From contig PCVX01000058.1 of assembly GCA_002796105.1 (NCBI GenBank), positions 4,970-42,487 of the forward strand: a stretch of DNA of 37,518 nucleotides, read 5' to 3'. A model generated the notes under the pieces. It saw nothing but the letters and a program-made list of their open reading frames with translations. It searched no databases and was not told where the DNA came from. Each line of letters starts with the position of its first letter. Position 1 is the first letter of the stretch. Of the stretch, positions 1-37,518 are shown one piece after another. Source of the DNA: Candidatus Omnitrophica bacterium CG11_big_fil_rev_8_21_14_0_20_63_9. Its GTDB lineage: Bacteria; Omnitrophota; Gorgyraeia; Aquiviventales; Aquiviventaceae. The position numbers were made by a program, and so were the translations under genes.

Positions 1-1
1 C

Positions 2-454
2 CACGAAGCCACGCCGGCATTGCTGGTGGCGTTTTTCAACAGCCTGCAGTGGCTGATGGGCCATGAAGGGACCGTCCTGACCGGCACGCCGATGTCTAGC
101 AGCGGATGGTCGGAGGGCACGGTCACGATCCGGCGGCCTGACGATGCCATAGAAAACGTCCTCAGCCACTACGGCGTTTTAACGTATACAGGCACGTCGG
201 TCTCAGGGCTTTACGAGCTTGCGCAGGGACGGATGCGCCGAACCATCCCGGTCAACTTCGTCGATTCCTTGGAATCCAATATGGTGGAACGTCCCTCAAC
301 GTGGACCCCGCTTGAGCCTCTGCAGGCCAGCGCCGGGACGCCGGCGCGCCGGCCGACCATGCCACTGAGCCCGCCGCTGTTGCTGGTGGCGTTGGTCATG
401 TTGGCTGTGGAATGGTGGATGTACAGCCGCAAGGGTGCTTGGACGCGCCAGTGA
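2..454 (+). CDS. BatA-like membrane protein, C-terminal part
   Basis: This reading frame is open from the first bases of the window, so the gene begins upstream and only about 150 residues are visible. The visible part has a beta-rich segment ending in a GLYEL...IPVNFVDSLESN stretch, a Pro-rich linker and one C-terminal membrane helix (SPPLLLVALVMLAVEWW) followed by a basic tail. That ending is typical of BatA/aerotolerance-type proteins, which carry an N-terminal double-TM domain and a periplasmic region, usually beside MoxR, DUF58 and VWA proteins. The stop overlaps the start of the next VWA gene, so the two are almost certainly co-transcribed. The exact family is inferred from the tail and the neighbour; a VWA domain, if any, would lie outside the window. 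Confidence 0.6.
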   Translation, partial: HEATPALLVAFFNSLQWLMGHEGTVLTGTPMSSSGWSEGTVTIRRPDDAIENVLSHYGVLTYTGTSVSGLYELAQGRMRRTIPVNFVDSLESNMVERPSTWTPLEPLQASAGTPARRPTMPLSPPLLLVALVMLAVEWWMYSRKGAWTRQ

Positions 455-3006
455 TGAGCTTCTCACAGATGGCTGTCCTGTTCCTTGTCGCGCTCATTCT
501 GTGGACGGGACGCCGCCTGCCCATCACAGGATGGCGCCGGATGGCGGCGACCGCGTGCCGCTTGGCGGTGATTGCTACCGTCGGGCTGGCGCTGTGGGGC
601 GGGCCGCGAAGGCGGATCGAGCAGGTACCGCGACGTGTCGTCTACTTGGCCGACGTGTCCGCGAGCATGGACGCCGCGCAGCGGGAGTGGATGGCCCGCC
701 GCATCGCCTCCGTGGAGGCGGTGCGTCCGCCGTCGATGGAGCGCGCGGTGATGGCGTTCGGCGCGCAGACCGAGGTCCTCGTTCCGTTTGGGCGCGAGCG
801 GCTGACGGACCCGCGTGCGGTGCAAGGCTTATTGGACCGCGCAAGCGTGGCTCGTGATGCCACGCACATGGAGCGCGCGCTGTTGGGCGCACTCGCGCTC
901 TTGCCGGCGGAGCATCGCGGCGGCATCGTCCTGCTCAGCGACGGCCGGGAGACCGCAGGGAATATCACCGGCCTGCTGCCATTCCTGAAGCGGGCGGACC
1001 TTGAGACTTTTCCTGTGCCGCCTCCGGTTTCGGCGAAGGTCACGACGATATGGGATGCGCTCGTCGTGCCGCCGGTGGTGCAACGGGGCGCTCCGGTGCC
1101 GATTCAATTGGTGGTGTTCAATGCGGCGACCCGTTCGCAGGCAGGCCAGGTGACCTTGGCGCTGGAAGGGGTGACGGTCAAGCGCCAGCGCGTGACGGTG
1201 CGTCCCGGATGGTCGGTCGTGACCGTCTCGCTGCCGGCGTTGGCATCAGGCACGATGGGTTTGGGCGTCCAGTTGACGATTCCGGATGCCGGGCTGAGCG
1301 AGCAGCGCAGCGTGTATACCGAGGTCGAAGGCCCACCACAGGTGTTGCTGGTCGCAGAGCAGGTGAGCGCGATGCCGCTGCTTGGCACTGCGCTCAAGCG
1401 CCGGGAGATCGACGTTGCGGTGACCAGCGTGGCGGACTTGCCGACGGCGCCGCAAGACCTCTCGCTGTACGACGCGGTGCTGCTCTTTAATGTGCCAAAG
1501 ACTGCGGTCACGGAGCTGCAAGCACAGGCGCTGCGGGCGTACGTGGAGCAATCCGGCGGCGGCGTGGTCATGGTCGGGCTGGGCGGCGATCTCTCGACCG
1601 AGATCCAGGCGCGCACGCCGCTCGATGAGCTGCTGCCGGTGCAGTTCGAGCCCAAAGGGCTGCAGGAGTCGAAGCGGCGCGTGTGCATGGTGATGCTCAT
1701 CGACCGTTCGGCGTCGATGATCGGCCCGCGCATCGCCGCGACCAAAAAAGCGGCGGTCGCGCTGGTCAAGCAGCTCGCGCCCGAAGATCTCGTGGGCATC
1801 CTGGCGTTCGATACGCAAGCGTACGTGATTTCCGAAGTGCAGCCGGCAGGGCAGCTGGGTCCCCGCCTGATCGAAACTTTGGTGAAGTTGCGCTCCAGCG
1901 GCGGGACCGACATCTATCCGGCGCTCACCGCGGCGGAAAACCGGCTGGAACTGACCGGAGCGACGGTCAAGCACATCATCCTGCTCTCGGACGGCAACAC
2001 GCCCTTCCATGAGCAGGCGTACCGCGGCCTGGTCGAGCTCTTCCGCCGCGAAGGGATCACGGTCAGCACGATCGGCATCGGCTCGTCGTTTATCGATGTG
2101 GACTTCCTCACCTGGCTGGCGCGCTCAACCGGTGGTGCGTTCTATCAGATGCGCTCGCTCGAGGAACTGCCGAAGCTGGTGGCGCGCGATACGGAATCGG
2201 CGCTGGGACGGCTGCCGTTTTCAGAAGGCGAGTTCCGCCCGACCAAGACGCCGACGACCGATTGGTTTGCCGAGGTGGCCGAGTGGCCATCGCTGCGCGG
2301 GTATCTCACCGCGACCGCGAAGCCCGGCGCGCGGGTGGATTTGACGATCAACGGCGGCGAAGGCGACGATCCGTTGCTGGCGCGCTGGACGCTCGGGCGC
2401 GGCCGCGTCGCCGCCTTCGCCTCGGATGCCGACACCCGCTGGTCGCCCTCGTGGATCCGCTGGGACGGGTTCGAAGCGGCGTGGGGGCAGATCGTGCGCT
2501 GGGCGCTGCGGCCGCGGCTGACCGAAGAGCTGTTTGTCTGGGTGGATCAGCAACAGGGCCGTCCGCAGCTGACGCTGGAAGGAGCCCTGACGAGCCCGGC
2601 CGCGCAGGTGCGCAGCTCAGATGGCGCTATCAGCGCGCCGCTCTCGTTGATCCAAACAGGCACGTGGCGGTGGCACGCGTCCTTGGAGCATTTGCCAAGC
2701 GGCTGGTATCAAATCCTCATCGAGTCGTACCCGGAAGGAGCTGAAGGAGCTTCGGTGTTCGCCAAGCGCTGGGTCCAGGTGGGCACGCCGCCGGTGCCGC
2801 AAGAGCTCGCCGGCCAGCCTCCGCAAGAAACGCTGTTGCGTCAGATCGCGGGGGCGACCGGCGGGGTCTATGATGCGCCGGACCGGGCGCTGGTGCCGCC
2901 GACAGAGGCGGTGAGCGTCGCCATGCCGATGTTGACGTGGTGGCTGCCGCTGATGCTGGTGTTGCTGCTGATCGACATCGCGCTGCGCGGGCCGTCGATG
3001 CTATGA
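454..3006 (+). CDS. Membrane protein with two VWA domains around a GATase-like domain
   Basis: This is an 850-aa protein. Residues 1-50 hold two hydrophobic segments. A first VWA domain starts near residue 60 with a MIDAS motif DVSAS (about residue 68). A beta-rich region follows. Residues about 285-385 look like the class I glutamine-amidotransferase-like fold seen in BatA-related proteins, with SGGGVVMVGLGG but no obvious catalytic triad. A second VWA starts near residue 408 with MIDAS DRSAS (about 416) and a later LLSDG. A C-terminal TM helix closes the protein. VWA domains bind ligands through a metal ion; the cluster is usually linked to envelope stress or MoxR-type chaperoning. The ATG at 454 overlaps the upstream stop (TGATG); GTG 451 is an alternative. 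The 3' end overlaps the PDZ gene by ATGA. The exact substrate is unknown. Confidence 0.8.
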   Translation: MSFSQMAVLFLVALILWTGRRLPITGWRRMAATACRLAVIATVGLALWGGPRRRIEQVPRRVVYLADVSASMDAAQREWMARRIASVEAVRPPSMERAVMAFGAQTEVLVPFGRERLTDPRAVQGLLDRASVARDATHMERALLGALALLPAEHRGGIVLLSDGRETAGNITGLLPFLKRADLETFPVPPPVSAKVTTIWDALVVPPVVQRGAPVPIQLVVFNAATRSQAGQVTLALEGVTVKRQRVTVRPGWSVVTVSLPALASGTMGLGVQLTIPDAGLSEQRSVYTEVEGPPQVLLVAEQVSAMPLLGTALKRREIDVAVTSVADLPTAPQDLSLYDAVLLFNVPKTAVTELQAQALRAYVEQSGGGVVMVGLGGDLSTEIQARTPLDELLPVQFEPKGLQESKRRVCMVMLIDRSASMIGPRIAATKKAAVALVKQLAPEDLVGILAFDTQAYVISEVQPAGQLGPRLIETLVKLRSSGGTDIYPALTAAENRLELTGATVKHIILLSDGNTPFHEQAYRGLVELFRREGITVSTIGIGSSFIDVDFLTWLARSTGGAFYQMRSLEELPKLVARDTESALGRLPFSEGEFRPTKTPTTDWFAEVAEWPSLRGYLTATAKPGARVDLTINGGEGDDPLLARWTLGRGRVAAFASDADTRWSPSWIRWDGFEAAWGQIVRWALRPRLTEELFVWVDQQQGRPQLTLEGALTSPAAQVRSSDGAISAPLSLIQTGTWRWHASLEHLPSGWYQILIESYPEGAEGASVFAKRWVQVGTPPVPQELAGQPPQETLLRQIAGATGGVYDAPDRALVPPTEAVSVAMPMLTWWLPLMLVLLLIDIALRGPSML

Positions 3007-3803
3007 GAACAACGCGCATGGGGGTAGGAGACAAGAGACATGGGGGATGGGGCTGTCTCGTTGTCGTGCTTTCCCTTGTCTCCTGTCTCACGCCCCTTGC
3101 CCCGGCCGCTGAATTGCCATCGCTCTTTCGCGGTGTGGTGGTGGCGGACAGCCCGTTGGGGGTGCGCATCGTCAGCGTGGATAACGGGTCGCAGGCCCAG
3201 CTCGCCGGTCTGCGCCCCGAAGACATCATCGTGCGCATCCATGATGAGGAGGTCCACTCGATCGACGAGTTCGCGCAGCGCTCGCAAGCGCTCAAAGGGC
3301 ACGTGATTTCCGCGGCGGTCGTGGTGTTCCGCAATGGCAGCCCGAAGGAGGTGACGGTGCATCTCTATAGCTATCCGATCCTGCGGGCGTGGGCCGTCAC
3401 CGTCTTGCCGGATCATGACGTACGGTTCGCCGAAGCCAAGACCGGGCTGGAGTACTGGACGCGCCTGGGGCGCGGGTTTGCATCCGCGGACAAATTTGAG
3501 GAAGCGCTGCAGGCGTACTTCAACGCGCTGCATAACATGCCGACGGAAACCCCCGTGGCGGTGAAAGCGTGCGCGCTGCTGCTGACAGTAAGCCGGCAGC
3601 GCCTGAGCGCCGGCAACGGCATCGGGGGGATTGAGGCGCTGGGGCAGGCCACGACGATGATGGAACGGCTATTCGACCTGCCGCTCACGGACGAGGAGCT
3701 GCGGGAGCTCAAAGACCGCCTGGCAGAGGCGCTGAAGGCGCTGCGAGAATTTTCCTCACGGCGCGCTTGCGGACCAGACGTTCGTCTAGTACACTACTCG
3801 TGA
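3003..3803 (+). CDS. Exported PDZ-domain protein
   Basis: This 266-aa protein starts at an ATG that overlaps the stop of the VWA gene (ATGA), so it belongs to the same operon. The N-terminus has basic residues, a hydrophobic core (LVVVLSLVSCLTPLAP) and a likely signal-peptidase site after APA, placing the protein in the periplasm; a Cys lies in the core but not in a good lipobox position. Residues about 45-125 form a PDZ domain (SPLGVRIVSVDNGSQAQLAGL, then GLRPEDIIVRIHD). The C-terminal half is helical and TPR-like (FEEALQAYFNALHNMP). No protease domain is present, so it is probably a peptide-binding adaptor for the VWA system; that role is inferred from position. Its last 40 bases carry the lexA promoter. 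Confidence 0.75.
   Translation: MRTTRMGVGDKRHGGWGCLVVVLSLVSCLTPLAPAAELPSLFRGVVVADSPLGVRIVSVDNGSQAQLAGLRPEDIIVRIHDEEVHSIDEFAQRSQALKGHVISAAVVVFRNGSPKEVTVHLYSYPILRAWAVTVLPDHDVRFAEAKTGLEYWTRLGRGFASADKFEEALQAYFNALHNMPTETPVAVKACALLLTVSRQRLSAGNGIGGIEALGQATTMMERLFDLPLTDEELRELKDRLAEALKALREFSSRRACGPDVRLVHYS
3767..3795 (+). promoter_or_regulatory. lexA promoter
   Basis: A sigma70-type promoter lies inside the 3' end of the PDZ gene: -35 TTGCGG (3767-3772), a 17-bp spacer, and -10 TACACT (3790-3795). The predicted start of transcription, about 3802-3804, is within three bases of the lexA ATG at 3805. No Shine-Dalgarno fits between them, so the mRNA should be leaderless. Read directly from sequence; not experimentally known. 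Confidence 0.65.
3776..3796. promoter_or_regulatory. Candidate LexA operator inside the lexA promoter
   Basis: Two adjacent inverted repeats occupy the spacer and the -10 element of the lexA promoter: AGACG-TT-CGTCT (3776-3787, perfect 5-bp arms) and TAGT-AC-ACTA (3787-3796, perfect 4-bp arms). Either could be the autoregulatory SOS box; a repressor there would block RNA polymerase. The first is the longer. Neither is the Bacillus (CGAAC-N4-GTTCG) or E. coli (CTGT-N8-ACAG) box. The operator role is inferred from position and symmetry. Confidence 0.45.
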
Positions 3804-3804
3804 G

Positions 3805-4434
3805 ATGGCTAAACAACTGACGAATCGGCAACATGCGGTCCTGGAGGTGATCCGTGGGTGGATCCGCGAGCGGGGCTACCCGCCGACGATCCGCGAGCTG
3901 GGCAAGCAGCTTGGCATCAAGAGCCTGCGGGGCGTGACCACGCACCTTGATGCGATTGCGAAAAAAGGGTTTCTCAAGCGCGAGTCGCGGGCGCGCAGCA
4001 TCAGTCTGTCCGACCTGGTCGCCCCCTTTGAGCAAGCGATCCGCGTGCCGGTGATCGGCCGCATCCGCGCGGGCACGCCGGTGCTGGCCCAGGAGCAGGT
4101 GGAGGGCCATGTGGTCATCGACGGGGCATGGCTTGGCGTGTCGAAGGAGCGCAGCGGAGAGCACTTTGCGCTCAAGGTGCGCGGCGACAGCATGATCAAC
4201 GCCGGGATTCTTGACGGCGATCACATCATCATCCGCCAGCAGGCCACGGCGGATAACGGCGATATCGTCGTAGCCCTCCTGGGCGATGAAGCGACGGTGA
4301 AGCGATTCTTTAAGGAAGAGGATCAAGTGCGGCTGCAGCCCGAGCATCCCAGCATGCCGCCCATCCTGGTGACCAAGCAGCAGCCTCTGAGCATCCTCGG
4401 CAAGGTCGTGGCGGTCTTTCGGCACGTCAGCTGA
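3805..4434 (+). CDS. lexA: LexA SOS repressor
   Basis: This 209-aa protein has full LexA architecture. Residues 1-65 are the winged helix-turn-helix (YPPTIRELGKQLGI, then the recognition region SLRGVTTHLDAIAKKG). The self-cleavage bond is A89-G90 in GRIRAGTP. The peptidase S24 domain has catalytic S129 (RGDSM) and K166 (TVKRF). All cleavage residues are present, so the protein should be inactivated by RecA filaments in the normal way. The recognition helix differs from E. coli, in line with a different operator. It has its own promoter within the upstream gene and appears monocistronic; no other SOS gene adjoins it. The gene begins at the promoter's predicted start point, suggesting a leaderless transcript. 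Confidence 0.97.
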   Translation: MAKQLTNRQHAVLEVIRGWIRERGYPPTIRELGKQLGIKSLRGVTTHLDAIAKKGFLKRESRARSISLSDLVAPFEQAIRVPVIGRIRAGTPVLAQEQVEGHVVIDGAWLGVSKERSGEHFALKVRGDSMINAGILDGDHIIIRQQATADNGDIVVALLGDEATVKRFFKEEDQVRLQPEHPSMPPILVTKQQPLSILGKVVAVFRHVS

Positions 4435-4467
4435 GGCCTTCGCCTTTTCTCGTCGCTGATCCTCAGT

Positions 4468-4473
4468 TATACT
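4468..4473 (+). promoter_or_regulatory. -10 element for the small membrane protein gene
   Basis: TATACT lies 19 nt upstream of the ATG at 4493, with a GGAG ribosome binding site (4482-4485) between them. The -35 position (TTTTCT, 4445-4450, 17-bp spacing) is a weak match. Unlike many genes here, this one would have a normal short leader. Confidence 0.4.
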
Positions 4474-4492
4474 TTCAGTACGGAGCAGGCGA

Positions 4493-4714
4493 ATGTTCAA
4501 CCCGCGTAACGTCAACCCGCGTTCTCTCGACCGGCTGGTGCTGATCCTCGCGGCCTGGTGCCTGGCGGCCGCGGTCACCTTCACCATCCTCGTCCGGCGC
4601 CCGGAGGGCGGATTCGTCGAAAACTACCTGAGCCGGCTGCATCGCCAGTCGACGTCGCAGTCGCACGAGCACGAAGCCCATCCGATGCCGCGCAGCCATC
4701 TGGATCGCGGCTAG
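4493..4714 (+). CDS. Small single-pass membrane protein
   Basis: This 73-aa protein is not recognised. It has a short basic N-terminus (NPRNVNPRSLDR), one membrane helix (LVLILAAWCLAAAVTFTILV, about residues 15-35) and a polar, His/Ser-rich tail (SQSHEHEAHPMPRSH). The His-rich end could bind metal, but that is speculation. It has its own TATACT promoter and a GGAG site 7 nt before the ATG. Its last four bases overlap the end of the convergent DUF819 gene. It could be a spurious frame, but promoter, RBS and membrane helix together argue for a real gene. Confidence 0.5.
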   Translation: MFNPRNVNPRSLDRLVLILAAWCLAAAVTFTILVRRPEGGFVENYLSRLHRQSTSQSHEHEAHPMPRSHLDRG

Positions 4715-5862
4715 CCGGTCATCCAGCGGCTCAGCCACGCCGCCAGCATTCCCGCGTACGTCCCCAGCGCATTGCCCGCCATCGCCAGCAACAGTCCCAC
4801 CGGGGCGAGTGATTGATGGTAGACCGCGCCGACCAGCGGCGCTGACACCAACCCGCCGATATTCGCCTGGCTGGCCGTCGCCAGCATGCCCAGCGGCACG
4901 CGCAGCGCCCGGCCGGCGAGCATCAGCACGAGGCCGTGCACCGTCACGGTGACGAGTCCCAGCACCAACCACATCGGCGAATCCCACAACGCATCCAACC
5001 TCGCCTGCGCTCCGGCAGCCGCCAAGACCATGTACAGCGCGCCGTAACCTAACCCTTCGCTCGAGGCGGCCACGCGCCGCACCGCCGGAAGGCAGGAAAG
5101 GGCAAGCGCTGCGGTCGTGACGAGCACAATGATCCATCCGTTTGCCGAGGTGATGAAACCGATCGGCATGCGCGGGACCAGCCATCGAACACCCAGTGCC
5201 AGGAGCAGCGCAAGCGTTGCTCCCAGCAGGCGCGTGCGCGCTGCAACACGCCGATCTCCAGGCTGCTGCGCGCGGTCTGCTTGTTGTTGGAGTGTTCCAG
5301 GCGATGCCCGCAGCCATTGGTTGATGCGTGGCTGGTGACCGCTGGCCGCGACGAGCAGCGCCATCCAGCTGTACGCGATCAGCGCATCGACCAGGATCAG
5401 CGGCGCGAAGATTTCCTCGGGGATTTCCAGGACCGAGCGCAGCGCGAGCAGGTTCATGGTGCCACCGGTCCAGGTGCCGGCGAGCGCGCCAGCACCTTTC
5501 CATGCTTCTGAAGGCAAACCGGCGCGCACGAGCCACAGGCCAAGACAGGCGCCGGCTACGATCCCCACCGCTCCCCATGCGGCTGCCAAGAGGCTGCGCG
5601 CTCCGGTTTTCAGGATCGCAGGCAGATCCGCGCCAAGGAGCAGCACCGCCAGCGCGAAGGGCAGGAGCGCATCGGCCAGGAGTTTGTAGATGGATGTGTC
5701 GCGAGGAAGCCAGCCCAGCGTGACCGCCGCTGCCGGGAGCACGTAGCACCACAGCGGGGCAGGAGCCCATCGAAAAGCCAAGGCCCACCTGGCGTGGCGG
5801 CTGGCGGACAGGATGAGGAGGACGATGAGCGGCAGGACAGCGGCCGGCCACCACGCGCTCAT
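4711..5862 (-). CDS. DUF819 family integral membrane protein
   Basis: This 383-aa protein is hydrophobic throughout, with roughly ten membrane helices. The conserved DUF819 (Pfam PF05684, YjcL-like) region is clear: AGTWTGGTMNLLALR near residue 130, followed by PLILVDALIAYSWMALL, and a second related half near the C-terminus (ATASQANIGGLVSAPLVGAVY). The duplicated glycine-rich motifs suggest an inverted-repeat transporter fold. The substrate is unknown. It is the last gene of a three-gene operon; its ATG overlaps the stop of the NlpC/P60 gene. The neighbouring peptidoglycan-peptide hydrolase makes a peptide or amino-acid carrier the most economical guess, but that is inference. Confidence 0.85.
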   Translation of the reverse strand: MSAWWPAAVLPLIVLLILSASRHARWALAFRWAPAPLWCYVLPAAAVTLGWLPRDTSIYKLLADALLPFALAVLLLGADLPAILKTGARSLLAAAWGAVGIVAGACLGLWLVRAGLPSEAWKGAGALAGTWTGGTMNLLALRSVLEIPEEIFAPLILVDALIAYSWMALLVAASGHQPRINQWLRASPGTLQQQADRAQQPGDRRVAARTRLLGATLALLLALGVRWLVPRMPIGFITSANGWIIVLVTTAALALSCLPAVRRVAASSEGLGYGALYMVLAAAGAQARLDALWDSPMWLVLGLVTVTVHGLVLMLAGRALRVPLGMLATASQANIGGLVSAPLVGAVYHQSLAPVGLLLAMAGNALGTYAGMLAAWLSRWMTG

Positions 5863-6857
5863 CGGCTGCGCTGCTGGGAGGTCTCGAGGTGGCTGCCGAA
5901 GTAGACGGTCTGGCCGTTGATCACCGCGCCAGGATGCACGTCGGTGAGCGGCTGGCCCAGCCGCTGCATCAGCGCGATCCGGCGCACGCGCTCGCCGGTG
6001 CCGGGCGCTTCGATGACCTCGCCGGAGCCGGCAAAGAGCATGACATGGACGATGCGGCGCGGGTTGTCGCGCTCAGAGAGGAAGATCAGATCGGCGGGCT
6101 CCAGCGTTTTCACCGGGCGGGCGCGCATCCACTGCTCATGCGCGTCGCGCGGAATCGTGATGCCGGCTGCGCGGTAGGACAGGTTGACCAGCCCTGAGCA
6201 GTCCACGCCGGTGATGCGGTCCGTTTCGATGCGGCTATGGGGAGAGCGCCCGCCCCAAAAATATGGATCGCCGATGAATTGCTCGGCGGCATGCACGATC
6301 GTCAGCCGCCGCTGCTGCGCGGGGAGCCGTTCCAGCTCGAACAGCGGCCGTGCGTGGCGGCGCGACAGCCATCCGGTGCTGCCGTCGGCGACCTCCACCT
6401 GCCACAACTGCCCTCCGATATCGACGGCAAACAGCTGCGAACCCATCGGCAGCCAGCCGGCCATCTGCGACTGAAACGCATCAGCCCAATACGGCGCCCA
6501 TTTTTCCGTCACGACGATGGAGGGCGGCCGCGCATGCCATGGCGGTGGCTTGAGCGCGCGTTCCTGGACCCAGCCGGGATAGCCTTGCCATCGGTTCTTG
6601 TGCGTGAATTCCTGCTGCTCCAGGGCTTCAATCTGCATCCACCCATCTTGCGCGCGGCGCAGCAGGACCTGTTCGCCATAGAGGACTTGCGTTTCCTGTT
6701 CCGGATCGTGCTCGTGCGAGCGCGCGGCTGTGCCAGGCTGCGAGCGCACATCGGCGACCGGCACAATCACGATCAGCGGCTGCCCCGGGGTGCCGCACCC
6801 GGACAAGACGCTGCACGCAGCGACAAGGAGGCCGCTGGACCATCGCGAAGGAGTCAT
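5859..6857 (-). CDS. NlpC/P60 cell-wall peptide hydrolase, lipoprotein
   Basis: This 332-aa protein has a lipoprotein signal (LSGC, lipid Cys at residue 21). Two SH3-like segments follow (about residues 30-95 and 100-175; ...GYPGWVQERAL and ...GSTGWLSRRHA). A C40 NlpC/P60 domain comes next with Cys at about residue 220 in TGVDCSGLV, a later His (RIVHVMLF) and a downstream polar third residue. The arrangement matches YkfC-type enzymes, which cut gamma-D-Glu to diamino acid bonds in free muropeptides. ATGA overlaps link it to genes on both sides. It probably acts on released stem peptides at the outer membrane or in the periplasm, with DUF819 as a possible carrier. Confidence 0.9.
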   Translation of the reverse strand: MTPSRWSSGLLVAACSVLSGCGTPGQPLIVIVPVADVRSQPGTAARSHEHDPEQETQVLYGEQVLLRRAQDGWMQIEALEQQEFTHKNRWQGYPGWVQERALKPPPWHARPPSIVVTEKWAPYWADAFQSQMAGWLPMGSQLFAVDIGGQLWQVEVADGSTGWLSRRHARPLFELERLPAQQRRLTIVHAAEQFIGDPYFWGGRSPHSRIETDRITGVDCSGLVNLSYRAAGITIPRDAHEQWMRARPVKTLEPADLIFLSERDNPRRIVHVMLFAGSGEVIEAPGTGERVRRIALMQRLGQPLTDVHPGAVINGQTVYFGSHLETSQQRSR

Positions 6858-7966
6858 CGGCGCTGTGAGCGGTCGAAGATGCCGGCGAGATGCTCGGGGC
6901 TCAACAGCGGCTGTTGAGCGAGGGCGAGGTTTTCCTCGACGTGCGCGGCGCGCTTCATCCCGATGAGCGCCGTCGTCAACCCGGGCGTTGAGCGCACGAA
7001 CTGGATCGCGCGCTGCGCCGAGGTCGACAGGTTGGGGATGCGCGCCGCAAGAGTCGCCGGCAGCGTGGCGAGCTGCTGCTGCAGGAGGCTGGCGCTGGCG
7101 ACGGCGGCCAACCCGAGCGAGTGGGCCGCGGCCAGCGGCGTCATCAGCTCACCGCGGACGGTTTGATTGGCGAAGCTGTACGCTTCCGGCATCGCCAGGT
7201 TGTACGGCAGCTGGATGACGCGGCAATGGTGGTTGGACCCGCCGATGCGCTGGGCCATCCCGACGATGTCCTCCAGCGATAGATAGCTTTTGGACTTCGG
7301 GTTGCTGCGCAGGCCATGCCAAGTGGCGATGCCGTAATAGCGGATCATTCCTTCGCTTGCGCGGCGCTCCAACAGCATGAACGCAGCCTCGAGGCGCCGG
7401 CAAAACATCTCGTGGCCGATCTCCTCCCGTTGCTGCTCCGGGTTATGGAGGTAGTACACGTCGATGGTGTCCACCTGCAGGTTGCATAGGCTGGTCTGCA
7501 GCGAGGCGTCCAGATAAGCGGGGGCAAGGCAGTGGCAGCCGCCGACCAGGTCATCGTACGCCGCCAGGGCCGGGTTGATAAACGTGTCGACAATGTAGCG
7601 CGCAGGGTCCTCGGGCACCGCGCCATCGAAGGGCAGGTAGCCCCCTTTGGTGCACAGCACGATCTCCTCACGCGCGATCGCGCCGCCGGCGATCAGCTTC
7701 CCAAGCGTGCGGCCGATCACCCGCTCGCTGCGCTGGCAGCGGTAGTTGATCGCGGTGTCGATCACGTTGCAGCCGCGCGCAAGCGCCTGGGCGATGGCGT
7801 CGGCGTAGAGCGCATCGGTGGTGTCATCCGCATCGCCCAGATAGGTGCCCAAGCCAAGCGAGGAGACCCACAGGTCCTGCAGCTGGCGGAAATGGGCGGG
7901 GTGCAGGGAAGCGAAGCGCTGGCGGAACCGTTCGGTCGCGGACACGGACGCAGCCCCGGCAATCAT
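6854..7966 (-). CDS. Aldo/keto reductase family protein
   Basis: This 370-aa NAD(P)H-dependent oxidoreductase has the four AKR catalytic residues: Asp in NVIDTAINY, Tyr in INYR, Lys in LCTKGG and His in YYLHNPE. The C-terminal SASLLQQ... and TTALIGMKRAAHVEEN segments are the cofactor-binding end of the family. The frame also has an ATG at 7978, but that ATG is part of the -10 hexamer, so translation should begin at ATG 7966 (MIAGAAS). It heads the operon AKR, NlpC/P60, DUF819 (minus strand), joined by ATGA overlaps. The substrate is unknown; the large insertion between the Lys and the His (PEDPARYIVDTFINP) places it among the longer, less studied AKRs. Confidence 0.85.
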   Translation of the reverse strand: MIAGAASVSATERFRQRFASLHPAHFRQLQDLWVSSLGLGTYLGDADDTTDALYADAIAQALARGCNVIDTAINYRCQRSERVIGRTLGKLIAGGAIAREEIVLCTKGGYLPFDGAVPEDPARYIVDTFINPALAAYDDLVGGCHCLAPAYLDASLQTSLCNLQVDTIDVYYLHNPEQQREEIGHEMFCRRLEAAFMLLERRASEGMIRYYGIATWHGLRSNPKSKSYLSLEDIVGMAQRIGGSNHHCRVIQLPYNLAMPEAYSFANQTVRGELMTPLAAAHSLGLAAVASASLLQQQLATLPATLAARIPNLSTSAQRAIQFVRSTPGLTTALIGMKRAAHVEENLALAQQPLLSPEHLAGIFDRSQRR

Positions 7967-7973
7967 TGGCACT

Positions 7974-8021
7974 ACCATACGCCCCTACACTCTTGCGCGC
8001 AAGCAACGGCTACGTTACAAT
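7974..8021. promoter_or_regulatory. Back-to-back divergent promoters sharing one -35 palindrome
   Basis: The palindrome TTGCGCGCAA (7993-8002) supplies both -35 elements. Plus strand: TTGCGC (7993-7998), 17 bp, TACAAT (8016-8021), then ATG 8032. Minus strand: TTGCGC (8002-7997), 17 bp, TATGGT (7979-7974), then ATG 7966. The two -35 hexamers overlap by two bases, so RNA polymerase can use only one side at a time. Both start codons fall at the expected start of transcription and neither has a Shine-Dalgarno. Confidence 0.7.
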
Positions 8022-8031
8022 GCCTTTTAAG

Positions 8032-8256
8032 ATGCCCAAAGCCTTCATCATGATTGATGTTGTGCCTGGCCGGGAAGCGGCGGTGCAGGAGGCGATTGCC
8101 AAGCTCGCCGGTGTTAAGATGGTCTATCAAGTGACCGGAGAGAACGACATGATCGCCTTCATCGATGCCGAGCCCTATGAAGAGTTCGCGGTCGTCCTGT
8201 CCACCATCCGTCAGCTCAACGGTGTGCGCGACACCGAGTCCCACCTTGTCTTGTAG
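8032..8256 (+). CDS. Single-domain AsnC/Lrp ligand-binding (RAM) protein
   Basis: This 74-aa protein consists only of the AsnC/Lrp C-terminal RAM domain: KAFIMIDVVPGREAAVQEA, then VKMVYQVTGENDMIAFIDAE, then RQLNGVRDTESHLVL. There is no DNA-binding helix-turn-helix. Such stand-alone RAM proteins form ring oligomers that bind amino acids. ATG 8020 in the same frame is inside the -10 hexamer, so ATG 8032 is the sensible start and the mRNA would be leaderless. It lies upstream of the ferredoxin, which has its own promoter. The ligand is unknown. Confidence 0.85.
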   Translation: MPKAFIMIDVVPGREAAVQEAIAKLAGVKMVYQVTGENDMIAFIDAEPYEEFAVVLSTIRQLNGVRDTESHLVL

Positions 8257-8257
8257 C

Positions 8258-8315
8258 TTGACGAACGCCCGGATCGCTGTGTAGGATAACACCCACAGCG
8301 CACGAACCTAGGAGG
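8258..8315 (+). promoter_or_regulatory. Ferredoxin gene promoter and Shine-Dalgarno
   Basis: -35 TTGACG (8258-8263), 18-bp spacer, -10 TAGGAT (8282-8287), predicted start near 8294. A full AGGAGG (8310-8315) sits 5 nt before the ATG at 8321. This is a standard leadered promoter, a useful contrast to the leaderless genes nearby. Confidence 0.6.
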
Positions 8316-8320
8316 AGTGA

Positions 8321-8635
8321 ATGTCCTACGTGATTACGGAGAAGTGCCTCGGCGAACGGTATGCCGTCTGCGCGACCGTCTGCCCGGTGGAATGCATCCA
8401 CCCGATCGATCATAAGGGGCAGGAGTTCATGATCATCGACCCTGAGGTCTGCATCAACTGCGGCTTGTGCCTGCCGGAGTGCCCGGTCGGTGCGATCGTC
8501 GCCTCAGAAGATGAGGACAAAGCCTACGCCGCCATCAATAAAGAGCTGACCCCTGCCGCCAAGAACAACCCGCCTGCGCCTGAGCGGGCCAAGAATGACC
8601 CGCCCAAGCGGCCCGGCAACAAACTCGTGAACTAA
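8321..8635 (+). CDS. 7Fe/8Fe-type bacterial ferredoxin
   Basis: This 104-aa low-potential electron carrier has two cluster regions: C9, C17, C21, C25 in KCLGERYAVCATVCPVECI and the classical CxxCxxCxxxCP in CINCGLCLPECP. The spacing matches Azotobacter FdI/FdxA-type ferredoxins, in which the first set together with the last Cys of the second holds a [3Fe-4S] cluster. The residue equivalent to the second Cys of FdI is Glu, which fits a 7Fe protein. After residue 70 comes a Lys/Pro/Asn-rich tail of about 30 residues (PAAKNNPPAPERAKND) that is not part of the fold. A strong terminator follows. Confidence 0.9.
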   Translation: MSYVITEKCLGERYAVCATVCPVECIHPIDHKGQEFMIIDPEVCINCGLCLPECPVGAIVASEDEDKAYAAINKELTPAAKNNPPAPERAKNDPPKRPGNKLVN

Positions 8636-8658
8636 GCCGCACGCGGCCACAAAAAATT

Positions 8659-8694
8659 AAGCGCCCAACGTCATGTTGGGCGCTTCTTTTTTTG
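8659..8694. terminator. Bidirectional intrinsic terminator
   Basis: An 11-bp perfect stem, AAGCGCCCAAC (8659-8669) with GTTGGGCGCTT (8675-8685), has a 5-nt loop and is followed by CTTTTTTT. An A-run (8651-8656) before the stem gives the minus strand a T-tract as well. It separates the convergent ferredoxin and elp3 genes. Confidence 0.93.
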
Positions 8695-8711
8695 TCCGGG
8701 TGCCGTATCGT

Positions 8712-10274
8712 TTACCGCAGTTCCTTCACCATATACGTGTCTTGTAGCGCGTAGCCGAAGCGCCGGTAGTATTCGCGCACGCCGACTCCGGCGATGACCG
8801 CCATCCGGGGCATTGCACACTCCTCCCGGGCGATCCGCTCCGCTTCCTGCAACAGCCGCTGCCCGAACCCATGATGCTGCACCGCCGCATCGCTGTGCTC
8901 CAGCAGCGGCAGATGGTGGCCGTAGGAATGCAGCTCGCGCACAAGGGCCGCGCCCCGGAGCGCAGGAATCGATGCGTGGTCCTGTGAAGGAATCCGCAGC
9001 CTCAGCAGCGACGCCAGGCGGTCGGTGGTGGCATCCTCGAAACTCAAAAAGATCTCGGTGCCGCCGCTGGCCGGGTACGCGCACCGGGTCAGCGTAAAAC
9101 GCCCGCGCGCATCCGAGCGGACTTGCCGGCAGCGGATACAGCGGCATCGCAGCCCCTGGGCGGCCATACGGCGCTGGGCTTCTTCCCGCAAATTGGTTAC
9201 CAAGCAGCCTGCCCGGATGGAGGTCGAGGGGATATCCCGGATCACACGCTCGATGCGCACGTGCGGCGGAGTCAGCGATTTGATGCCGATCAGCAGTTGA
9301 AGTAGGGTGTCGTCATCGTAGGGCTGGTAGCGTCCCTGCCGCCACCAGGAAAACAGGTCGGCAGTTTCGATGACCACGCACGGATACAGCTTGATCGTAT
9401 CCGGCTGATAGGCCTCGTCCGTGAAGATCTGCCGAGCGCTCTCCAGGTCGCTTTCCGGCGTGGCCCCGGGCAGGTTAGGCATGAGGTGGTACGCGACCTT
9501 GATCCCAGCGTCCTTCAATAAGCGCGTGGCGCGCTGGACCGCGTCGACACCGTGGTCGCGCACGATCAGCTCCAGCACCCGCGCTTCAAGCGACTGCACC
9601 CCAAGCTCCACCCGCGTCACCCCCAGCTCGCGCAGCCGGAGGATTTCCGCTCCATCGACGTAGTCGGGGCGCGTTTCAATCGTGATCCCGATCAGGCGGC
9701 TTTTCGCGGTTTCGTTGGCGCGCTGGGCGTCTTCGAGCGAATCCGCCGCGCAGACATTCGCCGCCTCAAAGCAGCGCTGGATGAAGTGGCGCTGGTACGC
9801 GGCCGGGTAAAACGACCAGGTGCCGCCTTTGATGATCAGCTCGACCTTGTCGGTCGCATGCCCGGTCTCGTGCAGAGTGGAGAGGCGCTCAGTGACTTGG
9901 CGATGCGGATCATAGTCGTTGCGCAAGGCCCGCATGACCGCCGGCTCATTGGTGAGGTAGCTTTTGGGCGCGCGGGCTTCCGTCGGGCAATAGACGCAGC
10001 GGCCAGGGCAGGCGTACGGCTCGGTGATGACGGTGACGGTGGCGATGCCGGAGTCCGAGCGGATGCTGTTGAGTGTGAGGATGCGCTCCAGTCGGCCGTT
10101 GGGCCGGCGAAGGCCTTGGGCCAGCTCGGCTCGATAGCGCTGCAACAGATGGTCGTTGCGGATGAGCGGACCGCCCGAGCGCGCGGCGATCGCGGTCTTC
10201 AGCTTGCGCAGGTGCGTGCGGCTCTCCGGCAGCGCGGCGGCAATATCCTGGAGGAGCATTCCGATGGCGTCCAT
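8712..10274 (-). CDS. elp3: Elp3-family tRNA U34 modification enzyme (radical SAM + GNAT)
   Basis: This 520-aa protein has both halves of Elp3. The N-terminal half is a radical-SAM domain with the cluster cysteines C89, C93 and C96 in CPGRCVYCP and the conserved KSYLTNEPAVMRA. The C-terminal half (about 400-520) is an acetyltransferase domain with QHHGFGQRLLQEAERIA as acetyl-CoA loop and GVGVREYYRRFGY at the end. A Cys cluster (CRCIRCRQV, about 375) joins the two. In archaea and eukaryotes Elp3 makes carboxymethyl-uridine at the wobble position; scattered bacteria such as Dehalococcoides carry it too. No other Elongator subunit is near, as expected for a bacterial form. A TATACT -10 ends 8 nt before the ATG, so its mRNA is probably leaderless. 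Confidence 0.93.
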   Translation of the reverse strand: MDAIGMLLQDIAAALPESRTHLRKLKTAIAARSGGPLIRNDHLLQRYRAELAQGLRRPNGRLERILTLNSIRSDSGIATVTVITEPYACPGRCVYCPTEARAPKSYLTNEPAVMRALRNDYDPHRQVTERLSTLHETGHATDKVELIIKGGTWSFYPAAYQRHFIQRCFEAANVCAADSLEDAQRANETAKSRLIGITIETRPDYVDGAEILRLRELGVTRVELGVQSLEARVLELIVRDHGVDAVQRATRLLKDAGIKVAYHLMPNLPGATPESDLESARQIFTDEAYQPDTIKLYPCVVIETADLFSWWRQGRYQPYDDDTLLQLLIGIKSLTPPHVRIERVIRDIPSTSIRAGCLVTNLREEAQRRMAAQGLRCRCIRCRQVRSDARGRFTLTRCAYPASGGTEIFLSFEDATTDRLASLLRLRIPSQDHASIPALRGAALVRELHSYGHHLPLLEHSDAAVQHHGFGQRLLQEAERIAREECAMPRMAVIAGVGVREYYRRFGYALQDTYMVKELR

Positions 10275-10282
10275 GGCCCACT

Positions 10283-10342
10283 AGTATACCGCTGGCATTC
10301 AGAAACGTACACTTGCCAGCCGAGGTGATGGCTTTCTATAAT
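10283..10342. promoter_or_regulatory. Divergent elp3 / GNAT promoters
   Basis: Minus strand: -10 TATACT (10288-10283), 8 nt before the elp3 ATG; its -35 is poor. Plus strand: -35 TTGCCA (10313-10318), 18-bp spacer, -10 TATAAT (10337-10342), 9 nt before the GNAT ATG at 10352. Neither gene has a Shine-Dalgarno, so both transcripts should be leaderless. Confidence 0.6.
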
Positions 10343-10351
10343 GAAGCCATT

Positions 10352-10672
10352 ATGGCGACCGACGTTGACGTCATTCACGATCAGCCAGGCCATCGCTTCT
10401 GCGTCAAGCTGGAAGGATATGAGGCCTGCTTGATGTACCGCCAGGCCGGGCAGGAGATCGATTTGTACCACACCTACGTGCCTGAAGTGTTCCGCGGCCG
10501 CGGCATCGCCGAGAAGCTGTGCAAGACCGCCTTCGAGTACGCAAAAGCCAAGGGGCTCACCGTGATTCCTTCATGCTCGTACATCTCCGGCGCGTATCTC
10601 AAGCGGCACCCCGAGTACGAACCGCTGACGAAGCGCGGCGGCCCGACCTCCAACCCCCTCGTCTCCGGGTAA
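10352..10672 (+). CDS. YidJ/YjdJ-like GNAT acetyltransferase
   Basis: This 106-aa protein belongs to the small GNAT group (COG2388). It contains DLYHTYVPEVFRGRGIAEKL with the acetyl-CoA-binding RGRGIA loop, and the characteristic end VIPSCSYISGAYLKRHPEY. The family is just one GNAT core without extra domains; the substrate is unknown. Earlier in-frame codons lie within the promoter, so ATG 10352 (MATDVDV) is the start. It is followed after 13 nt by def and probably co-transcribed with it; an N-acetyl/N-formyl context for protein ends is conceivable but unproven. Confidence 0.85.
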   Translation: MATDVDVIHDQPGHRFCVKLEGYEACLMYRQAGQEIDLYHTYVPEVFRGRGIAEKLCKTAFEYAKAKGLTVIPSCSYISGAYLKRHPEYEPLTKRGGPTSNPLVSG

Positions 10673-10685
10673 CCTCCCGACACTC

Positions 10686-11219
10686 ATGGCGATCCTGAAA
10701 GTCTCGCGGCTGGGTCATCCGGTACTTCGCACCCCCTCTCAGCCGGTCCCGAAGGATGCGATCACCACGCCGCAGATGCAGCGGTTTATCGACGACATGG
10801 TCGAGACGATGCGCGAGTATGACGGCGTGGGGCTGGCTGCGCCCCAGGTCCACGTGTCGGCGCAGCTGGCGGTGATCGAGGTGACGCACAACCGGCGCTA
10901 CCCCGGCGAATCAGCCATTCCGCTGACGGTGCTGATCAATCCGAAGATCGTGTCGATGTCCAAAAAGACGATCCAGGATTGGGAAGGCTGCCTGAGTGTG
11001 GATGGGCTGCGGGGCAAGGTGCCGCGCGCGGAGTCACTGGAAGTGGAAGCGTACAACCGCAAAGGCGAAAAGGTGCGCTTTCAGGCGCAGGGGTTCTTTG
11101 CGCGGGTCATCCAGCACGAATGCGACCATCTGGTCGGCAAAGTCTTCCTCGATCGCATGCCCACGCTCGCCACGCTCACGCATCTGAACGAGTTCGTCCG
11201 CTACTGGCAGGAAGGGTAA
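10686..11219 (+). CDS. def: Peptide deformylase
   Basis: This 177-aa metalloenzyme removes the formyl group from new proteins. The three motifs are present: GVGLAAPQ (about residue 45), EGCLSV (metal-binding Cys, about 100) and QHECDHLVG (HExxH, about 140). The length is normal. No clear Shine-Dalgarno precedes the ATG, and the spacing to the GNAT gene is 13 nt, so translation may depend on coupling or be weak. Its 3' end overlaps the convergent ygfZ gene by 44 bp. Confidence 0.97.
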   Translation: MAILKVSRLGHPVLRTPSQPVPKDAITTPQMQRFIDDMVETMREYDGVGLAAPQVHVSAQLAVIEVTHNRRYPGESAIPLTVLINPKIVSMSKKTIQDWEGCLSVDGLRGKVPRAESLEVEAYNRKGEKVRFQAQGFFARVIQHECDHLVGKVFLDRMPTLATLTHLNEFVRYWQEG

Positions 11220-12285
11220 GCGGCCGCGCCGCGACCGTCGCCACCAGCCGCTGATCTCCTCGCGCGACCTCCACCGCCGTGCCCGGCTCATCCGCCCCGC
11301 GCTTCACGTAGCCCATCGCGATCACCCGGTCCAGCACAATGGATCGGCACGCGCTCGTCACCCGGCCCACCGCCTCACCACCTCGCAGCAGCTCATCGCC
11401 GGATGACGGCACTACGGAGTCTTCCAGCAATAACCCCATGAGCCGTTTGTTCGGCGAGCCGTACGTGCGCATGCGGGCCACGATCTCTTGTCCGATATAG
11501 CAACCCTTCGTCTCGCTTGCTATCGATTCATCAAGCCCAGTATCCGGCAGCAGGTTCTCTTCCGTCATGTCGATGCCCATCCAGGGCGCGCCGGCTTCGA
11601 TGCGGGCGATGTTAAGTGCCTCCCATCCGATCGGTGCTACCGCGTCATGATGCACGAGCCGCTCCCAGAGCGCTGCCACACGTGCGGCCTCCACCAAGCA
11701 GAGCAAACCCTCGCCGCCAATTGGCGACCAGCGGATCCAGCGCGCCGGTTCATCGTGCAGCGGCAGCTGCACGTGATCACCCGGTGATGCGAGCGACAGC
11801 AGCGGCGTGCCGGCTAACCGGCTCGCGAGCGCCATCGCCTGCGGGCCGGGAAATGCCAGCGCGGCCAAACGCCGCTCGTGCGCGATGAGGCTGACCGCTT
11901 CGGTAAAGAGGTAGTGTTCCAGCGCGCGCCGGACCGTCTCGGCGTAGGGCAGCTCGCACAGCAGCCAATGCACGTCCGTATCCGCCAGCACGAGCAGATC
12001 CGCCACCAGCTTGGCTGAGGAGGTCAAGAGCGCGGCCCGGCACCCGGTGCCCGGCGCGAGCCGCTTGATGTCATTGGTGAGCAGGCGGTGGAGAAAGTCC
12101 GCGCGGTCATCGCCTCGCACTTCGATCGCGGCATAGACCGAGGCGTCGAGCACCCCGGTGGTGTTTCGCAGCCGCCGGTACTCGTCGCGCGTGTCGGTGA
12201 AACGCCACGGTACCAGCCAGGGCCCGAAGGGCTCGTACGCCATCTGAGGGGCATGTCGGCCATGAAGCAGCAAGGTCAATGGCAT
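11176..12285 (-). CDS. ygfZ: YgfZ/GcvT-domain folate-binding protein
   Basis: This 369-aa protein has the YgfZ signature KGCYIGQEIVARM, including the conserved Cys, in a GcvT-like fold. YgfZ proteins bind folate and support assembly or repair of some [4Fe-4S] enzymes, including the tRNA-thiolating MiaB. True glycine-cleavage T proteins lack this signature. The start is set at ATG 12285 (MPLTLLLHG): the frame remains open further upstream, but that part is promoter. An extended -10 (TGT-TACAAT) ends 6 nt before the ATG, suggesting a leaderless mRNA. It is divergent from the folate operon (pabB), which fits a folate-dependent protein. Confidence 0.9.
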   Translation of the reverse strand: MPLTLLLHGRHAPQMAYEPFGPWLVPWRFTDTRDEYRRLRNTTGVLDASVYAAIEVRGDDRADFLHRLLTNDIKRLAPGTGCRAALLTSSAKLVADLLVLADTDVHWLLCELPYAETVRRALEHYLFTEAVSLIAHERRLAALAFPGPQAMALASRLAGTPLLSLASPGDHVQLPLHDEPARWIRWSPIGGEGLLCLVEAARVAALWERLVHHDAVAPIGWEALNIARIEAGAPWMGIDMTEENLLPDTGLDESIASETKGCYIGQEIVARMRTYGSPNKRLMGLLLEDSVVPSSGDELLRGGEAVGRVTSACRSIVLDRVIAMGYVKRGADEPGTAVEVARGDQRLVATVAARPLTLPASSGRTRSDA

Positions 12286-12291
12286 AACAAC

Positions 12292-12421
12292 ATTGTAACA
12301 GACGGTAATGGTCAAGTTTGGCGGGTCCTGCCGCTGCGCGCGGCCCGGGGGCCCCGGCTCCGCGTCACCCACCAAACTTGACTACTACTGACGTTTCTCA
12401 TTTTTCCCAATGTGTTACAAT
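12292..12421. promoter_or_regulatory. Divergent ygfZ / pabB promoter region
   Basis: Both genes have the same extended -10, TGT-TACAAT: minus strand hexamer at 12297-12292 and plus strand hexamer at 12416-12421. These end 6 nt before ATG 12285 and 8 nt before ATG 12430. Good -35 hexamers at 17 bp are missing on both sides, as expected for extended -10 promoters or activator-dependent ones. A long inverted repeat lies between (see next entry). Confidence 0.6.
12311..12382. repeat. Inverted repeat between ygfZ and pabB
   Basis: GTCAAGTTTGGCGGGT (12311-12326) and ACCCACCAAACTTGAC (12367-12382) are inverted repeats matching at 15 of 16 positions. The 40-bp spacer is very GC-rich (contains GGCCCGGGGGCCCC). 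Each arm points toward its own gene and ends in TTGAC: the distance from TTGAC(C/T) to TACAAT is 12 bp on the ygfZ side and 32 bp on the pabB side, a difference of two helical turns. Likely a paired binding site for a shared regulator; inference only. Confidence 0.6.
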
Positions 12422-12429
12422 AGTTCGCT

Positions 12430-13950
12430 ATGTCCCGCTCGTCTCCTGTGCGGCTCTCCCTTGGTCCTCTCTCAGTCTACGTGGCGTCACTCGACGGGTG
12501 TCCCAACCTGGCGGAGTTCGTCGCCGCGCTGCCCTCCGGCATGCCGGTGGTCTGGCTGGATAGCGCGCGCCAGCACGCGGTGACCGGACGATGGTCGATT
12601 GTCGGCTACGATCCCTGGCTCACATTCACCGCTCACGGCGACCGTCTTGAGCTGCGCACCAGCGATGCGACGCAATCATGGCGCGGCCATCCCCTGGATG
12701 GGCTGCGGCAGGTGCTGCGACGCTATCGTCTGCGCGCGGGCGGGCGCGCGGCCCGGATGGAAGAGTGGGGGGTGGTGGGGCGGGCGGTCGGTTTTCTGGG
12801 ATATCTGAGCTATGAGCTGAACCGCTGGATCGAACGTCTGCCTGAGCCCCAGCCGTCCGAGCGCCCATTGGCGGAGCTGGCGTGGTTCGGCATGCGCGTG
12901 AGCGTGCTCGTGGACCATGCCCAGCAGCGCAGCTGGGTGCTGAGCGTGATCGATCCGCACAGTCCGCAGTCGCTGGCGCGCCGGCAGGCCATGGAGGCGT
13001 TCGAAGGGGCGCTCGATCAGTTGCAGCCCGAGGGCGCAGCACCGTTTTCCGTGGCGGGCCCGGAGTGGTGGGCGTCTCGCGCCGCCGCCTCTCCCCGTCC
13101 CACGACGACGCAAGCCGAGTTCGAGCGCATGGTGGCCCGGGCGCTGGAGCATATCCGCGCCGGCGACATCTTTCAGGCGAACGTGTCGCAACGCTTCACG
13201 ATGCCGTGGCACGGCCATCCGCTGGCGCTGTACCGCACGCTGCGGCGCATCAACCCCTCGCCGTTCGCCTGTTTCCTCTCCTGGGAGGATTTGGCGGTCG
13301 TGAGCTGCTCGCCGGAGCGGCTGGTCCGCGTCCAGCGGGGCCGCGCCGAGACGCGGCCCATCGCCGGCACGCGGCCGCGCGGGATGACTCCTGAGTCGGA
13401 TGCGATGAACAGCTTGGAGTTGCTCCTGAGCGAAAAAGAGCGCGCCGAGCACATCATGCTCGTGGACTTGGCCCGCAACGATCTTGGGCGGGTGTGCGCA
13501 GCGGGTTCGGTGGCGGTCGATGAGTTGATGGCTATCGAAGAGTATTCGCACGTGATGCATATCGTCTCCAACGTTTCGGGGGCGCTGCGGCCGAGCATCG
13601 ACCCCGTCGACGTGATCCGGGCGGTGTTTCCCGGCGGCACGATCACCGGCTGCCCGAAGGTGCGCTGCATGGAGATCCTGCGCGAGCTGGAGCCGGTGCC
13701 GCGGGGTTTGTATACCGGCTCGGTGGGTTCGATCGGGATCGACGGCACGATGGACCTCAACCTCGCGATCCGCACCATGGTGCGCCAAGCCGATGCGCTC
13801 TCCTTCCATGTCGGAGCGGGCATCGTGGCGGACTCGGTGCCGGAGCGCGAATACCACGAAACGCTCGCGAAAGCAGCCGCCCTGATGGAAGCGCTTGGGG
13901 CTTCCGGAGGCCAGCGGCCCAGCTATTCCCATGAAGAACCTGGTCGCTAA
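12430..13950 (+). CDS. pabB: Aminodeoxychorismate synthase component I (PabB/TrpE family)
   Basis: This 506-aa chorismate-binding enzyme has an N-terminal TrpE/PabB domain (GRWSIVGYDPW; FLGYLSYELNRWIE) and the catalytic C-terminal domain with IRAGDIFQANVSQRF, the EKERAEHIMLVDLARNDLGRV segment and FPGGTITGCPKVRCMEI. The key motif is PIAGTRPRG (Ala312). E. coli PabB has PIKGT with a catalytic Lys, and anthranilate synthases usually have Ala, so sequence alone leaves TrpE possible. The neighbours decide: pabC follows, folC lies in the same operon, and no trp gene is present. The amidotransferase subunit (PabA/TrpG) is not here. An extended -10 lies 8 nt before the ATG. Confidence 0.82.
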   Translation: MSRSSPVRLSLGPLSVYVASLDGCPNLAEFVAALPSGMPVVWLDSARQHAVTGRWSIVGYDPWLTFTAHGDRLELRTSDATQSWRGHPLDGLRQVLRRYRLRAGGRAARMEEWGVVGRAVGFLGYLSYELNRWIERLPEPQPSERPLAELAWFGMRVSVLVDHAQQRSWVLSVIDPHSPQSLARRQAMEAFEGALDQLQPEGAAPFSVAGPEWWASRAAASPRPTTTQAEFERMVARALEHIRAGDIFQANVSQRFTMPWHGHPLALYRTLRRINPSPFACFLSWEDLAVVSCSPERLVRVQRGRAETRPIAGTRPRGMTPESDAMNSLELLLSEKERAEHIMLVDLARNDLGRVCAAGSVAVDELMAIEEYSHVMHIVSNVSGALRPSIDPVDVIRAVFPGGTITGCPKVRCMEILRELEPVPRGLYTGSVGSIGIDGTMDLNLAIRTMVRQADALSFHVGAGIVADSVPEREYHETLAKAAALMEALGASGGQRPSYSHEEPGR

Positions 13951-14743
13951 CCCGCCGGTCGGCTTGGTGCCGACCGAGGACGCGTCCCACGGCTGCTTCG
14001 AAACGATGCGCGTTTACCAGGGGCGTATCTTTCGCCTGGACGCGCACCTGGACCGGCTCTTTGCCTCGGCGAAGTTTCTCGGCACGCCGATGCCGATGGA
14101 CCGCACCCGCTTGGCCCGGCAGCTGCGCGCCGCGCTGGAGTCGTCCCGGTTGCGGGAAGCGGTGGTGCGCGTTGCCATGATGCCTCAACCCGCCGGGCCG
14201 GCGATGCCCAGCATTGTCGTGCAACCGGCGATCGTGTCCCCGGCCTGGGCGTATGCGCGCGGCATCCGCCTGGCGGTGGTCCCGGCGCGCAAATTTTCCG
14301 TCGGCAGCATCAGCCCGCAGGCCAAATACTCCGCGCGGTTGGGCAGTGTCCTGGCCGTGATGGATGCGCAATTGCGCGGTGTGGATGAGGCGCTGTTCCT
14401 TGACGAGGTGGGTTCGGTGACGGAGAGCACCGCCAGCAACATCGGCATCATCGCCGGCGGCGCGATCGTCACCCCGCCGTGCTGGCTGGGTCTGCTGGCC
14501 GGGATCACGCGGGACGTCCTGACGGAGCTCGCCGCGATCGCGCGCCTGCCGATCCGCGAAGCTCCGCTGACGCGCCATGAGTTGTACAATGCCGAGGAAG
14601 CATTTTTGTCGAGCACGCTGAAAGAAATCTTGCCGGTCACCTGGATCGACGGGCGGCGCATCGGGACCGGTCGGCCCGGGCCGCTGACGCGTAAGCTACA
14701 CCGGGCGTTCCGTCAGCTGGTGCGGCGGGACTTGGGGAAGTAG
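13931..14743 (+). CDS. pabC: Class IV aminotransferase, probable aminodeoxychorismate lyase
   Basis: This 270-aa fold-type IV PLP enzyme has the PLP lysine in SPQAKYSARLGSVLA and the conserved Glu/Ser/Thr segment EVGSVTESTASNIGII. The family also includes branched-chain and D-amino-acid aminotransferases. Position directly after pabB (20-bp overlap) favours 4-amino-4-deoxychorismate lyase, giving p-aminobenzoate. ATG 13931 (MKNLVANPPV) is preferred over upstream TTG codons; translation is probably coupled to pabB. The stop abuts the purH ATG with no gap. Confidence 0.8.
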   Translation: MKNLVANPPVGLVPTEDASHGCFETMRVYQGRIFRLDAHLDRLFASAKFLGTPMPMDRTRLARQLRAALESSRLREAVVRVAMMPQPAGPAMPSIVVQPAIVSPAWAYARGIRLAVVPARKFSVGSISPQAKYSARLGSVLAVMDAQLRGVDEALFLDEVGSVTESTASNIGIIAGGAIVTPPCWLGLLAGITRDVLTELAAIARLPIREAPLTRHELYNAEEAFLSSTLKEILPVTWIDGRRIGTGRPGPLTRKLHRAFRQLVRRDLGK

Positions 14744-16324
14744 ATGGCGAAGATTGCGCGCGCGCTCCTCAGCTGCCACGACAAAATGGGCCTGGAGGCT
14801 TTCGCCAAGGGCCTAGCCGAGCTCGGCGTGGAGCTGGTGGCCTCGGGCGGCACCGCGAAGTTTCTGACCGACCTCAAGCTGTCCGTCACCACCGTCGAAG
14901 CGTTTGCGGGCATTACCGAGCAGCTCGATGGGCGGGTGAAGACGCTGCATCCGAAGATCCACGCCGGCATCCTGGCGCGCCGCGACGACCCCGCGCACCT
15001 GAAGTCGGTCGGCACGCAGGGTCTGATCGACCTGGTCGTCGTGAATCTGTATCCGTTTGAACAGACGATCGCCAAACCCGGCGTGTCGCTGGCCGATGCG
15101 ATTGAGCAGATCGACATCGGCGGGGTGGCCTTGTTGCGCGCGGCTGCCAAGAACTTCGCGCACGTCGGTGTGATCAGCCAGCCTGCGCAGTATGCGCCGG
15201 TGCTGAAAGCGCTGCGCCAGGGGCATGGGACGCTGGACCCGGCCGTGGCCCGGTCGCTCGCCGTGAGCGCGTTCCAAGTGACCAGCGCGTATGATGCGCT
15301 TATTACGTCGTATTTGGAGGCCGGCTCCTCCAATGGGAAGACCGCCTCGGCGCCCCATGCGCCGGCCCGCGCGGCCGGGCTCCCGGAGGACGTGTCGGTC
15401 GCGCTCCACAAGCGCCAAGCGCTGCGCTACGGGGAAAACCCGCATCAGCAGGGCGCGTGGTACATGAGCGCCGCCGGGCGGACCTGGGGGCTGGGCACCC
15501 TGACGCAGCTGCAGGGCAAAGAGCTCTCCTACAACAATCTCTTGGATATCGACGCGGCGGTGCGTTGTTTGCTCGATTTTTCCGAACCGACGTGCGCTAT
15601 CGTGAAGCACAATTCGCAATGCGGCCTGGCCAGCGCCGGCGCGATCGGGGACGCCTATGACCTCGCGTACGCGTGCGACCCGGAGTCCGTCTTTGGCGGT
15701 ATCGTCGGGTTGAACCGGGCGGTGGATGCGCCACTGGCCGAGCGGTTGGCATCGACGTTCCTCGAAGTGATCGTCGCGCCTTCGGTGCAACCGGAGGCTG
15801 CGGCGGTGCTGGCCCGTAAGACCAACTTGCGGGTGGTGACACTGGATTGGCCTGCGGCAATCCCCGCGGGGCTGGACTGGCGTCAAGTGCTCGGGAGCTG
15901 GCTGGTGCAGGAGCCGGATCATGCGACGGTATCGGTGGACACGCTGCGCGTCGCGACGAAGCGCGCCCCGACGGACGCCGAGCGCATCGACCTGCTCTTT
16001 GCGTGGACCGCCGCGAAGCACTTGAAGTCCAACAGCATCGTCATCGCCACGTCGCGCGCGACCGTTGGCATCGGGCAAGGACAGCCGAGCCGCGTAGGCT
16101 CGGTGCGCATGGCGGTGCAGCAGGCCGGACTGAAGGCCAAAGGGGCGGTGGCGGCCTCGGACGGGTTCTTCCCGTTTGCCGACGGCATGGAGGCGCTGGC
16201 ACACGCAGGCGTCACCGCGGTGATCCAGCCCGGAGGCTCTATTCGGGATGCGGAAGTCATTGCGGCAGCGGATGCCGCGAAGATGGCGATGCTCGTGACG
16301 GGCCTGCGGCACTTTCGCCATTGA
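14744..16324 (+). CDS. purH: Bifunctional AICAR formyltransferase / IMP cyclohydrolase
   Basis: This 526-aa enzyme does the last two steps of IMP synthesis, using 10-formyl-THF. The N-terminal cyclohydrolase domain contains KTLHPKIHAGIL. The C-terminal transformylase contains RYGENPHQQGAWY, a Lys-His pair in KHNSQCGLA and the ending SDGFFPFADGMEALAHAG...QPGGSIRD. The usual KHxNPCG motif is here KHNSQCG, with the catalytic Lys-His kept. Length is normal. The gene starts immediately after pabC; joining folate synthesis with a folate-using purine enzyme makes metabolic sense. Confidence 0.97.
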   Translation: MAKIARALLSCHDKMGLEAFAKGLAELGVELVASGGTAKFLTDLKLSVTTVEAFAGITEQLDGRVKTLHPKIHAGILARRDDPAHLKSVGTQGLIDLVVVNLYPFEQTIAKPGVSLADAIEQIDIGGVALLRAAAKNFAHVGVISQPAQYAPVLKALRQGHGTLDPAVARSLAVSAFQVTSAYDALITSYLEAGSSNGKTASAPHAPARAAGLPEDVSVALHKRQALRYGENPHQQGAWYMSAAGRTWGLGTLTQLQGKELSYNNLLDIDAAVRCLLDFSEPTCAIVKHNSQCGLASAGAIGDAYDLAYACDPESVFGGIVGLNRAVDAPLAERLASTFLEVIVAPSVQPEAAAVLARKTNLRVVTLDWPAAIPAGLDWRQVLGSWLVQEPDHATVSVDTLRVATKRAPTDAERIDLLFAWTAAKHLKSNSIVIATSRATVGIGQGQPSRVGSVRMAVQQAGLKAKGAVAASDGFFPFADGMEALAHAGVTAVIQPGGSIRDAEVIAAADAAKMAMLVTGLRHFRH

Positions 16325-16350
16325 AGGGCGGTTCGCCAGGGAGGTGGAGC

Positions 16351-16434
16351 ATGAATCCATTGACGATCGGGTTGATCGCGCTGTTCGTCGTGATGTTCGT
16401 CATCAATAAGGTGACTAAGAAACCGAAATCCTAA
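16351..16434 (+). CDS. 27-aa membrane microprotein
   Basis: A 27-aa frame between purH and the next gene begins at ATG 16351 with a strong GGAGG (16340-16344) at suitable distance. It encodes one membrane helix followed by a basic tail: MNPLTIGLIALFVVMFVIN then KVTKKPKS. It overlaps the next ATG as TAATG, the same coupling used throughout this operon. The composition follows the positive-inside rule. Not a family I recognise; likely a genuine small protein because of its ribosome site, overlap and topology. Confidence 0.65.
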   Translation: MNPLTIGLIALFVVMFVINKVTKKPKS

Positions 16435-16982
16435 TGGATATTCAAGAGTTGTGGGAGCAGGCGCGCAAGCAGACCGAGTTGGTGCGCTTGCGGATGCAGG
16501 ATTTGGCGACGTTCGACGCGACTGCGGTGCCGTACCTCTTTCTTGCCGAATCCTCGCTGAACGCCGGCGATACGGTGGTGCGGCAAGGGCAGGTCGTCAT
16601 CGAGCGTCCCGCCATCGTGCTGCCGAAATTCTCGCCGCAATTCGAAGGGTTCGATTTTGAGGGCGAGTTGCACCTCAGCGACGAGCTCGTGGCCTCGTTT
16701 CTCCTGGTGCGCGGCATCCAGTTCCCCTCGCTGAAGTACCGGCATCAGGTGTCATCGCTGGACGTCTACGAAGGGTCGCTGCAGCGCGCCATCGACCATT
16801 TCTCCCAGCGGCTGACGATGGCCGAGGATACGACGACCGGACTGGTCATCGGCCCCGAAGCGGCCTGGCAGTTTTCGATCCTGCTCCTCGTCGGGGCGCT
16901 CGTGGTGCGGTCCGCCGAGGGTGATCTGCGGCGGATGCTGGAAGCATGGCGCAAGCGGCGGTCGACCGATCGCGAGCCGTGA
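16434..16982 (+). CDS. Unrecognised 182-aa protein with C-terminal membrane helix
   Basis: I do not recognise this protein. It starts at an ATG overlapping the microprotein stop. The first 130 residues are soluble, mixed alpha/beta (TAVPYLFLAESSLNAGDTV; VVIERPAIVLPKFSPQFEGF; LLVRGIQFPSLKYRHQVSSL). Near residue 145 a hydrophobic stretch (AAWQFSILLLVGALVV) is followed by a basic end (RRMLEAWRKRRS), suggesting a tail-anchored or monotopic protein. It lies between purH and folC, so a link to purine/folate metabolism is possible but not shown by any motif. Confidence 0.7.
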   Translation: MDIQELWEQARKQTELVRLRMQDLATFDATAVPYLFLAESSLNAGDTVVRQGQVVIERPAIVLPKFSPQFEGFDFEGELHLSDELVASFLLVRGIQFPSLKYRHQVSSLDVYEGSLQRAIDHFSQRLTMAEDTTTGLVIGPEAAWQFSILLLVGALVVRSAEGDLRRMLEAWRKRRSTDREP

Positions 16983-17001
16983 CGCCCGTAGGGAGTTCGC
17001 T

Positions 17002-18399
17002 ATGACCTTTCAGGACGCCATCGCGTTTTTGGACACGTGGACGAATTTTGAGCGGACGCGCCAACGCCGCGCCATGCGCCAGATCCAGCCCGGCCGTATG
17101 GCGCGCTTGTGCCAGTTGCTGGGCGATCCGCAGCGCCGCTTCCGCTCGATCGTCGTGGCCGGCACCAACGGCAAGGGCTCGATCAGCGCGATGATCTATT
17201 CGATGCTGCGCGAAAGCTCCCTGCGCGCCGGGCTCTACACCTCGCCTCACCTGGAGCACGTGCGGGAGCGCATCCGCTGCTGGACCGCCGGACCCGCGCA
17301 GGGCGCGCGCAGGCATGGAGACGATTGGATCGGCGAAGAGGAATTTTCCGCGCTGGTGAGCGAGATGCAGCCGGTCCTGGAGACGATGCGGGTACAAGAC
17401 GCCGAGCACGCCCCGACGTATTTCGAAGTCCTCACGGTGCTCGCGTACTTCGCGTTCGCCCGCCGCCGCGTGGAGATCGCCATCCTGGAAGTCGGGCTGG
17501 GCGGCCGGCTCGATGCCACCAACTTAGTCCAACAGGCGGTGTCCGTGTTCGGCCCCATCGATGTGGACCACACCGACGTGTTGGGACCAGACCCCGTCAG
17601 CATCGCCCGCGAGAAAGCCGGCATCATCAAGCCGCATCAGATGGCCATCAGCGTACCGCAACGTCCCGAGGTGCTCGAGGTGCTGCAGCAGGCCTGCGAT
17701 GCGCAGGGCGTGCCGCTCCTCGTGGTCGGCCGGGAGCTGACCGCGGCCGTCCAGCGCCACAGTCTCGAGGGGTTGACCGTTTCGCTGACCGGGCTGCGGG
17801 GATGGTACGATGCGCTGGAGCTGCCGCTGCTGGGACGCCACCAGGCCGACAACGCCGCCGCCGCGGTCGGCGCGATCGAAGCGCTGGCGTTCACGGGTAT
17901 TCCGTACGGCATCGTGGAGCGTGGATTGCCGGCGGTGGAATGGCCGGGCCGCCTTGAAGTGGTGCACGAGCGCCCGCTGGTGCTGATGGATGGCGCGCAT
18001 AATCCGCACGCGGCCGACGCGCTGGCCCAGGCGCTCAAGGAGCTGTGTCCCGGCCGAAAGATCCACCTGCTGGTGGGCATGTCGTCGGACAAGTCCGCCG
18101 AGGCGTTTGGGCAGCGGATCGGGCCGCTTGCCAGCAGCATCACCTGCACGAAGAGCCATCATCCCCGGGCCGTGGGCGCGGCCACGCTCGCCAAGCGGCT
18201 CAAGCCGTTTTGCGCCGAAGTGCACGTGATGTCCGACCCCGCGGATGCCTACACGTACGCGATTAACACCGTCGGTGATGACGACGTGATCGTGGTGACG
18301 GGCTCGCTCTTCCTCGTTGGGGAATTGCGCAGCGCGATCCGCTCGTCGCATGTCCGTCCACGCCGTCCGCTCGCCGCCACATCCCAGGAGAACGCATAA
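17002..18399 (+). CDS. folC: Folylpolyglutamate / dihydrofolate synthase
   Basis: This 465-aa Mur-ligase-like enzyme adds glutamate to dihydropteroate and folates using ATP. It has the P-loop GTNGKGSISAM (about residue 55), GLYTSPHLEHVRERI, the EVGLGGRLDATN motif, a GPIDVDHTDVLG segment and the C-terminal MDGAHNPHAADAL. Compared with the common ~430 aa it has a short insertion after SPHLEHVRERIRC (WTAGPAQGARRHGDDW). ATG 17002 has AGGGAG 6-12 nt upstream, so the frame before it is not coding. It completes the set pabB, pabC, folC in this operon. Confidence 0.95.
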   Translation: MTFQDAIAFLDTWTNFERTRQRRAMRQIQPGRMARLCQLLGDPQRRFRSIVVAGTNGKGSISAMIYSMLRESSLRAGLYTSPHLEHVRERIRCWTAGPAQGARRHGDDWIGEEEFSALVSEMQPVLETMRVQDAEHAPTYFEVLTVLAYFAFARRRVEIAILEVGLGGRLDATNLVQQAVSVFGPIDVDHTDVLGPDPVSIAREKAGIIKPHQMAISVPQRPEVLEVLQQACDAQGVPLLVVGRELTAAVQRHSLEGLTVSLTGLRGWYDALELPLLGRHQADNAAAAVGAIEALAFTGIPYGIVERGLPAVEWPGRLEVVHERPLVLMDGAHNPHAADALAQALKELCPGRKIHLLVGMSSDKSAEAFGQRIGPLASSITCTKSHHPRAVGAATLAKRLKPFCAEVHVMSDPADAYTYAINTVGDDDVIVVTGSLFLVGELRSAIRSSHVRPRRPLAATSQENA

Positions 18400-18578
18400 T
18401 GCCGGTGATCACGGTCGATTGGCTGGAAGGACGCACCCCGCAGCAGAAAGCGCAGCTCGCCGACGCGCTCACCACCGCGTTCGTCGACATCGCGAAGGTG
18501 TCGAAGGAGCAGGTGTGGATCGTGTTCAAGGACGTGAAGCGCGCCGACTGGGCGATGGGCGGGAAACTACTCGGGTGA
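18399..18578 (+). CDS. 4-oxalocrotonate tautomerase family small protein
   Basis: This 59-aa protein begins with the family's catalytic proline right after Met (MPVITVDWLEGRTPQQK) and continues with QLADALTTAFVDIAKVSKEQVWIVFKDV and a Trp/Gly-rich end. This is the 4-OT subunit: a 60-residue beta-alpha-beta unit with N-terminal Pro as base, functional as a hexamer. The ATG overlaps the folC stop (TAATG), showing translational coupling. The substrate in a folate operon is unknown; these enzymes are promiscuous. Its end overlaps the convergent M48 gene by 12 bp. Confidence 0.85.
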   Translation: MPVITVDWLEGRTPQQKAQLADALTTAFVDIAKVSKEQVWIVFKDVKRADWAMGGKLLG

Positions 18579-19370
18579 GTTGAGGTAGTCGAGGTAATCG
18601 GCCACGCCGAAGAGCTCTTCCTTCACGGCGCGCAGGCGGTCCGCCACGAAGGGGTGCGTCATCCCGTAGTGCGGGCGCACCACCCCGCGCGGCAAGTAGT
18701 GCGTCTTCTCCTGATGGACCGCTTGCAGTTTCATGAGGAAGGTCAGGATCCCTTCCGGGTCAAACCCCGCCGCTTTGAGGTACTTCACCGCCAGCCGGTC
18801 CGCGTCCAGCTCATCCTCCCGCGCGTACGCCAGCTGCGTGGCTGACGCCGCCAGGCTCATGCCCTGGACGAGTTCTCCCTGCCGCGTGGCGATGGTCGCC
18901 ATCTGCGCCAGTTGCAGACCGAGGCTGCTCTCGTAGCGCTTGATGGAGTGGCGCGCCGCCACATGCGCCACCTCGTGCGCGATCACGCCCGCCAGCTCGT
19001 CATCGCTGTCCGCCCGCTTCACCAGCCCCTCATGCAGGTAGATGTAGCCGCCGGGAAGCGAGAAGGCGTTGACCTCAGCCTCTTTCACGACGCCGAAATG
19101 GTAGAGGATCTCCCGGCGGTCGCACACGGCGGCGATCCGCTGGCCGATCGATCGCACGCGCTCCTGCATCGGCTCATCCTGCACGAGCGTCAGCTCCTCC
19201 TCCACCTCGCGGGCGATACGGCGCCCGACCGCCACCTCCTTCTCCGTCGACGTGAACGTATAGTCTTGGTGGCGGGTGGCCAGGTCGAAATGGGTCTGCA
19301 CGCAGCCGGCGATGCTGGCGGCCGACACGCACATCGCCGCGCGCCGTATCAGGTGTGCGAGGTGCTTCAT
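18567..19370 (-). CDS. M48 family metallopeptidase, lipoprotein
   Basis: This 267-aa peptidase has a lipoprotein signal (KHLAHLIRRAA... with lipobox SIAGC) and an M48 catalytic domain: zinc motif HEVAHVAARH, and the third ligand in AREDELDADRLAVKYL. A TPR-type tail is absent, so it is the short LoiP/Oma1 type that degrades or repairs outer-membrane and periplasmic proteins. The true start is ATG 19370, which overlaps the stop of a 31-aa frame just upstream; the longer upstream extension is not credible because the lipobox would then be internal. Confidence 0.9.
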   Translation of the reverse strand: MKHLAHLIRRAAMCVSAASIAGCVQTHFDLATRHQDYTFTSTEKEVAVGRRIAREVEEELTLVQDEPMQERVRSIGQRIAAVCDRREILYHFGVVKEAEVNAFSLPGGYIYLHEGLVKRADSDDELAGVIAHEVAHVAARHSIKRYESSLGLQLAQMATIATRQGELVQGMSLAASATQLAYAREDELDADRLAVKYLKAAGFDPEGILTFLMKLQAVHQEKTHYLPRGVVRPHYGMTHPFVADRLRAVKEELFGVADYLDYLNSPE

Positions 19371-19462
19371 TCCATCAGCTCCACGCCGCGGACCCATTGC
19401 CCAAGGCCCGGGACCGCCAAGGAGAGGAGACCGGTTGCGAGACGCGAGTGAGCGAGGCGCAT
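19367..19462 (-). CDS. 31-aa micro-ORF coupled to the M48 gene
   Basis: A short frame starting at ATG 19462 runs MRLAHSRLATGLLSLAVPGL then GQWVRGVELME and ends ATGA-coupled to the M48 start. The LLSLAVPGLGQW segment resembles the opening of small membrane proteins with an LS-x-PGxGQ-x-Y motif, here cut off after one helix. It could be a leader peptide that couples translation, or the decayed head of such a protein. A TATACT box lies 22 nt upstream. Modest support. Confidence 0.4.
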   Translation of the reverse strand: MRLAHSRLATGLLSLAVPGLGQWVRGVELME

Positions 19463-19484
19463 GGTGAACAGCCGTGACGGCCTC

Positions 19485-19490
19485 AGTATA
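19485..19490 (-). promoter_or_regulatory. -10 element for the micro-ORF/M48 transcript
   Basis: On the minus strand TATACT (19490-19485) would start transcription near 19478, about 16 nt before ATG 19462. No good -35 is visible at 16-18 bp. Confidence 0.4.
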
Positions 19491-19511
19491 CACCAAATTT
19501 TCTCAGCCGCC

Positions 19512-19562
19512 TTGCCGCCCGCTGAGATATGGTAAGCTTTTTTATGTACGAGTGTGTCTGGA
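19512..19562 (+). promoter_or_regulatory. Possible promoter and RBS of the signalling operon
   Basis: TTGCCG (19512-19517) and TAAGCT (19533-19538) are separated by only 15 bp, so this is a weak promoter call. Seven bases further (19546) the sequence reads GTACGAGTGT, identical to the predicted 5' end of the leader RNA at 23563. GGAG (19559-19562) sits 7 nt before ATG 19570. Confidence 0.3.
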
Positions 19563-19569
19563 GTGCCGA

Positions 19570-20853
19570 ATGAGCCACGTGGAAACGCTCCCACAAGTGG
19601 AAGAGTTGCGCGCCAAGCTCGGCAAGCTGGAAACGGCGCTCAGCGCGATCGTCGACGCCTTGGCCTGGATCGATGAGGACGGGCGGGTGCAGTGGTTCAG
19701 CGCCCCGTTCCGCCGGCTGGTCGCACGGCAGGACCAGGACATCACCGGGATGCGGCTGACCGACATCCTCCCGCTGGAGCTGGGCGGCCGCCGCCTGAAC
19801 CATGAGGCGCACCCGGTGACCTTGGCGCTCCAAGGCCAGCCCAACGCCATCGGCCATTACGAGTTTCAAAAAGGGGACCGGCGCATGGTGCTCGAGTTCT
19901 TCGCCGCCCGGGTCCAATTCAGCAAGCACGAGATCAGCACGGTCGTCGCCATCCGGGACATCACGCAGCGCAAGCAGGCGGAAGAGACCGAGAAACGGCT
20001 CGCCGCGGCGGCTGAAGCCTCCGCGGCCGAAGCCCGCAAGCGCGCCGAAGAGCTAGCACAGGCCTACCACGAGCTGCAAAACACCCAAGCGATGCTGATC
20101 CAAGCGGAGAAAATGGCGGCGGTCGGGCAGCTGGCGAGCGGCATCGCGCATGAGGTCAAGAATCCGTTGGGTATCATCCTGCAAGGCGTCAATTACCTGG
20201 AGATGGAGCTGCGGCCCGACCAGGCCCAGCTGGGGGATGTCCTGCGCATGATTAAGGAAGCGGTCCATCGCTCGGATAAGATCGTGCGCGATCTGCTCAA
20301 CTTCTCCCGCCAGGCACCACTGGAAGCCAAGCCCTGCGACATGAACCAGATCATGGACACCTCGATCGACCTGGTGGAAAAACAGCTCCTGCTGAAAAAC
20401 ATCACCATCACCAAAGAGTTCGCCGCGCAGCTGCCGACGGCCGTCGTGGACGACAATCAGATGAAGCAGGTGTTCATCAACACCATGATTAACGCGCTGC
20501 AGGCGATGCCCAGTGGTGGCTCGCTGACGCTGCGGACATACGCCGAACGGCTCACCCAGGTGCGTCCAGGGGTCGGGCGCCGGGCGGACGACCGCCTGCG
20601 GCCCGGCATGCTCACCGTGGTGTGCGAAGTGAGGGATACCGGCGTGGGCATTCCCAAGGCGCACCTGTCGAAAGTGTTCGATCCGTTTTTCACCACACGC
20701 CCGGCGGGCGAAGGCACCGGCTTGGGATTGGCGATCACCCGGTCGATCGTGGAGCGCCACCGCGGGCTGATCGAGATGGCAAGCGAAGAGGGGCGCGGCA
20801 CGACGGTGACAGTGACGCTGCCGGCGGCACAACAGGCGGGCGATGAGCGGTAA
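19570..20853 (+). CDS. PAS-domain sensor histidine kinase (soluble)
   Basis: This 427-aa kinase has no membrane segment. Residues about 15-140 form a PAS domain (LSAIVDALAWIDEDGRVQWF; ending in VVAIRDITQRKQAEE). A short Ala/Glu coiled coil (140-180) leads to the dimerisation domain with phospho-acceptor H194 in GIAHEVKNPL. The ATPase domain has NTMINALQAMP (N box), DTGVGIP (G1), FDPFFTTRP and GTGLGLAITRS (G2); all are intact. It is an NtrB/ZraS-type kinase. Its 3' end overlaps the first receiver gene by 11 bp, beginning a four-gene chain that ends in a receiver-fused secretion ATPase. Confidence 0.95.
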   Translation: MSHVETLPQVEELRAKLGKLETALSAIVDALAWIDEDGRVQWFSAPFRRLVARQDQDITGMRLTDILPLELGGRRLNHEAHPVTLALQGQPNAIGHYEFQKGDRRMVLEFFAARVQFSKHEISTVVAIRDITQRKQAEETEKRLAAAAEASAAEARKRAEELAQAYHELQNTQAMLIQAEKMAAVGQLASGIAHEVKNPLGIILQGVNYLEMELRPDQAQLGDVLRMIKEAVHRSDKIVRDLLNFSRQAPLEAKPCDMNQIMDTSIDLVEKQLLLKNITITKEFAAQLPTAVVDDNQMKQVFINTMINALQAMPSGGSLTLRTYAERLTQVRPGVGRRADDRLRPGMLTVVCEVRDTGVGIPKAHLSKVFDPFFTTRPAGEGTGLGLAITRSIVERHRGLIEMASEEGRGTTVTVTLPAAQQAGDER

Positions 20854-21235
20854 AGTGAAGATCCTTCTCATTGACGACGAAAAGGATTTGTGCCGCGTCA
20901 CCAAGCTGAACCTGGAGCGCAGCGGGCGCTACGAGGTGACGATGGCGCATTCCGGCCGCGAAGGGTTGGACAAAGCGGACCAAGCGGCCTTTGACCTCGT
21001 CATCACCGATTACAACATGCCGGGGCTGGACGGCGGCACGGTGCTGCTCCACATGAAGTCGAAGCGGCCGAAGATCCCGGTCGTGCTGTTCTCCGTGTAT
21101 CACGACGATCCGGTGACGGTGACCCCCGCGATGGCCAGGGCCGCCGACGGCATGGTGGGCAAGCCCATCGACCACGAACAGTTGTGCCACACGATCGAGC
21201 AGGCCTTGGCCCGGCAGGGTGGAGGCGCGCGATGA
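20843..21235 (+). CDS. Single-domain response regulator
   Basis: This 130-aa protein is a receiver domain only. The acidic pair is in LLIDDEKDL, the phospho-Asp in LVITDYNMPG and the Lys in MVGKPID. No output domain follows, so it works by protein contact or as a phosphate relay. It overlaps the kinase (11 bp) and the next receiver (ATGA). Confidence 0.93.
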   Translation: MSGKVKILLIDDEKDLCRVTKLNLERSGRYEVTMAHSGREGLDKADQAAFDLVITDYNMPGLDGGTVLLHMKSKRPKIPVVLFSVYHDDPVTVTPAMARAADGMVGKPIDHEQLCHTIEQALARQGGGAR

Positions 21236-21633
21236 GCGACACGGGACAGCCGCACACGATCCTGACGATCGACGACGAAACCAGCGGCCGCAAACTGATG
21301 AAGCTGCTGCTGGAGCGCGAAGGCTATCGCGTCCTCACCGCGGCCAACGGCGAGGAAGGGCTGGTGCTGGCCAAGGGCGAGCAGCCCCACCTCATCCTCC
21401 TGGACCTCATGATGCCGAAAATGAGCGGCCATGAAGTGCTGCGCCGGCTCAAGCGCGATCCGGATACGAAACAAATCCCGGTCATCATGCTGACCGCCCG
21501 CGGGGCGGACGCGGATATCGCCAACTCCTTCCAATTGGGCGCGGTCTTCCACGTGGAGAAACCCTACGAAACGAAGGACCTCCTGCACAAGATCCAGGCG
21601 GCCTTCATCGCGTCCATGGCGAGCGGCGAATGA
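21232..21633 (+). CDS. Single-domain response regulator
   Basis: This 133-aa protein is a receiver domain with acidic pair TIDDET, phospho-Asp in ILLDLMMPKMSG, the switch Thr in VIMLTARG and Lys in HVEKPYE. It starts at ATG 21232, overlapping the previous stop; the frame upstream belongs to the preceding gene. It is ATGA-linked to the receiver-GspE gene. A second CheY-like protein in the same chain suggests a relay or competition for phosphate. Confidence 0.93.
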   Translation: MSDTGQPHTILTIDDETSGRKLMKLLLEREGYRVLTAANGEEGLVLAKGEQPHLILLDLMMPKMSGHEVLRRLKRDPDTKQIPVIMLTARGADADIANSFQLGAVFHVEKPYETKDLLHKIQAAFIASMASGE

Positions 21634-23513
21634 AGCATATCCTGGTGGTGGATGACGAGCTGAAGCTGTGCGACACGCTGGCGACGCTCTTCAATAAGAA
21701 GGGGTTCCGCGTGGCGACGGCGAACAGCGTGCATGAAGCGCTGGAGAAGCTGCCGCAAATCCAGGCCGACGTCGTCGTGCTGGACCTGCGCCTGCCCGAC
21801 GGATCCGGGATGGAGGTGCTCTCTGAGCTCAAAGCACGTCATCCCGAGACGCGGGTCGTCGTTATCAGCGCGCTGGCCGAGCCCGCGACGATCAAGGAGG
21901 CCTTTGACCGGGGTGCGAGCAGCTACCTGACGAAACCCTTCGACTTTTCCGCGTGCTTCTACGCCGCGATGGGCATCGAGGCGGTGCACCTGGCCTCGGT
22001 CCAGCCGGCGCCCGAGGCTCTGGCGCGCGTGCCCGTGGCGATCGCGCGGCAATATGCGGTGCTGCCCCTGCGCCTGCGCGACGGTGTGCTGGAGCTGGCC
22101 ATGGGGGATCCGCTCGACGTCCAGGAGCTGGATGAGCTGCGGGCGGTGCTCGGCCTTGACGTGAAGCCGCTGGCCATTCTCAGCGGCGAGCTGCCCGCCG
22201 CCATCGCCACGTGGTACGGGGTGGGGGCGGGGGTCGCGAGTCCGTCCACGCAGCGCGCACCCGCGACCGCCAAGCCGCGCGTGTCTGCAAAGCCTTCCGC
22301 GGAAACCCGCCAGGCCGCCTCGATCCATGAAGACGCCGGCGTGGTGCAGCTCTTCGACGCGCTCGTGCGGCAAGCGCACGCGAATCGCGCCACCGACGTG
22401 CACTTCGGCATCGGCGCGCAAGGGCCGTGGATCCGCCAGCGCATCGACGGCATGCTCTACGACGTCACGGTCTCGGCGAATTTCCAAGCGCTCTACAACA
22501 GCGTGGTGTCCCGCATCAAAGTGATGGCGGACCTGGACATCGCGGAGCACCGGCTGCCGCAGGACGGCCGCATTTGGTTTGAGGCGGACGGCCTTACGCT
22601 CGATCTGCGGGTCTCGGTCCTGCCGACGCTGCACGGAGAGAGCGTGGCGATCCGTCTGCTGGAGCCTTCGCGCATCCTGCACGTCGAGCACCTGGGCATG
22701 GGCGAGGAGCAGCTGCACGGCGTGAAGGCGTCGCTGCAAAAGCCCACCGGGCTGCTGTTGATCACCGGCCCCACCGGATCGGGCAAGTCCACGAGCCTGT
22801 ATGCGCTGCTCTCGCAGCTCAACACCGGCCGCGCCAACATCATCACGGTGGAAGACCCGGTCGAGCACGAGCTCAAAGGCGTGACGCAGATCCAGGTCCA
22901 CCCGAAAGTCAGTCTCACCTTCGCCGCAGGGCTGCGGTCCATGCTGCGGCACGATCCCGACGTCATGATGGTGGGCGAGATTCGCGATCAGGAAACCGCG
23001 AGTCTCGCGGTCCGGGCGGCGATCACCGGACACCTGGTGCTCTCGACGCTGCACACCAACGACGCCGCCAGCGGCGTGACGCGCCTGGTCGATCTGGGCG
23101 TGGAGCCGTTCCTGCTGTGCTCGACGATGTCCGGCATCCTCTCGCAGCGGCTGGTGCGGCGTTTGTGCACCCAATGCCGGGTGGCGACGGAGGTGGCGGC
23201 GGCCAGCCTGCTGCCGATGGGTGTGACCGTGCCGGAGAAGAAGGACACTGTGCGGTTATGGACGCCGAAGGGATGTGCCGCCTGCCGGCAGACCGGCTAC
23301 CACGGCCGCACCGGCGTATTCGAATGGCTGCCGGTCGACCACCATATCCGTTCGCTCATCCTGAAGCATACGCCCAGCGCGCAGTTGCGCCAGTCGGCCG
23401 CCTCGCGCGGTATGGCCACCTTGTGGCACTCCGGCTGGGAGCTGGTGCAATCAGGCGCCACCAGCCTGGATGAGCTGTTGCGCGTCCTGCCGCAAGAGCC
23501 AACCGCTGCCTAA
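21630..23513 (+). CDS. Receiver domain fused to GspE/PilB secretion ATPase
   Basis: This 627-aa protein has three parts. Residues 1-118 are a complete receiver (VVDDELKL; phospho-Asp in VVVLDLRLPDGS; Lys in SYLTKPFD). Residues about 125-200 are the GspE N-terminal (MshEN-like) domain: VPVAIARQYAVLPLRLRDG and MGDPLDVQELDELR. A Pro/Ala linker follows. Residues 230-600 are the hexameric type II secretion / type IV pilus ATPase, with Walker A GPTGSGKS (380-387), the Asp box, Walker B around GEIRDQETA (449), His box, and the zinc tetracysteine CTQC (513) and CAAC (550). All catalytic parts look intact. No pilin, GspF or secretin gene is nearby. The fusion would put a secretion or pilus motor directly under phosphorylation control. 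Confidence 0.93.
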   Translation: MKHILVVDDELKLCDTLATLFNKKGFRVATANSVHEALEKLPQIQADVVVLDLRLPDGSGMEVLSELKARHPETRVVVISALAEPATIKEAFDRGASSYLTKPFDFSACFYAAMGIEAVHLASVQPAPEALARVPVAIARQYAVLPLRLRDGVLELAMGDPLDVQELDELRAVLGLDVKPLAILSGELPAAIATWYGVGAGVASPSTQRAPATAKPRVSAKPSAETRQAASIHEDAGVVQLFDALVRQAHANRATDVHFGIGAQGPWIRQRIDGMLYDVTVSANFQALYNSVVSRIKVMADLDIAEHRLPQDGRIWFEADGLTLDLRVSVLPTLHGESVAIRLLEPSRILHVEHLGMGEEQLHGVKASLQKPTGLLLITGPTGSGKSTSLYALLSQLNTGRANIITVEDPVEHELKGVTQIQVHPKVSLTFAAGLRSMLRHDPDVMMVGEIRDQETASLAVRAAITGHLVLSTLHTNDAASGVTRLVDLGVEPFLLCSTMSGILSQRLVRRLCTQCRVATEVAAASLLPMGVTVPEKKDTVRLWTPKGCAACRQTGYHGRTGVFEWLPVDHHIRSLILKHTPSAQLRQSAASRGMATLWHSGWELVQSGATSLDELLRVLPQEPTAA

Positions 23514-23526
23514 GCCGCACGCCCCC

Positions 23527-23556
23527 TTGCCGTTTGCGCAAGCGATCAGGCATACT
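23527..23556 (+). promoter_or_regulatory. Promoter of the first leader RNA
   Basis: -35 TTGCCG (23527-23532), 18-bp spacer, -10 CATACT (23551-23556), predicted +1 at G23563. The -10 is embedded in CAGGCATACT, which is identical in the second leader promoter at 29354-29363 with the same 18-bp spacing. TTGCGCAA (23534-23541), a palindrome, lies in the spacer. Confidence 0.6.
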
Positions 23557-23562
23557 CGTGTT

Positions 23563-23683
23563 GTACGAGTGTTTCCCGGAGCCTCCTGAGGCCGGATCGT
23601 CCGGATTGCACGGTGACGATCAGCGGCGCTCAGGGCGGGATCGACCGGGCTACCGAATACGGTGGCTCGGTTTCTCTTTTTTT
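23563..23683 (+). ncRNA. Structured leader RNA, copy 1 (candidate riboswitch or sRNA)
   Basis: The predicted transcript starts GTACGAG and folds as follows. P1 is CCTGAG (23585-23590) with CTCAGG (23629-23634). P2 is GATCGTC (23595-23601) with GACGATC (23615-23621), closing a 13-nt loop. The internal loop is 4 nt on the 5' side and 7 nt on the 3' side. An intrinsic terminator follows, then the RBS and ATG of the coiled-coil kinase-like gene. Length to the T-run is about 120 nt. A second copy with the same layout is at 29371-29488. It does not match the TPP, c-di-GMP-I or other riboswitch consensus I know. Either an attenuating cis-regulator or an independent sRNA. Confidence 0.6.
23644..23683 (+). 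terminator. Intrinsic terminator after leader RNA copy 1
   Basis: ACCGGGCTACCG (23644-23655) pairs with CGGTGGCTCGGT (23660-23671) over 12 bp including two G-U pairs, with loop AATA, followed by TTTCTCTTTTTTT. It lies upstream of ATG 23704, so it either ends the leader conditionally or ends an sRNA. Confidence 0.85.
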
Positions 23684-23703
23684 CGGCCTGGAGTGTGAAG
23701 CAC

Positions 23704-26700
23704 ATGAGACGCGGACGCACCGCCAGCTCGGCTTTGGATCGGCTGTACCATCCGCTGCGATTGGGCAAGCCTTTGGAACACCCCGAGGCGGCCGCACAGG
23801 CCGCCCATCTGCTCTATTGGTGGGTGCGCGGCATCATCGTCGGAACGGTGTTGTTCGGGATCGCCGCCGTGGTGCTGGGAGCCCCGCACGCGTGGTCTTC
23901 GTTGCAGCTCACCATTTCGCTGTGCCTCTTCGGATTGCTCTGGGCCTATGGCCTGGCCTGGGTCTCGCATCAGCCCGGGCTCTTACGGCATGTGCAGCCG
24001 CTGTTGTGGGTGAACAGCATCGGGCTGCTCGGGCTGATCACGCTGATGATCGGCACGACGGGTGCTGCGACCAGCCCGGTCGCGTGGCTGTACTTCGCGC
24101 TGACGACCGCCGATCTGGTCTGCGACCGGCGACGGGGTGTGGTCGTGGCGTGGCTGTCCTTTGCCTTGATGGTTGGGGTGATGGTGACGCACGGCGTGCT
24201 GGGAGAGCCGTACGGTGGGCTGCAGGGTGTGAGCGTCGCCGGCTGGTATCTGATCGCCGGCGCGGCCGCGACCCTGCTGGCCCGCTGGTCGATTCGCCAT
24301 GAGCGCACGCTGGCTGTGCGCGCACAGCAATTGCACGAACAGGAAGCGTCCTTGACGTCGGACCACGCCAGGCTGCAGGCGGAGCAGCAGCAGATCGGCC
24401 AACGGCTATTTCAACTTGACCAGGCCAGGCGGCAATTTGATGCCGCGCAGGAGAAATCGCAGCGGGAACAGCAGCAAGCGGAGTTGCAGCGCGCCCAGGC
24501 CGCGCAGCACCTTGCGGATCAGGAGGCCGCCCTGGCCGAACGGATACGGCAAGTGGAAGAGCGCTCTGGGGCGCTCCAAACGCTTCAGCAGCAGTTCGAG
24601 GAAGAGCGCAAGGGGGTGGAGTCCCAGCGCCTGCGGACGGTACGCCTCCTCGATGAGCGTGAAGCAGGGATCGCTGAGCGCCATCGCGAGCTGGGTGAGG
24701 CGAAGCGCCAATTCGAGGCCCAGCGCACTCAGACCACCCAGTCGCTGGTGCAGCTGGAGCAGACGCTGCTTGGCGGCCTCAAGCGCGTCAGCGCGGATAT
24801 GGCGCAAGTGGAGGCGAAGCGCGCGGAGTGCGAGACGGCTGCGCGGGAGCTTGCCGCCGCGCGGGCGCACTGGGAAGCGGAGCAAGCCGGCGCGGATCAT
24901 GCGCTGCGCGCCCGCGAAGAAGAGGTCGCCGCCCGCCAAGAAGATCTCGGCCGCGCGCAGGAGACGCTGATCCAGGAACAGGCGCGCGCCCGCCGCGAGC
25001 TGGAAACGCAGGCCGACGCCGCCGTCGCACGCGCCGCAGAGCTTGAGGCGCGCGCTCGCGAACTGGCCGAGCGCGAGCGGACGGTGGCCACCGATGAGAC
25101 GCAGCGCCACTCGACGCTCGAAGAAGCCCGGCATCAATTAGCCCAGCGGGAAGCCGATCTGGCCGCGCGGGAGGATGCCGTGCGCCAGCAGCTGGCGGCA
25201 TGCGCCACACAGCAAGAGCAGTGTGATGCCGCAGCGCGTGACGCGAAGCAGCAGTCCGACACGCTTGGGACGCAGCGCGCCGCCCTGGAGACCCAGCAGG
25301 CGGCGCTTGAGCAAGAACAACAGCGGTTTGTGGAGGAACTCGCCCAGCGCGAGCGCGCCTTGCAGGAGCGGGCTCAGCAACTCCAGACGCAGCAGGCCGA
25401 ATGGGAAGCCACGCATCGCGCGCTGGTCGCCAAGACCGAAGAACTTGAAACGCAGCGGCGCGCGCTGACGGAAGAGCGCGAGCAATGGGAGCGGCAGCGC
25501 CGACGGACCGACGGGCTGTTGGGGTTTTCCCGCGGGTTCTTCATGCAGCACGCCCGCCGCGCGCTGCAGGCCCAGGCCAAGAAGCTGCGCGAGCAGCATC
25601 GGCAATTGGCGACGGTCCAGCGGGAGCTGTCGATGCGCGAGCAGCAGCTGCAGCAGCAGTCGCTGGAAGGCACGCGGACCGCCCACGAGCTGCAAGCGGC
25701 CCAGCACGCGTTTGAGACGGAGCGGCAGCGGATGCTCGAGCAGCTCCGCCAGCGCGAGATCGCCTTGGCCGAGCGGCTCCAGCAAGTCGGCGAAACCGAG
25801 CACCGGCTCTCAGGCGCCAAGACCGAGCTCTTGCAGCAGCGCGACCAATTGGAAGCATCCCAGCGCAGCCACCAGGCTGAGCGCCAGGCCGCCGAGCAGG
25901 CGGGCGCCAAAGACGTGCGCCGGCTCCAGCAAGAGCTCGAGACGCTGCAGCGCGCGCTGGCGCAGCGGGAGCTGTCCAGCGACGCGGCCGCCCGGCAATG
26001 GGACCACACCAAGCACGAGTTGGAAGAAGCGCTCACCGTGCGGGAACGGGAACTCGACGCGCAGCGCCGCGCATTGGCCGTTCAGCAAGACGAGCTCGTG
26101 CAAGCGCACCGGCAGTGGGAGCGGTCGCATGCCGCTGCGGGGCAGGAGACGACGCAGCACACCCGCAAGCTTGCCGAACAGACCAAAGCGTTGGATGACC
26201 GGCACCGCAAGCTCCAGGCGCTTCAAGCGCAGCTTGAGGAGCAGCGCGCCCAACTGGAGCACCAGCAACAGCACATGACCCAGCAATCGGCGCGGCACGA
26301 ACAAGAGCTGTCCGTGCGGCTGCAACAAGTTGAGGTGCTGCAGCGCCAACTCGAAGATGAGCGCGCCGGGATGGAGCGCCAGCGGGAGCAGGTGGAGATC
26401 AGCCGGCGCCAGCTCCAGATGGAGCAGCAACAGCTCGAAGCCTCGCGCCAACAGCTGCATGACACCCGGCGGCGTCTCGCGGAAGCCTCGGTGGCCGCGG
26501 ATATGCCGGACCGTTTCTCCTCAGAGACGCTGACGCTGCTCGCCAACGAATTGAACGTGCCGCTGGCCAGTATGCACACGCTGCTGTGCGGCGTGATGGA
26601 AGGGGATCACGGCGAGCTGCCGGCGCCGTTGCGCGAAGCGCTGCAACAGATGGGGACCGCGCAGGGTCGCCTACGGCGCATCGTCATCGATGCGCTCGAT

Positions 26701-27246
26701 GTGGCACGCATCGATCATGGACAGCTCTCGGTGTCGCTGCAGAAAACCACGCTCCAGGAGGCGCTCGATCGGGCGGTGGCGGACATCCAGTCGCCGCTTG
26801 CGCGCAAAGGACTCTCGCTCTCCCGACAAGGTTCGGAAGCGATGGCGATCGCCGTCGACCCCGGCCACTTCCATCGGATCCTCTCCACGCTGTTGAGCAA
26901 TGCGGTGGAGTACACGGAGCAGGGTGGCATCACGATTCTCTGCGCACAACAGCAACACCGCGTCGTCATCACCGTGACGGACACCGGCATCGGCATTCAG
27001 CCGGAGCACATCGGTTCCTTGTTCGCCCGTCCCAAGCTGGGCGCGCTCCTGCACGGCAAGGGCATCAGCTTGTACGTGGCCCGCGGGCTGGCCAAGCTGA
27101 TGGGCGGAGAGTTGTCGCTTGCCTCCAGCGAGCCGGGGACGGGCAGCGCGTTTACCGTGACCTTTCCTCTGGCGGTGCCCGATCCATCGGGACGGACCGC
27201 CGGGGACGCCTCGCCGACCACAGCGACCACCGTGACGGAAACGTGA
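23704..27246 (+). CDS. Six-TM, long coiled-coil histidine-kinase-like protein lacking the phospho-His
   Basis: This is a 1180-aa protein. Residues about 35-195 contain six hydrophobic helices (LLYWWVRGIIVGTVLFGIAA ... GWYLIAGAAATLLARW). Residues about 200-930 are an unbroken Glu/Gln/Arg/Ala coiled coil, roughly 100 nm if fully extended. The C-terminus is a kinase core: a dimerisation helix aligned to FLAxMSHExRTPL but reading LLANELNVPLAS, so Asn948 replaces the phospho-acceptor His. The ATPase domain keeps LLSNAVEYT (N box), DTGIGI (G1) and GKGISL (altered G2). ATG 23704 has TGGAG upstream; GTG 23662 is inside the terminator and is rejected. It overlaps the degenerate receiver (TGATG). Probably a structural or scaffold sensor, not a normal phosphodonor. 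Confidence 0.9.
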   Translation: MRRGRTASSALDRLYHPLRLGKPLEHPEAAAQAAHLLYWWVRGIIVGTVLFGIAAVVLGAPHAWSSLQLTISLCLFGLLWAYGLAWVSHQPGLLRHVQPLLWVNSIGLLGLITLMIGTTGAATSPVAWLYFALTTADLVCDRRRGVVVAWLSFALMVGVMVTHGVLGEPYGGLQGVSVAGWYLIAGAAATLLARWSIRHERTLAVRAQQLHEQEASLTSDHARLQAEQQQIGQRLFQLDQARRQFDAAQEKSQREQQQAELQRAQAAQHLADQEAALAERIRQVEERSGALQTLQQQFEEERKGVESQRLRTVRLLDEREAGIAERHRELGEAKRQFEAQRTQTTQSLVQLEQTLLGGLKRVSADMAQVEAKRAECETAARELAAARAHWEAEQAGADHALRAREEEVAARQEDLGRAQETLIQEQARARRELETQADAAVARAAELEARARELAERERTVATDETQRHSTLEEARHQLAQREADLAAREDAVRQQLAACATQQEQCDAAARDAKQQSDTLGTQRAALETQQAALEQEQQRFVEELAQRERALQERAQQLQTQQAEWEATHRALVAKTEELETQRRALTEEREQWERQRRRTDGLLGFSRGFFMQHARRALQAQAKKLREQHRQLATVQRELSMREQQLQQQSLEGTRTAHELQAAQHAFETERQRMLEQLRQREIALAERLQQVGETEHRLSGAKTELLQQRDQLEASQRSHQAERQAAEQAGAKDVRRLQQELETLQRALAQRELSSDAAARQWDHTKHELEEALTVRERELDAQRRALAVQQDELVQAHRQWERSHAAAGQETTQHTRKLAEQTKALDDRHRKLQALQAQLEEQRAQLEHQQQHMTQQSARHEQELSVRLQQVEVLQRQLEDERAGMERQREQVEISRRQLQMEQQQLEASRQQLHDTRRRLAEASVAADMPDRFSSETLTLLANELNVPLASMHTLLCGVMEGDHGELPAPLREALQQMGTAQGRLRRIVIDALDVARIDHGQLSVSLQKTTLQEALDRAVADIQSPLARKGLSLSRQGSEAMAIAVDPGHFHRILSTLLSNAVEYTEQGGITILCAQQQHRVVITVTDTGIGIQPEHIGSLFARPKLGALLHGKGISLYVARGLAKLMGGELSLASSEPGTGSAFTVTFPLAVPDPSGRTAGDASPTTATTVTET

Positions 27247-27665
27247 TGGCGAAAATTTTCCTGCTGACCCACGATGCGCTGCTCGCTTCAGCCTACACGA
27301 TGCGCCTGCGCCGCGCCGGGTTCGAGGTCGCGCATCAGGCGACCGCGCAAAGCGGGCTCGCCAAGGCGCGCCAGTGGATGCCGGATGTCATCCTCCTCGA
27401 TTTACATTTGCCGGGCATGGACGGGCTGCAAGTGCTGAAGCTGCTGCGCGACGTGCCGTGGCTTGTGAAAGTCCCGGTCGTACTGTTGATCGACCGGACG
27501 ACGACGCGGGATATCCTGGACCAGTGCCTGCTGTGGGGCGCCGGGAGCTACCTACCCAAAGATGACTGCTCGTTGGCCGCGCTGCTTGCGCACGTCCGGC
27601 ACCTCGCTCCCGAGGGCGCGTCGAGCGTCTCGCCATCCGCACCCGGCGCGCCTGCCGGCTCCTGA
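27246..27665 (+). CDS. Degenerate receiver-domain protein
   Basis: This 139-aa receiver domain has a Ser/Pro/Ala tail. The phospho-Asp site D52 (ILLDLHLPG) and Lys105 (YLPKDD) are present. The first acidic position is changed: LLTHDALL has His9-Asp10 instead of Asp-Asp. The usual switch Thr/Ser region reads VVLLIDRT. Mg binding and phosphorylation may therefore be weakened. It overlaps the stop of the pseudo-kinase gene (TGATG), so the two altered partners probably act together. Confidence 0.88.
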   Translation: MAKIFLLTHDALLASAYTMRLRRAGFEVAHQATAQSGLAKARQWMPDVILLDLHLPGMDGLQVLKLLRDVPWLVKVPVVLLIDRTTTRDILDQCLLWGAGSYLPKDDCSLAALLAHVRHLAPEGASSVSPSAPGAPAGS

Positions 27666-27679
27666 TCGCGCCAGCCGAT

Positions 27680-27708
27680 TTCTGATCGACCTGCGGATGT
27701 GCTATGGT
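27680..27708 (+). promoter_or_regulatory. lepB promoter
   Basis: Extended -10 TGC-TATGGT (27700-27708), with a weak -35 TTCTGA at 27680-27685 and 17-bp spacing. Predicted start near 27715; ATG 27716 would begin the mRNA. ATG 27704, in the same frame, is inside the -10. Confidence 0.5.
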
Positions 27709-27715
27709 TGAAAGG

Positions 27716-28255
27716 ATGACACGCCGCCCACGAAAGCTCTTTGACTGGCGTTACGTGCCGGAGGAGTCCCGCCGGGCGTACCGGCTGGCGTGCATCTTGT
27801 TTTGGTCGCTGCTGCTCTTCGGCGTGTTCCACCAGTACGTCATCAGCTTCGGTATCATCTATGAGCAGAGCATGCTCCCCACGCTGCCCGCCGGCAGCCA
27901 GTTTCTCATCAACAAGTACATCTACCACTTCCGCCGGCCTGCGCGGGGCGACGTCATCGTCATCCGCCATACGACTCTGCCGGAAGACCAGTATGTCAAA
28001 CGCGTCATCGGCGTGGAGGGCGATATGCTCGTCATTGCGCGGGGCGAGGTGTACATCAACGGCAAGCGGCTGGCCGAGCCGTACGCGCTTGGCCCGACCG
28101 GCCCGGATTTCGGGCCGCATCGCATCGCGAAGGACACTTACTTCGTCTTGGGGGACAACCGACTCTTGAGCATCGACAGCCGGTTCTTCGGAGCCGTGCG
28201 GCGCCACCAGATCGAGGGCCGCATCGCCCCCAATGAGCTCTTTGCATTTCAGTGA
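27716..28255 (+). CDS. lepB: Signal peptidase I
   Basis: This 179-aa S26 peptidase cleaves signal peptides at the outer face of the inner membrane. One N-terminal TM helix (LACILFWSLLLFGVF) is followed by the catalytic Ser in EQSMLPTL, the catalytic Lys in QYVKRVIG, and box E, GDNRLLSIDSRFFG. It is compact, closer to Gram-positive SipS size than E. coli LepB (324 aa). ATG 27716 (MTRRPRK) is chosen because ATG 27704 lies in the -10 hexamer. Secreted proteases lie directly downstream, a sensible neighbourhood. Confidence 0.95.
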   Translation: MTRRPRKLFDWRYVPEESRRAYRLACILFWSLLLFGVFHQYVISFGIIYEQSMLPTLPAGSQFLINKYIYHFRRPARGDVIVIRHTTLPEDQYVKRVIGVEGDMLVIARGEVYINGKRLAEPYALGPTGPDFGPHRIAKDTYFVLGDNRLLSIDSRFFGAVRRHQIEGRIAPNELFAFQ

Positions 28256-28257
28256 GG

Positions 28258-28263
28258 TATAAT
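28258..28263 (+). promoter_or_regulatory. -10 element of the trypsin-like protease gene
   Basis: A consensus TATAAT begins 3 nt after the lepB stop and ends 8 nt before ATG 28272. There is no Shine-Dalgarno between. No good -35 is found at the right distance. Expected product: leaderless mRNA. Confidence 0.5.
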
Positions 28264-28271
28264 CAGCCCAG

Positions 28272-29291
28272 ATGAACCGCGCGCTCCCCCGCCTGCTGTG
28301 CGTGCTGCTCGTCCTGCTCGGTGCGGCCCCCTCCGCATCCGCCGACCTGATCCTCTTTCGCAACGGCACCGCGCTACGCGGCAAAGTCATCAAACGTTCG
28401 GCCACCGACGTCGTCATCCAGTTCGATTTCGGCACCGCCAATTTCCGTCCGGACGAGATTGCGGAGATTCAACCCGAGGAGCCCGAGGACGAGGAGCCTG
28501 CCGCCGCGCAGCCTACCGAGCTGCCGCTGCCGTCGCCGGCGGCCGCAGACGCGGTCGTGGCGGCGCCACCCCCTCCGCCGGTGGAAGCCGCAAGCCCGGT
28601 TGAACAGGCGCCACAGTCGCTGGAGGATGCGGTGAAAGCGGTGGCGTTTATCGCGGTGCTGACCAAGACCGGCGGGGTCGGTCTGGGCAGCGGGGCCGCG
28701 ATCAACGAGAAAGGCGTCCTCGTGACGAATTACCACGTCATCCACGACGCAGAGCGCATCGTCGTCCTGCTGCCCGGAGAACAGAAAGTGGTGGCCGGCA
28801 AGGAGCCGAAAACATACGATGCCCGCCTGCTGCGGTCTGACCCCTGCATGGACCTGGCGCTCGTGCAAATTCCGCGCAAGACCCCGCACTACCTGCGCAT
28901 GGCCGAGCACGACGAGCTGTCGATAGGGGCCGAAGTCCGCGCCGTCGGCAACCCCCAGGGGCTGGCGATTTCCGTGTCGAAGGGGGTGGTGAGCGCCGTC
29001 CGAACGACCAGGGATTTCCTGATGGGTGGCGACGTCGCGGAGCTCAAGGTGCCCGCCTGTGATGCGGTCAGCGGGCGGGAGCTCAACAAAGCCACGTGGA
29101 TCCAAACCGACGCGGCGATCAACCCCGGCAACAGCGGCGGCCCGCTGCTCGACGGCAGCAATCGGATCGTCGGCATCAACTCGATGATTCTCAGCACGTC
29201 AGGCGGCCATCAAGGGCTGGGCTTTGCCGTGCACGTCAAACATCTGCGCAAGTTCGCCTCCGGTTACCTCAAGAAGCCCCCGACGGACTAG
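28272..29291 (+). CDS. Exported trypsin-like serine protease (HtrA/DegP type, no PDZ)
   Basis: This 339-aa protein has a signal peptide (LLCVLLVLLGAAPSASA, cleavage about residue 24). A small beta segment (DLILFRNGTALRGKVIKRS) resembles the start of other exported DegP-like proteins. An acidic/Pro-rich linker (about 70-115) leads to a trypsin domain with His in TNYHVI, Asp in MDLALVQI and Ser in NPGNSGGPL; the triad is complete. The PDZ domain of DegP is absent, so it should be a free protease or a DegP-like enzyme regulated otherwise. A leaderless promoter precedes it. Confidence 0.92.
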   Translation: MNRALPRLLCVLLVLLGAAPSASADLILFRNGTALRGKVIKRSATDVVIQFDFGTANFRPDEIAEIQPEEPEDEEPAAAQPTELPLPSPAAADAVVAAPPPPPVEAASPVEQAPQSLEDAVKAVAFIAVLTKTGGVGLGSGAAINEKGVLVTNYHVIHDAERIVVLLPGEQKVVAGKEPKTYDARLLRSDPCMDLALVQIPRKTPHYLRMAEHDELSIGAEVRAVGNPQGLAISVSKGVVSAVRTTRDFLMGGDVAELKVPACDAVSGRELNKATWIQTDAAINPGNSGGPLLDGSNRIVGINSMILSTSGGHQGLGFAVHVKHLRKFASGYLKKPPTD

Positions 29292-29296
29292 TCGTC

Positions 29297-29321
29297 GCGT
29301 AATTCCGCGTACTCCTGCGTA
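29297..29321. repeat. Helically phased GCGTA repeats upstream of the second leader promoter
   Basis: GCGTA occurs three times with exact 10-bp spacing (29297, 29307, 29317) and follow-on bases ATTCC, CTCCT and AAATCC. The set lies 13-37 bp before the -35 element at 29334. Spacing equal to one helical turn puts all three on one DNA face, as for tandem activator sites. Not present before the first leader RNA. Confidence 0.45.
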
Positions 29322-29333
29322 AAATCCTGTCTC

Positions 29334-29363
29334 TTGCCCCGGGCGGGCGCTGTCAGGCATACT
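29334..29363 (+). promoter_or_regulatory. Promoter of the second leader RNA
   Basis: -35 TTGCCC (29334-29339), 18-bp spacer, -10 CATACT (29358-29363), predicted +1 at G29371. Same hexamer type, spacing and CAGGCATACT context as the promoter at 23527-23556. Confidence 0.6.
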
Positions 29364-29370
29364 GGTTCTA

Positions 29371-29488
29371 GTACGATTCGGTCCCTCTTGAACCTGGATC
29401 GCCGCACGACCCGCAGGGCGATCGGCAGCGTTCGAGGAGGTTCACCGAGCCGCTCGTGATGCACGAGCCGCTCGGTGTTTTTGTTTTT
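29371..29488 (+). ncRNA. Structured leader RNA, copy 2 (candidate riboswitch or sRNA)
   Basis: The predicted transcript starts GTACGA. P1 is CCTC-TT-GAAC (29384-29393) pairing with GTTC-GAGG (29430-29437), with a TT bulge. P2 is GATCGCC (29397-29403) with GGCGATC (29417-29423), closing a 13-nt loop. Internal loop sides are 3 and 6 nt. Compared with copy 1, one P2 pair changes T-A to C-G with both sides altered, a compensatory change. A 15/16-bp terminator hairpin follows before the RBS of the metalloprotease gene. About 118 nt in total. Confidence 0.6.
29443..29488 (+). terminator. Intrinsic terminator after leader RNA copy 2
   Basis: CACCGAGCCGCTCGTG (29443-29458) pairs with CACGAGCCGCTCGGTG (29462-29477) at 15 of 16 positions, loop ATG, followed by TTTTTGTTTTT. 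It lies 32 nt before the ATG of the metalloprotease. Confidence 0.9.
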
Positions 29489-29519
29489 GGTGACCGGGCG
29501 GGGACAGGGGGGACGTGCG

Positions 29520-31670
29520 ATGAGCCGACGGATCGAGGGATGGCGGCAGGGAGCGGCGGTGGGCTTATGCGCGTTTGGGATTGCGATGACCGGGCCGGGC
29601 GCTGGCGCTGAGGTGCGCGAGGAGCTGCGGCTGCACACGGATGGCCTCTTGCAAGCCGGCGGCCAGTATCACCGGATCCCGGCAGGACAGCGCCCGAAAG
29701 CACTTGAGCGCATGCGCGCCACGGCCGAGCGCCGCAAAGCGATGCTCTTGCAGGATGCCAGCGCTGACCCCGAACGATTCTTGCGCCACGCGCTCCCGAA
29801 GGAGGCGCGTCAGCGGCTGCCGCGTCCCGTGCATTCGTTGGTGGAGGAGGAAGTGGAGCTTGAGGGCGAGGTAACCGCGCTGCAGGTGGATGATTTTACC
29901 GGCCACGGCGAGCTGATCTACCAGTTGCGCAGCGCGCAGACCGGCGACAAACGCTTGCGCCTGCGTTTTGCCAAGGGAGAAGCGCCATGGCTAACCGGCG
30001 CACGCATCAAGGTACGGGGTGTGGCGCTGGGTTCCGAGCTGGTCGTGGCGGAAGCGGGCGGCAGCAGCGCTCAAACCATCGCGGCCGCTCCGACGATGAT
30101 CAGCGGCGACCAGCGCACCATCGTGATGCTCATCAACTTCACCAACGACACCCAGCAGCCGTGGAGCCCGGCCTCGGTCCACGATGCGATGTTCAATGCC
30201 GCAAGCTCCGTCAACCGGTTTTATCAGGATGTCTCCTTCGGCAACCTCAGTTTGTCCGGCGACGTCGTGGGCTGGTTCACGATCCCCCTGGATAACAGCG
30301 GCTGCAACTATAACGGGTGGGCCAATGCCGCCGACTCCGCGGCGACTGCGGCTGGCGTGTCGCTTGGCAACTACCAGCGGCGCGTGTATCTCTTTCCGCG
30401 CACAGGCAGCTGCGGGTGGGCAGGGCTGGGGACGATCGGCGGCAATCCCTCGCGGGCCTGGAGCAACGGCTACAACGACTACCGGCTCTTCGCGCATGAG
30501 CTGGGGCACAACCTCGGCGCGCACCATGCATCAACGCTTAGTTGCGGCGGCAGCGCCATCGGCGCCTCCGGGGCCTGTACCACCAGCGAGTATGGCGATG
30601 CCTTTGATGTGATGGGTTTCTGGAATCTCTTCCAATGGAACGGACCGCATAAAGTTGGGGCGGGGTGGCTGTCAGGAAGCCGCGTGCAAACGGTCACCGG
30701 TGGGGGCCTGTTTACCCTCACGCCGCTGGAGCTGGACCAAAACACCCCGCAGGTCTTGAAGATCAACCGGCCGAACACCTCCGAGGCGTACTACGTGGCG
30801 TACCGGCAGCCTCTTGGCATGGACGGCGGCTTGCCCTCGGGCATGACGCAGGGCGTGAGCGTGCATGTGTGGAGTGCTAACGCCGCCGCGGTGCAGACGA
30901 AATTGTTGGATACCAGCCCTGGCGACGGGTTCCAGAATGCGGCGCTGTCAGATGGCGGGACGTTCAACGATGCGGCGAACAACATCACGGTGAAACAGCT
31001 CAGTCATGGCGGGAGCGCAGCGACCGTAGAAGTGTCGTTCGGCTCAGCCCCCTGCACGCGCGCAACGCCTAGCGTGAACCTTACGCCGATCAGCCAGGCC
31101 GGTTCGCCAGGGGAGACCGTCTCCTACGCCGTCTCCATCACCAACCACGACGGCAGCAACTGCAACAGCGGGGTATTCGCCCTGACGCCGGTGCTGCCCA
31201 ACGGGTGGTCAGGAACGCTGTCGGTTTCTTCGTTCAGCCTGGCGCCTGGAGCGACCGGGACCTCGACGTGGGACGTCGCCTCGGCTGCCGGCACGACCGA
31301 CGGCAGCTACCCGCTCAGCCTGCAGGTGGGCGATGGCGCGATGGTGGAGCATACCGCTGCGGTAGCGGCCACGTATGTGGTAATGACGGACGGTACGCCG
31401 CCGACAGTCACCATCACGCATCCAAAACCTGGCGCCAGGGTCGAGCGCCGTCCACAGATCAACGTCACCGCGATCGATGAAAGCGGCATCGCCCGCGTGG
31501 ACATGTTGATCGATGGCGTCGTCATATTCTCGGACGCGAAGCCTCCCTTCCGCCATCGTGTCAGCAAGCTGGACCGGCTCGAGCGCGGCCGGCAGGTCGT
31601 CATTAGCGCAAAGGCTATCGACAATGCGGGCAATGAAGCCATCGCCTCGGTGACGGTGACGGTCAAATAA
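29520..31670 (+). CDS. Secreted gametolysin-like (M11-type) metalloprotease with Ig-like domains
   Basis: This 716-aa protein has a likely signal peptide at the N-terminus (basic start, then AAVGLCAFGIAMTGPGAGA). A propeptide-like region of about 150 residues follows. The catalytic domain has the metzincin zinc motif HELGHNLGAHH (H326, E327, H330, H336) and a Met-turn in DVMGFW. The segment NDTQQPWSPASV...SVNRFYQDVSFGNLSLSG is typical of the gametolysin family. Two C-terminal beta domains follow: a NEW3/CARDB-like one (about 515-625) and an Ig-like one (PPTVTITHPKPG ... to the end) that would bind surfaces. Structured RNA and a terminator precede it. Predicted extracellular protease. Confidence 0.9.
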   Translation: MSRRIEGWRQGAAVGLCAFGIAMTGPGAGAEVREELRLHTDGLLQAGGQYHRIPAGQRPKALERMRATAERRKAMLLQDASADPERFLRHALPKEARQRLPRPVHSLVEEEVELEGEVTALQVDDFTGHGELIYQLRSAQTGDKRLRLRFAKGEAPWLTGARIKVRGVALGSELVVAEAGGSSAQTIAAAPTMISGDQRTIVMLINFTNDTQQPWSPASVHDAMFNAASSVNRFYQDVSFGNLSLSGDVVGWFTIPLDNSGCNYNGWANAADSAATAAGVSLGNYQRRVYLFPRTGSCGWAGLGTIGGNPSRAWSNGYNDYRLFAHELGHNLGAHHASTLSCGGSAIGASGACTTSEYGDAFDVMGFWNLFQWNGPHKVGAGWLSGSRVQTVTGGGLFTLTPLELDQNTPQVLKINRPNTSEAYYVAYRQPLGMDGGLPSGMTQGVSVHVWSANAAAVQTKLLDTSPGDGFQNAALSDGGTFNDAANNITVKQLSHGGSAATVEVSFGSAPCTRATPSVNLTPISQAGSPGETVSYAVSITNHDGSNCNSGVFALTPVLPNGWSGTLSVSSFSLAPGATGTSTWDVASAAGTTDGSYPLSLQVGDGAMVEHTAAVAATYVVMTDGTPPTVTITHPKPGARVERRPQINVTAIDESGIARVDMLIDGVVIFSDAKPPFRHRVSKLDRLERGRQVVISAKAIDNAGNEAIASVTVTVK

Positions 31671-31716
31671 GCGATACGCCAGAGATTATCTCCGCACCAC
31701 GACGACGGGTGTGGGG

Positions 31717-31745
31717 GTCGCGGCGGTCCGTTGGACCGCCGCGAC
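31717..31745. terminator. Hairpin between convergent metalloprotease and comM genes
   Basis: GTCGCGGCGGTCC (31717-31729) and GGACCGCCGCGAC (31733-31745) form a perfect 13-bp stem with a 3-nt loop. It lies exactly between two convergent stops. No T-run follows on either strand, so it is a pause or RNA-end-protecting structure more than a classical intrinsic terminator. Confidence 0.6.
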
Positions 31746-31749
31746 TATG

Positions 31750-33273
31750 TTATGCCCAGAGCTGCCGGTCGATGCTGCGGTATTGGATCGCTTCGGCCAG
31801 GTGGCTGGGCTGGATGACCTCGATGTCCTCAAGGTCCGCGATCGTGCGGGCGATGCGCAAGATCTTGTCATAGGAGCGCGCGGAAAAGCGCAGCTCCTCC
31901 ATGGCAGCGGGCAGCAGCCGCGACGCATCCGCGCTCATCGGGCAGACGGCGCGCAAATCCCGGTGGCGCACGTGGGCGTTGAGCGAGACGGCGAAGCGTT
32001 TGAGCCGCTTCAATTGCCGCCGCCGGGCCTGCGCGACCTGCGCCCGCAGCTCCATTGAGGCTGGGCCCCGCGGCGCGGCCGCCAGCACCGCGCCAGGTAC
32101 CGCCGGCACTTCAATGTGCACGTCGATGCGATCCAGGAGCGGCCCGGACACCTTCCCCAGGTATCCTTGGACCTTCGTCGCCGGGCAGCGGCACCGGCCT
32201 CGCGCGCTCATGGCATGCCCGCAGGGACAGGGGTTCATCGCGCCCACCAGCATGAAGCGGGCGGGGAAGCTCAGCGTGCGCCGCGCGCGTGCGATGCGCA
32301 CGCTGCCCTCCTCCAGCGGCTGGCGCAAGCTCTCCAGCACGTCGCGGTGAAATTCCGGCAGCTCATCCAGGAAGAGCACGCCGTGGTGCGCGAGCGAGAT
32401 CTCACCGGGCTTGGGGAGCGGTCCGCCGCCGATGAGCGCGATCGCCGAGCTCGTATGATGCGGCGCGCGAAACGGCCGCCGGTCCAACAGCGGGCGGCCG
32501 CCGAGCAGCCCGGCCACGCTGTGAATCGCCGACGCCTCCAAGCTCTCCTCATGCGTGAACTCCGGTTGGATCGTCGGGATGCGCTGTGCGAGCATCGTTT
32601 TGCCCGAGCCGGGCGGGCCGATGAGCAGGGCATGGTGCCCCCCGGCCACCGCGACTTGGAGCGCGCGGATCGCCTGGGCTTGGCCGTTGACGTCTGAGAA
32701 ATCCACCGGGGATAGCGGGCGGGAAGTGCGAGGACGAGCTCCCCGTCGTCGCGGGGTGATTGGGCGCGTGCCCGCAAGATATTCCACCGCTTCCTGCAAC
32801 GTAGCGATCGGCACGACGTCAAGCCCGCTGACGGCGGAAGCCTCTGCCGCGTTCCCCGCGCAGACGAGAAGCGGCCGGCGGCTCCCTCGGCATGCCAAAG
32901 CGATGGGCAGGACGCCAGGCACCGGACGCACGCGCCCGTCGAGGGCAAGCTCTCCGAGCACGAGCACCCCGGCAAGCCGTGCAGGATCCACCTGCTCGGA
33001 CACCGCCAACAAGCCCAGCGCGATGGCGAGGTCGAAGACCGCTCCTTCCTTTTTGACATCGGCAGGAGCCAGATTGACGATCACGCGCCGGCCCGGCAGC
33101 TGGTACTGGCTGTTCAGGATGGCTGCGCGGACCCGTTCTTTCGCTTCCTGAATCGCCTGATCCGGCAGCCCAACGATGGCCAGTCCTGGGAGCCCGCGGG
33201 ACGCATCCACCTCCACCTCAATAGGGAGCGCTTCAACCCCAAAAGTGGTGTAGGATCGTGTCCTGGCCAGCAT
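31750..33273 (-). CDS. comM: ComM / YifB-type Mg-chelatase-like AAA ATPase
   Basis: This 507-aa AAA+ protein is the ComM helicase family that helps strand integration during natural transformation and recombination. It has the N-terminal ChlI-like region (TFGVEALPIEVEVDASRGLPG), Walker A GPPGSGKTML, Walker B LFLDELPEF, the Cys-rich PCPCGHAMSARGRCRCP insert and the C-terminal YDKILRIARTIADLE helices. ATG 33273 is preceded by AGGGAG at a proper distance. No other competence gene is present in this window, so use in transformation is uncertain. Confidence 0.95.
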   Translation of the reverse strand: MLARTRSYTTFGVEALPIEVEVDASRGLPGLAIVGLPDQAIQEAKERVRAAILNSQYQLPGRRVIVNLAPADVKKEGAVFDLAIALGLLAVSEQVDPARLAGVLVLGELALDGRVRPVPGVLPIALACRGSRRPLLVCAGNAAEASAVSGLDVVPIATLQEAVEYLAGTRPITPRRRGARPRTSRPLSPVDFSDVNGQAQAIRALQVAVAGGHHALLIGPPGSGKTMLAQRIPTIQPEFTHEESLEASAIHSVAGLLGGRPLLDRRPFRAPHHTSSAIALIGGGPLPKPGEISLAHHGVLFLDELPEFHRDVLESLRQPLEEGSVRIARARRTLSFPARFMLVGAMNPCPCGHAMSARGRCRCPATKVQGYLGKVSGPLLDRIDVHIEVPAVPGAVLAAAPRGPASMELRAQVAQARRRQLKRLKRFAVSLNAHVRHRDLRAVCPMSADASRLLPAAMEELRFSARSYDKILRIARTIADLEDIEVIQPSHLAEAIQYRSIDRQLWA

Positions 33274-33351
33274 CAGGAACTCCCTATTGGACAAGAAGAT
33301 ATGCTAGAGTAGAGCCGAGGAAGAACTGGAGGCGATACGGAGAGAAAACAC

Positions 33352-33380
33352 TTGCGCGACGGAAGGGATTTCCGTATACT
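33352..33380 (+). promoter_or_regulatory. Promoter of the coiled-coil/DUF212/L,D-transpeptidase/accA group
   Basis: -35 TTGCGC (33352-33357), 17-bp spacer, -10 TATACT (33375-33380), predicted start near 33387. AAGGAG (33411-33416) precedes ATG 33427. A good leadered promoter. Confidence 0.7.
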
Positions 33381-33426
33381 GGGAGCCTAACATAACGCCC
33401 TACCGAACGCAAGGAGAATCCCGGTC

Positions 33427-34029
33427 ATGACGAATAAACGACGGCTCATTGTATTCGGGTTGTTGATCGTGGCGGTGGCCAGCTTGTGGCGGGCGACCGC
33501 GGTTGAGCGCGAAAAGCACCGCATCGCAGCCGCCTATAAAGAGGCCCAAGACCTCTTGAACCAGATCGAGCAGGAGCGCACGCACCTCAACACCGAGCTA
33601 TCCGGCGCGCGCACGACGATCGAGACGCAAGAGGGCAGCCTCGACAACCTGCAGCAGGAGCTGAGCGAGGTGCAAACGCGTCTGGAGCGCACCGTCTCCG
33701 AGCTATCGATGCTTCAAGAGCAGTATGCGAAACTGCAGACCGAAAACTCCTCCCTCAATTCCCAGCTCTCCGTAGTCTCCTCAGAAAAACAACAGCTTGA
33801 AGCCAAGCTCTCCGATATCCGAGAGCTGAAATTGGCCATTCGTGACGTGAAGCGCAAGGTATGGGCGAGGCGCTGGGAAGCCTGGCGCGCTCGCGCGGCA
33901 TCGCAGCGCGAGAAGGACCAGGAGCAGCTTGCCTCCGGCAATCGAGGTTACTTGGTTCGCGGCGGCGCTGCGACGCTCGGCAGCGGCCCGCGCATGCACG
34001 TGCACGTACTGGAGCCTGAAGCTCGCTAA
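33427..34029 (+). CDS. Membrane-anchored coiled-coil protein
   Basis: This 200-aa protein has an N-terminal membrane helix (LIVFGLLIVAVASLW, about 7-22), then a continuous heptad-type coiled coil (about 25-150; LLNQIEQERTHLNTELSG, VQTRLERTVSELSML), then a basic segment (VKRKVWARRWEAWRARAA) and a Gly-rich end. I do not recognise a named family. Its place before DUF212 and an L,D-transpeptidase suggests an envelope role, but the function is unknown. Confidence 0.8.
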   Translation: MTNKRRLIVFGLLIVAVASLWRATAVEREKHRIAAAYKEAQDLLNQIEQERTHLNTELSGARTTIETQEGSLDNLQQELSEVQTRLERTVSELSMLQEQYAKLQTENSSLNSQLSVVSSEKQQLEAKLSDIRELKLAIRDVKRKVWARRWEAWRARAASQREKDQEQLASGNRGYLVRGGAATLGSGPRMHVHVLEPEAR

Positions 34030-34041
34030 GTCGCGTATGCG

Positions 34042-34485
34042 ATGTCAATCCTGAACGCCTGGGCCGCAAACCAGGCGTTCAAGTCATGGTTATTCGCCTG
34101 CCTGCTTGCCCAAAGCATCAAGATCGTCTTGGGCACCATCCGGCTCCGCCGCTTTGACTTCCGCTGGCTCCTCGGCACCGGCGGGATGCCCAGCACGCAC
34201 GCCTCCGGTGTGACCGCTCTGAGCGCCACCATTGGATTTGAAGCCGGATTCGACTCGCCGCTCTTCGCTGCCGCCGTGGCCTTCACCGTGATTACGCTCT
34301 TTGATGCGCAGGGCGTACGCCGCTGGAGCGGCCGCCAGGCGCAAATCCTGAACAAAATGATCGAGGACATGTACTTCAAACGCCGGATCCAGGAGCAGCG
34401 TGTGAAGGAAATGCTTGGACATACGCCCGTCGAGGTGCTGGCCGGAGCCGCGGTCGGCTTGGCCACCGCCTTGGCGATGCGATAG
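34042..34485 (+). CDS. DUF212 / divergent PAP family membrane protein
   Basis: This 147-aa protein is the DUF212 family (Pfam PF02681, acid phosphatase/haloperoxidase-related). It carries GGMPSTHASGVTAL (the PSxH motif), ITLFDAQGVRRWSGRQAQILN, and KEMLGHTPVEVLAGAAVG with the second conserved His. It has about four membrane helices. The motifs resemble membrane phosphatases acting on lipid phosphates, but the activity of this family is not settled. It follows the coiled-coil gene by 12 nt. Confidence 0.92.
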   Translation: MSILNAWAANQAFKSWLFACLLAQSIKIVLGTIRLRRFDFRWLLGTGGMPSTHASGVTALSATIGFEAGFDSPLFAAAVAFTVITLFDAQGVRRWSGRQAQILNKMIEDMYFKRRIQEQRVKEMLGHTPVEVLAGAAVGLATALAMR

Positions 34486-34535
34486 GACGTGGGGACAGGC
34501 CCCGTACTCCGGTGCGGGGCGCAAGGGAGGACGCG

Positions 34536-35444
34536 ATGCGTCAGAAAGTGTTGATCGGAGTGGGGGCAGGGTTGGGGGTCGTGGTCGTGATCGGGCTGCT
34601 GGTTGTCGCCAGCCAGCACGGCGTCTTCGGGGGCAAGGCGAAACAGCTCTACAGCCAGGCGGCACACGCGATAGGTCGCGAGGAGTATCCCGCGGCCCAG
34701 GCGGCGCTGGAAGAGCTGGTCGCCACCTTTCCCGACTCGCCTTGGGCGGATGACGGGCTGCTGAAACTGGGCGAGGTCTACGAAGCCCAGCAGCAGTTGG
34801 TGGAAGCGCGTTCCATGTACCGGATGCTCCTCGAGCAGTTCCCGGACTCTCCGCTGATCGCCCAGACCCACGAGCGCCTCGGGCGCGTGAATATCGCGCT
34901 GCTCTTTTCCTCGGTCGTCACCGACCTGGACGTCGTCCATGAAGTGCAGCCGGGCGATACGCTGGGCCGGATCGCCGCCAGGTACGGCACCACCATCGGC
35001 TTCATCCGCCGGGCGAACAGCATCAAGGGCGACATCATCCGGCCGAAGCAGAAGCTCAAGATCCCCAAAGGGACATTCAGCATTGTGGTCGATAAATCGC
35101 AGAATCAGCTCCTGCTGACGGAGAACGACCAGTTCATCAAGAGCTACCGCGTGGCCACGGGCAAAGACAACTCCACGCCGACCGGGACGTTCAAGATCAC
35201 CACGAAGATCACCAACCCCGCCTGGTACAAGCTCGGCGCGGTCGTGCCGCCGGACTCGCCCGAGAATATCCTCGGTACGCGGTGGATGGGGATCGACAAG
35301 CCCAGCTACGGCATCCACGGGACGACGGAACCCGAAGCGGTCGGCCAGCAGGTGACGGCGGGCTGCGTGCGGATGATCAATACCGACGTCGAAGAGCTGT
35401 TCGATATCGTCCCGGAAGGCACCGAGGTGACGATTGTCGACTAA
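34536..35444 (+). CDS. L,D-transpeptidase with TPR-like and LysM domains
   Basis: This 302-aa protein has an N-terminal membrane anchor (VLIGVGAGLGVVVVIGLLVVA), two TPR-like helical repeats (about 30-125; YSQAAHAIGREEYPAAQAAL, FPDSPWADDGLLKLGEVYEA), a LysM domain (HEVQPGDTLGRIAARYGT) and a C-terminal YkuD domain with SYGIHGTTEPEAVG and the active-site Cys in GCVRM. YkuD enzymes make 3-3 cross-links or attach proteins to peptidoglycan. ATG 34536 has GGGAGG just upstream; the earlier start adds a non-signal-like stretch. It overlaps accA at the 3' end. Confidence 0.95.
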   Translation: MRQKVLIGVGAGLGVVVVIGLLVVASQHGVFGGKAKQLYSQAAHAIGREEYPAAQAALEELVATFPDSPWADDGLLKLGEVYEAQQQLVEARSMYRMLLEQFPDSPLIAQTHERLGRVNIALLFSSVVTDLDVVHEVQPGDTLGRIAARYGTTIGFIRRANSIKGDIIRPKQKLKIPKGTFSIVVDKSQNQLLLTENDQFIKSYRVATGKDNSTPTGTFKITTKITNPAWYKLGAVVPPDSPENILGTRWMGIDKPSYGIHGTTEPEAVGQQVTAGCVRMINTDVEELFDIVPEGTEVTIVD

Positions 35445-36426
35445 CGTGAGTTACCGCTACGATTTCGAAAAGCCGATCGCGGACCTGGAGCGGAAGCTCC
35501 AGGAAGTGCAGAAGGCGGAGGAGCGCAAGCCGCAGCCTGAGGCGGTGAAGGCGCTGGAGGCGGAGCTGGAGCAGTTGAAGCGCTCCGTGTACGGCACGCT
35601 GACCCCCTGGCAGCGGGTGCAATTGGCGCGCCATCCCCAGCGGCCCTACACGCTCGACTACATCGGTTTTCTGCTGACGGAATTCCTGCAGCTGCGCGGC
35701 GACCGGCTCTTCGGGGACGATCGCGCGCTCATCGGCGGGGTCGGCAAGCTCGAAGGCCGCCCCTGCGTGGTGCTGGGGCATCAGAAGGGGCGCGACACCA
35801 AAGAAAACCTCATGCGCAACTTCGGCTCCGCGCACCCGGAAGGGTACCGCAAGGGGCTGCGCTTGATGCGGATGGCGGAGAAGTTCCGCCTGCCGATCAT
35901 CGTCTTCATCGACACGCCGGGCGCCTATCCGGGCATCGGCGCCGAGGAGCGGGGCCAGGCGCACTCCATCGCGTTTAACATGCGGGAGATGGCGCGGCTG
36001 AAGACCCCGATCTATATCTGCGTCATCGGCGAAGGGGGCTCCGGCGGCGCGCTGGGTGTGGGCGTCGGCGATTGGGTCGCGATGCTCGACAACGCGTATT
36101 ATTCGGTGATTTCGCCCGAAGGGTGCGCGGCGATCCTCTGGCGGGACCGGGCCCGCGCGCCGGATGCCGCCGACGCGCTCAAGCTGACGTCAAAAGATTT
36201 GCTGCAGCTGGGGATTGTCGATGAGGCGCTTGAAGAGCCACTGGGCGGGGCGCACCGGGATCCGGAGCTTGTGGCGCAGCGGCTGCGAGGATCGATCCTG
36301 CGCTTTCTGAAGTCGGTCGAGGATGTGCCGGTCGAGCAGCTGGTGCAGCGCCGTTATGACCGGTTCCGCCGCATGGGCGCGTACGCGTCATCGCAGCGCG
36401 CCACCGTTACCCCCGCCTCCGCTTAA
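35434..36426 (+). CDS. accA: Acetyl-CoA carboxylase carboxyltransferase subunit alpha
   Basis: This is a 330-aa protein if TTG 35434 is used, or 326 aa from GTG 35446. The TTG has GAGGTGA 4-10 nt upstream, so it is slightly preferred. It is the alpha half of the carboxyltransferase that makes malonyl-CoA for fatty-acid synthesis. Motifs are HQKGRDTKENLMRNFG, the oxyanion segment FIDTPGAYPGIGAEERGQ and GEGGSGGALGVGVGD. The beta subunit (accD) is not in the window. It is translationally linked to the L,D-transpeptidase gene and ends against the convergent receiver gene with overlapping stops. Confidence 0.97.
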   Translation: MSTNVSYRYDFEKPIADLERKLQEVQKAEERKPQPEAVKALEAELEQLKRSVYGTLTPWQRVQLARHPQRPYTLDYIGFLLTEFLQLRGDRLFGDDRALIGGVGKLEGRPCVVLGHQKGRDTKENLMRNFGSAHPEGYRKGLRLMRMAEKFRLPIIVFIDTPGAYPGIGAEERGQAHSIAFNMREMARLKTPIYICVIGEGGSGGALGVGVGDWVAMLDNAYYSVISPEGCAAILWRDRARAPDAADALKLTSKDLLQLGIVDEALEEPLGGAHRDPELVAQRLRGSILRFLKSVEDVPVEQLVQRRYDRFRRMGAYASSQRATVTPASA

Positions 36427-36797
36427 CTTCCCACCAAGATCTGCCGGATCCTGGCCAGGAGCATCTGGGAGTCGTAGGGTTTTCCCATCACGAAGGCCGG
36501 GCCATCCGTTTCATACGGCAAGACTTCCCAATGGCCTTCGACGGCCGCCGCAGTCAGAAGAATCACCGGGATATGCCTGGTGGCCGGCGAGGCTTTCAAT
36601 TCTTGGTACGTCGCGATGCCGTCCTTCTCGGGCATCAGCATGTCGAGCAGGATCAGGTCGAACGAGCCGGCGCCCGCGGCCGCTAGCCCTTCCTGGCCGG
36701 AACCCACATCGGTCACCTCGAAGCCTTCCTTCTTGAGGCGCAGCCCCACCACCTCGCGAAACTGCGCGTTATCGTCGATCAGCAGGATATGGGGCAT
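36423..36797 (-). CDS. Single-domain response regulator
   Basis: This 124-aa receiver domain has acidic pair LLIDDNAQ, phospho-Asp in ILLDMLMPEKDG, switch Thr in ILLTAAA and Lys in VMGKPYD. No output domain. The ATG is 19 nt downstream of a tRNA-Leu on the same strand, with no convincing promoter or Shine-Dalgarno, so its mRNA may come from the cut between the tRNA and the gene. Stops overlap with accA. Confidence 0.92.
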   Translation of the reverse strand: MPHILLIDDNAQFREVVGLRLKKEGFEVTDVGSGQEGLAAAGAGSFDLILLDMLMPEKDGIATYQELKASPATRHIPVILLTAAAVEGHWEVLPYETDGPAFVMGKPYDSQMLLARIRQILVGS

Positions 36798-36816
36798 GAG
36801 AAAATTCCAAGAAGAG

Positions 36817-36900
36817 TGCCGAGGGAGAGAATCGAACTCTCATGACCTTGCGGTCGCGGGTTTTTGAGACCCGTGCGTCTGCCAGTTCCGCCACCTCGGC
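36817..36900 (-). tRNA. tRNA-Leu (anticodon CAA)
   Basis: This is an 84-nt tRNA. The acceptor arm is GCCGAGG with CCTCGGC plus discriminator A. The D-arm starts with TGGCGGAACTGGCAGACGC. The anticodon stem CGGGT/ACCCG holds loop CTCAAAA with anticodon CAA. A long class II variable arm (CGACCGCAAGGTCA) and the T-loop GTTCGATTC follow, all typical of tRNA-Leu. CCA is not encoded (the next bases are CTCTTC). It reads UUG. The stomatin stop is 11 nt before it and the receiver ATG is 19 nt after it. Confidence 0.97.
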
Positions 36901-36911
36901 GCATCTCGCTG

Positions 36912-37517
36912 CTACTTGGACTGTTTCTCAAGGAAGGGCTTGATGAGGTCGATGGGCACGGGGAAAATGATCGTGGAATTTTTCTCCGTGGCGATTTCCG
37001 CGAGCGTCTGCAGATAACGCATCTGCAAGGACATCGGTTGCTCGCTCATCAGCCGGGCGGCTTCCACCAGCTTCTGGGCGGACTGGAACTCGGCATCGGC
37101 GCCGATGATCTTCGCGCGCCGGATGCGCTCCGCTTCGGCCTGGCGCGCCATGGCGCGCCGAATTTCCTCAGGGAGATCGACTTGCTTGATCTCCACCGCC
37201 GAGACCTTCACGCCCCAGGGATCCGTCTGCTTGTCGATGATCGTTTGGAGCCGCTGGTTCAGCGTCTCGCGGTGCGCCAGCAGCTCGTCCAGCTCGACCT
37301 GGCCTAGGACGCTGCGCAGCGTGGTTTGGGCCATCTGCGAGCTGGCGAACAGGTAATCCTCGACCTCAACGATCGCCTTGTTCGGGTTGATCACGCGGAA
37401 GTAGATGACGGCGTTGACCTTGATCGACACGTTGTCTTTGGTGATGACGTCCTGCGGCGGCACGTCCAGCGTGATCGTCCGGAGGCTGATGCGGATGAGC
37501 CGGTCGATCGGGAAGAT
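36912..37517 (-). CDS. Stomatin/prohibitin (SPFH, slipin) protein, C-terminal part
   Basis: About 200 residues are visible; the reading frame continues out of the window, so the N-terminal membrane hairpin is missing. The text fits the slipin family very well: [20 protein letters not shown], then [20 protein letters not shown], then ...[20 protein letters not shown] and a coiled region ([19 protein letters not shown]) that drives oligomer formation. The protein scaffolds membrane microdomains and commonly pairs with NfeD. The apparent ATG/GTG at 37463 is internal and not the start. Confidence 0.95.
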
Positions 37518-37518
37518 G

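Follow-up and report, generated by a model that had tools for sequence, protein, structure and literature searches.

A bulged-hairpin leader RNA in the place of c-di-GMP-I riboswitches, probably a new regulatory switch in one bacterial family

The analyzed stretch of 37,518 nt (hereafter the window), whose host is a draft genome of 1.86 Mb and 84% completeness, carries a short structured segment ahead of a gene for a 1180-aa protein, which a preliminary description had proposed as a cis-regulatory RNA. We asked whether this segment is indeed a new RNA and, if so, whether it governs the gene behind it. Its promoter, TTGCCG-N18-CATACT (23527–23556, plus strand), can be read directly in the sequence as described, with the -35 element TTGCCG at 23527–23532, a spacer of 18 nt and the -10 element CATACT at 23551–23556, and it contains the 11-mer TCAGGCATACT at 23546–23556. 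The 5′ leader (23563–23584, plus strand) would begin 7 nt past the -10 element, a position at which G or A is found in most of the 82 TCAGGCATACT promoters that we aligned. It leads into a core hairpin (23585–23634, plus strand) with a loop of 13 nt and helices of 6, 4 and 7 bp: the outer helix pairs CCTGAG (23585–23590) with CTCAGG (23629–23634), the middle helix GCCG (23591–23594) with CGGC (23624–23627) and the inner helix GATCGTC (23595–23601) with GACGATC (23615–23621). Both bulges, AG (2 nt, 23622–23623) and G (1 nt, 23628), lie on the 3′ strand. The two helices P1 and P2 and the apical loop named at the outset are thus present, with the GCCG/CGGC helix stacked between them. An intrinsic terminator follows (23643–23683, plus strand) with a T-rich run, as had been claimed, behind a stem at 23643–23672 in which we count 13 bp instead of 12. 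In its full extent the RNA spans 23526–23684 and the ATG of the 1180-aa gene stands at 23704, which bears out its placement between promoter and gene. The folding z-score is -3.86, and none of 200 shuffled sequences was equally stable.

The same arrangement occurs once more in the window as a repeat 5807 nt downstream (29333–29488). This second copy possesses a promoter of the form TTGCCC-N18-CATACT (29334–29363, plus strand; TCAGGCATACT at 29353–29363, CATACT at 29358–29363), a core hairpin with helices and bulges as in copy 1 (29387–29436, plus strand) and an intrinsic terminator (29443–29488 including the T run, plus strand). Its folding z-score of -3.08 is, as for copy 1, far better than that of shuffles. 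A second copy 5.8 kb away with a compensatory change in P2 had been noted before; both the copy and the change in P2 hold, but compensatory pairs are found in all three helices.

A comparison of both copies with Rfam 15 at gathering and at permissive E-values returned chance matches only, far below threshold, in agreement with the proposal of an undescribed RNA; no Rfam 15 family came close to its gathering score. In the collection of papers that we searched, none joined Omnitrophota with a riboswitch or mentioned c-di-GMP-III together with a riboswitch. Related genomes do contain homologues, as a search with a covariance model built from the two window copies alone revealed: a third copy (E 2e-6) is present in G005, a genome from the same family but a different genus, where promoter element and bulges are as in the window copies and a terminator and then a start codon follow. 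The two-copy model detected no third copy in the window's own genome, where the next best match had an E-value of 2.7. A sensitive scan of 27 family genomes with a three-sequence model yielded a fourth member (G007, E 0.008), whose locus likewise has terminator and start codon and whose 59 bits in the final core model are by construction, as it was included in that model. Refined models together with inspection added a fifth member (G003), which reaches only 17 bits but has the same promoter and the same architecture. The RNA is thus known from five loci in four genera of the bacterial family, two of them with weak scores. Since no further significant match came from samples of 384 genomes each for the class and the phylum, the RNA seems to be confined to one bacterial family, as far as the sampled class and phylum show. 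Matches in G024, G043, G088 and G221 were discarded as chance because they are without terminator or leader context, and the same judgement was made for eight matches of a degenerate pattern in viral contigs, none of which exceeded 17 bits.

Covariation was examined over the 17 pairs of the core hairpin. Copy 1, copy 2 and the G005 copy alone already exhibit several two-sided changes. In the alignment of four members, which was not fitted to the structure, 7 of the 17 pairs have changed on both sides and 94% of the cells pair, although members were chosen partly by structure and the statistic hence leans upward. Shuffled alignments contained on average 3.1 two-sided pairs and none of 500 reached seven; sliding the partner by 1–3 columns left at most one. 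Addition of G003 by hand raises the count to 9 of 17 pairs in five members. Among the letters of the core, TGA and TC of the outer helix, ATC/GAT of the inner helix and the RG bulge vary least. The apical loop shows no conservation, ranging from 8 to 17 nt with varying sequence.

Unexpectedly, the promoter element proved to be much more widespread than the RNA. We counted 83 occurrences of the 11-mer TCAGGCATACT in the 27 family genomes, compared with three of a reversed control, and a gapless alignment of 82 sites uncovers CTTGACG 13 nt upstream, giving CTTGACG-N13-TCAGGCATACT. This spacing identifies a promoter of the sigma-70-like type, in which an extended conserved block precedes the -10 element. 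CAGGCATACT was rejected as a marker of the new RNA alone, being a general promoter element.

At least 46 of the 82 TCAGGCATACT sites run directly into a c-di-GMP-I riboswitch, where 20 of 40 loci were called at Rfam's own thresholds and the remainder with a profile built from those. A terminator was detectable in 35 of the 46 c-di-GMP-I leaders versus 6 of the 36 other leaders by a script that is incomplete and overlooked, for instance, the hairpin and T run of locus L126; the new RNA accounts for four of these six. The association also appears from the opposite direction: when c-di-GMP-I riboswitches are picked by their aptamer alone, their promoters frequently take the form TTGAC-N13-TCRGGYATAST, and one of these matches the promoter element of G007, TCGGGTATAGT, exactly. 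The riboswitch is abundant in this bacterial family, as all 27 family genomes (G000–G026) contain c-di-GMP-I matches, between 1 and 25 each. The new RNA is thus found in the position of a c-di-GMP-I leader, with the same promoter, a terminator and the same spacing before the start codon. The resemblance to this class (GEMM-I; RF01051, RF03167 and RF03168) comprises the promoter class, the place between promoter and start codon, the terminator behind the sensor RNA and the extracellular or surface genes downstream, all within the same bacterial family. In contrast, the new core is one bulged hairpin devoid of the two helices, tetraloop and receptor of the aptamer and has no sequence or structure match to it; the aptamer model (RF01051 and subfamilies) matched none of the five loci.

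Three further leaders deserve mention. A c-di-GMP-I leader of G020 (L042:1502–1601, minus strand), with a subtilase gene downstream, can form a hairpin that resembles the new core at 26.7 bits; the aptamer contributes its 3′ half to this hairpin, and its 3′ end is also complementary to the 3′ arm of the terminator. We did not count this match as a member because the riboswitch overlaps it. The leaders L126 (282–420) and L093 share the promoter and a terminator-like hairpin and lack a full c-di-GMP-I match, of which L093 retains just a 3′ remnant; both are possibly degenerate or other sensor RNAs.

All five members are placed in a closely similar manner relative to a gene. Measured from core start to terminator end, all five loci span 77–90 nt, and a further 31–42 nt separate the terminator end from the ATG of a gene on the same strand. 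Core and terminator are 6–12 nt apart and do not overlap. Upstream, the core of three members starts 25–36 nt past the -10 element. In G007 and G003 this interval is 114–116 nt; about 115 nt of unrelated leader precede the core there and the leaders measure about 200 nt. A small leader peptide was rejected as an explanation, as the open frames of the five leaders have no peptide in common.

The genes behind these leaders mostly encode exported proteins. Copy 2 precedes a gene for a secreted M11-type metallopeptidase of 716 aa with NPCBM_assoc and Big_7 domains (29520–31670, plus strand), and the downstream genes of G005, G007 and G003 encode a cohesin and Glucodextran_B/Big_7 protein, a PcRGLX-type protein and a Pel9A-like beta-helix protein, respectively. 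The G007 and G003 products resemble pectin-degrading enzymes, and exoproteins with signal peptides, as judged by eye, are encoded by four of the five genes. The gene under copy 1 (23704–27246, plus strand) encodes a membrane and coiled-coil protein with a C-terminal HATPase_c domain. This protein has a long coiled coil and no recognized HisKA domain, and the search of named genomes for its relatives gave weak, partial matches only. A response-regulator receiver gene comes next (about 27243–27665). The label 'pseudo-kinase' given to the 1180-aa protein in the preliminary description is only weakly grounded, with HATPase_c but no recognized HisKA, and the response-regulator gene next to it.

Taken together, the data support a new cis-regulatory RNA. 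The sequence itself shows its structure, covariation, homologues, fixed position, promoter class and downstream genes. A covarying structured domain lies upstream of a terminator and a gene, and since the RNA is placed between promoter and gene, ends in a terminator and occupies the slot of a known riboswitch, we read it as a cis-acting leader that is most likely a riboswitch-like transcription attenuator, a reading in which we have reasonable though limited confidence. Because it sits where a c-di-GMP switch is usual, it probably represents an on/off switch of a new kind that acts mostly on genes for secreted enzymes. Filling the c-di-GMP-I slot behind the same promoter, it is likely to take part in the same surface and exoprotein programme through another sensor; its sensing function we infer by this reasoning. 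RNA polymerase would start at a promoter of the TTGAC-N13-TCAGGCATACT type, synthesize the bulged core hairpin and then meet a strong intrinsic terminator about 30–40 nt ahead of the start codon. As long as the proper signal is missing, transcription would mostly end there and yield RNAs of roughly 120 nt (about 200 nt in two relatives). A ligand, either a small molecule or a protein, might engage the conserved bulged core and change the chance of termination, by which the downstream gene would be made or shut off; either direction is conceivable. Transcription from the promoter, premature termination and signal-dependent read-through would thus be the three processes at work.

How the core might communicate with the terminator was addressed by folding of the nascent RNA, which in all five members suggests that the 5′ leader could pair with the 5′ arm of the terminator in a helix that encloses the core. 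As an antiterminator this helix found no support: shuffled leaders formed duplexes as strong (fraction 0.13–0.39), and in a swap test the native set of leader–terminator combinations ranked 77 of 120. Since the fold failed both tests, the switching step is one that we can only infer. Counting against the attenuator are also the separation of core and terminator, the roughly 115 nt of unrelated leader in G007 and G003 and the number of members, five with two weakly scoring. As to what might be sensed, we tentatively put forward a new riboswitch class, confined to this uncultivated bacterial family, that responds to c-di-GMP or a signal related to it, or else to a polysaccharide breakdown product, and that shares the promoter class of c-di-GMP-I, an idea that may well prove wrong.

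A version of the attenuator that we regard as somewhat unlikely assigns the decision between termination and read-through to a core-binding protein, which could be an RNA-binding antiterminator or could control its own message. The core is a single simple hairpin in which the most constant parts flank a purine bulge, as is typical of protein sites, and exoenzyme genes elsewhere are classic targets of antitermination proteins. However, the RAT hairpin of the BglG/SacY/LicT system, which as a bulged hairpin close upstream of a terminator in exoenzyme and sugar gene leaders otherwise resembles the new RNA, overlaps the 5′ strand of its terminator. The new core lies 6–12 nt away from the terminator and a competing fold is unsupported; by this lack of overlap it differs from RAT-type antiterminators. 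ANTAR-regulated leaders also have a hairpin and a terminator upstream of the regulated gene, but in the form of paired hairpins with six-base loops, while the new RNA has a single hairpin with loops of 8–17 nt.

The preliminary description had left open whether the segment is a riboswitch-like attenuator or a small RNA family. A free-standing sRNA of roughly 120 nt, pairing with messages or binding a protein and having the gene merely as a neighbor, would explain the compact unit of own promoter, hairpin and strong terminator as well as the unsupported alternative fold, and two copies per genome are common among sRNA families. We nevertheless consider it improbable. The constant short distance to a start codon on the same strand at all five loci makes an independent sRNA less likely and offers little room for another promoter; moreover, the slot normally holds a riboswitch, two members reside within leaders of about 200 nt and the apical loop is not conserved. 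Of the two possibilities the cis-regulatory attenuator is hence favored by the distance to the ATG and the c-di-GMP-I slot.

Descent from a decayed or rebuilt c-di-GMP-I leader, which lost its aptamer and kept an alternative hairpin and the terminator, appears very unlikely. Promoter and slot are shared, and the core-like hairpin of the true c-di-GMP-I leader in G020 draws on the 3′ half of the aptamer, but the core is absent from the other c-di-GMP-I leaders examined, decay would not preserve covarying helices and bulges across genera, and Rfam finds no residual aptamer at the five loci. An ordinary insulated terminator that stops upstream read-through and senses nothing would fit the strong terminators and the unsupported alternative fold, yet in the order promoter–core–terminator–ATG it would block the gene's own promoter and would need no separate hairpin with conserved bulges, so that we give it hardly any credence.

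The riboswitch-like attenuator resembles in kind the orphan riboswitch candidates obtained by comparative genomics (e.g. PMC7266159, PMC2864571), which share the conserved covarying leader structure, the terminator and a ligand yet to be assigned, and from which the new RNA differs in its far narrower distribution, in one family, and its very few members. If our reading is correct, these bacteria control exoenzyme genes via a single dedicated promoter class whose RNA sensors are interchangeable, as this one promoter type would feed mostly c-di-GMP-I and, in a few leaders, the undescribed RNA. As the usual sensor of the slot is known, a comparison of c-di-GMP with related molecules offers a direct test for the signal of the new RNA. 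It would also represent a new regulatory RNA with known gene context in a lineage that is represented here almost only by draft assemblies.

The promoter CTTGACG-N13-TCAGGCATACT, possibly the site of a dedicated sigma factor or activator, also drives prepilin-like, PilT-like, MinD-like and response-regulator genes with short leaders. At the loci L090, L089, L122, L124 and L151, short leaders at a TCAGGCATACT-type promoter are followed by genes for small exported proteins, which share the motif 'PIEQLP.DVV.WST.W' and form a conserved family.
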